This document shows, in pieces, positions 1 through 64,000 of a DNA stretch of 64,000 nucleotides (positions are counted from its first letter, which is position 1; the number at the start of each line of letters is the position of its first letter). The notes beneath the pieces are model-generated. The model did no database searches, was not told where the DNA came from, and saw only the letters and a list, made by a program, of their open reading frames with translations. This DNA is from Fibrobacterales bacterium Fibro_02. Its GTDB lineage: Bacteria; Fibrobacterota; Fibrobacteria; Fibrobacterales; Fibrobacteraceae. The stretch covers positions 1 to 64,000 of the forward strand of contig LVAE01000091.1 of NCBI GenBank assembly GCA_001603905.1, given 5' to 3'. Position numbers and translations under genes: made by a program.

Positions 1-1179
1 GGCTTCGGCGTGCGCAGCCTGGTGACGGCTCTTTCGTTCTTCTTGCCGGATGCGCCCGAGTTTGCCGAAGGCGAGCTCGGGCAGGTGATCCGCTTGCGGC
101 ATTTCAAGGGCGTGGGCGAAATTTCGCTTTTCCGCAGCCATGCCGACATGGAGCGTAAGGAGTGGCCCGCGGGTTTCGAGTTTTCGCGGCTCAAGGCGAA
201 CTTGCTGCAGCCTGTCGACGAGATCCGTTCGGGAGACATTTACGCGATGCGGTCTCCGTTCGAGACCGAATTGGGACAAATCCTCAAAGTGACGCCCGAA
301 GGGCGGAGCGACCCCATACCTCAAAGCGACCAAGGGGAGCGCGCTCATTCCTCTATCCGCGACAGGTACCAGCCCCTGCTGCAGACGCGTATCGAGTGCC
401 TGGGTTCCGAGGATTACCACCACGTGGAAAAGAGCCTGAATACGCTTAGCCGCATGGATCCGAGTTTCCGCGTGCAGAAAGACGATGGCGGATTCTGGTA
501 TTTGCATACGGTGGGCGAGGTGCAGCTGGACGTGCTGCTGGCCCGCCTCAAGCGCGAGTTCGGCTGCGAGGTGCGAGCGGGGGCTCCCGAGGTGCGTTGG
601 CAGGAACGCCTCTGCCATGCGGTGGGGCCGGTAGAGAATACCTTCCAGCTCGGCCCCCATAAGATTTCTATCAAGCTTTCGGCGACACCGCTGGAGGGCG
701 ACGCCCACGACATCCGCCTTTCCGCGGAATTCCTCGAGGCGGCTCCCCGCGAAATTTTGGCGGGTGTGCGCTCTGCGCTCCTGGAATCGACCGAGGTGGG
801 CGTGCTCGGCAAGGGGGCCCTGGTCGGCGTCCGCTTCGAGGTCCACGAATTCACCTGGACCGAAGGGGCGCTGCCGCCCATGATCAAGAAGGCCTGCGCC
901 GATGCGGTCGTCAAGCTCATCAAGCCTGCCGATGTGCAGCTCTACGAACCTATCATGGAACTTTCGCTGGAATGCCCCGTGAACTTTGCGGGGCTCGTGA
1001 CGGGCGACATCCAGTCCCGCGACGGCAAGGTGAAGGAAATCGGTGGGGACGGCAGGACGCATTTCTTGAAGGCCGATGTCCCGCTGCGCAATATCTTCGG
1101 CTATGCCACCGGAGTCCGGAGCATCAGCAAGGGAACTGCCCTCTATAGCATGAAGCTGCTCGGGTACAGGCCCGTGTGA
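1..1179 (+). CDS. EF-G-like translational GTPase, C-terminal part (domains II-V), truncated by window start
   Basis: ORF open to the window start; EF-G domain III-V motifs (HTVGEVQLDVLLARLKREFG, ALPPMIKKACADA, LYEPIMELSLECP, GYATGVRSISKGTALYSMKLLGYRPV). Confidence 0.75.
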   Translation, partial: GFGVRSLVTALSFFLPDAPEFAEGELGQVIRLRHFKGVGEISLFRSHADMERKEWPAGFEFSRLKANLLQPVDEIRSGDIYAMRSPFETELGQILKVTPEGRSDPIPQSDQGERAHSSIRDRYQPLLQTRIECLGSEDYHHVEKSLNTLSRMDPSFRVQKDDGGFWYLHTVGEVQLDVLLARLKREFGCEVRAGAPEVRWQERLCHAVGPVENTFQLGPHKISIKLSATPLEGDAHDIRLSAEFLEAAPREILAGVRSALLESTEVGVLGKGALVGVRFEVHEFTWTEGALPPMIKKACADAVVKLIKPADVQLYEPIMELSLECPVNFAGLVTGDIQSRDGKVKEIGGDGRTHFLKADVPLRNIFGYATGVRSISKGTALYSMKLLGYRPV

Positions 1180-1587
1180 TTGCCCTGCATCGTTTTTCTT
1201 GCATAGTGGGCTCGCGTTAGCGTACCCTCAATTTTTTTGTTTTTTTCTTTGACAATTAGAAAATAAAAGACGATAAAGTAAGTGTGGTGCGTCTTTTTGT
1301 AATTTCCGCTTTCTCCCATCAAAAATTGAAAGAAAAATTTACAAAAGTTAGACTTGCTAGAACTTGGAGAATTTTCTATCATTAATTAGCTATGACGATT
1401 AGTTTTATTTCTGTTTCGAGAAAATTGTCAGAAAGTGTCATTGGAAATTGGCTATATTTAAAAGTAGCCGCCAGTATCAAATAAAATAGTTTTTAAAGCG
1501 GGCTTTTCGCCTGTTTGGTATAAACCGTTTATCCTTTGGGAGTTCCAAAGGGGTTTTGAATTGTCGTCTTTCAAAAAAAGGAGCACT

Positions 1588-2295
1588 ATGTACAGTCAGG
1601 AAGCCCTGTCCCTCATCAAAATCGCCCAGCTCAATCCTGCCGACCGTTCCCAGGTGGTACGCCGCCTCTGGAACATTCACGAAAAGTCCCTGATGAAGTA
1701 TGCGGTCCGTCTTTCCCGTACCATGGAACCGGATTTCGCCATGCGTGGCATGAACGATGCCGCCCGCCGCGACTTCCTCATGGGCGAAGTCTACGAGACC
1801 TTCGACGACGCGGTCATGCTTTATGATCCGTCGCACAAAGCCTCTTTCGTCACTTACCTCTACAACAAGGTCTATTGGAGGTTCCACGACGAAAAGTGCA
1901 CCAATTCGGAACGCGCCGACCGCGAAGTGTCCTGCGACAAGATGTCGTTCGAAGAGGACATGAGCGAGGACGAAATCCTCTCGATGTGTGCCTACGGTTC
2001 CGTCGAAAATGGGGATTTGACAAATGCCGACCTTAATGACGATATAGAGTATAGAATTGAATTGAAGGAATTGATGTCGACGATGTTGGATGCACTGGGC
2101 GGTGCCAAGGAACTGCTGGACTTCTGCGAGACGCACCTTGCGACTCTTGAGCGTTGCGACCGCTACGAAGAATCCGAAACGGCGAAGGCTCTGGACTGTA
2201 CCCGTGCCACGGTCTATAACCGCCTGAAGGCCATCCGCAAGCTCCTTGTAGAAAAGGGCGTCGACAAGGACTTCCGCTACTTCTTGGCGGCTTAA
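1588..2295 (+). CDS. Divergent sigma-70-family RNA polymerase sigma-like factor
   Basis: Region 2-like segment (YETFDDAVMLYDPSHKASFVTYLYNKVYWRFHDE) and C-terminal region 4-like HTH (ESETAKALDCTRATVYNRLKAIRKLL); AAAGGAGC SD before ATG 1588. Confidence 0.55.
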   Translation: MYSQEALSLIKIAQLNPADRSQVVRRLWNIHEKSLMKYAVRLSRTMEPDFAMRGMNDAARRDFLMGEVYETFDDAVMLYDPSHKASFVTYLYNKVYWRFHDEKCTNSERADREVSCDKMSFEEDMSEDEILSMCAYGSVENGDLTNADLNDDIEYRIELKELMSTMLDALGGAKELLDFCETHLATLERCDRYEESETAKALDCTRATVYNRLKAIRKLLVEKGVDKDFRYFLAA

Positions 2296-2323
2296 TTTCA
2301 CAGACTGTATAATAAAGAGGGAT

Positions 2324-4762
2324 ATGATGAAGAAAGACGATCAGTATTTTAAGAAGGTTTATCAGAACCTTAAGAAGACGGACAAGCGCTCCGGCGCAAG
2401 ATCGAACAGGCTGGATTTTGCGGACCTCAAGATCCTGGAGTACTGGGTGCGCATTGTCCGTGACAGCCCCGAAAGCTTGAACAAGGAAATTGCCATCCGC
2501 CTGGTGAACGAGCCTTTCCGCAGTGCCATCGTGGATGGTTTTATCGAGACCCTTGGCGGCTATATCAAGCCGAAACGCCCGGTAGCGAAGAAGAAAAAGC
2601 AGCCGGTCGAGTTCAGCAATGACCGGGATTGCGATGGAATCGAAGACGAACTCTTTGACGACCTCCTCGATGTAGAAGAGGCTTTCGATGAAGGCGATGT
2701 CGTAATGGATACGGAATATTGCGACAGCCGCTTTTTAAGGCAGATCTGCCGCTATCGTAAGGAAATCAAGCTGGGCGCCCGTGAACAGGTGACCGGAAAC
2801 CTGCTCAAGACGATCGCCGATGTCGAACCGTCTTCGATGGCGCCGTTCCTGTACAAGCGCGTGCAGAATGTCATCTGCGAGAACTTCGAAAAGTATGCGC
2901 TGAAGATGCTCTCGCGAGGGGTCTCGGAAAATGACCGCGTCTACAAGCGCGTGCAGAAGGTCAAGGAAACCTACCGCCTGAACGACGACGAGACCGAGAT
3001 GCTCGTGTATATGTGGCTGCACAACCGCGAGGAACTGCAGATCGATTCGGACGGGGAGTTCTTTGGCCGCCGTCGCCGCCACTTCGGACCGCCGAACATC
3101 ACGCAGAGCATGCTCCGTGAGCTTTCCCGCGCGACCGGCCTCGACCAGGATTACGTTTCGAGTCTTTTGGGCAAGGAAGGCTCGCTCCGCATGCTCAATC
3201 TTTGCGACGACGATTTGGACATTCCCCCGGAGGTGCAGGCTTACCTGAACGGCTACGGTGACAGTACGGGACTCAAGGCGTTCCGTCTTGCCGAACCGGG
3301 GACGATCCCGTTTGCGCAGCTGCAGGGCGGAAATCCCGATGCGCAGCTTGCGCTCGACATGGTCAAGAATCATGACTACAAGCATCCGCTGAACATTTTG
3401 TTCTACGGTGTGGAAGGTTCCGGCAAGACCGAACTTGCGAAGGCGATTGCGAAGGAAGCCGGGCTTCCACTGTGGGAAGTGAGTATCGATGCCGACAATG
3501 CGGAACAGGGACGCCGCATGGAATCGCGCTCGCAGAGCCTGATGTATTACCGCGTCCGTGCGGCGATGCTTGCCAACTGGCAGTGCGAACAGCAGCCTGG
3601 CATCATCATGATCGACGAGGCGGACTTGGTGCTGAACGGATTCGAGAAGGGGAGCCTGAATCACTTCTTCGAAACGCTGCATACGCCCGTCATCTGGATT
3701 ACCAATTCCCTGCACTTTACGGAAGGGAGTACCCGCCGCCGCTTCGATTTCTCGATTGCGTTCAAGGGGCTTTCCAAGGATGAACGCCTGAGTATGCTCG
3801 ATTCCGTACTCAAGGCGCAGTCTGCCGAAACGATGCTTTCGCCCGAAGAAAAGCTGAAGCTCGTGGTGGAATACCCTGCGATGGCCGGCGGGTTTACGCT
3901 CGCGACGCAGCGCACGCGTGACCTGCTTGCCTGCGGTGCCGCGACCCAGGCGTACCCGACCATGGCGCGTATCCTGAAGGCGCATACGCAACTTCTCGGA
4001 ATCAAGAACGGGACGCTTCGCGACGTGGAATGTCACGCTCCGTCGTATTCGCTGGGCGGCCTCAATATCGAGGGTTCCGTCGACGAAATTATGGAGGTCG
4101 TGCAGGCTTACGATGCGGTGTGGAAGGGACTCGACGAAAATTCGGCCCCGAACTCGCTGAACATTCTGCTCTACGGTCCTCCGGGAACCGGCAAGACGGA
4201 ATTCGTGCGCCATATTGCGCGCACCTTGGGCCGCAACCTCGTGGTGCGCAAGGCGAGCGATCTCCTGGGAATGTTCGTGGGTCAGACGGAAGCGCAGATT
4301 GCCGCCGCCTTTGAAGAGGCCGAACGCACCAAGTCGATCCTGTTCTTCGACGAGGCCGACAGTTTCCTGCGCGACCGCAGCGGAGCCATGCAGGGGCACG
4401 AAGTCTCGAAGGTGAACGAAATCCTCACCCGCATGGAAAGCTTCAAGGGAATCTTCATCGCGGCGACGAACTTCGACAGTTCGCTGGATGCGGCGAGCCG
4501 CCGTCGCTTCGCGCTGAAACTCGGGTTCGGCTACCTGAAGCCCGAAGGTGTCCGTCACATGTGGGACGTGTTCTTCCCGACGCTCTCCTGTCCGGATACC
4601 GTCGCGAACCTCCCGATGCTTACGCCGGGCGATTTCAACGCGGTGAATGGCCGTCTGCGTTTCTTGCCCGAAAGTGTGCGCACCGCAAGCCGCATCGAGG
4701 CGGAACTCCGCAAGGAGCTGCAGGCGAAGGATTCCCATGCTGGCCGTACCATGGGCTTCTAA
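2324..4762 (+). CDS. Tandem AAA+ ATPase (two AAA modules) with unassigned N-terminal region
   Basis: Walker A GVEGSGKTELAKA / Walker B GIIMIDEAD and Walker A GPPGTGKTEFVRH / Walker B SILFFDEAD. Confidence 0.85.
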   Translation: MMKKDDQYFKKVYQNLKKTDKRSGARSNRLDFADLKILEYWVRIVRDSPESLNKEIAIRLVNEPFRSAIVDGFIETLGGYIKPKRPVAKKKKQPVEFSNDRDCDGIEDELFDDLLDVEEAFDEGDVVMDTEYCDSRFLRQICRYRKEIKLGAREQVTGNLLKTIADVEPSSMAPFLYKRVQNVICENFEKYALKMLSRGVSENDRVYKRVQKVKETYRLNDDETEMLVYMWLHNREELQIDSDGEFFGRRRRHFGPPNITQSMLRELSRATGLDQDYVSSLLGKEGSLRMLNLCDDDLDIPPEVQAYLNGYGDSTGLKAFRLAEPGTIPFAQLQGGNPDAQLALDMVKNHDYKHPLNILFYGVEGSGKTELAKAIAKEAGLPLWEVSIDADNAEQGRRMESRSQSLMYYRVRAAMLANWQCEQQPGIIMIDEADLVLNGFEKGSLNHFFETLHTPVIWITNSLHFTEGSTRRRFDFSIAFKGLSKDERLSMLDSVLKAQSAETMLSPEEKLKLVVEYPAMAGGFTLATQRTRDLLACGAATQAYPTMARILKAHTQLLGIKNGTLRDVECHAPSYSLGGLNIEGSVDEIMEVVQAYDAVWKGLDENSAPNSLNILLYGPPGTGKTEFVRHIARTLGRNLVVRKASDLLGMFVGQTEAQIAAAFEEAERTKSILFFDEADSFLRDRSGAMQGHEVSKVNEILTRMESFKGIFIAATNFDSSLDAASRRRFALKLGFGYLKPEGVRHMWDVFFPTLSCPDTVANLPMLTPGDFNAVNGRLRFLPESVRTASRIEAELRKELQAKDSHAGRTMGF

Positions 4763-4831
4763 ACGCGGCGCGTTTAAAACACTTCCTCTCTAAAAAATAC
4801 CGTGCGTCATGCCGGTGTGTTGTGGTAAGGG

Positions 4832-4860
4832 ACCGTGTGGGCGAAAGCCTGCACGGTTTC
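4832..4860 (+). terminator. Putative terminator hairpin downstream of the AAA+ gene
   Basis: ACCGTGTGGGCGAAAGCCTGCACGGT then TTTCTT. Confidence 0.5.
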
Positions 4861-4884
4861 TTGCTATTTGACGGCGAACAAAAT

Positions 4885-4914
4885 AAGCCCTCAATAATAA
4901 TTGAGGGCTTTTAT
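4885..4914. terminator. Bidirectional terminator hairpin between convergent genes
   Basis: AAGCCCTCAA-TAATAA-TTGAGGGCTT followed by TTATAA. Confidence 0.6.
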
Positions 4915-4937
4915 AATTTCGTTGTTATGGCTCGTGA

Positions 4938-5828
4938 TTACGAACGGTTCTTCTTGGCGCGGCGACGGAAGTGCTCGATGAGCGGGGCGACCGTTTCCTT
5001 GAAGTCGTCGTGGGTCTCGATGCGCACGAAGTCGATGGACATACGCTGGAACAGTTCCTTGGTCGCCTTGCCTTGGCGCTTTGCTTCGCGGGCGAATGCT
5101 TCGCGGAAGGCGTCGTCGCCGGTATCGATCAGGAGCGTTTCGCCGGTTTCAGGATCCTCTAGTTCTACGAGGCCTGCGGGCGGGAGTTCCATTTCGCGCG
5201 GATCTACGACGGAGACCGCAAGCACGTCGTGGCGCTTACGGAGAATCTTGAAGGCGTTTTCGAAACCTTCGTCGAGGAAGTCGCTCATCACCACGACGAC
5301 GGCACGACGATTCAAAATCTTGCCTGCATACTCAAGGGCCACTTGAGTGTTCGTGCCGTGGTGCTGCGGCTTGAAGTAGAGGATTTCGCGGATGAGCCGC
5401 AGCACGTGCTTGCGCCCCTTCTCCGGCGGAATGAATAGTTCCACCTGGTCCGTATAAATTAACAGGCCGACCTTGTCATTGTTCTTGATGGCGGCGAACG
5501 CGAGAAGCGCGGTCAAGGTTGCCATGACTTCGCCCTTCATCTGCTTGCCCGAACCGAATTCCGAGCTGCTGGATGCGTCGACCATGAGGAGCATGGTCAT
5601 TTCGCGTTCTTCGATATACTTCTTCACATACGGCGTGCCCGTTCGTGCGGTCACGTTCCAGTCGATGGTACGCACGTCGTCGCCCGGCATGTACTCGCGG
5701 ACCTCGCTGAACTCCATGCCGTTCCCCTTGAACGAACTGTGGTAGGCGCCGGTCATCACGGTGTCGAGCGTGCCGCGGACGCTGAGCTCGATGCGGCTCA
5801 CGGTCTTTAAAACTTCTTTATCTAGCAT
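4938..5828 (-). CDS. DUF58 domain-containing protein (vWA-like)
   Basis: GNGMEFSEVREYMPGDDVRTIDWNVTARTGTPYVKKYIEEREMTMLLMVDASSSS is typical of DUF58. Confidence 0.9.
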   Translation of the reverse strand: MLDKEVLKTVSRIELSVRGTLDTVMTGAYHSSFKGNGMEFSEVREYMPGDDVRTIDWNVTARTGTPYVKKYIEEREMTMLLMVDASSSSEFGSGKQMKGEVMATLTALLAFAAIKNNDKVGLLIYTDQVELFIPPEKGRKHVLRLIREILYFKPQHHGTNTQVALEYAGKILNRRAVVVVMSDFLDEGFENAFKILRKRHDVLAVSVVDPREMELPPAGLVELEDPETGETLLIDTGDDAFREAFAREAKRQGKATKELFQRMSIDFVRIETHDDFKETVAPLIEHFRRRAKKNRS

Positions 5829-6009
5829 TTTCGTGTCGTGCCCTGCTGTCCAGGCTCCTATCGTCTGACGACTTAATGGTGGCTGTGCAAGATTAGCCGG
5901 GCTTCTCCTATTTTCAATAAGAATATACAAAAGTATGGGGGCGGGGAGTAATCCGCTTATGTTTGTACGGCGGGAACATTAGAAAATGCCGATGGGGTAT
6001 TCCCTGCCT

Positions 6010-6831
6010 TCATATAAGCAACGCCCTGATGTAATGTTCGACCTGCTTCACGGAGAGCGCTTTAGCGGCTGTCTCGAAGGTGGCGATGAAATTCTTGCCG
6101 AGAATGTAGCCGCTCGCTGCATAGTGGGCGATCTTCTGGACGGTTTTCTCGGCGTAGTCTGGGTCACTCATGAGTCCGAAGTGCTCCCAGATGATTTCTT
6201 CGCGGGAATGCTTGTCGAGGCAGGTAAAGTCGGGGTAGAGCGTGCCCCAGCCCTTGACGCTCGTGGGGTATTCGTAGCGGAAGGGGACTCCTGCGCGACT
6301 GAGCGCGTCCGCGATGATGACTTCGGACTTGGAGCGGACGCGCACGCCCGTGCCCGTGTAAAATTCGGGAGCGTTGATTTCGAAGGGCTTGCCCGTATAG
6401 GGATGATGCAGCCATGCGGCGATAAAGTCTTCGTCAGGTTCGTGCACGGGCGCAACAAGGACGCGGCGGCCCGGATGCAGTTTGGTGTAGGTTGCGTCAA
6501 GCGCTCCTGGTCGGTAATCGGCAAGAAACCGGTCGATGGTCGAGATCTGCTTTTTGAGGGCGTCCGCCGCGTCCCTGTTGTAGTCGCGCTGGGCAATCGC
6601 CTGCGCCTTGCGAATTTCCTTGCGCGGAAGGTAGGTGCCGTTGGGCGCATCGCTTGAGTTGACAATGTAATATTGCGGACGATTGTGGTTTGTTACAACG
6701 CGAAGGTTTCCTATTGGAACATGTCTTAGCTTTGGAGGAATTTTAGCGAGCTGCTCACGAAGTAACGAGCGTTGCCTAATCGCCGCAATAACTAGCGAGT
6801 CGTTTTGTGGAGGTGTATATTGTATTCCCAT
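6010..6831 (-). CDS. Hypothetical protein with PD-(D/E)XK nuclease-like core
   Basis: SKSEVIIADAL...YPDFTCLDKHSREEIIWEHFG resembles the E...D...ExH spacing of PD-(D/E)XK folds. Confidence 0.5.
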   Translation of the reverse strand: MGIQYTPPQNDSLVIAAIRQRSLLREQLAKIPPKLRHVPIGNLRVVTNHNRPQYYIVNSSDAPNGTYLPRKEIRKAQAIAQRDYNRDAADALKKQISTIDRFLADYRPGALDATYTKLHPGRRVLVAPVHEPDEDFIAAWLHHPYTGKPFEINAPEFYTGTGVRVRSKSEVIIADALSRAGVPFRYEYPTSVKGWGTLYPDFTCLDKHSREEIIWEHFGLMSDPDYAEKTVQKIAHYAASGYILGKNFIATFETAAKALSVKQVEHYIRALLI

Positions 6832-7056
6832 TTTTTTTCCTTGTTAAAAAAAAGCGCTGATATGTTGTTATGACATACCAAACGCTTGGGAATGCTGCTA
6901 ATGTACAAAATAATGCAAATTTTGTCAAATGGCGCGTTTTGCCGGTCAAATGATGGCCTGACGCATTCGTGAGTTTTGGCTCCGGCTAGATGCCGCGGGC
7001 TGCTGGATGTTAATAGAAGTATATAGGGGCGAAAAACGTGGCTTTGCGGGCGATGC

Positions 7057-7305
7057 TTACATACTGAATTGAAAAAAAGCCGGCTCAGTATGTAAAATTT
7101 GAGTGAAGACAGGGAAAAATTGAGGCTTTTGCCCGTTCAAACCAGATTTTGAATCGCAGAACGGTCTTTTTAGAGGATAAAATGCAATTAATTTATTCAA
7201 AAATTACATACTTGGCGTCAGAAAAAGTGAATTCAGTATGTAAGCAATTTTGCAAATTGCATGGAATTACATACTAAAAGCCGCTTTCGAGTCATTTAGT
7301 ATGTA
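7057..7305. repeat. Array of three TTACATACT-N21/22-AGTATGTA(A) inverted repeats
   Basis: Copies at 7057-7095, 7204-7243 and 7267-7305, read directly. Confidence 0.85.
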
Positions 7306-7479
7306 GCAGAGAGCGGAAGAGGGGGATAATTGTAGGTCGTGGGGGAATATTCACCCCCGATTTTTTTCCTTTTATCGCCAAAATCGTAGTTTTGCATCGA
7401 TTTATGCTCTCGCACCTCGAAAAAATGATTATTTTGTTAGGTGCAAGGCTGAATCACTCAACCCCAAAGAAAGGTAGCT

Positions 7480-8841
7480 ATGTCCGCAAAAGTTACGAGC
7501 AGCGACAAGATAGAAGATTTGTTCCCGGAAACATCCATCCGCAAGATTATCACGCCGGTGGAACGCCTGATGAAGGTGGAAACGACTGGCGGTATCGTTC
7601 TGATCATCATGACGATTGCGGCTCTTTTGTGGGCGAACCTTTCTCCTGAAAGTTACCATCACTTTTGGCACTTGCCCATCGCGATGACGATCGGTAGCTG
7701 GGTGGGGTCTGCGGACCTGCACTGGTTCATCAACGACGCGATGATGACGATTTTCTTCTTCAATATCGGCCTTGAAGTCAAGGGCGAGATGACCTACGGC
7801 GAACTCAGGAACCCGAAGGCGGCGAGTCTGCCGATTATTGCCGCGGCGGGCGGTATGCTTTTCCCCGCGCTGATTTACTTGACCTTGTGTCCGCATGGAG
7901 CGGATAGTGCCGCGCACGGCTGGGGAATCCCGACAGCGACGGATATCGCGTTCGTGGTGGGCTGCATGGCGATTCTCGGAAAGAAGGTGCCGCATGCGCT
8001 CCGCGTGATGATCTTGACACTCGCGATTGCCGACGACATCGGCGCGATCCTGGTGATTGCGATCGGTTACCCAAGCGGCGATGGAATCAACTTCCTTGCC
8101 TTGGGCGCTGGATTTGCACTGCTTGCGTTGATCAACGTGTTGTTCCGTATTGGCGTGAGGAACCTCCTGTTGCATGGAGTGATCGGCATTGCCGTGTGGG
8201 CCTTCTTCGTAAAAAGCGGCGTGCACCCGACCATTGCGGGCGTGCTGCTCGGTCTCTCGGTGCCGGCAAAGCCTGTGCTTGCGAAGGGAAAGCTCGCACA
8301 GTTTGCGGGAAGCGTTGGCGGAAAGCTTTCGGGTGAAACGAAGGACCGCAACGAACAGTACGAGGTGTTTACGTTGCTGAAGCAGGGCGCCCGCGAAAGT
8401 ATCTCGATGCAGGAGCGCCTGTTCAAGCCGCTCGTGCCGTGGGTGAACTTCTTCATTATGCCGCTGTTTGCGCTCAGTAACGCCGGCGTTGAAATCAAAC
8501 TCGGCGGCGTGGAAGTGCCTGTGATGGGTGCGGTGGCGCTCGCATTAATCTTCGGCAAACCGATTGGCATATTCCTGTTCAGCCTCTTGGCCGTGAAGAT
8601 TGGCGTGTCGGTGAAGCCGAGCTACAGCTGGAAGGTGCTGTGGGGTGGCGGCATGCTCGCGGGTATCGGATTTACGATGGCGCTCTTTGTGGCAAACCTC
8701 GCCTTCGATGTAGGCGACCGTCAGGATTCCGCAAAGCTCGGTATCTTGCTGGGTAGCTTCTGTGCAGCGATCCTCGGTACCATCTACATGAGCATTGTGT
8801 CGAAGGCTCACCACGAGTCAGAAACAGACGCTAAACCATAG
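7480..8841 (+). CDS. nhaA: Na+/H+ antiporter NhaA
   Basis: Full-length NhaA features (TTGGIVLIIMTIAALLWANLSP, FFFNIGLEVKGEM, GWGIPTATDIAFVVG, LAIADDIGAILVIA). Confidence 0.95.
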   Translation: MSAKVTSSDKIEDLFPETSIRKIITPVERLMKVETTGGIVLIIMTIAALLWANLSPESYHHFWHLPIAMTIGSWVGSADLHWFINDAMMTIFFFNIGLEVKGEMTYGELRNPKAASLPIIAAAGGMLFPALIYLTLCPHGADSAAHGWGIPTATDIAFVVGCMAILGKKVPHALRVMILTLAIADDIGAILVIAIGYPSGDGINFLALGAGFALLALINVLFRIGVRNLLLHGVIGIAVWAFFVKSGVHPTIAGVLLGLSVPAKPVLAKGKLAQFAGSVGGKLSGETKDRNEQYEVFTLLKQGARESISMQERLFKPLVPWVNFFIMPLFALSNAGVEIKLGGVEVPVMGAVALALIFGKPIGIFLFSLLAVKIGVSVKPSYSWKVLWGGGMLAGIGFTMALFVANLAFDVGDRQDSAKLGILLGSFCAAILGTIYMSIVSKAHHESETDAKP

Positions 8842-8848
8842 GCAAATC

Positions 8849-8952
8849 GTCATTGCGAGGAGCATCGCGGAACCTGCCTCGAACGAAGCGTAGTGGACGC
8901 AATCTCTAGCAGAAGTCATCCTGGAGGGAGTGTAACGACCGACGGGATCCAG
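8849..8952. repeat. Two adjacent interspersed repeats (GTCATTGCGAGGAG... and GTCATCCTGGAG...GGGATCCAG)
   Basis: 8849-8910 and 8915-8952; the second type recurs at 62130-62166 and 62292-62328. Confidence 0.7.
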
Positions 8953-8960
8953 AAAGAAAA

Positions 8961-9302
8961 ATGCCACATTTCGTCTACATGCTCCGTTGTGCGGGAAACC
9001 GTATCTATACGGGGTATGCGGTCGATGTCGAAGCACGTTTTGAACAACATAAATCTGGCAGGGGAGCGAAGTTTACCAAGGCTTTCCCGCCGGAGTGCAT
9101 CCTGCGAAAATTTGAACTCGCCTCCCACGAAGAGGCGCTCCGCCTGGAAGCTCGCATCAAGAAACTGCCCCGCCCGCAAAAGGAACTGCTCGCCGCTGGT
9201 GACGAAACCCTAGCTGCGGAACTGCTCGCAGGCCTCGGCGAAACCCTTGAAGAATGCCGCGCCCGCCAGCGCCGCAAAAAACGGGCGCAAAAGAAGAAAT
9301 GA
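8961..9302 (+). CDS. GIY-YIG nuclease family protein (YhbQ/UPF0213-like)
   Basis: FVYMLRCAGNRIYTGYAVDVEARFEQHKSGRGAKFTKAF. Confidence 0.9.
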   Translation: MPHFVYMLRCAGNRIYTGYAVDVEARFEQHKSGRGAKFTKAFPPECILRKFELASHEEALRLEARIKKLPRPQKELLAAGDETLAAELLAGLGETLEECRARQRRKKRAQKKK

Positions 9303-9322
9303 ATCAAAGTAGAAGTTAAATA

Positions 9323-9694
9323 ATGAAAAAGAAAATATTGTTTGTCTGTATTAGTGGATCCGTGAAATTACTTGGTCAAAAAGATAGAGAGGATAATTAC
9401 CAGTGTGTCCGCAAGTATTGGAGACTAGATGCTGATAAAGCAAATAAAGCTGATTATGTCGTTGGTGTTGCAAATAAAAAAATTGTAGCTGTATTTAGAA
9501 ATGTTTCAGGTTGGCGCAATATAGGTTGTTTTAAGGATTTGCTAGATGACGCTGAGGTCATAGCGAATCCTGAATATAAAACGGAACGTTTTGCTTTTGA
9601 GGGTGAAGAGGTAGTGTTAGGTAAAGATGAATTGAAAGAGATCGAAAGGGAAATTCCTAGATTTTATGGTCCTGTGAGATATAATTATGAATAA
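9323..9694 (+). CDS. Hypothetical small protein, AT-rich
   Basis: Intact 123-aa ORF with markedly lower GC than neighbours; motif YWRLDADKANKADYVVGVANKKIVAVFRNVSGW. Confidence 0.6.
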   Translation: MKKKILFVCISGSVKLLGQKDREDNYQCVRKYWRLDADKANKADYVVGVANKKIVAVFRNVSGWRNIGCFKDLLDDAEVIANPEYKTERFAFEGEEVVLGKDELKEIEREIPRFYGPVRYNYE

Positions 9695-9709
9695 TTGATT
9701 GCGTACAGG

Positions 9710-10555
9710 CTACGGTGCCATCACTTTTTCTAGCAAATTGCGGGTGGCTTCAAAAACAGTTTCAAAAGAAATTCCTTTGGAATAGTTAAAGTTTGAACTA
9801 TACCTATTCCACAGCCGTCGAACATTATTGCTCTGTTCGACAATATTCAATCGCTGGGCATATTCCTTTGTCACCACATCTGTGGACTTGCGATGTTCTG
9901 CGGTCGCAAGCAGGGCGCGCTTTAAGGTCGGGACATCAAACTCAACGAGTTTCGTGAGCATATATACATCGTAGTAGTCACGGGGGCGCGTGTTGAATTC
10001 GTCCCTTGTGATGATTGTCTCCAGTTTTTCGGCGAGAATGTTTTCGACTGGGTACGACCAGGCTTTGATGAGCGAATTGTCGAAATTTCTTTTGAAAAAC
10101 ATTTGCTGGATACCGGGATAGATGCTGTCTCCCGCAGTAATATCCATTGTCAGTGTACCACGTATTTCACCATAGCTTACATTCAAAAATGCACGGAGGC
10201 CTTGGTAATCGTCTTCTTCGCGAATACGTTCCAGATGGTCTAATTCAAAAGTGAAATCGTCCTCGACAGGAACTTGACAAACATGCGTGAGTGCCGCAGT
10301 CATCGCGGATTCGTCGATAGGAAAGTTCTTGACGGTCGTATCCACATCCATCGTCGTCCTTGCCTGAAAACCGATTAAATTGGAAATCAGGTATCCGCCT
10401 TTGAGAATGAAATTGTCTACGTAATCGGAATGTGCTAAGCGGTTGACGAAGCATTCCATATAGTAGGTATGTAACATTTGTTGTGGACGGAGATTCAGTT
10501 CAATGGCGCGGGTCTTGATAAAGGACTTGAGTTGCATCGCGTTGCGAGTTTTCAA
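9710..10555 (-). CDS. AbiEii/AbiGii-family nucleotidyltransferase toxin
   Basis: NFILKGGYLISN...RTTMDVDTTVKNF NTase motif; 4-bp overlap with upstream AbiEi-like gene. Confidence 0.85.
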   Translation of the reverse strand: MKTRNAMQLKSFIKTRAIELNLRPQQMLHTYYMECFVNRLAHSDYVDNFILKGGYLISNLIGFQARTTMDVDTTVKNFPIDESAMTAALTHVCQVPVEDDFTFELDHLERIREEDDYQGLRAFLNVSYGEIRGTLTMDITAGDSIYPGIQQMFFKRNFDNSLIKAWSYPVENILAEKLETIITRDEFNTRPRDYYDVYMLTKLVEFDVPTLKRALLATAEHRKSTDVVTKEYAQRLNIVEQSNNVRRLWNRYSSNFNYSKGISFETVFEATRNLLEKVMAP

Positions 10556-11136
10556 ATCAGCACCTCCAGATACGGGCGAATTTTATTCTCGACATTGAAC
10601 ATTCGAGCGTAATCCGTCAGTTTCCAGATTTTTCGATCCTTTGATGCCATGTACCTTTGCAAGGCGGGAATATATCTTTCCTTGTTGAAGTCTTTTCGGC
10701 TGTGGAGCAGTTCGCACAAGGTCCGTTCGATGCAATAAACCTTCAGGGGGTTGCTGTAGAACGATTGGATTTCTTGAACGCCTTCGTTTAACAATTCGGC
10801 AGGGGTCTGACGCACCAAGAAGTTCTGCCACATTTTTTTTGAGTGGTAACCCTTCGGGACGGTTACTGTAAAAATTTCAGGAAGAAGGTCACTGTATCCG
10901 GTCAAATAAAGTGCGGTCTCGTTGGAATACACCACTTTGTCGCTCAACACTTGCGGAATGTAGTATTCGTCTTCAACCACGTTAGCGAATGCGTACAATC
11001 CGTAGTTGACCTTCTTTATTTTTCCGGAATCCTCCAGATTCTTCAGGTCGTACCTAGAAACACCGTGCTCCAGGCACTGTTTAAGGGAGAAATACCCCCT
11101 ATTGGAAAATTTTCGCATTTTCTGCATCGTTTCCAT
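10552..11136 (-). CDS. AbiEi-family antitoxin
   Basis: N-terminal wHTH-like region (RGYFSLKQCLEHGVSRYDLKNLEDSGKIKKVNYGLYAF) and ETALYLTGYSDLLPEIFTVTVPKGYH; coupled to AbiEii. Confidence 0.8.
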   Translation of the reverse strand: METMQKMRKFSNRGYFSLKQCLEHGVSRYDLKNLEDSGKIKKVNYGLYAFANVVEDEYYIPQVLSDKVVYSNETALYLTGYSDLLPEIFTVTVPKGYHSKKMWQNFLVRQTPAELLNEGVQEIQSFYSNPLKVYCIERTLCELLHSRKDFNKERYIPALQRYMASKDRKIWKLTDYARMFNVENKIRPYLEVLI

Positions 11137-11149
11137 ACTCCTAAATATA

Positions 11150-11191
11150 ACATCTTATACATTTAAAATCAATAATAAGTGTATAAGATGT
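11150..11191. promoter_or_regulatory. Putative AbiEi autoregulatory operator
   Basis: Perfect 12-bp inverted repeat ACATCTTATACA-N18-TGTATAAGATGT just upstream of the AbiEi start; overlaps a possible promoter TTGATT-N17-TATATT on the minus strand. Confidence 0.65.
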
Positions 11192-11373
11192 AAATTTTTG
11201 TGTTTGGCAATTTTGCCATGCCTTTAATATATCTTCGGCACAGTTCCCCCGTCAAGCCCAATCGCTTTACATCGAAAATGCGCCCAAAATGGCGATTTTG
11301 GTCGAATTTCGAAGATTTAAGGGCCCAAAGGGGCCGATATTAACGAGAAAAAATTTTTAGCAAAGTGAATGCG

Positions 11374-12147
11374 TTATTTCACAATCAAATCGACGACGAG
11401 TGCAATGGCCATGCCGATACTGCAGATGCTGATGAAGCGCTGGATGAACTTGTTGCCTTTCTTGCGCTGCAGGAAGCTGCCGAAGTAGCCGCCGACCCAG
11501 GCCCCGCCTGCCATGATGATGGCGATGGGCCAGTTGATTTTTCCCGTCATGCCGAGAGCGAAGGTGCTTACCAGCAGGAAAACGTTGGTGAGCGCGTTCT
11601 TGAGGGCGTTAATCTGGACGGGGGCGAGTCCTGTGTATCGCGTAAGTCCGAAAATTTGTACGAAACCCACACCGACCTGCACGATGCAACCGTAAAGGGC
11701 GATGACGAAAAATCCAAGCGCCCCTTTGAAAGTCAATTTTTCGGGAGGATTTTCAGGCGGCTTTCCGAGAATGTTCTTGTTCAGGTTGCTCATCACGACC
11801 ACAAGGCAGATGACAACAGCGAGGATTGCCTGGAAAAGCTTGTCGCCGATGTGCACCAGGAAACAGGCTCCGACAAGCGCCCCGATCAGCGTGGGGGTGA
11901 GCAGCTGCAAAAAGAGCCGCATGTTCAGGTAGCCGTGACGGGCGAGGTTGAGTGCGCTGCTGAAGTTCCCGATGATAAGCCCGATGCGGTTCGTGCCGTT
12001 TGCGACGGTGGCGGGGAGACCGAGGAATATCATGATAGGAAGGCTCAACGTGGAGCCACCGCCCGCGATGCTGTTGATGAGGCTTACGACCGCGCCTAGT
12101 ACGAAGTAGGCGGCATAAAGGGCGATATGTGCGGCGTCAAGTTCCAT
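11374..12147 (-). CDS. TSUP family transporter (TauE/SafE-like)
   Basis: GGGSTLSLPIMIFLGLPATVANGTNRIG and hydrophobic multi-pass profile. Confidence 0.9.
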   Translation of the reverse strand: MELDAAHIALYAAYFVLGAVVSLINSIAGGGSTLSLPIMIFLGLPATVANGTNRIGLIIGNFSSALNLARHGYLNMRLFLQLLTPTLIGALVGACFLVHIGDKLFQAILAVVICLVVVMSNLNKNILGKPPENPPEKLTFKGALGFFVIALYGCIVQVGVGFVQIFGLTRYTGLAPVQINALKNALTNVFLLVSTFALGMTGKINWPIAIIMAGGAWVGGYFGSFLQRKKGNKFIQRFISICSIGMAIALVVDLIVK

Positions 12148-12167
12148 TGCAACTGTAAATGTAGAAA

Positions 12168-12262
12168 AATGGATCCCGTCTCCCCTCCGCTCTGCTCCGA
12201 GGATGACACGCTCCAGAATGACATTTTACTATGGATCCCTTCGGCAGGCTCAGGGACCTTGT
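12168..12262. repeat. Interspersed repeat remnants (GGATCCC...GAGGATGACA; CCCTTCGGCAGGCTCAGGGACC)
   Basis: Same vocabulary as repeats at 8.9 kb and 62.1-62.3 kb; lies between two stop codons/starts. Confidence 0.5.
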
Positions 12263-12272
12263 GAAATTTATG

Positions 12273-13379
12273 CTACTCAAAGAATGCGTCGGAGAGCTTT
12301 GCGCGGAAGGCGTGGATGCGGTCGGCGTTTGCTTCGCGGTGCGGGTAGGTGAAGTTGCTGAGAAGCACCACGGCGGCGCCCCGATCGGGGTCGGCGACAA
12401 TGCTTGCGCCGGTGAATCCGGTTTTGCCGAAGGTGCGTGGCGACACATGTGTCCCCATGAACTTTTCGCTGTTCAGTTCCCAGCCGAGGGCGGTGCAGGC
12501 GTTTTTGGCGGTGGAATACTTGCTGGCGGAGGGGAGCGCAAAGGCGTTTTCGCTGACCATCTTCAAGATGCCTGCGGGGGCGACCCGCGCGCCTTTCTTG
12601 ACGCAGCCCGTTGCATCCTGCGGACATTCTGCAGAAATACCGTCGTTCAAGATCATCTGTACGAAATTCAGAAGGTCGGGCACGCAGCTGAACATGCCGG
12701 CGCTACCCACAGGGAAAAGTTTCCGCAGCACCCAGGCGCTTTCGTCGTGGATTTCACCGCAGATTTCGCGACCCCTGAAACTGCAGATTTCCGTCGGCGA
12801 AATTTCGCTTTTGGGAATCGGATTCCAGTCGCGTGAGAGCGGATCCCAGCCGGAACGCGTCATGCCGAGCGGAATAAAGAAACGCTCGCGGCCCTGCTGC
12901 TGCAAGTCCTTGCCCTTGAGCCGCTGCAGGATGATTCCGAGCAGCACGCTGGCGGGGTTGCCGTAGTTGAAGTCCGCACCGGGAGCCTTTTCGAACTGGT
13001 ACGTATAAAGTGCGTCGAGGATTCCTTCGGCAGGGAGCGTGCGCAGGGTCTTCATGGGCACGCGGTAGTCGAGGCTATGGGTCAGCAGATGGAATACGCG
13101 GATATCTTCGCGGTAGTTTGTCTGTAATTCGGGGATGTAGTCGATGACCTTCGTGTCCACTGACAGCGACCCTTCCAGGATATAGCTCAGCGCAAGTGTA
13201 GACGCTGGACACACCTTGGTAAGGCTTGCGATGTCGAACACCGTCTTTTCGGGCGTGTTGAGCGAAATGATTTCGCGATGACCGTCGGGCAAGATGAACC
13301 CGGCGACCGCCCTGCTGAAAATTCCTTCGGATTCTGCCGTCTTGAGCAGGCCTTCCAATTTTTCTCTGTCGAACTTCAT
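12273..13379 (-). CDS. Serine hydrolase (class C beta-lactamase-like)
   Basis: SLTK (SxxK) motif in VFDIASLTKVCPAST; LLTHSLDYRVP; HVSPRTFGKTGFTG. Confidence 0.85.
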   Translation of the reverse strand: MKFDREKLEGLLKTAESEGIFSRAVAGFILPDGHREIISLNTPEKTVFDIASLTKVCPASTLALSYILEGSLSVDTKVIDYIPELQTNYREDIRVFHLLTHSLDYRVPMKTLRTLPAEGILDALYTYQFEKAPGADFNYGNPASVLLGIILQRLKGKDLQQQGRERFFIPLGMTRSGWDPLSRDWNPIPKSEISPTEICSFRGREICGEIHDESAWVLRKLFPVGSAGMFSCVPDLLNFVQMILNDGISAECPQDATGCVKKGARVAPAGILKMVSENAFALPSASKYSTAKNACTALGWELNSEKFMGTHVSPRTFGKTGFTGASIVADPDRGAAVVLLSNFTYPHREANADRIHAFRAKLSDAFFE

Positions 13380-13490
13380 ACCCCTAAAATACAAAACATT
13401 CCCTTAAAATGGCACGTATTGGGGGACTAAATCCGTCCTATTCGGTTGCGGTCGTTTGCATTCCGTTTTTAAATCTTATATTTTGAAGGT

Positions 13491-16088
13491 ATGCTTTTCC
13501 AAAAGATTGAAAAAGAGAAAACGCTTTGGCTGCGTTACGGCATTGTCCTTTTGATAGTGTCGATCATTGTCGTGTCGACGGTGTCGTACCTTGTTCGTGC
13601 CTATACCGTCCCGGCCAAGGCGAATATCTTGCAGTCGTGTGCTTTCTTGAACAAGAAGGATGCTTTCGCGGTAGAGAACTTCTTGAATCGCGAAGAGTCC
13701 GTTTTGAAGATGGCTAGCCGCGTGGCCGATCTGCTGGTGGAGAATCATGGAGTTTCGGGGGAGATCGAGTCGCTGAAGACCCGGACCAGGGAGGAAAATC
13801 CCCGCTTTGGCGACCTGTATGGTTTTATCAACGGAAAGCCGTATGGCAAATATCCTTTGGCGGATTCCGTCAACCCTGCTAGTGAACCGTGGTTCCAGGG
13901 AGCCTTGCTCGCCCATGGTGATATTGCGCGGATTCCGATTCACAAGGGCAAGGAATCGATGGTCGTCTTGAGCAAGCGACTTTCCGATATGAAAAGCGTT
14001 ATTGCGCTGAATGTGAAACTGAGCGCACTGCGAAACTTTGTCAATCCTTGGACATTACCCAGCATCTGGATGATCATGGATGAGCAGGGACTCATCATTG
14101 CGCATAGCAATGTGGCAAACCAGGGGCTCAATTATTCATCCTCCGAATTCTGGAATAATGACGAAAGAAATCTTGCTGACCGGGTCACCTCATCCTCGAA
14201 TGAAGCCCCGGGCGAAAAACAGTTCCTGCTCAATTACGATGGTGTCGACTACCAGGTTTTTTCTACACCGATCAAAGGCAGTTGGTTCATGGTCCGGATG
14301 GTTGAAAATAAAGTGCTGTGGAACGAAATGTACTGGACCGTTTTCAAGGGAATAGCCGTTGTCGTGTTGCTGTATGTACTGATGATTCTGTTGATGTCGC
14401 TCAGCTTGATGAACCGATTCAGGGCGATTCGTGTAAGCCAGGCGAAAAGCGGATTCTTGACTAATATGAGTCGTGAAATCCGCACTTCAATAACGGGGCT
14501 GCTCGGCATGAATTCTATCGTGATGAAGGAAATCCGGGATGACGGGCTCAAGGAATACCTGAAGAATATCCAGAATACGGGACAGGGTATCTTGTCGCTT
14601 GTGAATGACGTCCTGGATGTCTGCAGGATTGAATCGGGTAAGATGAGCATCGTCTCAATGGAGTACGACATCTTTTCGGTGCTGGCGGACTGTTACAGCG
14701 CCAACGAACTGAAAGCGTCGGCAAAGAAGTTGCGCTTTACGGTGGACTGCAATCCGGATATCCCGTCGAGCCTGTGGGGCGACGAGAACCGTATACGCCA
14801 GATTATCAACAACCTGCTTTCGAATGCGATCAAGTTTACCGAAGTGGGCGAGGTCACCTTGCTGGTGAATTACGAGAACCTTCCTCCAGTGGGAACGCTG
14901 AAATCCGACGAGTACGTGATGCTTTCGTTTACGGTCAAGGATACGGGAACCGGCATCAAGAAAGACGAGCTGGGCTTGATTTTCAATAAATTCGCTTCGC
15001 AGAATATGGATGATCCCTCCGAAGGAATTGGTCTCGGCCTGTGCTTGACCAAGGAACTCGTAGAAAAGTGCGGGGGCCAAATTACGGTGAACAGCCGCCT
15101 GGGAGAGGGCTCCTCCTTTACGGTCAGGATTCCGCAGCTCGTGCTGAATATCGAACCGATGGGCGATTTTGCCCTGAGGTACAAGGGCCTTGGCCGCAAG
15201 AGGGGCGACTTTTCGGGGATTTTCCTTGCACCTGAGGCACGCATCCTGATCGTGGACGATGTCGAGCTGAATCTCAAGGTGCTCCGTGGGTTCTTGCGGC
15301 GGTTCAAGGTTCAGGTGGACGTGGCGGTGAGCGGCGCGCAGTGCCTGAAGCTTGCTCAGTCCAAGCATTATGACTTGATTTTCCTGGACCACATGATGCC
15401 GGTGATGGATGGCGTGGAAACGTATCGCAAGATGAAGTCCCTGGAAAACTTCATCAACAAGGATACGCCAGTCATCGCGCTCACTTCGGAAGGTTCCAAC
15501 GAAGTCAGCGAATCGTTCCTGGTGATGGGTTTTGCCGATTATCTGCCCAAGCCGATCAAGGAGCGTGACTTGCAGCGGGCGCTCAAGTGGTATTTGCCGA
15601 AGCAGCTTGTCCTTTCGGGCGAAGACATCCAGGAGGTCGCCGGTGCCCAGACTTCTGTCGACACGATACAGCTCCCTATGCCCGCACCGACCTTTAATGA
15701 CGAAATCGAACTTCTGCAGGTGACGGTGAACCCCTACGAAAAGCTTGCGCCCTTCAAGGACTGTCTGGATATCAAGGCGGGCCTGGAGTATTGCGCCGAT
15801 GACAGCGACATCTATATCGAAATGCTGCAAGAATTCATCGCCTCGCCGCTCCACCGCAATGTGGAAACTTGTTTCAAGAACGAGGATTGGGAAAACTACA
15901 AGTTCTATATGCATGTCCTCTGTGATTCCTCGGCGGCAATCGGTGCTATTGGCATGGCGGAGAAATTCCAGAATCTTGAAAATGCCTGCCGAGAATCTCG
16001 CATGAACGTGGTCCGTGAAAATCACGACCTGGTGATGGCCCTGCACGCGGAACTGGTTCGCAATATCCAGAAGGGGTTGGAAGAATGA
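13491..16088 (+). CDS. Membrane hybrid histidine-kinase-like protein (sensor, DHp, HATPase, REC, HPt) lacking the H-box histidine
   Basis: Two TM segments around a Cache-like sensor; NMSREIRTSITGLLGM in place of NMSHEIRTP; HATPase N/G1/G2 boxes present; REC VDD/FLDHMMPVMDG/LPKP; HPt-like YMHVLCDSSAAIG. Confidence 0.9.
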   Translation: MLFQKIEKEKTLWLRYGIVLLIVSIIVVSTVSYLVRAYTVPAKANILQSCAFLNKKDAFAVENFLNREESVLKMASRVADLLVENHGVSGEIESLKTRTREENPRFGDLYGFINGKPYGKYPLADSVNPASEPWFQGALLAHGDIARIPIHKGKESMVVLSKRLSDMKSVIALNVKLSALRNFVNPWTLPSIWMIMDEQGLIIAHSNVANQGLNYSSSEFWNNDERNLADRVTSSSNEAPGEKQFLLNYDGVDYQVFSTPIKGSWFMVRMVENKVLWNEMYWTVFKGIAVVVLLYVLMILLMSLSLMNRFRAIRVSQAKSGFLTNMSREIRTSITGLLGMNSIVMKEIRDDGLKEYLKNIQNTGQGILSLVNDVLDVCRIESGKMSIVSMEYDIFSVLADCYSANELKASAKKLRFTVDCNPDIPSSLWGDENRIRQIINNLLSNAIKFTEVGEVTLLVNYENLPPVGTLKSDEYVMLSFTVKDTGTGIKKDELGLIFNKFASQNMDDPSEGIGLGLCLTKELVEKCGGQITVNSRLGEGSSFTVRIPQLVLNIEPMGDFALRYKGLGRKRGDFSGIFLAPEARILIVDDVELNLKVLRGFLRRFKVQVDVAVSGAQCLKLAQSKHYDLIFLDHMMPVMDGVETYRKMKSLENFINKDTPVIALTSEGSNEVSESFLVMGFADYLPKPIKERDLQRALKWYLPKQLVLSGEDIQEVAGAQTSVDTIQLPMPAPTFNDEIELLQVTVNPYEKLAPFKDCLDIKAGLEYCADDSDIYIEMLQEFIASPLHRNVETCFKNEDWENYKFYMHVLCDSSAAIGAIGMAEKFQNLENACRESRMNVVRENHDLVMALHAELVRNIQKGLEE

Positions 16089-17194
16089 TCAGGTGGCTTA
16101 TTGCTTTATCGATCGTAGTGTCTGCGATTATTGTGTCGGTTATAGTTGTGTATGACTATGATTCCGGTAACGAACATGTGCGGAAGAAAACCCGTGTCGC
16201 CATGATTATGAGAGGCGTTCGTAATGACCACAGCTGGAACGAAGCTCATTACGAGGCGCTTGAAAAAGTGGCTCGTCGCCTGAACTTGGAAGTGACGGTT
16301 TATGATAATATTCCTGCCGATTCCACGGCGTACAACAGCATTGAAAAGGCGGTTGCCAACGGGGCCGAAATCGTGATTGCGAATTCGTTTGATTTCGGTG
16401 CCGCGGCGATGTCGGTTGCCAAGAAGCATCCGAAAGTCAAGTTCCTGCATGCGGCGGGGGTGCGGACGGAAACGAACCTGTTGACCTATTTTGGGCGCAT
16501 CTACCAGATGCGATACCTTTCGGGAGTCGTGGCTGGCCTTAAGACCAAGACGAATGAAATCGGTTACGTGGCGGCTTTCAGGATTCCTGAAGTTGTCCGC
16601 GGGTTGGATGCGTTTACGCTCGGCGTCCAAAAGGTGAATCCGCAGGCAAAAGTGTTCGTGAGCTGGAGCCATTCTTGGTCGGACGAATCGATGGCGGCGG
16701 AGGCGACGCATAGCTTGCTGAAGAAACATCACATTGACGTACTGACGGTTCATCTGGATGCGCTTTCGCCGTATGAAATCGCCGATGAGAAGGACGTCTG
16801 GATTGTGGGATACAACATGGATAACTCCTCGCGTTTTCCCAATCATTTCTTGACCGCTCCCGTGTGGCGCTGGGAAAACTTTTACGAGGCGCAGATTCGC
16901 GACATTATGTCCGACAACTTTATTCCGGAAAAGTACTGGCTCGGAGTCGAAAGCGGCGTGGTAGATCTCGCTCCGCTGACGGAGCATGTCGGCGAGGATA
17001 TTGCTAAAGTCGTTGCCCATGAAAAGGAAATGCTTGCGCAGAATCGTTACGATGTGTTCTGGGGGCCGATTGTCGATAGTCACGGAAACGTTCGCGTAGA
17101 AAAGGGCGAATGTATTTCCGACGAGGATTTGCTTGAACATTTTGACTGGTATGTCAAGGGAGTATACGATGGAACTAAATCCCAGAAGTACTAA
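16085..17194 (+). CDS. BMP family (PnrA/Med-like) periplasmic binding protein, membrane anchored
   Basis: VAMIMRGVRNDHSWNEAHYEAL, IVIANSFDFGAAAMSVAKKHPKVKFLHAAG, YLSGVVAGLKTKTNEIGYVAAF; N-terminal TM without lipobox; ATGA overlap with preceding gene. Confidence 0.85.
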   Translation: MIRWLIALSIVVSAIIVSVIVVYDYDSGNEHVRKKTRVAMIMRGVRNDHSWNEAHYEALEKVARRLNLEVTVYDNIPADSTAYNSIEKAVANGAEIVIANSFDFGAAAMSVAKKHPKVKFLHAAGVRTETNLLTYFGRIYQMRYLSGVVAGLKTKTNEIGYVAAFRIPEVVRGLDAFTLGVQKVNPQAKVFVSWSHSWSDESMAAEATHSLLKKHHIDVLTVHLDALSPYEIADEKDVWIVGYNMDNSSRFPNHFLTAPVWRWENFYEAQIRDIMSDNFIPEKYWLGVESGVVDLAPLTEHVGEDIAKVVAHEKEMLAQNRYDVFWGPIVDSHGNVRVEKGECISDEDLLEHFDWYVKGVYDGTKSQKY

Positions 17195-19694
17195 GGTCAA
17201 TATCGAGCTGGTGGTCTGGATGGCCATCGTCGTTTTCGCCCTCTGCATTGTCTGTATCTTGTTGAGGGTGAAGCTGGAAGGTTTTCTGGACCAGTACGAG
17301 TCTCGGCAGGTCTTGCAGAAGTCCACGCTCGTCGCTGAATTGGCGAACGAGAATTTCCGCGGCCGCCTGAATTCGCTGGAGGCCATGGCTAGGCATATCG
17401 AGAGACGTTCCTATGGCGACGGAACGTTTGCCAGCTTGAATTCCGATATCAGGACTTTTAATTACGGTCTGCTGTCGCTCGGTGACGGATATTTCGTGGG
17501 GGATACACTCGCGGGAGTTACTGTTGAGCAATTCGGCTGCTTGGCCGAAGCGCTGCACGGAACGAAGACATTCTGCTATCGTAAGGGAAAGGGCCTGCTT
17601 TTTGCGGTTCCCGTCTACCATAACCGAAATATCCGCTACATCCTTTATAGGCTGAATCGCGAAAGGGGAACGGATGATTTCTTTGATGAAAACTGCGTCT
17701 CCGAGAAATGCTACACGGTGGTGCTGGATAGCAGCGATAATCCTGTCATTGAATCCAAGAGGGGAAACTGGAAAAACGATTCCAGCTGGCGTGCGCTGGA
17801 TTATGCGAAGGTCTATGAGCGCTTGAGGTTGCGGGACCAGTGGAAGGGCGCTTCGGTTGTCAGCGAGAACGTGGGTGGCGAACTCTACTATTTCTACCGC
17901 GCGAAGCTGGGATACCGTGGTTTCTCGCTTGTTGGGATGGAGCCGAAAGCCAAGGTGGGAGCAGGGCTGAATAGGATCCCATTCCTTGTCTTCTGTGTTG
18001 TCGGAATGTTGGTGGTCCTTTTCCTGATGGGGATTGTTGCCTGCTTTGTAGTAGATCGTAAGCGGAGGGAACGGTACCGGCTGCGCAAGGATGCCGACCC
18101 TGTTGACGAACTGCAGCAGGAACAGCTTTCGCTGTTGCGCAATGCAGGAACAGAGATGCGCGCTCCCTTGTCGAGTATCCTTGCGATGAACTCGATGATC
18201 GCCAAGGAGAATCGGGACCCTGCCTTGAAGGATTACACCCGGAATATTTCTGGTGCGGGGCAGTGGCTGCTCTCGCTGGCGGATGACCTGGAAGATATCG
18301 CGAAGGTCGACCTGCATTCGCTTGAAATTGCGACATCGGAATATGACCTGTTCGCTGTGTTGAGCGGTTGCTTTGCGGCGGCGGATAGTGTGAACAAGAC
18401 GAAGAATTTTGAACTGAAGGTCAATAGCCGAATCCCGTCGAGGCTGATCGGTGACGAAATCCGTATCCGACAGATTCTGGGGAACATCTTCTTCAATGCA
18501 GAGAAGTTCTCGTCGGGTGCGGTGGCGGATATCTTCATCGATTACGAACGCATCGTCGAAGAAGACGGCGAATGGGATGGCCGCAATATCAACTTGATTA
18601 TTAAGGTGCCCGATTCGGGAAGCGGCTGGACGGGAATCGGATTGACTCTGGCGCGGCGGCTGGTGCTCTTGATGCAGGGCGAATTGAGGCTGGATGCCTT
18701 GCTGGACGACAAGCCTGCCTTTATGATTGTCCTGCCGCAACAGGTGGCGCGAAATGAACCTGTTGGGGAATTCAAGCGGCGCTACGATGAGCTGCAACTT
18801 TCGTCCCGCAACAGTACCCGTTACTTCTGTGCGCCGACTGCGTCTGTCCTGGCGGTCGATGCCATGCTTATGAACCTGCGCGTGATGGGCGGCATGCTCA
18901 AGGAAACGGAAATCCACATGGATGCCGTAGATAACGGTATGGAGGCGCTCGAAAAGTTCAAGCGTAAACATTACGATATCGTGTTCCTGGACCACGCGAT
19001 GCCCGTGATTGACGGAATGGATCTTTTCACGATGATGAGTGGCCTCACGGATCACCCGAACAAGGATACTCCTATCGTGATGCTGACGGCAAGCAGTGAG
19101 ACGGTCGCAAGGGAAATCTGCAAGAAGATCGGGTATGCCGATTTCTTGACGGAACCTGTCCGCGAGGAATCGCTGTTTGCGATGCTCCTGAAATTCCTGC
19201 CGAAGGATATGGTACAGTGGTTTGATGCTGCTCCCGAAGAAAGTATCGAAGAAGAGGAACCGCGGAAGGAAATTCCTGCGGTACCGCCGCGTAAGCGGCC
19301 GGAAGTCCTTGCGACGGCAACTCCGGAAACTCCGATGCTTCCGGATGATCTGGAAAACTTGATGACGACGGGATTGGTCGATGTACTCATTGGTCTAGAA
19401 TGTTGTCAGATGAACGAGGCGATTTACCGTAAGAAGTTGATGGACTTCTCGTCGGACCATGCGGACGTTATCTTGAATTCGTACTTCAAGGCGGAAGATT
19501 TCGAGAATTACCGCTTGCTGGTGCGTTCGCTGAAGAGCAAGGCACTGTATATCGGTGCGGTGGAAATATCGAGTATCAGCAAGACGCTGGAATTCGCTTG
19601 CAACGAGGGTGACTATGATTTTGTCCGTAATCGTCATGGCGAGCTGATGCAGAAATATCGCCAGCTGATGCAAATCTTCAAGGAGCTTTTCTGA
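17169..19694 (+). CDS. Degenerate hybrid histidine-kinase-like protein
   Basis: Two TM segments; NAGTEMRAPLSSILAMNS (H->T); G1 VPDSGSGW directly adjoining TGIGL (ATP lid/F box absent); REC with FLDHAMPVIDG but TEP in place of TKP; HPt-like VRSLKSKALYIG (H->R). Start assigned to MELNPRS. Confidence 0.85.
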   Translation: MELNPRSTKVNIELVVWMAIVVFALCIVCILLRVKLEGFLDQYESRQVLQKSTLVAELANENFRGRLNSLEAMARHIERRSYGDGTFASLNSDIRTFNYGLLSLGDGYFVGDTLAGVTVEQFGCLAEALHGTKTFCYRKGKGLLFAVPVYHNRNIRYILYRLNRERGTDDFFDENCVSEKCYTVVLDSSDNPVIESKRGNWKNDSSWRALDYAKVYERLRLRDQWKGASVVSENVGGELYYFYRAKLGYRGFSLVGMEPKAKVGAGLNRIPFLVFCVVGMLVVLFLMGIVACFVVDRKRRERYRLRKDADPVDELQQEQLSLLRNAGTEMRAPLSSILAMNSMIAKENRDPALKDYTRNISGAGQWLLSLADDLEDIAKVDLHSLEIATSEYDLFAVLSGCFAAADSVNKTKNFELKVNSRIPSRLIGDEIRIRQILGNIFFNAEKFSSGAVADIFIDYERIVEEDGEWDGRNINLIIKVPDSGSGWTGIGLTLARRLVLLMQGELRLDALLDDKPAFMIVLPQQVARNEPVGEFKRRYDELQLSSRNSTRYFCAPTASVLAVDAMLMNLRVMGGMLKETEIHMDAVDNGMEALEKFKRKHYDIVFLDHAMPVIDGMDLFTMMSGLTDHPNKDTPIVMLTASSETVAREICKKIGYADFLTEPVREESLFAMLLKFLPKDMVQWFDAAPEESIEEEEPRKEIPAVPPRKRPEVLATATPETPMLPDDLENLMTTGLVDVLIGLECCQMNEAIYRKKLMDFSSDHADVILNSYFKAEDFENYRLLVRSLKSKALYIGAVEISSISKTLEFACNEGDYDFVRNRHGELMQKYRQLMQIFKELF

Positions 19695-20227
19695 TGGAAG
19701 AACAGATAGACGTGTTGAATGCGGACGGAACGTCGGCGGGTTATTCCTGTGGGCGCAGCAAGGTGCATGCCGAGGGCCTTTGGCACCGGACGGTGCATAT
19801 CTGGGCGTTCGATTCGAACAGGCGTATCCTTTTCCAGTTACGGAGTCGCGTCAAGGAAAACAATCCGGGGCTTCTCGACACGAGCTGCGCCGGACACATT
19901 TCGGCGGGGGATTCCAGCGTGAACGCCGCCGTGCGCGAACTGCGCGAGGAACTAGGCGTGCACAAGAGTTCGCGCGACCTCGAATACCTATTCGAGGCCA
20001 AGCACGAAAGCGTGCTTAACGGCGGCTCCTACCTCGACAACGAGTTCTATGACGTCTACCGCATCACGCTTTCCGACGACGAGATAAAGTCGCTTGTGCC
20101 GCAACCGGGCGAAGTGGACGGCTTCGTGTGGATGACCCGCGAGGAATTCTTCGCGAAGCACAAGCTGCATCCCGAGAAGTTCGTGGAGCATCCGAAGGAT
20201 TACTGCTGGCTTGAGGAAAATGCCTGA
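19694..20227 (+). CDS. NUDIX hydrolase
   Basis: Nudix box GHISAGDSSVNAAVRELREELGV; start overlaps previous stop. Confidence 0.9.
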   Translation: MEEQIDVLNADGTSAGYSCGRSKVHAEGLWHRTVHIWAFDSNRRILFQLRSRVKENNPGLLDTSCAGHISAGDSSVNAAVRELREELGVHKSSRDLEYLFEAKHESVLNGGSYLDNEFYDVYRITLSDDEIKSLVPQPGEVDGFVWMTREEFFAKHKLHPEKFVEHPKDYCWLEENA

Positions 20228-20466
20228 TGTCGAAGGCAATCGCCGGTCACCGTTACCGCCACTACAAGAAAGAGACGATGCTCTATACCGTGGTGTCTGC
20301 CGAGGCGCTCGACTGCGAATCGGTGAAGCCGCTGGTCGTTTACCGTAGCGAGTACGAAACCCCCGACCACCCGAAGGGAACGCTCTGGGTGCGCGACCGT
20401 AAAGATTTTGAAAGTGAAGTCCTTTTGCCCGACGGCTCAACCGTGAACCGCTTCACCGAAATATGA
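20227..20466 (+). CDS. DUF1653 domain-containing protein
   Basis: GHRYRHYKKETMLYTVVSAEAL...PLVVYRSEYETPDHPKGTLWVRDRKDFESEV. Confidence 0.85.
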   Translation: MSKAIAGHRYRHYKKETMLYTVVSAEALDCESVKPLVVYRSEYETPDHPKGTLWVRDRKDFESEVLLPDGSTVNRFTEI

Positions 20467-20541
20467 AAAAAAGCATCTTGCCAGCCTCCTAAAATTTCTA
20501 ACTTTTAGTGAAACAGAATCCCTTTTTGACAAGGAGTCTCT

Positions 20542-22020
20542 ATGGGCGGCTTTTGCGGTGTTGTTTCTAAAGAAGACTGCGTAAGTGATCTCTTCTTTGG
20601 AACCGATTACCATTCTCATCTTGGAACCCACCGTGGCGGTATGGCAGTTTTGAATCCGATCGGAAAGTTCCATCGTTCGATTCACAATATCCAGAACACC
20701 CCGTTCCGCAGCAAGTTCGAACACGACCTCGCCGCGTTCTCGGGCAAGGTGGGAATCGGCGTTATCTCTGACACTGATCCGCAGCCGCTCGTGATGACCT
20801 CCAAGCTTGGCACCTTTGCCATCGTGACAGTCGGTCTCATCTCGAACATCGAAGACCTGAAGAACGAACTCTTCAAGAACAACTGCATGCAGCTCCAGTA
20901 TTCGACGACCAGCGGAATGGTCGGCCCGACCGAAGTGGTGTCTGCGCTTATCGCTACGCGAGACTCGATTGTGGACGGCCTCAAGTATGTCCATGAAAAG
21001 GTGAAGGGCAGCTGCTCGGTGCTCCTGATGGACAGCGAAGGAAGGTTCTACGCAAGCCGCGACAAGTGGGGCCGCACGCCGATCGTTCTCGGCAAGAAGG
21101 AAGGCTCGATGATTGCCGTTCAGGAAAGCTGCGCTCTGCATAACCTCGGTTACGAATATGTCCGCGACATGGGCCCCGGTGAAATTGCCGAACTCACTCC
21201 GGATGGCGACAAGACACTCGTCGCTCCTGGCAAGAAGATGGCCATCTGCTCCTTCCTCTGGGTCTACTACGGTTATCCCGCTTCCAGCTACGAAGGCCGC
21301 AATGTCGAAATGACGCGCTACCGCTGCGGTTCCGCTCTCGCCAAGAGAACTCCGACCGAAGCCGATGCCGCTTGCGGTATCCCGGATTCCGGTACCTCCC
21401 ACGCTTTGGGTTATGCGCACGAGGCCGGCATCAAGTTTGCACGCCCCTTTGTCAAGTACACACCGACCTGGGCCCGCTCCTTTATGCCGCAGGACCAGAA
21501 GCAGCGCGAACGTGTCGCCTCGATGAAGCTCATCCCGATTCCGGGACTCATCAAGGACCGTCGTCTCGTGTTCTGCGACGACTCTATCGTGCGTGGCACG
21601 CAGCTCGGTAAGCAGGCCCTCAAGCTCTATTCGCTCGGCTGTAAGGAAACGCACATGCGTATCGCTTGTCCGCCGCTGGTTTACCCCTGCAAGTTCATCA
21701 ACTTCTCCCGTTCCAAGAACGAGTACGACCTGATTACGCGTCGCTATATCCGCGACAAGGAAGGCGAAAACGCCGATATCGAAAAGTACACGAACCCGGA
21801 TGGCGAGGAATACAAGGGAATGGTCGAGTACATCCGCCAGAAACTCAACCTGACGACACTCGCCTTCCAGCGCATCGACGATGTCATCGCGGCCATCGGT
21901 CTCCCCGAAGATCAGCTCTGCACCTACTGCTGGAGCGGTAAGGACTTCGCCGAGACGGGTGACTGCTATCATTGTCCCTGCCACTGCGGTGAAAGCTCGG
22001 ACAAGAAGGATAAGGAATAA
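20542..22020 (+). CDS. purF: Amidophosphoribosyltransferase (glutamine PRPP amidotransferase)
   Basis: MGGFCGVVSKEDC...YHSHLGTHRGGMAV; LVFCDDSIVRGTQ PRPP motif. Confidence 0.85.
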   Translation: MGGFCGVVSKEDCVSDLFFGTDYHSHLGTHRGGMAVLNPIGKFHRSIHNIQNTPFRSKFEHDLAAFSGKVGIGVISDTDPQPLVMTSKLGTFAIVTVGLISNIEDLKNELFKNNCMQLQYSTTSGMVGPTEVVSALIATRDSIVDGLKYVHEKVKGSCSVLLMDSEGRFYASRDKWGRTPIVLGKKEGSMIAVQESCALHNLGYEYVRDMGPGEIAELTPDGDKTLVAPGKKMAICSFLWVYYGYPASSYEGRNVEMTRYRCGSALAKRTPTEADAACGIPDSGTSHALGYAHEAGIKFARPFVKYTPTWARSFMPQDQKQRERVASMKLIPIPGLIKDRRLVFCDDSIVRGTQLGKQALKLYSLGCKETHMRIACPPLVYPCKFINFSRSKNEYDLITRRYIRDKEGENADIEKYTNPDGEEYKGMVEYIRQKLNLTTLAFQRIDDVIAAIGLPEDQLCTYCWSGKDFAETGDCYHCPCHCGESSDKKDKE

Positions 22021-22049
22021 CCTTTCCTCTTTCACGCTTTAGAAGGTTG

Positions 22050-22081
22050 TGCCCGGTTCAAACGCCGGGCATTCCTTTTTT
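22050..22081 (+). terminator. Terminator of purF
   Basis: TGCCCGG-TTCAAACG-CCGGGCA then TTCCTTTTTTT. Confidence 0.75.
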
Positions 22082-22995
22082 TAGTTGCGTTTGAACTGTG
22101 CGAGGACTATCCCTGCGACAATGGCGAGCGCACCTACGATGGCGACTGCCGTGATATGCTCGCCGAGGGTGATGGCCGCGGTAACGGTCGTAATCAGCGG
22201 GATGGCGTAGGCGTAATTGGTGGCGAGCACGGTGCCGATCTGCTTTAGCACTTTGTTCCAAATGAGGTAACCGAACAGCGACGAAAATACCGTGAGGCAG
22301 AGGAAGTTGAGCGCGACGACGGGCTCCGCGAAATTCTGCCAAGGAACGTCACGTCCCTCGATGAACATGATGGGGAGCGAGGTGAGGCTTCCGTAGAAGA
22401 ACATCTTTCGCGTAATGAACAAGGTGGAGTACTTGTCATTCAGTTGGCGTACCACGAGAGAATAGGCCGCCCACATGAGTGCTCCCCCGAAAGCGATGAA
22501 GTCTCCGACGGGAGAGAGCTTCAGGACGAACTTTCCGTTCAGCACCACGAGTACCATACCGATGAACGTGACGAGGCATCCGAGAACTTGTCGTTTGCCG
22601 AGGCGCTCGCTCTTGTAGAAGATTCCGCCGAAAATCATGGTCAGGAGTGCGCTGGAACAGACGATGAGTGAGACGTTGCTTGTGGGCGAAAGCGTAAGGG
22701 CTGTATTTTCTGTCCAGAAATAGAGCGTGCATCCGGTGATGCCGCAAATGAACAGGAGAAGCTCGTCCTTCCAGTTTTGGCAACGGAACTGGCGGTGCCT
22801 TGCCGCAAGGAGTATCAGGTAGGTGACGGCGAAACGTAGCGCAAAAATCTGTACCGCCGAAAAGCCATGGTTCAGAAGGACCTTGGTGCTCACGAAACTC
22901 GTGCCCCAGAAGGTAATGGTGATGACGGCGAGCAAATGCCATGGCGCTGTACCATGGAGGATTCTCGGGGTGTAGTTTCTACTTAGGGGGAGCAT
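22081..22995 (-). CDS. DMT/EamA family transporter
   Basis: Ten-TM-like profile with WGTSFVSTKVLLNHGFSAVQIFALRFAVTYLILL. Confidence 0.85.
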   Translation of the reverse strand: MLPLSRNYTPRILHGTAPWHLLAVITITFWGTSFVSTKVLLNHGFSAVQIFALRFAVTYLILLAARHRQFRCQNWKDELLLFICGITGCTLYFWTENTALTLSPTSNVSLIVCSSALLTMIFGGIFYKSERLGKRQVLGCLVTFIGMVLVVLNGKFVLKLSPVGDFIAFGGALMWAAYSLVVRQLNDKYSTLFITRKMFFYGSLTSLPIMFIEGRDVPWQNFAEPVVALNFLCLTVFSSLFGYLIWNKVLKQIGTVLATNYAYAIPLITTVTAAITLGEHITAVAIVGALAIVAGIVLAQFKRN

Positions 22996-23236
22996 CGCGC
23001 ACAAATATAGAAACCGCTTGCGGGAATGTAGGCATTTTTGCAAGGGGATGTTTCGCGCGCGAAAAGGGGCTTTTTGTTGATGCTATAGTTTTCTGTTATA
23101 GCTACCTATAAGTTTGACCTAATAACGGGGTTGTTTTTTACATTTTTTTTCCTGAAATATCACTTTTTTATAGACCTAGCTATAGGATCTATCTATATTG
23201 AACTCCATAAAAATTTTTAGGAAAAAGGATAAAGAA

Positions 23237-24514
23237 ATGTCCAAGATCGAAACTCTTTGTATTCAGGGCGGTTGGCAGCCGAAGAACGGCGAACCGCGCG
23301 TTCTCCCCATCTACCAGAGCACCACGTTCAAGTACGAAACGACCAACGACATGGCCGACTTGTTCGACCTGAAGGCCAGTGGCTACTTCTACACCCGTCT
23401 GCAGAACCCGACTAACGACGCCGTCGCCAACAAGATCGCCGCTCTCGAAGGTGGTGTGGCTGCTATGCTCACGAGTTCCGGTCAGGCCGCAAACTTCTAC
23501 GCCGTTTTCAACATTTGCGAATCCGGCGACCACTTCATCAGCACTTCCGCTATTTATGGCGGTACGAGCAACCTCTTCTCCGTCACCATGAAGAAGCTCG
23601 GCATCGAATGCACGTTCGTGGACCAGGACGCCTCTGACGAAGAAATCGAAAAGGCTTTCCGCCCGAACACCAAGTGCGTCTTCGGCGAAACCGTCGCAAA
23701 CCCGGCTGGTAAGGTGCTTGACCTCAAGCGCTTCGCCGATATCGCCCACAAGCACGGCGTTCCGATGATCGTCGACAATACCTTCCCGACACCGATTCTC
23801 TGCCGTCCGATTGAATTCGGCGTTGACATCGTGACCCACTCCACGACCAAGTACATGGATGGCCACGCGATGGCCGTGGGTGGCTGCATTGTGGATAGCG
23901 GCAACTTTGATTGGGAAGCTAACCACGACCGTTTCAAGGGCCTCACCGAACCGGATCCGAGCTACCACGGTCTCGCCTATACGAAGGCTTTCGGCAAGGG
24001 CGCCTACATCACGAAGGCTACTGCACAGCTCATGCGCGACTTCGGTTCTATCCAGTCTCCGCAGAACGCGTTCCTCCTGAACGTCGGTCTCGAAACTTTG
24101 CACCTCCGCATGCCGCGTCACTGCGAAAACGCTCTCGCCTGCGCCAAGTTCCTCAAGAACCACCCGAAGGTCGCTTGGGTTAACTACGCTGGCCTCGAAG
24201 GCGACAAGTACCATGAACTCGCCCAGAAGCAGTTCAAGGGCGGCCTCCCGTGCGGCGTTCTCACGTTCGGCATCAAGGGCGGTCGTGAAAAGTCCATCCA
24301 GTTCATGGATAGCCTCAAGATGATTTGCATCGTGACCCACGTGGCCGACGCCCGTAGCTGCGTGCTGCACCCGGCAAGCCATACGCACCGTCAGTTGTCT
24401 GATGAACAGTTGATTGAAGCTGGTGTTGCACCTGATTTGATTCGCTTCAGCGTGGGTATCGAAAACGTCGAAGACATCATTGCCGACCTCACGCAGGCTT
24501 TAGACAAGGTGTAA
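23237..24514 (+). CDS. O-acetylhomoserine aminocarboxypropyltransferase-type Cys/Met PLP-dependent enzyme
   Basis: ETLCIQGGWQPKNGEPRVLPIYQSTTFKYET; THSTTKYMDGH PLP lysine motif. Confidence 0.9.
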   Translation: MSKIETLCIQGGWQPKNGEPRVLPIYQSTTFKYETTNDMADLFDLKASGYFYTRLQNPTNDAVANKIAALEGGVAAMLTSSGQAANFYAVFNICESGDHFISTSAIYGGTSNLFSVTMKKLGIECTFVDQDASDEEIEKAFRPNTKCVFGETVANPAGKVLDLKRFADIAHKHGVPMIVDNTFPTPILCRPIEFGVDIVTHSTTKYMDGHAMAVGGCIVDSGNFDWEANHDRFKGLTEPDPSYHGLAYTKAFGKGAYITKATAQLMRDFGSIQSPQNAFLLNVGLETLHLRMPRHCENALACAKFLKNHPKVAWVNYAGLEGDKYHELAQKQFKGGLPCGVLTFGIKGGREKSIQFMDSLKMICIVTHVADARSCVLHPASHTHRQLSDEQLIEAGVAPDLIRFSVGIENVEDIIADLTQALDKV

Positions 24515-24538
24515 GTTTTTTGTATAAAATAAATTCAG

Positions 24539-24563
24539 GGGTACCCCTTGTCAAGGGGTACCC
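24539..24563. terminator. Strong hairpin downstream of the Cys/Met enzyme gene
   Basis: GGGTACCCCTTG-TC-AAGGGGTACCC then TTTATT. Confidence 0.6.
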
Positions 24564-24616
24564 TTTATTGTAACTTTGTTTACAATAAGAGTGTTTTGAG
24601 GGTTAGGAGTCCATCA

Positions 24617-24675
24617 AACACCTCGGGGAGTTCTGCTACGCAAGTAGTGGGACTCCCTTAGGGGTGTTTTTTTTA
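24617..24675 (+). terminator. Long rho-independent terminator-like hairpin
   Basis: AACACCTCGGGGAGT...ACTCCCTTAGGGGTGTT then poly-T. Confidence 0.6.
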
Positions 24676-26943
24676 TTTTCCGCGGCGCATGGAACTGAAT
24701 TGTACCGGGGAGTTTTGGCGTTTATCGCCGTTGTTTCGCGTGTTGTTGCGAGAATCGCGATTCTTGTTTCCGCCGCGGTCGTTGTTGAATTTGCGGTCGC
24801 TGTGGAAACTCTTGCGCTGCTCACCGTTGCCGAAATTACTGTTGCGGTTGTCGTCACGGAAGTCGCGGCGGTCGCGATTGTCTTCGCGGCGGCCTTCGCG
24901 GTTGTTGCCGCGGTTTTCACGAGAATCGCCGCCGTTGCTTCCGCTGTTGCCGAACTGTGCTGCGCGGCGTTCCTTGCGGGCGGAGTTTTCCCAGCGGCCC
25001 TTATCGCCGGATTTCTGCGGTACGATGGTGACTGCGCGCTGCTCGCGCTTTTGCTGTTCGCGCTGGCGGTAGTCTTCGTTTTCTTCGCGTTCCTTGCTCG
25101 GGAAGAATTCCTTGCCTTCGGCCTTCGCGCTGCGGCTTAAGAGTAGGCGACCGATCTTGCCGAGTTTGAGGCGTTCAAGCGTTGCGCGAATCTGCGGGCG
25201 ATTTTCGGGAATGTACCAGAAGAAGAACTGACGCTGGCTTCGTTTCTGTTCTGGCGTTTTCGCCACGTAAAGCGGCTTGCCGTCCGGCGTCATTTCGCTG
25301 TAGAACATTTCAGTAGCGATCGTCATCGGAGTGGGCGTAAAGTCCTGCACCTGTTCCAGTTGGAACCCGAGCTGCTTTGTCTCGAGTGCAAGTTCCGCCA
25401 TGTCGGCTTCGGTACATCCGGGGTGGCTACTGATAAAGTAAGGAATAATCTGCTGGCGCTTTCCGATGCGCTTGCATTCGTCGTCGAAGAATTCCTTGAA
25501 CTTATGGAATAGCGTAAAGCTCGGCTTGCGCATCAGCTTAAGAACAGCGTCGCTCGTATGTTCCGGGGCCACCTTCAGACGCCCGCTCACATGGTAGTCG
25601 ATGAGTTCGCGGGCGTATTCCTCGTGGTCGCGGATTAGTTCCTTGTCGTCGGTTTCTTGCAGCAGCATGTCGTAACGCACGCCGCTTCCAATGAACAAGT
25701 GCTTCACCTTCGGGTGGTTACGCACTTCGCGGTAAAGTTCCAAAAGCTCGTGATGGTGCGTGTCCATGTTGTCACAGACTTTTGGAGTCAGGCAACTGGG
25801 GCGTGCGCACTTTTGGCAACGGCTCGGGTCCTTGCCACGCATGTTATACATGTTGGCGCTCGGGCCTCCCAAATCGGTGATGGTGCCGGCAAAGCCGTCC
25901 ATCTTCGTAATCAGATCGACTTCGCGCAGGATGCTTTCGCGGCTACGGCTTGCGATGAACTTGCCCTGGTGAGCGTTGATGGCGCAAAAACTGCATCCGC
26001 CAAAACAGCCGCGGTGCGTGTTGATGCTGAACTTGATCATGTCGAACGCAGGCACGTTGCCGCGCTTTCTGTAACGCGGGTGCGGTTCGCGAGCGTAGGG
26101 GTATTCAAAGCTTTCGTCGAGTTCGCCGTATTCGAGCGGCGGGTACGCGGGGTTAATCACCACGGTCTGTTCCGCGACATCTTGCAGGATGCGGCGCTGG
26201 AACCACTTGTTGCATTCGATGTCCACCCTGCGGCAGTTCTCGATTTGATTCTTCTTGTTGGCGAGACATTCCTCGTAACTATAAAGGCGCAGGTCTTCCC
26301 ATTGCTTGCTTGTGGGAATTTCCCCCTTGGGCGCAAGGTAGGCGGTCTGCGGAATCGAATGCAGGCTGGAGAACGGTACGCCTTTCTTCAGGAGTCGCAC
26401 GATTTCTTTCAGCGGTTTTTCGCCCATGCCGTACACGAGAATGTCGGCTTGCGTGTCGAAAAGAATGCTCGGCTTAAGCTTGTCGCTCCAGTAATCGTAA
26501 TGCGTTACGCGGCGCAGGCTCGATTCGAGTCCGCCAATCAGCAGCGGAACGTCGGGGTAGAGCTTCTTTAAAATCTTAGCGTACGTGTAGGTCGCGTAAT
26601 CGGGGCGGAACCCTGCCTTGTTCCCCGGCGTAAAGGCGTCGTCACTGCGGAGGCGCTTGGCGGCAGTATAATGGTTCACCATGGAATCCATACCGCTCGA
26701 AATTGCGAAGAACATACGGGGCTTGCCGAGTTTCTTGAAGTCGCGCAAGTCATCGCGCCAGTTTGGCTGCGGGAGTATTGCCACGCGTAAGCCTTCGTGC
26801 TCGAAAAGGCGACCGACTACGGCATGCCCAAAGCAAGGGTGGTCCACGTAGGCGTCCGCGCTAATGATAATCACATCGACATAGTCCCAGCCGAGTTCCT
26901 CCAGGTCTTCTTTGCAGATGGGTAAAAAGCGCGGATCGTACAT
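24673..26943 (-). CDS. YgiQ family radical SAM protein with long N/R/D/G-rich C-terminal tail
   Basis: YgiQ-type N-terminus and radical SAM CxxxCxxC (GCFGGCSFCAINAHQGKFI); low-complexity tail. Confidence 0.92.
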   Translation of the reverse strand: MYDPRFLPICKEDLEELGWDYVDVIIISADAYVDHPCFGHAVVGRLFEHEGLRVAILPQPNWRDDLRDFKKLGKPRMFFAISSGMDSMVNHYTAAKRLRSDDAFTPGNKAGFRPDYATYTYAKILKKLYPDVPLLIGGLESSLRRVTHYDYWSDKLKPSILFDTQADILVYGMGEKPLKEIVRLLKKGVPFSSLHSIPQTAYLAPKGEIPTSKQWEDLRLYSYEECLANKKNQIENCRRVDIECNKWFQRRILQDVAEQTVVINPAYPPLEYGELDESFEYPYAREPHPRYRKRGNVPAFDMIKFSINTHRGCFGGCSFCAINAHQGKFIASRSRESILREVDLITKMDGFAGTITDLGGPSANMYNMRGKDPSRCQKCARPSCLTPKVCDNMDTHHHELLELYREVRNHPKVKHLFIGSGVRYDMLLQETDDKELIRDHEEYARELIDYHVSGRLKVAPEHTSDAVLKLMRKPSFTLFHKFKEFFDDECKRIGKRQQIIPYFISSHPGCTEADMAELALETKQLGFQLEQVQDFTPTPMTIATEMFYSEMTPDGKPLYVAKTPEQKRSQRQFFFWYIPENRPQIRATLERLKLGKIGRLLLSRSAKAEGKEFFPSKEREENEDYRQREQQKREQRAVTIVPQKSGDKGRWENSARKERRAAQFGNSGSNGGDSRENRGNNREGRREDNRDRRDFRDDNRNSNFGNGEQRKSFHSDRKFNNDRGGNKNRDSRNNTRNNGDKRQNSPVQFSSMRRGK

Positions 26944-26978
26944 AATGTGAAAGATAGCAAATTTCTATTTTTCCTCCC

Positions 26979-28142
26979 ATGAAACCTTTAAGCAATCGTA
27001 CGGAACATTTCACGGAATCGGTCATTCGTCATATGACGCGCATTGCGAACGCTTGCGGTGCAATCAACTTGTCGCAGGGTTTCCCGGATTTTGACCCGCC
27101 CAAGGCCTTGCAAGACCGCCTGGCCGAAGTGGCTCACACGGGGCCGCACCAGTACGCACTTACCATTGGCGCCCAGAATTTCCGCGAAGCCCTCTCAAAA
27201 AAGCAGGAGCATTTCAGCGGACTGCACTATGATCCGCAAACCGAAATGGTCATCACTTGCGGCAGTACCGAAGCCATGATGATCACGATGATGTCCGTCT
27301 GCAATCCGGGCAACAAGGTGGTCATCTTTTCGCCGTTCTACGAGAACTACACCGCCGATACGATTCTGAGTGGGGCGACTCCGATTTACGTGCCGCTCGA
27401 TCCGCACGATTTCACTTTCGATGCAAACGTCCTTGAAGATGCCATGAAGCAGCCGGGCGTGAAGGCGCTTGTGCTTTGCAATCCGTCGAACCCGAGCGGA
27501 AAAGTCTTTACCCGCGAAGAGTTGCAGATTATCGCCGACCTTGCCATTAAATATGATTTGTATGTAATCACCGACGAAGTCTACGAACACATCGTGTTTG
27601 CACCGCACCGTCATACTTATATTGCGACGCTCCCGGGCATGCGCGAACGTACCATCGAGTGTTCTAGCCTTTCCAAGAGCTATTCCATTACGGGCTGGCG
27701 CCTGGGCTACGTGCTCGCTGCTGAGCCCATCATGAACAACATCAAGAAAATTCACGACTTTACGGTGGTGGGCGCCGCCTCGCCGCTGCAAGAAACCGCA
27801 CTCACCGCTCTCAATTTCGGCGACGATTACTACGCGGAACTGCAGGCGCATTACACGCACATGAAGGAAATCTTCACCGGCGGCCTGCGCAATCTGGGTT
27901 TCAAGTTCACTGAACCGCAGGGTACGTACTTCGTGATGATGGATATCAGTGAATTCGGCTACAAGTCCGATGACCAGTTCTGTATCGACCTTGCGCAAAA
28001 GGTGGGCGTTGCCGCAGTGCCGGGTTCTAGCTTTTTCCGCGAACCGGTGAATCACCTGATCCGCTTCCATTTCGCCAAGAAAGACGAAACCCTCTACGAC
28101 GCGCTTAACCGTCTAGAGAGCCTTTGCAAGAAGCTGAAGTAA
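26979..28142 (+). CDS. Class I/II pyridoxal phosphate-dependent aminotransferase
   Basis: AINLSQGFPDFDPP, LCNPSNPSGKVFTREEL, SSLSKSYSITGWRLGY. Confidence 0.93.
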   Translation: MKPLSNRTEHFTESVIRHMTRIANACGAINLSQGFPDFDPPKALQDRLAEVAHTGPHQYALTIGAQNFREALSKKQEHFSGLHYDPQTEMVITCGSTEAMMITMMSVCNPGNKVVIFSPFYENYTADTILSGATPIYVPLDPHDFTFDANVLEDAMKQPGVKALVLCNPSNPSGKVFTREELQIIADLAIKYDLYVITDEVYEHIVFAPHRHTYIATLPGMRERTIECSSLSKSYSITGWRLGYVLAAEPIMNNIKKIHDFTVVGAASPLQETALTALNFGDDYYAELQAHYTHMKEIFTGGLRNLGFKFTEPQGTYFVMMDISEFGYKSDDQFCIDLAQKVGVAAVPGSSFFREPVNHLIRFHFAKKDETLYDALNRLESLCKKLK

Positions 28143-28378
28143 TTCCTGTCTTCATCGTTGTCGTTTCTGATTCGTTCAATCCGATCCTAGACAGTCTGCT
28201 TTCGGCTTTGTCTTTCCGGCTTTTGAGACGGAATCTCTTCTGCTATAAGAAACATCTTGTTTCATAGAATTGATTAAAATTAAAAAAATGAGTAAAAATG
28301 CCTTGAAATTGGCATAAATATGCAATTTTTGTTTCATTATCACCTTTGAACGACTCGGAGGGTATTCTATCTTTCTGT

Positions 28379-29203
28379 ATGATGAAACCGATTTTTGAAT
28401 ACCGTGACTATCGCGAATATATGCGCGATTTTTACGAGGAACGCAAGCGTTGCTCCGCTTTTACGTGGCGCGAATTTGCGAAGCTCGCCGGATTTTCGTC
28501 ATCGGGATATCTGAAGCTGGTGTGCGATGGAAAGACCCGTCTGAGTCTCGCAGGAATCCCGCAGGTGGCTTCGGCGATGGAACTTGCCGGTTCGCACGCG
28601 GAATATTTTCGGCTGATGGTCGTTTTTAACGATGCGAAAAAGACAGAAGAAAAGCAGGCCGCCTTGGAACAAATGATGTCTGTCGCCGCCGAGAACAAGG
28701 TGGATGTTCTGGATGTCAATTCGTTCGCCTATTTTTCGTCGTGGCTCCACCCCGTGCTTCGTGAACTAGCCCCGATTATGCCGAATGCAAGGCCGCTGGA
28801 ATTTGCGCAGGCCTTGATTCCTCCTGTCCCTGCTGCCGATGTTCGCTATTCGCTTGAACTGCAAGAAAAACTGGGCCTCCTGAAAAAGGACAAGCACGGT
28901 CGCTACAGACAAGTGAATAAGGGCGTCTCCAGTTCGCGCGAGGTGAAGTCCGTTGCGGTCAAGAATATGCAAAAGCAGTTTGCGAGGCTTGCCGCCGATG
29001 CGCTGGACGAATGCTCCCTGGAAGAGCGCCACATTTCGGGGCTTACGATCGGCATCAGCCACCGCGCCTATGAACGCATTGCGCTGGAACTGGAAGCCTT
29101 TCGTCGCAAGGTGGCGGCGATCGTTTCTGCAGACGATGGTTACGACCGCGTCTATCGACTGAATTTACAACTGTTTCCGTTGAATCGGAAGAAGGAGAAG
29201 TAA
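28379..29203 (+). CDS. TIGR02147 family protein (Fibrobacter paralogous family)
   Basis: FEYRDYREYMRDFYEERKR...FTWREFAKLAGFSSSGYLKLVCDGKTRLS. Confidence 0.85.
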   Translation: MMKPIFEYRDYREYMRDFYEERKRCSAFTWREFAKLAGFSSSGYLKLVCDGKTRLSLAGIPQVASAMELAGSHAEYFRLMVVFNDAKKTEEKQAALEQMMSVAAENKVDVLDVNSFAYFSSWLHPVLRELAPIMPNARPLEFAQALIPPVPAADVRYSLELQEKLGLLKKDKHGRYRQVNKGVSSSREVKSVAVKNMQKQFARLAADALDECSLEERHISGLTIGISHRAYERIALELEAFRRKVAAIVSADDGYDRVYRLNLQLFPLNRKKEK

Positions 29204-29204
29204 G

Positions 29205-30182
29205 ATGTTTGTCAAAAGAATTGTTGACATGGATTTTGCCGTTATTGCGATGGGCCTTGTCTGTGCCGCCATGCTCGCTGGCTGCGGAGGTTTTACCGAA
29301 GACACGAATACGGCGAATAGGGAATCCGCCGGGAATAGCGAATTGGGTACGCTCGTTGCGAAGAAGTATGCCGAGGCTCGGACGACCCAAACGGGCTTTG
29401 TGGCAGTCGACGAAAAGAGCGACTCCTTGACCCTCGTGCATGAAACCTTCGGTGGATGCCTAAAACAGGACGGACACTATGTATGGAATCCCGATTATTA
29501 TCACGCTGATTCGATAGCTTTCGGCTACCGCTTCAGTGGGGACTCGCTGTACCTTTCGCAACTGTATGAATCCGGGACGACCCGTGAATACGATACCTTC
29601 ATTTATTACGGTGGGGAAAACGGGAAACTGGATGGCGTGTGGCAACTTTTCCCGTGCCTGTATGTCGATGACCAATATGGATGCGTGAATGACGGCTACG
29701 AAAAATTCATGAAGATCGACGGAGACAAGGTGGAATTCCGCGCAGGCGATTTGCCTGGTTTCAACTATATGGAATCAGTCTTTATCAATGATTTGTTTGA
29801 TTATCTGGAGTATCAGCTCTCTATCATGATAACCGGCATCTTTTATAACGCCAATCTGGATAAAGAAAAGGAAGAATATGGCATTACGGTGACTTCGCAG
29901 ACGGATTCCGCGATGACGTTCACCTACGATAACCATACATTTGAGGTTGAATTGAAACACGTCAGTTATCATGACAGTGTCTCGGTGGTGGTAACTTCCG
30001 GCAGCATTCAGTGTATCGCAAGTTATAGGGAATTTAATGACATGACGCCTGAATTGTGCAATGATGGAAATTCAAAATATATGCGTGGGGATGATGAGGG
30101 CGCGTTGAGAGTTGAAAGGGATAATGAGATTGAGTTTGAAACGTGCATCGATTCGATTCTCGGACGCGAGCATCGTTTATGA
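29205..30182 (+). CDS. Putative lipoprotein, paralog 1
   Basis: Lipobox LAGC followed by GGFTEDTNTANRESAGNSELG; starts immediately after the TIGR02147 gene. Confidence 0.75.
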   Translation: MFVKRIVDMDFAVIAMGLVCAAMLAGCGGFTEDTNTANRESAGNSELGTLVAKKYAEARTTQTGFVAVDEKSDSLTLVHETFGGCLKQDGHYVWNPDYYHADSIAFGYRFSGDSLYLSQLYESGTTREYDTFIYYGGENGKLDGVWQLFPCLYVDDQYGCVNDGYEKFMKIDGDKVEFRAGDLPGFNYMESVFINDLFDYLEYQLSIMITGIFYNANLDKEKEEYGITVTSQTDSAMTFTYDNHTFEVELKHVSYHDSVSVVVTSGSIQCIASYREFNDMTPELCNDGNSKYMRGDDEGALRVERDNEIEFETCIDSILGREHRL

Positions 30183-30193
30183 GGAGGAATAAG

Positions 30194-31156
30194 ATGATTG
30201 CAAAGAAAATGCCGGCTTTTGCCTTTGCCGCCATGCTCGCTGGCTGCGGAGGTTTTACCGAAGACACGAATACGGCGAATAGGGAATCCGCCGGGAATGG
30301 CGAATTGGGTGCGCTCGTTGCGAAGAAGTATGCCGAGGCTCGGACGACCCAGACGGGCTTTGTGGCAGTCGACGAAAAGAGCGACTCCTTGACCCTCGTG
30401 CTTGAAACCTTCGGCGGTTGCTTCAAGAACGATAATACCCTTTCGTACAATTTTGACTATTACTATGCGGATAGCCATACCTTCGCGTATAGCTTCAGGG
30501 GTGATACCCTTTTGCTGACTTACCGTTATATACCGGACCCATACGAGGTAGACCAGGAAGAATACGACGAGTCTCTCGTACTGGTGGGTGGCTTGTCGGG
30601 CGAGTTAGATGGCGTGTGGTTTTTGACTCAGTGCCGGTATCGGGAAGACAGAATGTATTGCGACAATGACGGTTATGACACGTATTTAAAACTGGACGGC
30701 AATAAGGTCGAAGTCCGTGTCGCGGACCGCGAAGGTTACGACTACATGCAGACTGTCTTTGTGAACCAGCTGTTCGATTTCCTCGGGAATGGGGGCTCTG
30801 TCCAGCTCGAAACTCCCTATTACTATTCAAGTACGGAATTTGGTCAGGAACGCTCTGGCATCGTCATTCTAGAAAAGACGAATACCACGATGAAGTTTAC
30901 CCATGCCGATTTGACGTTCGACCTGAGCATAGATTACGCCCGCTATGGTGATAGCTTGCACGTAACGCTCAAGTCGGGTGACGTGAGTTGTGTGGGGACG
31001 GTCCGCGAAATGGACGATGTCCTGCCTGAAGTATGCTCTGTCGACAATGAGGCTTACTTATGGAAGTCGGACTCGGGCGCATATACGTACGAACGGAAGA
31101 ATTCTCGTGAATTTGAAACCTGTATTGACGGAATTCTTGGACGCAATCAAGAATAA
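30194..31156 (+). CDS. Putative lipoprotein, paralog 2
   Basis: MIAKKMPAFAFAAMLAGCGGFTEDTN; N-terminal part nearly identical to the preceding gene. Confidence 0.75.
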   Translation: MIAKKMPAFAFAAMLAGCGGFTEDTNTANRESAGNGELGALVAKKYAEARTTQTGFVAVDEKSDSLTLVLETFGGCFKNDNTLSYNFDYYYADSHTFAYSFRGDTLLLTYRYIPDPYEVDQEEYDESLVLVGGLSGELDGVWFLTQCRYREDRMYCDNDGYDTYLKLDGNKVEVRVADREGYDYMQTVFVNQLFDFLGNGGSVQLETPYYYSSTEFGQERSGIVILEKTNTTMKFTHADLTFDLSIDYARYGDSLHVTLKSGDVSCVGTVREMDDVLPEVCSVDNEAYLWKSDSGAYTYERKNSREFETCIDGILGRNQE

Positions 31157-31159
31157 CGC

Positions 31160-31870
31160 TCAGCGCGATTCTTCGCGCTTCTCCGCGTCGCGCTTGGAAT
31201 ACACGCAGCCACAGTAATTCTGCCGGTACAGATTGTATTCGGCAGAAAGCTGGATGGAACGCTTGTAACCGCCTTTCTTCTTGAAGTCGCTGGGCAGGCG
31301 GCGGATGCCGTAGATGTCGCATTGTTCCTGCACCACCTCGTTCAGCACCTGTGCATTCTTCATGGGGCTAATCGTGAGCGTGGTGGTGAAGTATTCGCAG
31401 TCCAGTTCCTTGGCGAGGCGGGCCGATTCGGCGAGGCGTAACTCGAAACACTTGCGGCAGCGCGCGCCTCCTTCGGGCTCATTTTCGAGTCCACGGACGG
31501 TGTCGTAGAATTTTTTCGGGTCGTATTCACCTTCAATCAGCGTGACCGGATACTTCGTCTTGAATTCGGCAACGAACCGCTTGATTTCTTCGACGCGGTG
31601 GCGGTATTCTTCGTCAGGCGCGATATTCGGATTGTAGTAGAAAAGCGTAATCTTGAAATACTGCGACAGGTATTCGATGGTGTAGCTGCTGCACGGCGCA
31701 CAGCAGGCATGCAGCAAAAGCGTCGGCACTTCGCCGGTGCGTTCCAGCCTGCGGATGATGTAATCCAGGTCGCGCTGGTAATTATGCTTGGGATGGCCTT
31801 TGTCATGCCCGACTTGGTCGGGCATCTCCTTTTCGCGCTGAACAATGTGCGTTTGATCCTTTTCGGCCAT
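31160..31870 (-). CDS. queH: Epoxyqueuosine reductase QueH (DUF208)
   Basis: LLLHACCAPCSSYTIEYL, GGARCRKCFELRL, YCGCVYS cysteine motifs. Confidence 0.9.
   Translation of the reverse strand: MAEKDQTHIVQREKEMPDQVGHDKGHPKHNYQRDLDYIIRRLERTGEVPTLLLHACCAPCSSYTIEYLSQYFKITLFYYNPNIAPDEEYRHRVEEIKRFVAEFKTKYPVTLIEGEYDPKKFYDTVRGLENEPEGGARCRKCFELRLAESARLAKELDCEYFTTTLTISPMKNAQVLNEVVQEQCDIYGIRRLPSDFKKKGGYKRSIQLSAEYNLYRQNYCGCVYSKRDAEKREESR
31802..31829. repeat. Palindromic interspersed repeat inside the queH reading frame
   Basis: GTCATGCCCGACTTGGTCGGGCATCTCC; same family at 58815-58842, 63099-63125 and 63154-63182. Confidence 0.8.
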
Positions 31871-31873
31871 ATA

Positions 31874-32266
31874 TTACTCCCAGCTTAAAGTGCCAAAAGC
31901 CGTAATCCAGAAGCAGATACTAGTCACGACGGCGAAGCTTCCCATCACGGTGCGTTCCTTGTGGGCGGTGCTGAAGAGGACCGTCGCGGTATAGAACGTG
32001 AGGTACAGCGCAAAGAAGAACGCGAGAATGCGCGTCACCATAAACGGGATAATCTCGGGCAGAACATGCCCCGCCGAAAGCAACACGAAAAGGGCGACGA
32101 ACTGCATCGTGGTCGGCACGATGAAAGCCTTGCGGACCTCGGGCGGAATCACCTTGTAGCGGGCGTTCATGGCGTAGGCGCCGAGCGGGGCTCCACAGGC
32201 GAGCGCAATGTTCAAGGCGATGGAGGGCAGAAAGGCGATTGCCCCGATGATGGTTGCAATAATCAT
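31874..32266 (-). CDS. Small integral membrane protein, unknown function
   Basis: 130-aa hydrophobic multi-TM ORF immediately upstream of queH. Confidence 0.6.
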   Translation of the reverse strand: MIIATIIGAIAFLPSIALNIALACGAPLGAYAMNARYKVIPPEVRKAFIVPTTMQFVALFVLLSAGHVLPEIIPFMVTRILAFFFALYLTFYTATVLFSTAHKERTVMGSFAVVTSICFWITAFGTLSWE

Positions 32267-32297
32267 TAGCGAAAAAATAGAATTTAGTCCGCCGAAA

Positions 32298-32340
32298 AAA
32301 AAGGACGGCCCCGGGTAAAGGAGGTAACCTAGGGCCGTCA
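32298..32340 (-). terminator. Rho-independent terminator-like hairpin in the leader of the minus-strand operon
   Basis: Minus strand: GACGGCCCTAGG...CCCGGGGCCGTCC followed by TTTTTTTT, upstream of the start at 32266. Confidence 0.6.
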
Positions 32341-32469
32341 GGGAGTGTTTGGGTGCCTATAAAATAGATTTTCAGGTCTGGAAAAACTATGTCCATGGAG
32401 AAAATCGCGTTTACCGAAGTAAACAGGTTTGTATACATCGGCTAAGGCCTTATTTATCGGCGAATGCCT

Positions 32470-32487
32470 GTGTGATTTTGCTCACAC
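32470..32487. promoter_or_regulatory. CRP-type palindromic operator
   Basis: GTGTGA-TTTTGC-TCACAC contains TGTGA-N6-TCACA. Confidence 0.5.
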
Positions 32488-32568
32488 GCGGGGGCTGCAA
32501 ATTTTGTGTCGAGTGCACCACTATTTTCCCTTTTTCTTTTTTTTGTTTTTATTTTTTAGTTACTACTT

Positions 32569-33978
32569 ATGCAGAACCTTTATAACATTGTTGCGGAATT
32601 GTGTGCGACCATCGTGAATTCCTGCTCCGAAGAATTCTTTGTGAGGTACAGTTGCGTTTCTCCTGCTGAAAAGAAACGTATCTACAAGGAAGTCCAGGCG
32701 GGGGTCGGATCCTTGTTCCTGGCGAAGCCGGAAGGCGTTCTGGATGGTCATGGCAACGAATCGATCCGTGAGCTTGCACCGGCTGACTTGACCGAGGAAT
32801 TTTTCTCAAATCTGCAGGCGCTCATTGGGCGCTTTACGGAAAACGATGATTATTATGCGATGCTTGGACTTTTGCAGATTCTGGATCATTCCATGGTTCA
32901 GTTGCTGAACGGAGCGATTGCTGAATTTGAACAGGAAAGTTTTTCGATAGTCCTGAATACGAACCGCGAATCGGTGGGCGTTGGAATTTTGCCGCGCTGC
33001 TCGTGTATTTGGGAACGCAAGCATCGCTTGGTGCACCGTTACAACAATCTTGAAAGTTTTCTGTACAATATCTTGCTGATTGAAAATTCGGTGCTGGGCG
33101 AACTGATCGACGAACATTACTTCTTGCAGAAGGATTTGTTCCCGCGGTTTAGGGAACGCAACGCCGTGAAGATTGCGGCGACTCCTTTAAGGCGTGAGCG
33201 GAATTTCAAGGTCAAGTTGAGTGACAAGGACAAGGTCCAGTATTTCAACATTGCCTACGAAAATCCTTCGTTTGAAGCGGATAACGAACTCATCTGGAAA
33301 AAGATTTGGGCCGCAGCCGAAAACGAAAGCGATATCGTCGTGTTTCCGGAACTTCTGGGAAATGCGGAGACTGCGGGTTATGTTGCTGCTAAAATAAAGT
33401 CGCTCCAGCCGGCAGAGGCGCAGAAGATTCCTTCGCTGATTGTTTTGCCGTCGTATTGGGAAAAGAACCGCAATGTCGTTACGGTCATGGACAAGTTCGG
33501 CAACGTGATTTGCAAACAGAACAAGCAGAATCCGTTCCGCAAGGAATTCGACGGAGTCGGTTATCTGGAGCAGATCAATTCGAACCTCGTGGTGAACATT
33601 CTGCATTTTGAAGGCATTGGACGCATTGCGATTATGGTCTGCCGAGATTTCTTGGAAACCGAGTATATGCGTCAGCTGATGCGTTGCTTCAAGCTCACGC
33701 TGATTATCGTGCCCTCGTTTTCGACAGGTTCCTACGATTTCCGCCGTTCGTTTGACCTTTGCGCCCATGAAGACTGCAACGTGGTTTGGATTAATACCTG
33801 CGCGGCGCTTATCAAGGGGAAAGAGGCTAATTTCCAGGATATCGGCTATGTGCGCAAGCGAATTTCCCGCAATGAGGACGAAGCGCAGATGCTCTACAAG
33901 ATGCCCATTTGCGATGGTGCGTTCAAGGGGGCGTGTGCGCATGACTGCATTTATTACGAGACCATTCAAGGGGTGTGA
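32569..33978 (+). CDS. Carbon-nitrogen hydrolase (nitrilase superfamily) with N-terminal extension
   Basis: Candidate E-K-C triad: VVFPELLG, KQNKQNPFRKEF, IAIMVCRDFLE. Confidence 0.7.
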   Translation: MQNLYNIVAELCATIVNSCSEEFFVRYSCVSPAEKKRIYKEVQAGVGSLFLAKPEGVLDGHGNESIRELAPADLTEEFFSNLQALIGRFTENDDYYAMLGLLQILDHSMVQLLNGAIAEFEQESFSIVLNTNRESVGVGILPRCSCIWERKHRLVHRYNNLESFLYNILLIENSVLGELIDEHYFLQKDLFPRFRERNAVKIAATPLRRERNFKVKLSDKDKVQYFNIAYENPSFEADNELIWKKIWAAAENESDIVVFPELLGNAETAGYVAAKIKSLQPAEAQKIPSLIVLPSYWEKNRNVVTVMDKFGNVICKQNKQNPFRKEFDGVGYLEQINSNLVVNILHFEGIGRIAIMVCRDFLETEYMRQLMRCFKLTLIIVPSFSTGSYDFRRSFDLCAHEDCNVVWINTCAALIKGKEANFQDIGYVRKRISRNEDEAQMLYKMPICDGAFKGACAHDCIYYETIQGV

Positions 33979-34541
33979 TTATGGAATTCGAGTCGATCGA
34001 AAAGGTCCATCAGGGCAAGTTTATTACCCGTTACGACATTCATTACAGGACGGTCAGTGGCAAGGCTAAGACCTACGAGATGATTAGCCGCAATCCCGAC
34101 ATCACGGGTCTCAAGGATATGCTTGAAAAGAAGCCACATGCTGTCGTGATGATTATGCATGACTGCACCGGTCAAAAGATTTTACTTTGTAAGGAATACC
34201 GGATGGCGGTCGGCGAGAGCATCTATAATTTCCCGGCGGGATTGATCGATCCGGGCGAAACGTACGAAGAGGCGGCTGCCCGCGAACTCCGCGAGGAGAC
34301 AGGGCTTTCGCTGAAGCGCATCGACGAAGTATGGAAACCGAGCTATTCGGCAGTGGGCTTTTCTAACGAGCGAAACGTGGTTGTCGTAGGCGTGGCCGGA
34401 GGGGAAATCCGCCCGAGCGATTCGGAACTTGAGGAAATTCAGGCGCAATGGTTCGACAAGAAGCAGATCCGCGAAATCCTTAAGGATGAACGCCTTTCGG
34501 CCCGCACGCAGACTTATTGCGCCTTGTGGAGCCGCACCTAA
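33975..34541 (+). CDS. NUDIX hydrolase
   Basis: Nudix box GLIDPGETYEEAAARELREETGL; overlaps preceding stop. Confidence 0.92.
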   Translation: MIMEFESIEKVHQGKFITRYDIHYRTVSGKAKTYEMISRNPDITGLKDMLEKKPHAVVMIMHDCTGQKILLCKEYRMAVGESIYNFPAGLIDPGETYEEAAARELREETGLSLKRIDEVWKPSYSAVGFSNERNVVVVGVAGGEIRPSDSELEEIQAQWFDKKQIREILKDERLSARTQTYCALWSRT

Positions 34542-36046
34542 AAAATAAATCTGGCGAAGAATGCTGCATGTAGGGGGTGGAGCGGGGTTTCGGCGGTACG
34601 CCGAAACGTGACCGCGAGCGACAGCTGCAAAAAGTCGGTGCCTACTTCGGTGGAACTGCGAACTTGGAGCTCGCGGGCAGGCGATCCCTTCGGAATCGCG
34701 ACCGCTACACCCGCGCTGTTGAATGAGTCGAGTGCGTAAGTGGCGCCCGCCTCATAAAGAGGCGGGGCGAATCCTTTTCCCCTCGTGTGCCTCGCGCGGA
34801 TTTTCCCGTTGAATGCGAGTTGCTCGCCGCTTTCGATATCCCAGGTCGACCGGATTTTAAGTGCCAGGTCGTTTTGCCTGCAGCGCTCCTCTGCCTGTAA
34901 GCAGGTTGCGCTCGCTTCGCTCCGCAGGATGGCGGGACCCGTTGCCGCCGATGCCTTCATTCGCGTCTTGCTGGAGTCGCTTCTGAGGGGGATGATGGTG
35001 CGGGCATTTACGCCGAACTTGCTCCTCCACGAATCCGCCGCGGTCACCGCCAGAGTCTGGCTTCCCCAGAAACGGCTGCTTGCAATCGTTGAACTCAGGT
35101 GGGCTTCTCTCGGCAATGAATCTCCGTGCAGGTAGGCATCCGCCTTCCACGCGACAGTCGCGAGATCTGTTTTTTCCCGGTAGTGGAGCTGTATCTTGAT
35201 TAAGGGAATGTCATGTCCGTTTTCGGGAATCCACCAGGCGGCAACGTTTCCCCAATTCCCCTTGGCTGCTGCCGAGATGGAATGCCTTTCGGTGCCGTAT
35301 GGTTCCGAGGAGTCGCTCGTACCCGTGTGCTGATGCCGCCAGTATGCAAGTTCCAGTTCCGTCCCCTTATCGTAAACGAAACCGAGGCTTGCCCGTGTTG
35401 TCTTGGCGGTGTCCAGGAGCGCGCCTAGTCTGAATTTCCAGATGGGATAAAACGCCGCCGTGCCCCACAAGGTGTCGAGCGGAATGTTGCTGTGAAGTTC
35501 CTTTGTCGAAATCTGCCCCAGGTGTGCCTCGCTACCTGCGTTTCTGTAAGTCAAGAGCGACTGAGTGCCGAGCCGCAACGAATAGCGGTAAAAATCCAGC
35601 CGCAGTTCCGTGCGTTCGCTTTCCAGGTGCCCCAGGGAATCTGTCCGGCCTCGCCATTCAATATGCCCGTGAGGAATCACGCTCGGCCGGGCATCCTTTT
35701 TTTGAGCGCGTGTGACTTTCTCTTTTGAGGTGTGCGTGTCCTCGGTGCGAGTGGATTCCTTCCTTAATTTTTTTTTGGCCGATGCATTGCGGTGTTGTTT
35801 CTCAAGCTGTTTTTCAGTTACGCAACTTTCCAGGGCGTACACTTCGGCGAGCATACATGCTTCCTGCAAGTTGCCTTCTTCGATAAGGTCCAGGATTTCG
35901 CGAGCCTCGTCGCCATCGATGACGCCGCTGTCCCACCATTCGAAAACCTTTGCCTCGTCTAGTGACTGGCTCGCGGCGACTGTTGACCAGACAAGTGCCC
36001 AAACAAGGGCGGCGAACAAAATTCTTGCGCAGTATAGTTTTCTCAT
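34538..36046 (-). CDS. Predicted outer-membrane beta-barrel-like secreted protein, unknown function
   Basis: Signal-like N-terminus (ILFAALVWALVWSTVAA), many amphipathic strands, C-terminal ...AAFFARFIF. Confidence 0.55.
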   Translation of the reverse strand: MRKLYCARILFAALVWALVWSTVAASQSLDEAKVFEWWDSGVIDGDEAREILDLIEEGNLQEACMLAEVYALESCVTEKQLEKQHRNASAKKKLRKESTRTEDTHTSKEKVTRAQKKDARPSVIPHGHIEWRGRTDSLGHLESERTELRLDFYRYSLRLGTQSLLTYRNAGSEAHLGQISTKELHSNIPLDTLWGTAAFYPIWKFRLGALLDTAKTTRASLGFVYDKGTELELAYWRHQHTGTSDSSEPYGTERHSISAAAKGNWGNVAAWWIPENGHDIPLIKIQLHYREKTDLATVAWKADAYLHGDSLPREAHLSSTIASSRFWGSQTLAVTAADSWRSKFGVNARTIIPLRSDSSKTRMKASAATGPAILRSEASATCLQAEERCRQNDLALKIRSTWDIESGEQLAFNGKIRARHTRGKGFAPPLYEAGATYALDSFNSAGVAVAIPKGSPARELQVRSSTEVGTDFLQLSLAVTFRRTAETPLHPLHAAFFARFIF

Positions 36047-36128
36047 TTTCGGAGTTCCTCTATACTATACACGCACGATTCCTGAAAATTATCCCTTTGG
36101 GCTCCTTTTTATTTCTACTTTTGTGGTT

Positions 36129-36962
36129 ATGGCAAGTAACTGGTCCAAGAAACCGTTTTCAAGGGAATCCGCGCAGTCTCGCGACGGATCTCAACGGCAA
36201 TCTTCTCGAAATGCAGGTTCCCGTCAACCGTCCCGCAATGCGTCCGCAGCAGGTCGCGACTTCGTGCCGCACCTCAAGGCGCCCCGTACCGACTTCCCGC
36301 TGTTTAACGGCAAACGCGTCACGCCCTCGCTTGCGGGCCTCGACAAGTTGCTGCATTACTACGGCGTAGAACTGCAGCCTGAAACGCTCCAGCAGATTTG
36401 GGAATTCCACCAGCTGCTGCGTGCGAACAACGACGACCAGGATTTGACTCGCCTGAACGCTTTCGAGACGATGGTGGAACGCCACTACGCCGACTGCACG
36501 CTGATTAATGCCTACGTGCCTAAGTGGCCTGCTCGCATGATCGATGTCGGCAGCGGTGCCGGTTTTCCGGGGATTCCTCTCAAGATCGTGAATCCCTCCA
36601 TCCGCCTTACGCTCTGCGAACCGCGCCCGAACCGCATCAACTTCCTCAACATGGTCATCGAGAAGATGGGCCTCAAGGGAATCGACGTGTTCGGCCACAA
36701 GGTGACGAGCCGCAGCATGACCATCCCCGTGGACGGTGTCATCAGCCGCGCCTTTGAACTTATGGAAAAGACCCTTCCGCGTATCGCCAACTCGCTCAAG
36801 GTGGGCGGCCGCGTGTTCTTCATGAAGGGCCCCGCCGTGGCCGACGAACTCAAGACTTTCCATCCCGAAGATTTCGGCTACAAGTTTGTAGGGAAGCATT
36901 TCTACACGATTCCGAACAGTACGCAGGAACGTGCCCTTATTATCCTTGAACGCATAGAGTAG
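36129..36962 (+). CDS. rsmG: 16S rRNA (guanine(527)-N(7))-methyltransferase RsmG
   Basis: MIDVGSGAGFPGIPLKIVNPSIRLTLCEPRPNRINFL; start chosen at MASNWSKK. Confidence 0.9.
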   Translation: MASNWSKKPFSRESAQSRDGSQRQSSRNAGSRQPSRNASAAGRDFVPHLKAPRTDFPLFNGKRVTPSLAGLDKLLHYYGVELQPETLQQIWEFHQLLRANNDDQDLTRLNAFETMVERHYADCTLINAYVPKWPARMIDVGSGAGFPGIPLKIVNPSIRLTLCEPRPNRINFLNMVIEKMGLKGIDVFGHKVTSRSMTIPVDGVISRAFELMEKTLPRIANSLKVGGRVFFMKGPAVADELKTFHPEDFGYKFVGKHFYTIPNSTQERALIILERIE

Positions 36963-37010
36963 TTTTCGCGTGGAATAGCTCGTTTTCCGTGAAAATATTT
37001 TCATCAAAAA

Positions 37011-37036
37011 AAGTCAGGCCTTTCGCCTGACTTTCA
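37011..37036. terminator. Bidirectional terminator hairpin
   Basis: AAGTCAGGC-CTTTC-GCCTGACTT flanked by A-run and T-rich sequence. Confidence 0.7.
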
Positions 37037-37089
37037 TTTTGTTTTCTAGACTCTTTTTGAATCTGTCGTGTAGGGCGTAGCCCGTTTTG

Positions 37090-39276
37090 TTAGAACTTGA
37101 ACAGCATGCCGAAGCGCATTTGGCCGTCGCGAACGCCGTCGTTGTCGCCTACGTCCTTGATGGTCGAGAAGTCGAACTGCAGCACGTCGGAGAGCATGAA
37201 GCCGAAACCGAGGTCCACTTCGTTGCGCTTACCGGTCTGGTCGTACAGGTAACCGGCGCGGAGTGCGATCGTGTTCGCGTAAACGAATTCAGTACCCAGG
37301 TTGAACACGCCTTGCAGCAAGGAGTTCTTGACAGCTCCGAATCCGTCGCCGCCGCGTTCCGGGTTGGCGAGGGATTTCCAGCAAGAAATGTAGAACGGTT
37401 CCGGATTGCCCTTGTCGTCGTCATATACGACTTCGCGGTTGTAGTCGGCGACGATAGTCCACTTGTAGTCGGCGAGGCTCAACAGTTCGTAGGAAAGTCC
37501 GAGGCGCCATGTCAGGGGAATCGGGTCTTCGATCGTCTTGTCCACGTAGTAGACGCTCGGACCGATGTTTGCAAGCACGAGGGCGAAGTTTAATTTGTCT
37601 ACAAGCAGGTTCTTCTTCAGGATGCCGATGTCGAAGGCGTAACCGAAGGTGGTCGCTTCTTCCTGTCCAGCGGCGGCGCCGGAGCTCAAGTCGGAGTAGA
37701 AGAACTTGATGGAAAGGCCGAGGCCCCAGTCGTTCGGGAAGCGCGTGCCGTAGCTGAAACCTCCCACGATTTCGGAGCTGTTGTAGGCCACGAGGTCATC
37801 GGCATCCACGTCACCCGAGGCGACCGTAGAACCGAAGCTCACGAAGTTCACGAAGAATCCGAGTGTACCCCAATCGTTCAGTGGAATGGTCATGCCTGCA
37901 TAAAGATGGTACAGGTCGGGGATGTTCAGGATCGGGAGGAGCTTTTCGTAGAAGGCCATGATCTGGTAATCGGCGTCCTTGAACTGTTCCATGCCGTTTG
38001 CGGTGCTGAACCAGACGTCGTTGCCTTGCGGGAGTACTGCCCACACCTTGTTGGTGGAAAGGCCGTTGCCGCTGTGGTAGTGGATCCATTCGTCTTCGCT
38101 CTTGGTGGAACCTTCTTCTTCGGCGGAGCCGCGTTCAAGTTCCGCCTTGCGGCCGCTTGCAGTGGCGTAGTCCGGCAGGTGGCGCCATACGCCCTTGTCG
38201 GTTGCGATCCAGATGCCGCCGCGCTGGTCCACGGAAATGTCGTTCACCTTGTTGTCGGCGAACTGCACCTGTTCCCACTTGCGCAGCGTAAAGTGCGAGA
38301 GGCCTCCGTTATGGGCCGCCCATACGTGTCCCGAGCTGTCTACGGCGAGTGCGGTCGGGGAAAGGTCCATGATGCCGTCTTCCTGATTGAACAGGCTCCA
38401 GCGGTCCTTGTCGTTCACGCTCTTTTTCGGAATGAGCCTTGCGATACCCGCGCCTTCGACTGCCACGTAAAGTTCCTTGCGGCTTTCGGACCACACGAGT
38501 GCGCGAACCTTCTGGCTCGGGAGCACCTTGCCCTTCTGTTCGAATTGTCCGTTACGGTAGACGAACAGACCGTCTTCGGTACCGATCCAGATCGAGGCCC
38601 CTTGGCTAACGAGGGCGGTGATACGGTGGTTGCCGAGTTCACTGTCGTAGCATTTCCAGGCCTTGCCGTCAAAGCGGTACAGCGACTTGGGTGTACCTAC
38701 CCAGAGCTTTTCGGTGCGGCTTTCGTAGAGGACTGCCGTGATGGTGTCCTTCACGATCAGGTTCCAGGGCATCTTGACTTCGACCACGTGCTTTTCGTCG
38801 TCGGCCGTCTTGATGTCGTTGAATTTCTTTACCTGACGAACGTATTCGTCGAGGCCATGCTCGGTACCCACGTAGACCTTGACCGCGTCACGGACCTTGG
38901 CGTTGCCCTGCAGCGTGATGGAGTGGTAGTCGACCCACTGTTCGCCGTCAAACTTCTGGATGCCATTGGCGGTACCTGCCCAGAGTTCGCTCTTGCTGAA
39001 GAATCCGTCCTTGGAACGCGACGCCATGCTCGTAAAGAAGGGGGCGTTCTTGGATTCGACGGGGTAGCTCATGCGCCATTCGTCGGCCAGGGGACCGAAG
39101 GCGAGACCGGCGGGGTTGTAGTACATGGCCGTCGGGTCGTCGGCAAGGGCGGCACCTGCTTCGCCCATACCCAGCTGGCGTGCACCGACGGGCATTTCGA
39201 GCGTGATGATGGCGGAGCCTGCCGCAAAAGACAGCGCGGGCGCTAAAAGAAGTGCAGAAAGTAACGATTTACGCAA
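37090..39276 (-). CDS. PorV/PorQ-like outer-membrane protein with inserted beta-propeller repeats
   Basis: GARQLGMGEAGAALADDPTAMYYNPAGLAF; propeller repeats (LWVGTPKSLYRFDGKAW, IWIGTEDGLFVYRNGQF, GIWIATDKGVW); barrel resumes in the C-terminal half. TTG start with GGAGG SD. Confidence 0.8.
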   Translation of the reverse strand: MRKSLLSALLLAPALSFAAGSAIITLEMPVGARQLGMGEAGAALADDPTAMYYNPAGLAFGPLADEWRMSYPVESKNAPFFTSMASRSKDGFFSKSELWAGTANGIQKFDGEQWVDYHSITLQGNAKVRDAVKVYVGTEHGLDEYVRQVKKFNDIKTADDEKHVVEVKMPWNLIVKDTITAVLYESRTEKLWVGTPKSLYRFDGKAWKCYDSELGNHRITALVSQGASIWIGTEDGLFVYRNGQFEQKGKVLPSQKVRALVWSESRKELYVAVEGAGIARLIPKKSVNDKDRWSLFNQEDGIMDLSPTALAVDSSGHVWAAHNGGLSHFTLRKWEQVQFADNKVNDISVDQRGGIWIATDKGVWRHLPDYATASGRKAELERGSAEEEGSTKSEDEWIHYHSGNGLSTNKVWAVLPQGNDVWFSTANGMEQFKDADYQIMAFYEKLLPILNIPDLYHLYAGMTIPLNDWGTLGFFVNFVSFGSTVASGDVDADDLVAYNSSEIVGGFSYGTRFPNDWGLGLSIKFFYSDLSSGAAAGQEEATTFGYAFDIGILKKNLLVDKLNFALVLANIGPSVYYVDKTIEDPIPLTWRLGLSYELLSLADYKWTIVADYNREVVYDDDKGNPEPFYISCWKSLANPERGGDGFGAVKNSLLQGVFNLGTEFVYANTIALRAGYLYDQTGKRNEVDLGFGFMLSDVLQFDFSTIKDVGDNDGVRDGQMRFGMLFKF

Positions 39277-39832
39277 GGTGCCTCCAGTCGGGGACGTCGT
39301 AGTGGTTGCCGTGCGAAGGGACGACTGCCTTCCAGCCGGACTTGCTCGGGTTTTCCCAGGGTTGCTTGGGCAACAGTCTGCAATCGCAGCCGAGTACATA
39401 GGGCGGCAGGATTTCCGCATGGTTGCGGATCTGCTCGCGGGTAATAAAGTTTTCGTCGCTCACGAACTTCACGTATTCCTTGCCCTTGGGGCCGAGTTCG
39501 ATGCGGTAGGTGGCGGTGCCGTTCTTGTCGCCTTCGTCGATGGTGCGGATGGTGGCTTCCATCGAGGCGTTCCATTGGGCGATGAGTTCCTCTTTCTTTT
39601 CGGGCGGCAGGTTCTGCGTGTCGAGCCAGGACCTGAGCGATGCCTCGGAGGGCTTTACTGCAGCAAGCGATTCGCGGGCGGGGCGTACGACAACGGCGTA
39701 CTGGCCTGAAACATCGATGACTCGCTTCGGTTCGTCCTTTTCGTCGGAGCTATGGATAATCACATACGCGCCGATAGCGGCGAGTATCACGGATAATACA
39801 ATGATCACGATGACGATAATGACTGATAGCAT
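39269..39832 (-). CDS. Hypothetical membrane-anchored protein
   Basis: N-terminal TM helix then soluble domain; overlaps the PorV-like gene start. Confidence 0.65.
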   Translation of the reverse strand: MLSVIIVIVIIVLSVILAAIGAYVIIHSSDEKDEPKRVIDVSGQYAVVVRPARESLAAVKPSEASLRSWLDTQNLPPEKKEELIAQWNASMEATIRTIDEGDKNGTATYRIELGPKGKEYVKFVSDENFITREQIRNHAEILPPYVLGCDCRLLPKQPWENPSKSGWKAVVPSHGNHYDVPDWRHLA

Positions 39833-39898
39833 ATTTTATTCCATTATTCGTTACCCTTCAAAACTAGCAATTTTCTAAATTGTGGGGCAGGAGATATT

Positions 39899-41341
39899 AT
39901 GTCGAAATTGAAGATTTTTCTTGTGTTGCTGATGTGCAGTGCCTGTTTTGCCATTCCTTTCAAGGTCGAGACTGTCAAGGAAGGCTCCGGGGACTCCATT
40001 CGGGCAGGACAGCTCATCAGGGTGCATTACAAGAGCTACGTGTATCTGGACAGTGCAAAGATTATGGCTGAAAAGGTCCGCCTGGCGGATTCCCTGCGAA
40101 TCGCCGATTCCCTCCGCCTTGCGAACGACTTTAATTCCGACCAGGTTGCTGGTGTGACAAAAGTTGACACGACCGCATTGTTGGACAAGTCCGCGAAATC
40201 CAAGAAGAAGTCCAAGTCGAAGAAGGATTCCAAGGCCGCTGTCGATACCGTTGCCCAGGTGGTGCCGGTTGCCGATCCGACCCTGGATTCTGCCGCAGCC
40301 CCGTTGACCTTTGTTGATTCCATTGCGCCGGCTCCGACGGATTCCCGTTTCCGTTTGTTCTCGGAGTCTTATCCCGGTGGCGAACCTCTTGAATTTACGC
40401 TCGGTGTGGGCCTTGTGATTCAGGGCTGGGAAAAGGGCCTCGTGGGTATGAAGCCCGGTGAAATCCGCAAGCTCTATGTGCCGTACCAGATGGGCTATGG
40501 CGAAAATTCCCTTGAAGGCGTTCCCGAATATTCCGACCTGTTCTTTATCGTGGAACTGGTAAGCGCCGACCCGCCGATGGAACCTGACGTGTTCCCCAAG
40601 AATGTCGAGGGCCTCAAGTGGCGCGAAGCGGCCAAGGGCCTCAAGATTTACGACGAGAAGGTCGGTGGCGGAAAGCCCGCTGTGGTGGGTTCCGTGCTCA
40701 AGACGCATTACACGGGTTGGCTCCTTTCCGGCCGCAAGTTCGGTTCCTCCAAGGATATCGGTAAGCCGCTCCAGGTCGTGATGGGCGCAGGCAAGATGAT
40801 TAAGGGCTGGGAAGTCGGTCTCGAGGGCATGCGCGAAGGCGGTGTCCGCTGGTTCCGCGTGTCTCCTGCCATGGGCTACGGCGCGACGGCCTACTCGATG
40901 ATCCCCTCGAATTCGACCCTGGTCTTCCGCGTGGAACTGGTGAGCTCCGAAGTGGACGAGGCTGTAGTCGCGAACATGGATTTCTTCCCCGATACCACGG
41001 CGCTCACGTTTGAAAATGGCCCCGAAGGACTCCGCTATGCGGTAATCAAGCAGGGCGAAGGTGAACCCGCACAGAAGGGTAACGTGGCGAAGGTGCATTA
41101 CACCGGCTGGCTCACCAACGGTTACAAGTTCGACAGTTCCCGCGATCGTGGGCAGGCTTTCGCCTTTACGCTCGGTGCGGGTCGCGTCATTCGCGGCTGG
41201 GAACTCGGCGTGCAGGGGATGCTTCCCGGTGAAAAGAGAATCCTGGTTGTCCCGCCCGGACTCGGCTATGGTGCCCGCGGTGCAGGCCCGATTCCTGGTG
41301 GCTCTACGCTGATTTTCGCTGTTGAATATCTAGGAGAATAG
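39899..41341 (+). CDS. Peptidyl-prolyl isomerase with three tandem FKBP domains
   Basis: Three FKBP motifs (VIQGWEKGLVGMKPGE; MIKGWEVGLEGMREGG; VIRGWELGVQGMLPGE) after a signal peptide. Confidence 0.92.
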   Translation: MSKLKIFLVLLMCSACFAIPFKVETVKEGSGDSIRAGQLIRVHYKSYVYLDSAKIMAEKVRLADSLRIADSLRLANDFNSDQVAGVTKVDTTALLDKSAKSKKKSKSKKDSKAAVDTVAQVVPVADPTLDSAAAPLTFVDSIAPAPTDSRFRLFSESYPGGEPLEFTLGVGLVIQGWEKGLVGMKPGEIRKLYVPYQMGYGENSLEGVPEYSDLFFIVELVSADPPMEPDVFPKNVEGLKWREAAKGLKIYDEKVGGGKPAVVGSVLKTHYTGWLLSGRKFGSSKDIGKPLQVVMGAGKMIKGWEVGLEGMREGGVRWFRVSPAMGYGATAYSMIPSNSTLVFRVELVSSEVDEAVVANMDFFPDTTALTFENGPEGLRYAVIKQGEGEPAQKGNVAKVHYTGWLTNGYKFDSSRDRGQAFAFTLGAGRVIRGWELGVQGMLPGEKRILVVPPGLGYGARGAGPIPGGSTLIFAVEYLGE

Positions 41342-41343
41342 GG

Positions 41344-41802
41344 TTGAGAATTTCGACTAAAGGACGCTACGCGCTTCGCGTGATGATTGACCTTGCGAAG
41401 AACGGCAGGGACGATTACGTGAAATTGCAGGAACTCGCCGAACGCCAGCAGATTTCCGAGAAGTATCTCGAAGGAATCCTGGGCGCATTGGTGCGTGGGA
41501 AGTTGCTTGCGGGAGCCCGCGGAAAGGCGGGCGGCTACAGGCTCAACTGCGAACCTTCGACTTGTAGCGTCTGGCAGATCCTTTCGCTGGTGGAAACCTC
41601 GATGTCTCCTGTGGCGTGCCTTGACGATTCCGAGAACTCCTGCGAACGTGCCGACATCTGCGTGACTCTTCCCGTCTGGAAAGAACTGAATTCCATGATT
41701 CGCAGCTATTTGGAAGGGATCAAGCTCGAACAGTTCTTGCGGAATGTGCCCGAAAATAAAGGCAGGGAGCTTCACGGCAAGCCCTTGAAATGTGGACTTT
41801 AA
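41344..41802 (+). CDS. Rrf2 family transcriptional regulator
   Basis: MRISTKGRYALRVMIDLA; LLAGARGKAGGYRL; C-x7-C-x5-C candidate cluster ligands; TTG start. Confidence 0.92.
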   Translation: MRISTKGRYALRVMIDLAKNGRDDYVKLQELAERQQISEKYLEGILGALVRGKLLAGARGKAGGYRLNCEPSTCSVWQILSLVETSMSPVACLDDSENSCERADICVTLPVWKELNSMIRSYLEGIKLEQFLRNVPENKGRELHGKPLKCGL

Positions 41803-41831
41803 CTATCTTGTAAAAAAAATTGGAGTTTTCT

Positions 41832-42899
41832 ATGGAAATCAAATGGCTTAATCCCGATGCAAAGTTTGATCGCCTCGTTTTGGCTGGCGATATTGGTGGC
41901 ACGAACACGAACCTCGGCATGGTCGGTTACAAGGATGGCAAGTTTACGCTGATTCTTGAAACAGATTGCCCGTCCAAGGACATTTGCGGACTGATTGAAC
42001 CTATTCGCGAAACGCTCCGCATTGCCGTAGAAAGCCGTGCAGACCTCAAGCCTTCCCACATCTGCATCAGCGCCGCGGGCCCCGTGGCTGCCAACAAGTG
42101 CGTCATGACGAACCTCCCCTGGAGTGTCGATGGCGAGGCCATCACCGCCGCAACGGGAATCTCTACGCTCGTGATTAACGACTTCATGGCCATCAGCTAC
42201 GGTATCCCGACGCTCGACGTGAATGACCCTGCACAGATTCATCAGCTGGCTCATACCGACGGCAGCAAGCCCGCCCCGCAGAAGACGACCAAGGCCGTTG
42301 TCGGCCCGGGTACCGGCATGGGCGTCGGTTTCCTCGCATTTGACGGCGAAAAGTATATTCCGGCCTGCTCCGAAGGTGGCCACTCCACGTTTGCCCCGTT
42401 CGACAAGGATTCCCAGGAATTCCACGACTATATGGAAAAGAAACTCGGTGCAGTTCCCGGCGTAGAACCGCTCGTGTCCGGCATGGGTCTTCGCAATATG
42501 TATGAATGGTGGAAGGAAACCCGTGGCGTTCCTGATAACGACGCTTTCAAGAAGATTGAAGAAACCGAACCGAACGACCGTCCGAAGTACATCAGCCGCG
42601 CAAGCGACACCGATCCGGTGGCAGCCGAGATGATGCGCCTGTTCGTGAAGATGCTCGCCCGCTTTGCAAGTGATGCCGCGACGCTCTTCCTCCCGCTGGG
42701 TGGTTTCTACCTCGCCGGTGGTACCGTGCAGAAGGATCTCCGCTGGCTTGAACGCGACAACCTGTTCATGAAGTATTTCGAAAAGAACTACAACCCGAAC
42801 ATCCGTCCGCTCCTGAACAAGATCCCGGTGTACATCATCAAGGATTACAGCATCAGCCTGTACGGTGCCGCAAACGCAAGCCTGAATTTGCAGAAGTAA
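41832..42899 (+). CDS. glk: Glucokinase (ROK/Glk-type)
   Basis: LAGDIGGTNTNLGMV; VGPGTGMGVGFL; CSEGGHSTFAP. Confidence 0.85.
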   Translation: MEIKWLNPDAKFDRLVLAGDIGGTNTNLGMVGYKDGKFTLILETDCPSKDICGLIEPIRETLRIAVESRADLKPSHICISAAGPVAANKCVMTNLPWSVDGEAITAATGISTLVINDFMAISYGIPTLDVNDPAQIHQLAHTDGSKPAPQKTTKAVVGPGTGMGVGFLAFDGEKYIPACSEGGHSTFAPFDKDSQEFHDYMEKKLGAVPGVEPLVSGMGLRNMYEWWKETRGVPDNDAFKKIEETEPNDRPKYISRASDTDPVAAEMMRLFVKMLARFASDAATLFLPLGGFYLAGGTVQKDLRWLERDNLFMKYFEKNYNPNIRPLLNKIPVYIIKDYSISLYGAANASLNLQK

Positions 42900-42911
42900 T
42901 CGTCTAAAAAA

Positions 42912-44453
<1,542 letters not shown>

Positions 44454-44471
<18 letters not shown>

Positions 44472-44564
44472 GTGAATTCGTCCCCGGAGCGCTTACTCTC
44501 GCAAATATGCCCAGTTAATACTGGGCATATCTTGCTCACACCCGTTCGCGCCCAAATAAGTGAA
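44454..44564. repeat. 23-bp direct repeats flanking a 26-bp palindrome
   Basis: CCGTTCGCGCCCAAATAAGTGAA at 44454-44476 and 44542-44564; ATATGCCCAGT-TAAT-ACTGGGCATAT at 44505-44530. Confidence 0.85.
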
Positions 44565-44609
44565 AAACGGCTAAATTCGGCTAAAAATCGCCATTTATTG
44601 ATAACTTGT

Positions 44610-44642
44610 CCACGCAAAGATGCCCTTTGCGTGGATTTTTTG
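44610..44642 (+). terminator. Rho-independent terminator
   Basis: CCACGCAAAG-ATGCC-CTTTGCGTGG then ATTTTTT. Confidence 0.75.
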
Positions 44643-44712
44643 CGCGTTTTGGGGATAATTTTATACTGGTGAGTTAAGAAAATCGTCCTGTTTGGGCGAA
44701 AAGGGATAAATT

Positions 44713-46815
44713 ATGAAATTGGCGAAGAGCATAAAGGTGGCAGCAGCCCTTGTTGGTTTCGGGCTCTGCACCTCGGCCATGGCAGAAAATCCGATTATCC
44801 AGACCTATTATTCGCCGGACCCGGCTCCGGTCGTGTTCGGTGATACGGTCTGCGTGTACACCGGCAACGACGAAGGCGGCCACTTCTTTACCATGCACGG
44901 TTGGCGCGTCTCCTGCACCACCGATATGGTGAACTGGACCGACCGTGGCGCGCTCATCCTTTCGAACGAGGACTTTGGCGGAAATGCCAAGAAGAACGGT
45001 GACTGGGCTGCCCAGGTGGTGCGTCGCAATGGCAAGTACTACTACTACGTGACCGTGGAATCGACCCGCGGTGGTCGCGCCATCAACGTGGCCGTGGCCG
45101 ACAGGCCCGAAGGTCCCTTTAAGGACGCTTTGAACGGCAAGCACCTTGCGGGTCCGAACTGGGACTACATTGATCCGACCGTATGGATTGACGACGACGG
45201 ACAGGCTTACCTCTATTGGGGCAACCCGAAGCTTTATTATGCCAAACTCAAGGAAGACATGATTTCGTTCGATGGCGATATCAAGGTGACCGACATGAGC
45301 CGTGGTTTCGCTCCGAACGGAGAGGATTCCAAGTACACCGAAGGTCCGTGGATTCACAAGCGCGGCAAGAAGTATTACATGATTTATGCCTCCCACGGCG
45401 TGCCCGAAAAGATTTCGTACTCCACGAGTGATTCCCCGACGGGCCCGTGGACCTGGGGAGGTGTCATCATGGACCAGGGCAACAATACGGCATTCACCAA
45501 CCATTCCGGCCTTATCGATTTCAAGGGGCGCAGTTTCTTCTTCTACCATAACCAGAAGAACGTGAACGGTGGCGGTTACAGCCGCTCTACTGCAATCGAG
45601 GAATTTACCTGGAATGCCGACGGTTCTATTCCGACCATCAAGTCCACCAACGATGGCGTCAAGAAACCGATCAAGAACCTGGACCCGTTCGAGCGCGTCG
45701 AAGCTGAAACCAAGGCATGGGTAGGCGGCATGACTGTCGACAAGCCGCGTGATCCCGATGGCGGCAACTATACCATCATCAACCATGTGGCGGTGGAATC
45801 GGGTAATGTCTACCTGACCGGAATGAGTACTGGTTTCTATACCAAGGTGCGTTCTGTCGATATGGGTGACGGTGCCGACCGCATTATTCTTTGCACCAAG
45901 GGCAACGGCGGCAAACTTGAAGTTCATGCGGGCTCCGAGACGGGCGCCTTGCTTGCCGCCATCAATGTGCCTGCAAGTTCCAAGTGGGAAGAAAATTCCT
46001 TTGATGTAGAAAACGCTGCCGGGGTTGATGACCTTTACTTTGTAGTGAAACAGGGCGGTTTCGATTTTGACTACTGGTACATGGAAAGCGAAAAAACTGC
46101 CGTTCCGCAGACTCCGTACAAGGGTGTCGCGGCGACGGTTCCGGGAGTCATTGAGGCTGAAAATTATGACGAAGGCGGACACAACAAGGCCTTCTACGAT
46201 GCCGACCGCGAAAACCAGGGCAAGGCCTACCGCGAAGACGAAGTCGATGTCGTTGGCTTTGGTTGCACCGACGAAAGCAATACCAAGGATTGCGAAGGCT
46301 ATGCAATTGGCTACACGAAGGCGGATGAATGGCTCGAATACACGGTCAATGTCGCTGCCGATGCCAAGTACGATATCACGGCGAATCTGGCGACACCCTT
46401 TGAGACGGCGGGCCTCCAGTTGTTTGTCGATGGCGAACCCGTTACGGAATCGCTTACTGGCTTAAAGACCGACGAAGAAAAGTTCGACGTCTACAAGGAA
46501 ACGGAACTCGGTTCCGTGGAACTCAAGAAGGGTGAACATGTACTCAAGCTTCTCATTACGGGTGAATATCTGAACGTGGACTGGATTAAGTTCGAAGATC
46601 CGAATAATCCGTTGAAGCTTGCTCAAGAAATTAGTCTTGCCCCGCAGCAGAATGCCTCGTACAACGTATTCGGTGCGACAGGCAAGTTCCTCGGCCGCAT
46701 CGATAATGTCGGAACGAATCTCTCGGCGACCCTCAAACAGGCGGGCTATGCAAACGGCGCCTACATCGTGCGCAGAGTTGGCCTTTCCAAGGCGATGCGC
46801 GTGACGGTGAAGTGA
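44713..46815 (+). CDS. Secreted glycoside hydrolase family 43 enzyme with CBM6-like modules
   Basis: NPIIQTYYSPDPAPVVFGDTVCVYTGNDE; DYIDPTVWIDDDGQAYLYWGN; YTEGPWIHKRGKKYYMIYA; CBM6-like GVIEAENYDEGG...YLNVDWIKFE. Confidence 0.9.
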   Translation: MKLAKSIKVAAALVGFGLCTSAMAENPIIQTYYSPDPAPVVFGDTVCVYTGNDEGGHFFTMHGWRVSCTTDMVNWTDRGALILSNEDFGGNAKKNGDWAAQVVRRNGKYYYYVTVESTRGGRAINVAVADRPEGPFKDALNGKHLAGPNWDYIDPTVWIDDDGQAYLYWGNPKLYYAKLKEDMISFDGDIKVTDMSRGFAPNGEDSKYTEGPWIHKRGKKYYMIYASHGVPEKISYSTSDSPTGPWTWGGVIMDQGNNTAFTNHSGLIDFKGRSFFFYHNQKNVNGGGYSRSTAIEEFTWNADGSIPTIKSTNDGVKKPIKNLDPFERVEAETKAWVGGMTVDKPRDPDGGNYTIINHVAVESGNVYLTGMSTGFYTKVRSVDMGDGADRIILCTKGNGGKLEVHAGSETGALLAAINVPASSKWEENSFDVENAAGVDDLYFVVKQGGFDFDYWYMESEKTAVPQTPYKGVAATVPGVIEAENYDEGGHNKAFYDADRENQGKAYREDEVDVVGFGCTDESNTKDCEGYAIGYTKADEWLEYTVNVAADAKYDITANLATPFETAGLQLFVDGEPVTESLTGLKTDEEKFDVYKETELGSVELKKGEHVLKLLITGEYLNVDWIKFEDPNNPLKLAQEISLAPQQNASYNVFGATGKFLGRIDNVGTNLSATLKQAGYANGAYIVRRVGLSKAMRVTVK

Positions 46816-46844
46816 TTCGACATCCAACTTATACAACGTAAAAA

Positions 46845-46877
46845 GGCCGTGGCGATTTTGAAGCCACGGTCTTTTTT
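46845..46877 (+). terminator. Terminator hairpin
   Basis: GGCCGTGGC-N9-GCCACGGTC then TTTTTT. Confidence 0.7.
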
Positions 46878-46914
46878 GTAAGAGTGTAAAAATGTTGGAG
46901 CAGGAAGAAACTGG

Positions 46915-49900
46915 TTATTCCGCTTCGATAGGCACGAAGGCATTCTTGCTGTCGAATCCTGCAGGCAGGTCCCAGTCGTCATCCTTGGGCATGGCGGCTG
47001 CCTTCGGCTGGGCAGGCTGTGCGGGTTGCGTGGCGGCTGCGTTTTCGGCAGGAGCGCTCGCCGGAGCGGCGTTCGGGGTAGCCGGTTCCGTTGCGACCGT
47101 GTTTTCCACAGCTTGCGGTGCCGCTGTCGTTGCATTTTCGCCCGAGGCTGTCTGCGGTGCGGCTTCGGTGTTTTCCGATGGTGCTGGCGGTTCTGCCGTG
47201 GCGGCCTGTTCTGTCGCGGGCATCGGGAGGCTTACCATGATTCCGTTTTCGGCGGCAGTTTCTGCGGCTGCGTTCTGCACTTGCGGCGGGGTGAAACCTG
47301 GGACGTCGATCCACGGGAGCGGACGTCCTTGGGCCGCATCTGCGCCTGCCATGATGTTTCCGGTCATCGGGTCCACCGTCAGCTGGCCGCGTTCGTTGGG
47401 GAGTACCAGCGGCACTTCGCCTGCGGCGAGCATCGAGATGTCGAGGAAGTCAATCTTTTCGGGGATGCCGAGGATTTCGATTTCCTTCTTCGCGAAATCA
47501 GCCCACTGCGGAAGGCCACCGCTTGCGCCCGCAATGCGCGTGCGTCCGGATTTCAGCGGTTTGTTGTCGTCGAAGCCCACGTAGCTTCCGATAGCGACCA
47601 CGGAATCCGTCGAGATGCCGTTCTTCTCGTTCACGTAAGTGGGGAGCGCGCCCATGAAGGCCACGTTACGGTAATCGTTGGTGGTTCCGGTCTTTCCGAG
47701 TGCCGGGTAGCGCAGCGTAATGGCGCTGTCCGGGGAAGTCACCGTCATGCTGGTGTACTGGCTTCGGGCCGTTCCGTTCACGAACACGGAATGTAACATG
47801 ACCGCCATCTGCGAGGTAATCGTATCGCCGAGCACGACCTTGCTTTCGGTCTTGTTCCTGAAAATCACCTTGCCGTCCCGGTTCTTGATTTCCTTGATGA
47901 AACAGGGATCGGTCCAGTCGCCGTCCAGGCACTTGAAGACCTTGCCCGTGAGCATCGTCTGGTAGGCGGTGGAAATCTCGGCGAGCGTGATGTCGTTTAC
48001 GCCGAGCGGCATGCTGAACACCTTCTGCAGTTTCTGGTGGATGCCGATTTCTTTTGCGAACCGCGCGTATTCCGCGAACGAAAGTGAACGCCGGAAGTCG
48101 GGCCAGTAGCGGATATGTTCGGCATCAAGATAGTCCGCCTCTCCGTCGACCGGTTCGATCATCGTCGAGAGTCGCTTCATGTCGGCGAGCGTAAAGTGGT
48201 CGTACAGCACCACCGAATCGAGCGGCGTGAGCACGGCGGTCGGGTCCAGCTCCTGGGCCTGGCGTTCACGCAGGATTTCCGCATAGCGCTTGTAGTTGTG
48301 GTTGATGAAGGCGATAATCTTCGAATCCTTCTTCGCCTGCTTGATAGCGATATCGTTGAAGGTTCCGTAGCGCAGGTTCATCACGTCGCGCGCCTTGTCG
48401 TCCTTGCCTTCGTTCCTGTAGCGTTCGGCGAGGGCGTCGCGTGCCTTGGTGAATTCGATTTCGCGCTTGACATCTTCTTTCAGGATCAGCCCGAACTTGT
48501 CGCGCAGGCGTTCGAAGTATTTCTTGGTGTCTTCGTCTTCGGTGCGGGCGTAGCCGTTGGCGGCGGCCACTTCGTTAAATTCTTCGAGCGGAACCTTGTC
48601 GAGCAGGTGTTCCAGGAGCCAGATGCTCGCGATATTTTCGGATCGCGTCGTGGCCCAGGCGATGCTCACGACATCACCCTTGTTCTTGTGGTCGGGACGC
48701 GGGAAATAGAACTGGTTCACGAACTGGAAAACGTTGAAGTCGTTCTCGAGCATGTCGAGGTAATGCCAGTGGTACTTGAGCGCAAGGGCGTAAAGAATCG
48801 GCTTCCAGCTGGAACCGAGCTGTCGCACCGCCTTGAAGCTGCGGTCGAATCCGGTATTGTGGAAACCGCCCTGGCTTGCGATCACGTTTCCGTTCTGGAT
48901 GGCGAAAAGTCCGCCCTGCAGCACGGGTTCCGTTTCAATCTGGCACTGTGCGAATCCGTCTATCAGTTTGTCGTCCATGACGCTCACCAGCAGGATAGCG
49001 CCTTTCTTGAGCTGCGGTGCCAGAATCTTGTTCACGTCACCGCCGGCTTTTTTCGCAAAGTCCTTGACGGCTGCCTCGGAGACCATTCCCTTGAACTGGC
49101 CGAATCCCAGCGTCAGCGACTTGAGGCTTCCCTTTTCGTCGACCGTGATGCTGTCGATGGTGCCGTACAGGTAGTCGCCCTTGCGAGCCGTCTGGGCGCG
49201 GTTCGCGAATTGCGCCTTCGGGAGCACGAAACCGCCCAGTTGCATCTGGAGTCCGCTGATGTTTGCCTGCAGCGCAGTCTTCGCGGCGTCCTGGCTCCTT
49301 GCATCCACGGTCGTCGTAATCGAGAGCTGCGCCTTACGCCAGTCCTCGATTCCTTCGGCCTCGAATTTCTTCTGGAAAAATTCTCCGTCTAGCTTTTCCT
49401 CGATGCGGTCAAGCATCGTACTGACGCTGAAGCGGAAATTGCCGTGGTTGAATTCGAGCGGTTTCGCGAGTGCGGCGTCCATGTCCTCTTGCGATATATA
49501 GTTTTCCTCGACCATGCGGCCGAGTACATATTCCAGACGTTCCTTGCCGCGGGCAAGAGCCTTCTCGCGGCGTTCGGCATTACGCTGGATAAACGGGTCG
49601 TAGTTGAAGGGGCCCTTCACGGAACCGGCGATAAAGGCGCATTCGGCAAGAGTCAGGTCCTTGAGGTCCTTGTTGAAAAAATACTGCGCGGCGATGGCGA
49701 CGCCTTTCCCGGTACCCGAAACGTGGAACTGGTTCAGGTAGAATTCCAGGATTTCTTCCTTGCTGAAATGGTTTTCCATGCGGAGCGCGTTGATGAGCTC
49801 CTTGCCCTTTTCCTTGATGCTCCTTTCTTCGCGTCCGAAAATGTTCTTGACGGTCTGCTGGGTGAGCGTGGATCCGCCCTGGCGCATGTGGCCGCTTTTC

Positions 49901-50253
49901 AGGTTCGAGACCATGGCGCGGGTAAAGCCGTAGATGCTGAAACCGTTGTGGTTCCAGTAGCCGGCGTCTTCGGCGGCGATCAGGGCGTTCACGATGTTTG
50001 CCGGGATGTCGCCGTAGGGCACGTACACGCGGTGGTTTGCATCGAAAAAGGCGCCCAGGAGCTGTTCTCCGTCGTTATAGTAGACGCGGGTCTCGCCCGA
50101 AAGGACTTGCAGGATGGTTGCGCGGTTGAACTGGTTGTCCGGATCCTGGGTCGGCAGGATCTTGAAGACGACGATATAGGCGGGAATACAGCAAATCAGG
50201 CCGACAAGGGCGAATGCGGCCACGATTTTGAGCAATTTTTTAAGGAGATGCAT
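46915..50253 (-). CDS. Class A penicillin-binding protein (GT51 plus transpeptidase) with A/P/T-rich tail
   Basis: GT51 AEDAGYWNHNGFSIYGFTRA, GGSTLTQQTVKN; transpeptidase SSWK and KTGTT. Confidence 0.93.
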   Translation of the reverse strand: MHLLKKLLKIVAAFALVGLICCIPAYIVVFKILPTQDPDNQFNRATILQVLSGETRVYYNDGEQLLGAFFDANHRVYVPYGDIPANIVNALIAAEDAGYWNHNGFSIYGFTRAMVSNLKSGHMRQGGSTLTQQTVKNIFGREERSIKEKGKELINALRMENHFSKEEILEFYLNQFHVSGTGKGVAIAAQYFFNKDLKDLTLAECAFIAGSVKGPFNYDPFIQRNAERREKALARGKERLEYVLGRMVEENYISQEDMDAALAKPLEFNHGNFRFSVSTMLDRIEEKLDGEFFQKKFEAEGIEDWRKAQLSITTTVDARSQDAAKTALQANISGLQMQLGGFVLPKAQFANRAQTARKGDYLYGTIDSITVDEKGSLKSLTLGFGQFKGMVSEAAVKDFAKKAGGDVNKILAPQLKKGAILLVSVMDDKLIDGFAQCQIETEPVLQGGLFAIQNGNVIASQGGFHNTGFDRSFKAVRQLGSSWKPILYALALKYHWHYLDMLENDFNVFQFVNQFYFPRPDHKNKGDVVSIAWATTRSENIASIWLLEHLLDKVPLEEFNEVAAANGYARTEDEDTKKYFERLRDKFGLILKEDVKREIEFTKARDALAERYRNEGKDDKARDVMNLRYGTFNDIAIKQAKKDSKIIAFINHNYKRYAEILRERQAQELDPTAVLTPLDSVVLYDHFTLADMKRLSTMIEPVDGEADYLDAEHIRYWPDFRRSLSFAEYARFAKEIGIHQKLQKVFSMPLGVNDITLAEISTAYQTMLTGKVFKCLDGDWTDPCFIKEIKNRDGKVIFRNKTESKVVLGDTITSQMAVMLHSVFVNGTARSQYTSMTVTSPDSAITLRYPALGKTGTTNDYRNVAFMGALPTYVNEKNGISTDSVVAIGSYVGFDDNKPLKSGRTRIAGASGGLPQWADFAKKEIEILGIPEKIDFLDISMLAAGEVPLVLPNERGQLTVDPMTGNIMAGADAAQGRPLPWIDVPGFTPPQVQNAAAETAAENGIMVSLPMPATEQAATAEPPAPSENTEAAPQTASGENATTAAPQAVENTVATEPATPNAAPASAPAENAAATQPAQPAQPKAAAMPKDDDWDLPAGFDSKNAFVPIEAE

Positions 50254-50390
50254 ACTAAAAATTTAGAAATTTTGGTTTTATACTTCGCTAATTGTAAAAA
50301 AATGTGCGTTTTTGGGGCGAAATTTAGGGTTTTTGCTTCTTTACCCTTGAAAAATTGCCGAATTTTATCTAAAATTTGTGTCCCCGAGAT

Positions 50391-50479
50391 GGGAAGATGG
50401 CCGAGCTGGCCGAAGGCGCGTCCCTGCTAAGGACGTATAGGACTTAATCCTATCGCGAGTTCGAATCTCGCTCTTCCCG
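50391..50479 (+). tRNA. tRNA-Ser(GCT)
   Basis: Acceptor GGGAAGA/TCTTCCC, anticodon loop CTGCTAA at 50424-50430, long variable arm, T-loop TTCGAATC. Confidence 0.93.
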
Positions 50480-50485
50480 CTGCAA

Positions 50486-50517
50486 AGACCCCTAGGAGCA
50501 ATCCTGGGGGTCTTTTG
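50486..50517 (+). terminator. Terminator after the tRNA
   Basis: AGACCCCTAGGA...TCCTGGGGGTCT then TTT. Confidence 0.65.
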
Positions 50518-50631
50518 CTTCGAAAAAATACTTCCCTAAGCTCTAAATTCTACCAAGTAAGTTCTTTTTTTTGCGTTTTTGCTAATTTCAAATTATATAT
50601 TATTAGGGAAAATAATCCCAAGGAGTTTAAT

Positions 50632-50970
50632 ATGAAAGCCTCTAGTTTTATTGCTGGTCTTGCCGTAGGTGCCGCTGCCGCTATTGCTGTTTCCAAGAAA
50701 ATCAAGGATCTTTGCGCCGACGAAGACGAATCCTGCGAAAGCGACGCCGCCCTCAAGGATGCCGAAAATACGGTGCAGAGCCTCCGCAATTCCGCCGACA
50801 GCCTTTTGAATGACCTCAAGACCCAGACCGAGGCCAAGCAGACATACGCCGCCCAGTGCGAAGACCTTAAGGACCAAGTAGCCAAGAAGGACGCCGAAAT
50901 CGAGAACCTGAAGAACATCTGCGACAAGCAGGCGGGCGAAATTAGCAAGCTTGAAGCCAATCAAGGCTAA
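50632..50970 (+). CDS. Small protein with N-terminal hydrophobic segment and coiled coil
   Basis: SD AGGAG then MKASSFIAGLAVGAAAAIAVSKK and heptad-rich remainder. Confidence 0.65.
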   Translation: MKASSFIAGLAVGAAAAIAVSKKIKDLCADEDESCESDAALKDAENTVQSLRNSADSLLNDLKTQTEAKQTYAAQCEDLKDQVAKKDAEIENLKNICDKQAGEISKLEANQG

Positions 50971-51038
50971 AAAGGGAAACGACGCCCCGTCGTGCGTTTT
51001 CTAAATTGCTTTTCGTGGCACGTTTTTTGCATAGACGA

Positions 51039-51920
51039 ATGATTGAAGGACTGGTGCTTGCATCGGTCCTCTTTGTGCTATGCGTCCTGCTTTCGGCCTG
51101 CGAGGAAATCGAAGAGGAAAAGCCGTGGGTCCAGGTGGAACGCCCGGAAATGCTCTTTACCGATACCACCCTGATGGACAGCTACGACAAGGGCGTTCTC
51201 GCCTGGAAGCTGAAGACCGCCTATCTGGAACGCTGGAGCGACAAGGAGGTCGTTTTCGTGCGTCCGGTGCTGGTGGATATCTACGATTCGCTCGGCGAAC
51301 GTACCGCCTTCCTGCGAGCGGATTCCGGACGCATGGACCTGAAGTTCACTTACGTCTATGCTTACGGACATGTGTATGCGCTTACTCCCAAGGGCGCCTC
51401 GGTGCGTTCCGATTCGCTCATCTGGAACAAGAAGGACAACCTGGTGACGACGCAGAGCTACGTGCGCGTGGTGAGCGAAGAAGGCGACGTGCTGCAGGGG
51501 CAGGGTTTCGTGAGCGACGCCCACATGGACAACTGGCGTATCCTTTCGAACGTGACGGGAATTTTCCAGGATGCCGCCCGGCGCCTGAAGGACGAGGACA
51601 AGAAACAGGCGAAGGAAATCGAGACGCGCGACAGTGCGCAGGCGGCGACACCCGCAAGTACTCCCGCAAGTTCTGCCTCTGCTGCCCCGACGAAAAATCC
51701 GCAGCAAGCTTCGCCACAAAATTCTCAACAGAATACGCAGCAAAACCCGCCGCAGAAACCGCAGGCGAAGGCTGAACCTGCGAAGCCGGAAAAAGATGCC
51801 GGAGCACCGAAGGCGGCGAAGTCCGTCCCGGACTCTGCATCGGCAAAAGCCAGGCCTGATTTGCCGAAACACCCCGCCAAGAGCGGCGAGCGCCCGAAGG
51901 CGAAGGTGATGGTGGACTAG
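51039..51920 (+). CDS. lptC: LPS export protein LptC with low-complexity C-terminal tail
   Basis: LptC-like body (FTDTTLMDSYDKGVLAWKLKTAYLERW...) in an lptC-lptA-lptB order. Confidence 0.75.
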   Translation: MIEGLVLASVLFVLCVLLSACEEIEEEKPWVQVERPEMLFTDTTLMDSYDKGVLAWKLKTAYLERWSDKEVVFVRPVLVDIYDSLGERTAFLRADSGRMDLKFTYVYAYGHVYALTPKGASVRSDSLIWNKKDNLVTTQSYVRVVSEEGDVLQGQGFVSDAHMDNWRILSNVTGIFQDAARRLKDEDKKQAKEIETRDSAQAATPASTPASSASAAPTKNPQQASPQNSQQNTQQNPPQKPQAKAEPAKPEKDAGAPKAAKSVPDSASAKARPDLPKHPAKSGERPKAKVMVD

Positions 51921-51940
51921 TGGGCGCCCCGATCTGTAAT

Positions 51941-53365
51941 ATGCTGCGTAGGCTTTTGCCGCTGCTGCTTGTCGCGCTCCTCGCGACAAGCGCCGCCGCC
52001 CAGTCATCGCCACTGATTATGAGGCACGCCGACAGCCTTGCTGTCGCCCGCAAGCGCGGTACCCTGCTCTTGCAGGGTCGTGTACACTTTGTACACGACA
52101 GCGTGCAGTTCCGCACGCAGCGCGCCTTCTGGAATAAGGATGCCGAGTCGGTGCAGTGCAGCGGAGGATTCCTCTTTACGCATCCGTCCGGATCCATCGA
52201 CGCGCACAACGGCTTCTACCAGAAGAAAAAGGGGATTGCGACCGCGTCGGGCGACGTGCATGCGGGCGATTCCGCAAAAACGTACCTGTTCACGGGCGAG
52301 TACCTGGAATACGATCGCGAAAAAGAAATCCTCACGATGCCGCAAAAGCCGATGCTTTACCAGTACGAGAAGCTGAAAGACGGAACGGTCGATACGATGA
52401 CGATTTCGGCGAAGCGCATTGTCTACAACAAGAAGAATTCATTTGCCGAAGCCTATGAAAACGTGCGCATCGCCAAGAAGGATATGATCATTACGGGCGA
52501 TACGGGGTATTTCGACCGCCTGAATGACTGGCTTTCGATGACGCATGTGCGTTTGGTCCAGAACGACATGGTCGTCACTTGCGATTCGGGCTTCTTTGAC
52601 CATAAGAACAACTGGTTCTCGCTGAAAGGTAGTCCGACCTGCGACATGAAGAATTACCACCTGACGGGTGATTCCATTTTCCTTGAACTCGATTCGACAG
52701 GGAAGTCGCTTCGGTCCGCCCTCGTAATCAGGAATGCCCATGGCGTGCAGCAGGAAGAGGCCAAGAAGAATGCTCCGGGACATGTGACCGAGGCCTTTGG
52801 CGATACGTTGTATGCGAAATTCAGCAACGACAAGATTGAACGTCTTTATGTGAACCTGAATGCCCGCGGATTCTTTTACGAGGATGACCTCAAGGATTAC
52901 CGCAACCTGATGGATGGCGACCGTCTTGACCTGTATTTCAACCAGGGCAAGATGGATAAGGCGGTCGTATCGGGCAAGGCGCAGAGTACCTATTTCTACG
53001 TGAAGAAGGACCGTTCGGTCGCTGGCAAGAACGAGGCGACGGGCGATACGATCCACATCCTGTTCGATGCGCAGAAGAACGCGGTCAAGTCGCTACGGCT
53101 TCTCGGTGGCGGCAACATGGCGAGCGGCCGCTATATCGATATGGAAAAGACGGAACGCCTCCGCAAGGAATCGCTGAAGGATTCCCTGGAAAGGGCGAAG
53201 GCCGCAAACGATTCGCTTCACAAGTCGACCGCCGCGAACGATTCTGCGCTGGTGCAGACGGCAAAAAAACGCGGATTTCTTGACAAAATGAAGAAAAAGA
53301 TCGATAAAAAGAATGCAGAATCGTCGGATTTAGTAAATTCTTCCAGTAGCAGGAAGGAACCATGA
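51941..53365 (+). CDS. lptA: OstA/LptA-like LPS transport protein
   Basis: Signal peptide, OstA-like repeats ([37 protein letters not shown]); position before lptB. Confidence 0.7.
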
Positions 53366-54099
53366 AAAACTTAGTGAGTACCATTCGCACGGAACACCTG
53401 AGAAAGGTCTATGGCGGTCGTCAGGTCGTGAGCGACGTGTCCATCCGCGTGTCGCAGGGTGAAATCGTCGGGCTGCTCGGGCCGAACGGTGCGGGCAAGA
53501 CGACGTCGTTCTATATGATCGTGGGCATGGTTCGTCCAGAATCGGGGCACATCTTCCTCGATGACATCGAGATGACGGACAAGCCGATGTACAAGCGTGC
53601 GCGCCTCGGTATCGGTTACCTGCCGCAGGAAGCTTCCATCTTCCGCAAGCTTTCCGTCGAGGATAACATCATGGCGATTCTCGAGACGCAGGGCATGAAG
53701 CGTTCCGAACGCAAGCGCCGTCTCGAGGAACTGCTCGAGGAATTCAAGATTACGCACATCCGCAAGACCAAGTCCATGAGTTGCTCGGGCGGTGAACGCC
53801 GCCGTCTGGAAATTGCGCGCGCCCTCGCGAGCGACCCGTCCTTCCTTTTGCTCGATGAACCTTTTGCGGGTATCGACCCGATTGCCGTGGCCGACATCCA
53901 GTCCATTATCTCGGGCCTCAAGGAACGCGGCATGGGTGTGCTCATTACCGACCACAACGTGCGCGAGACGCTCTCGATTACCGACCGCGCCTATATCATG
54001 TACAAGAGCCAGGTGCTTACGGAAGGGTCCTCGGAATATCTTGCGAACGACCCTGAAGCCCGCCGCATTTACCTAGGAGACAGCTTCAGCCTAGGTTAA
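53362..54099 (+). CDS. lptB: LPS export ABC transporter ATP-binding protein LptB
   Basis: [44 protein letters not shown]. Confidence 0.95.
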
Positions 54100-54137
54100 T
54101 TTTTCCATTTTTTAATTCTTCTTTATACTTATCGCCT

Positions 54138-55781
54138 ATGGATTTCGGATTGCAACTTGGAACTTCTCAACGACTGGAGCAGACGCTCTCGCCGCAGTTA
54201 CGGCAGTTCGTAACCATTCTGCAGAAAAATTCCCTGGAGCTCGACACGGCGATCAAGGAAGAACTGGAAAGCAACCCGCTTCTGGAACTGGACGATTCCG
54301 CGCCGATGGACGAACGCGAAGTCCACGACGACGAGCTTCCGGATTCCGGGGCGGAACTCAAGGACGACCGTCCCGACGATTTCGACGATTACGATTCCGC
54401 GGACTATTCCTCGCTCGAGGACAGCGCCGTGGGCGATAGCCAGCTTTTGGACGGTTCCGGCAGCGACGATATCAACTACGAGCAGTACCTGAAGGACGGC
54501 TCCATGAACGAGGACGCCCCGTTCAAGGATCTGAATGCCCCGTCGAACGATGCGGACGACGAATGGGACCGCCCCATCAAGGATTACGGGAAGAGCCTTC
54601 AGGACAAGTTGCGCGACCAGTTGCTGCTGTGGTCCGGCACGAAGGAGCAATTGGAACAGCTCTCCAAGGAAGGCTGCTCCGAAAAGCGTTTCCGCCAGCT
54701 AGTGGAATACCTGATCGATTCCCTCGACGAAAACGGTTTTTTGCAGGGAGTGTCCTCGGAGGTGTCGCTGATCCGCGAATCGCAGGACCCGCTGGTCAAC
54801 GAAATCGAGACGATGCTCCGCGGCGAGAAGTCCCTCGAAGAGTGTTCGCTCCCCGTGCGCGAGGCGCTCCACGTGCTGCAGGGCTTTACTCCGCGCGGTA
54901 TCGGAGCCCGTGACCAGCGCGAATGCTTTATGATCCAGGCTTACGCCATCCCGAATTTTCCGCCGCTCGGCATCAAGATTCTCGAAAACTGTTACGAGGA
55001 CCTTCTTTCGTTACGTTATGCGAAAATCGCCAAGGCGCTTGGGGTATCGACCGAGGAGGTGCAACAGGCCGTGGCCAGTTTTGCAAGGCTCAATCCGCAT
55101 CCTGGCTTCCAGCTGTCGAATGCCCGCATCCAGACCGTGGCTGCCGACCTGAAGGTCGTCGAGAAGCATGGCCGCATGGAAGTGGAATCGGTCCGCTCCT
55201 CGATGCAGAAACGCCTCCGCGTCAACCAGACCTACAAGGCGATTCTGGATGACAAGGGTGCCTCCAAGTCCGACAAGGAATACGTGCGCACGCACCTCTT
55301 TAAGGCCGTAGAATTCATCAAGGCGCTTGACAATCGCTACTCGACCATGGAACTTGTGATGCGCGCGATATTCAAGCGCCAGAAGGATTTCTTCACCAAG
55401 GGCCCCGCCTTCCTGAAGCCCATGGTGCAGCAGGACATCGCCGACGATATCAAGCGCGACGTGAGTACCGTGAACCGTTCCATCAACGGCAAGTATGTGG
55501 ATACGCCTTACGGAGTCTACGAGCTCAAGCGTTTCTTCACTTCGGGTGTCAAGCAGGATAGTCTCCCCGGCGCAAGCGGCGAGGAACTTAGCTCGGCGAC
55601 CATTCTGGACGCCATCAAGAAGCTCGTGGATGCCGAAGACAAGAAAAAGCCCCTTTCTGACCAGGCCATTTCGGACAAGCTGGCCGAGCAGGGAATCCAG
55701 GTGGCGCGCCGTACGGTCGCCAAGTACCGCGAAAAGGAACTGCGGATTCTGCCGGCAAGTCAGCGAAAAAAGCTGATTTAG
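54138..55781 (+). CDS. rpoN: RNA polymerase sigma-54 factor
   Basis: N-terminal LGTSQRLEQTLSPQLRQFVTILQ; C-terminal RpoN box ARRTVAKYRE. Confidence 0.96.
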   Translation: MDFGLQLGTSQRLEQTLSPQLRQFVTILQKNSLELDTAIKEELESNPLLELDDSAPMDEREVHDDELPDSGAELKDDRPDDFDDYDSADYSSLEDSAVGDSQLLDGSGSDDINYEQYLKDGSMNEDAPFKDLNAPSNDADDEWDRPIKDYGKSLQDKLRDQLLLWSGTKEQLEQLSKEGCSEKRFRQLVEYLIDSLDENGFLQGVSSEVSLIRESQDPLVNEIETMLRGEKSLEECSLPVREALHVLQGFTPRGIGARDQRECFMIQAYAIPNFPPLGIKILENCYEDLLSLRYAKIAKALGVSTEEVQQAVASFARLNPHPGFQLSNARIQTVAADLKVVEKHGRMEVESVRSSMQKRLRVNQTYKAILDDKGASKSDKEYVRTHLFKAVEFIKALDNRYSTMELVMRAIFKRQKDFFTKGPAFLKPMVQQDIADDIKRDVSTVNRSINGKYVDTPYGVYELKRFFTSGVKQDSLPGASGEELSSATILDAIKKLVDAEDKKKPLSDQAISDKLAEQGIQVARRTVAKYREKELRILPASQRKKLI

Positions 55782-55936
55782 GCTCCTTTTAGGCGGCATT
55801 ATTCCAACTTGGAATAATTTTTTTGAATTTTTTTCAAAAAAACTTTGTTTTTGTACAAAAAAAGATGTATATACTCTAGACGTGGAGCAAAAGTTCCACC
55901 AATACAATAAGAACCCTTTCTATGGAGGTTATTAAT

Positions 55937-56254
55937 ATGGATATTCAGTTCTCTGCTCGTCATTTCAACGCTTCTGCCGGACTTCAGGATCGCATTCAAG
56001 AAGAAATGGACAAATTGGCCCGTTTCTACCCGAATATCACCAGTGCCTCCGTTATTCTTGACCACGAAGTAGAACATCAGCGTCATTGCGAAATTATCGT
56101 GAACATTACTGGCTCCCAGGTGGTTGCTTCCGCAGACGAAGAAAACATGGGCAAGGCCGTCGACGTGACGCTCGAACGTATCAAGGTTCAGCTCAAGAAG
56201 GCGAACGATAAGCAGAACGATCACCGTGCCCAGCCCGTTTCCGACGTTGTATAA
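55937..56254 (+). CDS. hpf: Ribosome hibernation promoting factor / RaiA family
   Basis: MDIQFSARHFNASAGLQDRIQEEMDKLARFYPNITSASVIL. Confidence 0.93.
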   Translation: MDIQFSARHFNASAGLQDRIQEEMDKLARFYPNITSASVILDHEVEHQRHCEIIVNITGSQVVASADEENMGKAVDVTLERIKVQLKKANDKQNDHRAQPVSDVV

Positions 56255-56267
56255 CCGGTAAAGAATC

Positions 56268-57299
56268 GTGGCTGAGTCTAGATTAAAAGACATCAAGATC
56301 CTGCACCGGGAACGTCTCCTGGTGCGGGACTTTTTTTTGCATTATGGCAAGGACCTCCAGATGGCCTGCCATTCCGACGAATCGAGTCTAGAGGCGCCTA
56401 TTGCCGAGAGCGGCATTCATAGGCCGGGCCTTGCGATGGCGGGCTTTACCAAGGTTTACAGTTCCCAGCAGATTCAGGTGGTGGGACATACCGAATGGAA
56501 CTATCTGGAATCGATCGGGCCCGAGGCACGCGCCAGGGTCTTTGAGAATTTGTCTGTATACAAGGCGCCCATGTGGGTGGTGACGCATTCGCAGATGCCG
56601 CACCCGGAACTTCGGGCGATGTGCGACCGTCTGAACATCCCTCTGTTCTCGACGACGCTCCACACTTACGAGTTTAACAAGATTGCCCAGCGAATCCTGG
56701 AAGAATTCTTTGCGCCCCATGCCGTGATTCACGGTAGCCTCGTGGACGTCTATGGCGTGGGCATGCTCTATATCGGCGACAGTAACGTGGGTAAGTCCGA
56801 ATGCGTGCTGGACCTCGTGGAAAGCGGGCACCGTATGGTGGCCGACGACGTGGTCCACATCAGTAACGTCGGGCGAGCCATTATCGGCCGACCCGACCCC
56901 CTGATCAAGCACCACATGGAAATCCGCGGCGTGGGAATCCTCGATATCCGCTCCATGTTCGGTATCCACGCGATTCGCAAGGTGAAAAAGATCGAAACCA
57001 TCGTGGAACTGCAGCAGTGGCAGCGCGACGGCGGCTACGATCGCACGGGGCTCAACGAGCAGGAAGAAGAAATTATGGGGGTCAAGATTCCGAAGGTGGT
57101 GATTCCCGTGGCGCCCGGCAAGAACCTTACGGTGATTTCCGAGGTAATCGCCATGAATACCTTGATGAAATATAGCGGCCAGAACGTGGCTCAGGACTTC
57201 AATGAGGCCTTAATGCAAAAGATTAAGGCCAAGGCCAAGGGTGAGTATGTCGATGATTTGTTAGATTTCGACAATCAGAATTGGTCCTACTATGAATAG
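56268..57299 (+). CDS. hprK: HPr kinase/phosphorylase
   Basis: Walker A IGDSNVGKSECVLDL; MVADDVV; MEIRGVGILDIRSMFG. Confidence 0.93.
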   Translation: MAESRLKDIKILHRERLLVRDFFLHYGKDLQMACHSDESSLEAPIAESGIHRPGLAMAGFTKVYSSQQIQVVGHTEWNYLESIGPEARARVFENLSVYKAPMWVVTHSQMPHPELRAMCDRLNIPLFSTTLHTYEFNKIAQRILEEFFAPHAVIHGSLVDVYGVGMLYIGDSNVGKSECVLDLVESGHRMVADDVVHISNVGRAIIGRPDPLIKHHMEIRGVGILDIRSMFGIHAIRKVKKIETIVELQQWQRDGGYDRTGLNEQEEEIMGVKIPKVVIPVAPGKNLTVISEVIAMNTLMKYSGQNVAQDFNEALMQKIKAKAKGEYVDDLLDFDNQNWSYYE

Positions 57300-58209
57300 A
57301 TTCACAAGGCTCATCAAAGAGAACCTGCTACCGTTTGTCGTTTTTGTGATCATTGTCGTGCTCTGTTGCGGAGCATGGTTCTTTTTCCATCCTTCCAGCC
57401 CTTATCATGAAAGGTATGTCTTTGTCGTTTCCTTCCAGAAGGTGGGAACTCTTTCTCCGGGCAATGCCGTCAGCATTCGGGGAATCAAGTGCGGCCAGAT
57501 TACCAAGGTGGAGCTGACCGACGATGCGGTCTACGTGACGGCGGAAGTTCTCGCGACTTCGAAGATTCCCGACAATTCGGAATTCAGGCTGATTAATTCG
57601 GGACTCATGGGCGAACGCGAAATGAATGTTCTTTCAGGAGACAGCCCGCGGCTTATTTCGAACGGCGATACGTTGTTCGGTGTCTTTGATGAGGGCATGA
57701 CGGGCGTTGGGCAGAAACTCACGGCGATTCTGGACGGTGCCGGGGAAATCCGCGATACACTCTCCGCCCTTATGGATTCCATTTCCGAAGGGGCGGCGGG
57801 CAAGCAGATTGACCGCGTTTCCGGCAAGGCGGACAGGCTCGCGCGGCTGACCAAGGGGAATGTCGGCAACTGGAAGAGCGAGGTGCAGTCCCTGCTCGAT
57901 AAGTGCGACCGTTCCCTGGAAAATGCGCAGGAGGCTTTGAATGGTGTTTCGTCCCGTGCAGGAAACAAGCTTGATGAAGTCGATAATCTGTTGGACCGTA
58001 CGCAGGAATTGCTGTCGAGGGTGGGCGTTCTGAAGGACCAGTCGGAGAAGATCATGCAGAAGCTTGCCAAGGGGGACAATTCCGCCGGGCTCCTGCTCCA
58101 GCAGGATTCTCCTATCAATAAGGCGCTCGACAAGCTGCTTTTGAACGTCGATTCCCTGCTGAACGACATTAAAAAGAACGGTCTCGACATTAATATTGAT
58201 ATTTTCTAA
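57292..58209 (+). CDS. MlaD/MCE family protein
   Basis: FQKVGTLSPGNAVSIRGIKCGQITKVELTDDAVYVTAEV. Confidence 0.88.
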   Translation: MNRFTRLIKENLLPFVVFVIIVVLCCGAWFFFHPSSPYHERYVFVVSFQKVGTLSPGNAVSIRGIKCGQITKVELTDDAVYVTAEVLATSKIPDNSEFRLINSGLMGEREMNVLSGDSPRLISNGDTLFGVFDEGMTGVGQKLTAILDGAGEIRDTLSALMDSISEGAAGKQIDRVSGKADRLARLTKGNVGNWKSEVQSLLDKCDRSLENAQEALNGVSSRAGNKLDEVDNLLDRTQELLSRVGVLKDQSEKIMQKLAKGDNSAGLLLQQDSPINKALDKLLLNVDSLLNDIKKNGLDINIDIF

Positions 58210-58291
58210 AAAAAGTTTACCCTTTTTCGAAAAAATAAGTTATTTATCATTCTATCGGAACAAACGCGTAATTGCAACCAAGGAGAATACC

Positions 58292-58777
58292 ATGGCTGAG
58301 AAGAAAACTGCTGAAAAGAAACCCGTCAAGATGAGTGATGAGGACCTGAAGTTCTTTGAAGATATGTTGATTGAAAAACGTCGCCAGATTGTGACGGCGC
58401 AGACCGATTTTGACAAGACGGAAACTTTCAAGAACCAGGCGCAGGCAGGCGAGGGTGGTGAATCCAACAGTGCCGACCTTGCGACCGACTACAACGCCCT
58501 GGAAACGAACTTCTCCCTGGCTGCCCGCGAAGGCAAGTACCTGGTGTACCTGGAAGAGGCGCTCAAGCGCATCAAGAAGGGTACCTTCGGTGTCTGCAAG
58601 GTGTGTGGCGAACTCATTCCGAAGGCCCGCCTGATTGCTGTTCCGACTGCAACCAAGTGCGTGAACTGCAAGGAAGAAACCAAGCGCAAGGAAAAGGAAG
58701 ACAGCCGCCTCGAAATGGCCCGTATGCTCGCCGAAGCCCAGCGCCGCGAAATGCAGAAGAAGGCTGCCGGAAAGTAG
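58292..58777 (+). CDS. TraR/DksA family zinc finger protein
   Basis: CKVCGELIPKARLIAVPTATKCVNCK. Confidence 0.92.
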   Translation: MAEKKTAEKKPVKMSDEDLKFFEDMLIEKRRQIVTAQTDFDKTETFKNQAQAGEGGESNSADLATDYNALETNFSLAAREGKYLVYLEEALKRIKKGTFGVCKVCGELIPKARLIAVPTATKCVNCKEETKRKEKEDSRLEMARMLAEAQRREMQKKAAGK

Positions 58778-58814
58778 TTACGGCTTCGCCGAAGTCGTCT
58801 AAACCATTCAACTT

Positions 58815-58842
58815 GTCACCCCCGACTTGGTCGGGGGTCTCC
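58815..58842. repeat. Palindromic repeat, same family as the queH insertion
   Basis: GTCACCCCCGACTTGGTCGGGGGTCTCC. Confidence 0.75.
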
Positions 58843-58864
58843 TTTTTTAAGGGGGTATAGAAAA

Positions 58865-58890
58865 GCGCCTCGCATTCGCGAGGCGCCTTT
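58865..58890. terminator. Terminator hairpin between convergent genes
   Basis: GCGCCTCG-CATTCG-CGAGGCGC then CTTT. Confidence 0.65.
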
Positions 58891-58912
58891 AATGTTTGTG
58901 ACTTATGGCCTG

Positions 58913-59986
58913 TTAGCCTTTTGCCAAGAGTTCCATCAGTTCGCTGTCGAGCCTGTCCGGATTGTCGTACTGCTTGAGGCTCTGGTGCAGCGATTCGCCC
59001 TTGGATACAAGGCCGAAGTCGAGGTTCTTGTAGTTCCAGTAGCTGTAGCCGACATCGGCGTCGCGGAGAATTTCCATGAAGTCGTTCATCCATGCGAGCT
59101 GGTACTTTCGCGGCACCTGCACGTATACGCCGAACTCGTTGCAGGCGACCGGCAGGTCGTACTTTGCGCGGAAGTCAAGGGCGTTCTGGATGCTTTCCTG
59201 GAGACGGGCCTTGTCCCACTTGCCGTATTCCACGTCGAGGCGTGTCGTACCGCCCTGCTCGGGGGCGGCATAGTCGCCCGGCCACGGGCGTTCAATCTTG
59301 AAGAACGGGTCGCGGATCCAGGCGGCACCCTGGTGTGTAAACGTGACCGGGGTGTAGGTGTGGAAACTGTAGATGGCGTTATCGTCGTCCAGCGGAGTCA
59401 GGTACTTGAATTCGCGGGCGCTGTTCCACTTGTTGGCACCAACCACGATGGTGTTCTTCGGGGCGTGCTTACGGATTGCCCAGAAAATTTCGTCCTTTAC
59501 TTTGTCCCAAACCAGGGAGTCTGCGGCGGCGGGCTCGTTCAGGAGTTCCATCATTACGCGCGACTCGCCGCTGTAGCGCTCGGCCATGAAGGACCAAACC
59601 TTGGCGGTGTCCTTGCGGGCGTCGGCGCTCACGAAGAAGGGCTGTTCCTGGTACGAACCCAGATGGAAGTCGTGTCCCGGGCACTTGTGCAGGTCGAGAA
59701 TCACGTCGAGGTCGTTTGCCTGGATGTCCTTGATGGCCTTATCCAGAAGGGCGAATACGTCGTCCTTCGGCTTGAGGCTTCCTTCTTCGAACAGGTTGAA
59801 GTAGTCCACCGGCAGACGCACGTGGTTGAACCCCGCACCGCGGATGCGCTTGAAATCCGCGTCGCCTAGAAATGTCTTGATATGTTCAATGATCCCTGGA
59901 AAACCTACGGGATCTTTTTCCTGGATGCAGTCTACTTGACTGAACCAGCCACCCAAATTCACTCCCCGCAGTCTTTCTTTAATCAT
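58913..59986 (-). CDS. Glycoside hydrolase family 5 protein, no obvious signal peptide
   Basis: RLRGVNLGGWF, GFNHVRLPVDYFNLF, MMELLNEPAAAD, VACNEFGVY. Confidence 0.9.
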   Translation of the reverse strand: MIKERLRGVNLGGWFSQVDCIQEKDPVGFPGIIEHIKTFLGDADFKRIRGAGFNHVRLPVDYFNLFEEGSLKPKDDVFALLDKAIKDIQANDLDVILDLHKCPGHDFHLGSYQEQPFFVSADARKDTAKVWSFMAERYSGESRVMMELLNEPAAADSLVWDKVKDEIFWAIRKHAPKNTIVVGANKWNSAREFKYLTPLDDDNAIYSFHTYTPVTFTHQGAAWIRDPFFKIERPWPGDYAAPEQGGTTRLDVEYGKWDKARLQESIQNALDFRAKYDLPVACNEFGVYVQVPRKYQLAWMNDFMEILRDADVGYSYWNYKNLDFGLVSKGESLHQSLKQYDNPDRLDSELMELLAKG

Positions 59987-60021
59987 TGTATCATCCGTTA
60001 TTTTGAAAAGGCGGAATTGCC

Positions 60022-60312
60022 TTACTCGTTCACGATCGTTAGGTCTTCTTCGGCGATGTTCAGGCTCATGATGACTTCCATGTCATCGGGCAGGTCCTTG
60101 AAATCGACTACCAGTCCAACCTTCTTGGATTCGTCCTTCTGCTTTTCGAACAGGACGACATCGAAAATCTTCATCTTGACCACCGCCTCTTGAGTGACGG
60201 GGATCTCTACAGTCATGCCCTTGCTGATGGGCCCTTCAACAATCTTGCCCTTGAAAACCAGGGAAGTCTGGTCGTCGCCGAGCGAGGTCTTCTTCACATG
60301 AAATACAGCCAT
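60022..60312 (-). CDS. Small hypothetical protein (beta-rich)
   Basis: Intact 96-aa ORF between genes, no shadowing ORF of comparable size. Confidence 0.55.
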   Translation of the reverse strand: MAVFHVKKTSLGDDQTSLVFKGKIVEGPISKGMTVEIPVTQEAVVKMKIFDVVLFEKQKDESKKVGLVVDFKDLPDDMEVIMSLNIAEEDLTIVNE

Positions 60313-60397
60313 TATACCTTAGCCATTTTTCGGTTATTCTTCTGTTATTTGATTTTTGACCCTGTTGCAGGTCGTGGCGAAAAATTAACTTTTTTAT

Positions 60398-61219
60398 ATG
60401 GCTTTACGAGTTGGACGAATCCCTTTTTTGGTCTGTGCGCCGTTTTTTCATGACTTCCTTGGTCGCGAGTCCCGCCTTGCCGACGTGGAATTTGTGGACG
60501 GCCCTCCGAGTGCGCACTGTGCGGGGCTCAAGGACGGCTCGATCCATCTGTCTCCGGCTTCTTCGATCACCTTTGCGCAAAAACCGGGCGCCTTCGTTCT
60601 TGCTCCCGATATATGCACTTCCTGCTCCTTTGAAGTCCGTTCGGTTAAGTTGTATGCAAAACGCCCAATCGAGGATTTGGACGGACGGACAGTCCGCTTG
60701 ACGGGGCAGAGCATGACATCAGTGAATTTGTTAAAAATTCTGATGCGTGAACGGTTCGGCGTGGAGCCTGTCTATGGGGTGGGAGCCTACGAGCCTTCTG
60801 ACGATGCCTGCCTCTTGATTGGCGACCAAGCGCTCGAAGAAAATGAACGTCACCGCTTTGCGTTCGACTATGACCTCGGTTCCCTTTGGCAGGATTGGCA
60901 GGGCGTGCCGTTTGTCTTTGGAGCGTGGATTGTTTCAAAGTCGGCCTTGCAGCCGGAATTGCGGGATACTCTCAAAATGTACTTGCAGGCGACGCGTGAA
61001 AGTATCGAAAGTTTTCGGACAAATCCTTCGCGGGCTCTAGATCGCTGGCTTGAACGTTACCCGGTGCAGCTTCCCCGTTCGGTGGTCGAGAACTATTATT
61101 CGGCGCTGGATTATCGCTTTACCGAAGAACGCAAACGATCGCTTTTGCTGTTTTTCGAGCATGCGGCGGGACTTGGGCTGATCCGCGAGGCGCCTCCGTT
61201 AGAATTTTTGTTATTTTAG
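60398..61219 (+). CDS. mqnA: Chorismate dehydratase MqnA (futalosine menaquinone pathway)
   Basis: VGRIPFLVCAPFF, GSIHLSPASSITFA, VRLTGQSMTSVNLLKILM. Confidence 0.8.
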   Translation: MALRVGRIPFLVCAPFFHDFLGRESRLADVEFVDGPPSAHCAGLKDGSIHLSPASSITFAQKPGAFVLAPDICTSCSFEVRSVKLYAKRPIEDLDGRTVRLTGQSMTSVNLLKILMRERFGVEPVYGVGAYEPSDDACLLIGDQALEENERHRFAFDYDLGSLWQDWQGVPFVFGAWIVSKSALQPELRDTLKMYLQATRESIESFRTNPSRALDRWLERYPVQLPRSVVENYYSALDYRFTEERKRSLLLFFEHAAGLGLIREAPPLEFLLF

Positions 61220-61249
61220 TGTTGTAACCCTTTTATCTGGGGGAGGTTT

Positions 61250-62110
61250 ATGGTCGAAGAAAAAATTTTGATAGTCGATGACAACAAGGAAGTTATCGAG
61301 AAAACGAAACACCTCTTGACCGAGGTGGGCTACGATGTTACCAGTTGCAATTCGGGCAAGGATGCTCTTGAGTTCCTGAAGGACAACACCGTGGATCTCG
61401 TTCTTCTGGATATCAATATGCCGAACATGAACGGCTTCGATGTCTGCCTCCGTATTCGCCAGCGCCATCCGCTGGACGACCTTCCGATTATTTTCCTCAC
61501 GAGCCGCGAAGATAGCGACAGCGTGACCAAGGGATTCCAGGCAGGTGCGTCTGACTTTGTGAGCAAGAGCGCCATTTCCGAAATCCTGCTTGCTCGCGTG
61601 AACGTGCATATCCGTCTTTCTCGTTCGCTCCGTAACTTGCGCGATATTTCCCTGACCGACGACATGACGGGGTGCTTCAACCGTCGTCACGGAATGTACT
61701 CGCTGCGCGAATGGTTCTCTCGTTCCAAGCGTTACGGCACGCAGTTCGCCATTATCTATTTTGACTTGAACGGTCTTAAGGCGACGAACGACCAGTATGG
61801 TCACCAGGCGGGTGACCTGCTCCTGCGTTCGGTCTCCTCGGCAATCAAGGGAATCCTTCGCGAAACCGACCAGCTCTTTAGAATGGGTGGCGATGAGTTC
61901 CTGGTCATTTGTCCTGAAACCGACAAGAAGGGTGCCATGGTCTGCGCCGAACGTATGCAGAAGTCCGTGTCCGAAATTACGATTGTGGACAAGCGCGCCT
62001 CCTTTGCGTACGGCATTGCCTACTCTGCCGAAGACTACAAGGAAATGGACGACATGCTGCACAGCGCCGACGTTTCCATGTACAAGATGAAGCAGGAAAT
62101 GGAAAAGTAA
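61250..62110 (+). CDS. Response regulator with GGDEF domain (diguanylate cyclase)
   Basis: REC ILIVDDN/LLDINMPNMNG/VSK; GGDEF in RMGGDEFLV. Confidence 0.95.
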   Translation: MVEEKILIVDDNKEVIEKTKHLLTEVGYDVTSCNSGKDALEFLKDNTVDLVLLDINMPNMNGFDVCLRIRQRHPLDDLPIIFLTSREDSDSVTKGFQAGASDFVSKSAISEILLARVNVHIRLSRSLRNLRDISLTDDMTGCFNRRHGMYSLREWFSRSKRYGTQFAIIYFDLNGLKATNDQYGHQAGDLLLRSVSSAIKGILRETDQLFRMGGDEFLVICPETDKKGAMVCAERMQKSVSEITIVDKRASFAYGIAYSAEDYKEMDDMLHSADVSMYKMKQEMEK

Positions 62111-62129
62111 ACCCGGCGGGTGTCTTTAA

Positions 62130-62363
62130 GTCATCCTGGAGCCACGAAGTGGCGAACGGGATCCAGAAACAAAAAAAAATCCTGCCATTCGGCAGGAATT
62201 TTTTTATAAGTCGTCCAGGAACCGCAATGAGTTTCAGATGGGCGTGTCTATGGATCCCCTCCCGTTGGTCGAGGATGACTCTGTTGTATACGTCATCCTG
62301 GAGCCACGAAGTGGCGAACGGGATCCAGGAACTAAAAAATCCTGCCATTCGGCAGGAATTTTT
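62130..62363. repeat. Duplicated interspersed-repeat plus hairpin block
   Basis: GTCATCCTGGAGCCACGAAGTGGCGAACGGGATCCAG at 62130-62166 and 62292-62328, each followed by TCCTGCCATTCGGCAGGAATTTTT. Confidence 0.9.
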
Positions 62364-62388
62364 GTTTTATAATCCAGAAGTGACCTTG

Positions 62389-63018
62389 CTACTTAATTGC
62401 AGCGAGCAGGTTCTTTAACTTATCTGCAATCGTCTTCCAGTCGCCAGCGGCCATGAGTTTCGGGTCATAGATGCTTGCTCCGAACGAAACCAGGTTCGCA
62501 CCGGCCTTAAGGTAGGACTGGACATTTTCTGCGTTCACGCCGCCGCATGCCATCAGCGGAATGTCGCGGAACGGCCCACGCAGCGCCTTGATGTATTCGG
62601 GACCGCCTACGCAGTTCACCGGGAAGATTTTCACGGCGGTGGCGCCCAGGTCGAATGCCTTTTGCACTTCGGTGGGGGTGAGCGCACCCGGAATAATCGG
62701 GATGCGGGCCGTGGCCGAAAGGCGAATGATTTCGTTGCGCGTATTGGGCGTCACGATAAATTCGGCGCCTGCGGCAATGGCCTTGTCGAGGTCGCTCCCG
62801 TGGCGGACCGTACCTGCACCTACGGCAATACCGTAATGCTTCGCGGCGGCCTTGAGGTCTGCGATAATCTTTTCGGCGTTTGCGGTGTTCATGGTGACTT
62901 CAATCGCCTTGAGGCCGCATTCATGAGCGGTCTTGACGCAAGATTCTTCGGCGCCCTGGGGAATGTCGCGGAGAATGCCCACGACCGGCATCGGTTGTAA
63001 AAATTCAAGCAGATTCAT
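62389..63018 (-). CDS. eda: KDPG/KHG aldolase
   Basis: PVVGILRD, AIEVTMNT, AVGAGTV, VTPNT, KIFPVNCVGG, ACGGV. Confidence 0.93.
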   Translation of the reverse strand: MNLLEFLQPMPVVGILRDIPQGAEESCVKTAHECGLKAIEVTMNTANAEKIIADLKAAAKHYGIAVGAGTVRHGSDLDKAIAAGAEFIVTPNTRNEIIRLSATARIPIIPGALTPTEVQKAFDLGATAVKIFPVNCVGGPEYIKALRGPFRDIPLMACGGVNAENVQSYLKAGANLVSFGASIYDPKLMAAGDWKTIADKLKNLLAAIK

Positions 63019-63098
63019 GCCCTAAATATATATGAAAAATTTTCGAAAGTGTTCTGTGAAAAATAAAAAAGTTGACTTTACTTGTATGCGTTGAGTCT

Positions 63099-63182
63099 GT
63101 CATTCCCGCGAAGGCGGGAATCTCCGTTTCTACTAAAACAAAATTTTTATAAAGGAAATGCCCGCTTGATGGCGGGCATGAC
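63099..63182. repeat. Two palindromic repeats in opposite orientation
   Basis: GTCATTCCCGCGAAGGCGGGAATCTCC (63099-63125) and GGAAATGCCCGCTTGATGGCGGGCATGAC (63154-63182). Confidence 0.8.
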
Positions 63183-63206
63183 GAAAGTACAAAAAATGTA
63201 AAGTTC

Positions 63207-64000
63207 TTATTTGATCTTAATGCTCTGCGTTGCAAGCGTCTTGCCGTTTTGCGTGACTCTTGCAATCAGGGCGCCGCGGTGCGGGAGCTTGGCGAGGTTC
63301 ACTTCGGTGCGGGTTCCGTAGAAGTCCTGAGCCATCAGCTGGTTGCCGAGCAGGTCAAAGATCTTCACGGTCTTGGTGCCCTGAGCCGATGCAAGCACAT
63401 AGAGCTTGTTCTTGGCAACCTGCATACGGGCCTTTGCAATTTCAACAGGCTTCACGAAACCGACGCGGTCGCTGGTGGTTTCACCCGGACCGTACCCCCA
63501 CAGCAGTTTGCCCTTGCTGCGAATGACGATGTACGGGTCACGAGGCGGCTGCTGAATATCGCCCTGGTCTTTGTCCCAGTCAGGAGCGCCGTCGTAGGCC
63601 GGGGCGTCCTTGGATTCAGAGTGGGCGGTAAAACTCCAGCCGTCAGTGACTTTGACTTTGGAAGGCTCTCTGAGTGTTTCACATTTGCCATCGACCTTGG
63701 TTCCAGAAGAAATTCCGATGTCAAGACGAAGTCTGCCGCCAAGGCCAATGGTGCCGACACTGATGGCCTGTGCCCAAGTGTAGGTATTCTTGTCTTTATT
63801 GTAGGTGTCTTCAACCTTTACGGGAGGGGTGCTTCTCAAAAGGTTTCTAAGTTCTCGGTCATTATCGCAGACTTTATTAAAACCGCCGATGTCGTAGGCT
63901 TGACAAATGTCATTGTCGAATATGGCTCCGCAAGCGTCAATATCTTCTTCGCTTGCATCAAAATAGATATAGGCAACAACGCTATCGAGATCTTCTAGGG
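63207..64000 (-). CDS. Secreted protein C-terminal part with sorting-domain-like end, 5' end beyond window
   Basis: Reading frame stays open from 63839 to the window edge; C-terminus KTVKIFDLLGNQLMAQDFYGTRTEVNLAKLPHRGALIARVTQNGKTLATQSIKIK. Confidence 0.7.
   Translation of the reverse strand, partial: LEDLDSVVAYIYFDASEEDIDACGAIFDNDICQAYDIGGFNKVCDNDRELRNLLRSTPPVKVEDTYNKDKNTYTWAQAISVGTIGLGGRLRLDIGISSGTKVDGKCETLREPSKVKVTDGWSFTAHSESKDAPAYDGAPDWDKDQGDIQQPPRDPYIVIRSKGKLLWGYGPGETTSDRVGFVKPVEIAKARMQVAKNKLYVLASAQGTKTVKIFDLLGNQLMAQDFYGTRTEVNLAKLPHRGALIARVTQNGKTLATQSIKIK

Follow-up and report, generated by a model that had tools for sequence, protein, structure and literature searches.

Two hybrid histidine kinases that flank a BMP-family binding protein in Fibrobacterales bacterium Fibro_02 both lack the histidine of the H-box, and our data support that this loss was fixed in a lineage that is under purifying selection. 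The window, which is the whole stretch of 64,000 nucleotides that was analysed, carries the three genes (HK1, BMP and HK2) at positions 13491-19694, with neighbouring genes overlapping. Since the histidine is lost in both kinases and yet all three parts are under selection, the trio probably signals without kinase activity of its own. It combines two known kinds of system, the binding-protein-dependent receptor and the pseudo-histidine kinase, and the evolutionary series behind it is unusually clear. The features of the module and of its neighbours are:

12273..13394, minus strand: beta-lactamase-family serine hydrolase; divergent neighbour outside the module that marks the conserved chromosomal site
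13491..16088, plus strand: HK1; TM1, dCache-like sensor, TM2, HisKA (DHp), HATPase, REC and HPt, with Arg at the H-box His position
14442..14639, plus strand: HK1 DHp/HisKA domain (residues 318-383); 46.9 bits, above the curated cut-off, without His
14472..14474, plus strand: HK1 H-box codon CGT, Arg (NMSREIRTS), by alignment column; R, N or S in the 12 fully degenerate orthologs and T in G117
14778..15137, plus strand: HK1 HATPase_c; boxes N, G1, F and G2 all intact, with catalytic motifs also conserved across 12 orthologs
15387..15389, plus strand: HK1 REC phospho-acceptor Asp (LIFLDHMMP); kept in all orthologs
15912..15914, plus strand: HK1 HPt His (YMHVLCDSSAAIGA); kept in 12 of 13 orthologs, the Lys usual after this His being gone
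16085..17194, plus strand: BMP-family binding protein; predicted N-terminal TM anchor, no lipobox Cys, putative purine-base pocket W S F R E G W H D
17169..19694, plus strand: HK2; TM1, dCache sensor, TM2, degenerate DHp, degenerate HATPase (lid deleted), REC and an HPt without His
18150..18152, plus strand: HK2 H-box codon ACA, Thr (NAGTEMRAP), by alignment column; Q, T or K in 12 orthologs and His in G117
19524..19526, plus strand: HK2 HPt His position, CGT, Arg; R or Q in 13 of 13 orthologs
19694..20227, plus strand: NUDIX hydrolase gene overlapping the HK2 stop; overlap or close abutment kept at orthologous sites

HK1 is an 865 amino acid protein, and HK2, which has the same domain plan, has 841 amino acids counted from the ATG at 17169. 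The HK1/BMP junction is an ATGA overlap at 16085, whilst the HK2 ATG sits within the BMP gene and has AAGGGAG upstream of it. In a Pfam search HisKA, HATPase_c and REC were found in HK1 and in HK2, with the HisKA and HATPase_c of HK2 scoring under the curated cut-offs. The BMP protein (369 amino acids) matches PF02608 at 165.7 bits (cut-off 24.1); its single TM segment is N-terminal and a lipobox Cys is absent, which suggests that it is probably membrane-anchored. Fibrobacter are gut bacteria, for example the rumen species F. succinogenes. Elsewhere in the window (9710-11136, minus strand) an AbiEii toxin/AbiEi antitoxin pair (type IV toxin-antitoxin) lies beside a TauE/SafE-family gene.

The H-box column was read from an alignment of 70 sequences, and the Arg of HK1 and the Thr of HK2 fall exactly in it. 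The preliminary description had placed the gene overlaps, the HK2 start and both codons correctly. No His was found anywhere in the DHp domain of HK1 or HK2; therefore a displaced H-box His is rejected, and autophosphorylation at the H-box of either kinase is excluded on sequence grounds. The window genome has nine HisKA kinases, and the seven others all carry the H-box His. HisKA kinases sampled in four further genomes carry it too, except for the orthologs of this locus and with one truncated contig unassigned, as do all kinases near BMPs in the wider scan except L085, which is a Fibrobacter HK1 ortholog (G092 locus). A sequencing error or a local mutation was also rejected, because the loss is common to 12 species; orthologs do not mostly retain the His, which is found only in earlier-branching orthologs and in paralogs.

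Whole-genome searches that covered 111 genomes of the family found the HK1-BMP-HK2 trio at one chromosomal site in 13 Fibrobacter genomes. At all 13 loci the flanking genes are the same, one of the beta-lactamase family and one NUDIX gene, and in most cases the NUDIX gene overlaps HK2 by 1-17 bases. Both H-box His residues are lost at 12 of these loci, where HK2 is also without the lid and the HPt His; the one exception, G117, combines a His-less HK1 with an HK2 that keeps its His, and BMP2 has been lost there. At the same site G011, G036 and G082 have the order HD-GYP regulator, kinase, HK1, BMP1, BMP2 and HK2, with HK1 and HK2 canonical. In G009 and G092 HK1 is degenerate and HK2 is canonical, and G095, in which the H-box lies outside the contig, is probably like them. 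Species with none, one or two dead kinases are all still extant. The kinase tree requires two changes in total, one loss per kinase and HK1 before HK2, on strongly supported branches; as it comes from a quick search and has some long branches, the exact placement of G009 is unsure. In the sister genus (L074, G065) the order is BMP-HK-HK with canonical His kinases, a gene order unlike that of Fibrobacter.

In the 12 doubly dead species every open reading frame of the trio is intact, with identities that go down to about 50%. Pairs of close species have dN/dS values of 0.03-0.16, which is also the range of the canonical paralogs. The histidine kinase fold is here kept under selection after the loss of its own H-box chemistry, as that loss is read from the sequence. 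Within the doubly dead group the mean pairwise identity of the DHp is 76% for HK1 and 65% for HK2; the corresponding value for the paralogous module in these genomes is 93-97%. That of the HK1 HPt is 82% and that of both RECs is 78-79%. Constraint in this group has moved off the DHp while the HK1 HPt and both RECs stay conserved. When window positions 12900-19500 are compared with the locus of G096 (L056), their closest relative, the nucleotide identity is ~98% in HK1, 80-88% in BMP and HK2 and 92-96% downstream. The edges of this recombination block lie near the HK1/BMP and HK2/NUDIX junctions, which suggests that BMP and HK2 move as a unit.

The window genome also has a canonical module, on contig C102, with a REC-REC-HD-GYP regulator, kinase, BMP, BMP and kinase and with all His intact. 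A canonical BMP-BMP-HK module is present in 11 of the 12 doubly dead genomes and in none of the 7 earlier-stage genomes (Fisher p 1.6e-4, for an association that is not phylogenetically independent and amounts to one or few evolutionary events). G096, which is 100% complete, keeps the doubly dead trio and has neither the canonical module nor its cognate HD-GYP regulator; therefore that partner is not obligatory, and the option that the trio needs the canonical module is weakened. The option that it talks to the cognate HD-GYP regulator is weakened as well, since G096, G117 and G009 are without an ortholog of this regulator (best matches about 40% identity, against 60-85% elsewhere).

A wider scan for BMP relatives covered 85,000 genomes. 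In other organisms the closest relatives belong to gut Lachnospiraceae, Ruminiclostridium, Selenomonas and Treponema, and their genes are part of BMP(-BMP)-hybrid-kinase operons, frequently together with HD-GYP or GGDEF proteins; the next-closest are in ordinary ABC-permease operons. Operons of the BMP(-BMP)-hybrid histidine kinase type, often with REC-HD-GYP or REC-GGDEF genes, were seen at L076-L105, L107, L108, L111, L134, L145 and L148. In one Lachnospiraceae locus (L082:14723-16648) an HK1-like dCache sensor is fused to HD-GYP and REC, and it adjoins a BMP-BMP-HK operon. The canonical modules of Fibrobacter (L034 and others), Lachnospiraceae, Selenomonas and Treponema resemble the trio in their homologous BMP and HK2-type kinase and in their order, and the BMP1 members of the Fibrobacter ones have the same pocket residues as the trio BMP. 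Unlike the trio, however, these modules keep the H-box His, as well as the HPt His in those kinases that possess an HPt, and as a rule they contain two BMPs.

The solved structures closest to the BMP protein are AtzT (6pi5, E 1e-53) and a Brucella BMP lipoprotein (3s99, E 2e-51). These two give bit scores of 178-186, compared with 28 for 2fqw, and so the nucleoside pocket of the PnrA/TmpC type was rejected as the nearest model. The nine AtzT pocket positions in the window BMP are identical to those of 3s99 and are kept in nearly all orthologs; they hold the aromatic sandwich with Ser, Glu and polar residues that characterises the purine-base clade. AtzT binds guanine at 110 nM (6pi5), and in the Brucella structure (3s99) adenine was modelled. 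Based on this match, a purine base is a better guess for the ligand than a nucleoside, and we revise the earlier proposal of a nucleoside-like ligand accordingly in favour of the AtzT/3s99 clade over the nucleoside-binding PnrA. AtzT and 3s99 are transport-type solute-binding proteins, whereas the BMP of the trio is TM-anchored and encoded between kinases. The observation that no permease is nearby can be extended from the neighbourhood to the genome: the BPD_transp_2 permease has 0 matches in the window genome assembly (89% complete), with a control that was positive in 12 of 14 genomes. For this reason a transport role of the BMP is very unlikely and a permease encoded elsewhere was rejected, although at 89% completeness a missed permease operon is still conceivable. 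At 20542-22020 (plus strand) there is a putative amidophosphoribosyltransferase, purF-like by our reading and with Pfam GATase_7 as its only match. In the window genome, G096 and G035, but at none of the other orthologous loci, this gene comes directly after the module and its NUDIX neighbour, 0.85 kb downstream of the module, an arrangement that is suggestive only.

The dCache_1 match of the HK1 sensor is weak in the window (E 4e-5), but HMM searches assign the sensor of HK1 orthologs to dCache, with E 1.6e-10 in L041; a single-sequence AlphaFold model of this sensor has a pLDDT of 42. The AlphaFold model of the HK2 sensor (pLDDT 82) shows a dCache fold, and its Foldseek matches are dCache chemoreceptors and kinase ectodomains. 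Searching PDB sequences with a profile of the HK2 sensor gave nothing informative. The ectodomain of LuxQ is of the tandem PDC (dCache-like) type and LuxQ senses via LuxP (PMC8534201), and many binding-protein-dependent sensor kinases adjoin the gene of their binding protein (PMC11113362). The trio has the same elements, a binding protein encoded with a kinase and a PDC/dCache ectodomain, and the fact that its members always share one site is in keeping with a receptor complex. It shares with LuxP/LuxQ of Vibrio, TorT/TorS and XylFII/LytS a periplasmic binding protein encoded with the kinase. It differs from them in that the binding protein belongs to the BMP/PnrA purine family and in that one binding protein is flanked by two different kinases, both without the H-box His.

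The two kinases, described earlier as a pair of pseudokinase receptors, are alike in the missing H-box His but are not equivalent. By its residues HK1 is dead at the H-box only: the ATPase boxes are kept, the REC has its Lys alongside the phospho-acceptor Asp, and the HPt His is present. Around this His the usual Lys/Gly are gone, and the REC Thr is missing from most HK1 orthologs, so that phosphotransfer may be impaired. HK2 is degenerate in the DHp, in the ATPase domain (ATP lid deleted, G2 changed), in the HPt and, in the window, in the REC, where the conserved Lys is replaced by Glu and an acidic-pocket Asp by Ala, with the phospho-acceptor Asp kept. An output by HPt/REC exchange, which had been suggested for both, is therefore plausible for HK1 but not for HK2 in the window genome.

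The conserved ATP site, REC and HPt of HK1 best fit a ligand-gated adaptor that acts on another hybrid kinase. We give an even chance to a LuxPQ-like purine-gated receptor that turned into a pseudokinase adaptor, with HK1 acting on another hybrid kinase and HK2 sensing or dimerising. The membrane-anchored BMP would bind a periplasmic purine base, which HK1 and HK2 would receive from it through their dCache ectodomains. The trio would descend from an active module of a REC-HD-GYP regulator, hybrid kinases and two BMPs at the same chromosomal site. HK1 was the first to lose the autophosphorylation His and HK2 followed; one of the two BMPs, the additional kinase and the regulator disappeared too. 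HK1 may exchange phosphoryl groups with, or allosterically alter, another active hybrid kinase, and such an adaptor would relay, drain or bias the phosphoryl flow of this partner, something that RcsD, RetS and DivL achieve in different ways. DivL/CckA, RetS/GacS and ChrS/HrrS are precedents (PMC12189002, PMC9491836). The partner would most probably be the canonical paralogous module (contig C102), and HK2 would be a sensing or dimerisation subunit. A more far-reaching reading, which we put forward tentatively and consider somewhat doubtful, is that a receptor without any autokinase step passes a purine signal via the HK1 HPt/REC and a heteromeric pseudokinase receptor to c-di-GMP-linked kinases, the living intermediates recording the conversion.

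One alternative, unlikely in our judgement, is a purely allosteric DivL-like pseudokinase, in which HK1 and HK2 heterodimerise with active kinases and alter their activity purely through conformation, while REC and HPt serve for folding or binding only. In DivL and ChrS the ATPase and the His are dispensable (PMC12189002, PMC9491836). The losses around the HK1 HPt His and in its REC, as well as the dead ATPase and HPt of HK2, would agree with this. Yet in 12 species HK1 has conserved N, G1 and G2 boxes, together with a conserved HPt His and, in the REC, a conserved Asp and Lys, which is beyond what pure scaffolding needs. Another hypothesis is that HK1 is still catalytic and that its intact ATPase domain phosphorylates a partner His in trans within a mixed dimer. 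It would account for catalytic boxes that are conserved though the acceptor His is gone; HK1 also lost its His first, and in G009, G092 and G117 the HK2 of the same operon still bears a His, permitting trans-phosphorylation. However, HK2 is without His in 12 genomes, so that the partner would have to be encoded elsewhere, and the closest candidate is absent from G096; we find this option improbable. Little weight can be given to a decaying locus, a redundant duplicate that is shedding its chemistry on the way to pseudogenes. Step-by-step disappearance of the His, the ATP lid, the HPt His, one BMP and the regulator, and a canonical module in most doubly dead genomes, would be expected from decay, but the intact frames and a dN/dS within the active-paralog range argue against it, as do the pocket residues, gene overlaps and chromosomal site that are all kept and the retention of the trio even in G096. 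An ordinary two-component system that uses another DHp phospho-acceptor is scarcely credible even with REC and HPt present and an HK1 HisKA above its cut-off, since there is no His in either DHp and the replacing residue varies (R/S/N/T in HK1, Q/T/K in HK2), so that none is conserved.

The adaptor model, which we prefer, brings the trio close to DivL, RetS, RcsD and the ChrS variant, which are membrane proteins derived from HKs that serve an active kinase as modulators or relays, and RcsD relays through its HPt as HK1 could (PMC12189002, PMC9491836, PMC7418988). In contrast to these, the partner of the trio is putative, both kinases of one operon are dead, a binding protein is coupled to them and live-to-dead intermediates still exist. 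Pseudo-histidine kinases such as DivL and RcsD are known singly; in the present case the change from live to dead ran through an entire receptor operon, in ordered steps and at a single syntenic site, and the live ancestor type survives as a paralog and in sister species. These natural variants make the role of a non-autophosphorylating histidine kinase directly testable. No published description of BMP-type receptor kinases, or of such Fibrobacter two-component systems, was found in the literature searched, and the BMP(-BMP)-hybrid kinase operons of gut anaerobes, with their BMP proteins, hybrid kinases and HD-GYP/GGDEF regulators, apparently form an undescribed family of purine-base receptors, whose genes can easily be mistaken in annotation for those of nucleoside ABC transport proteins.
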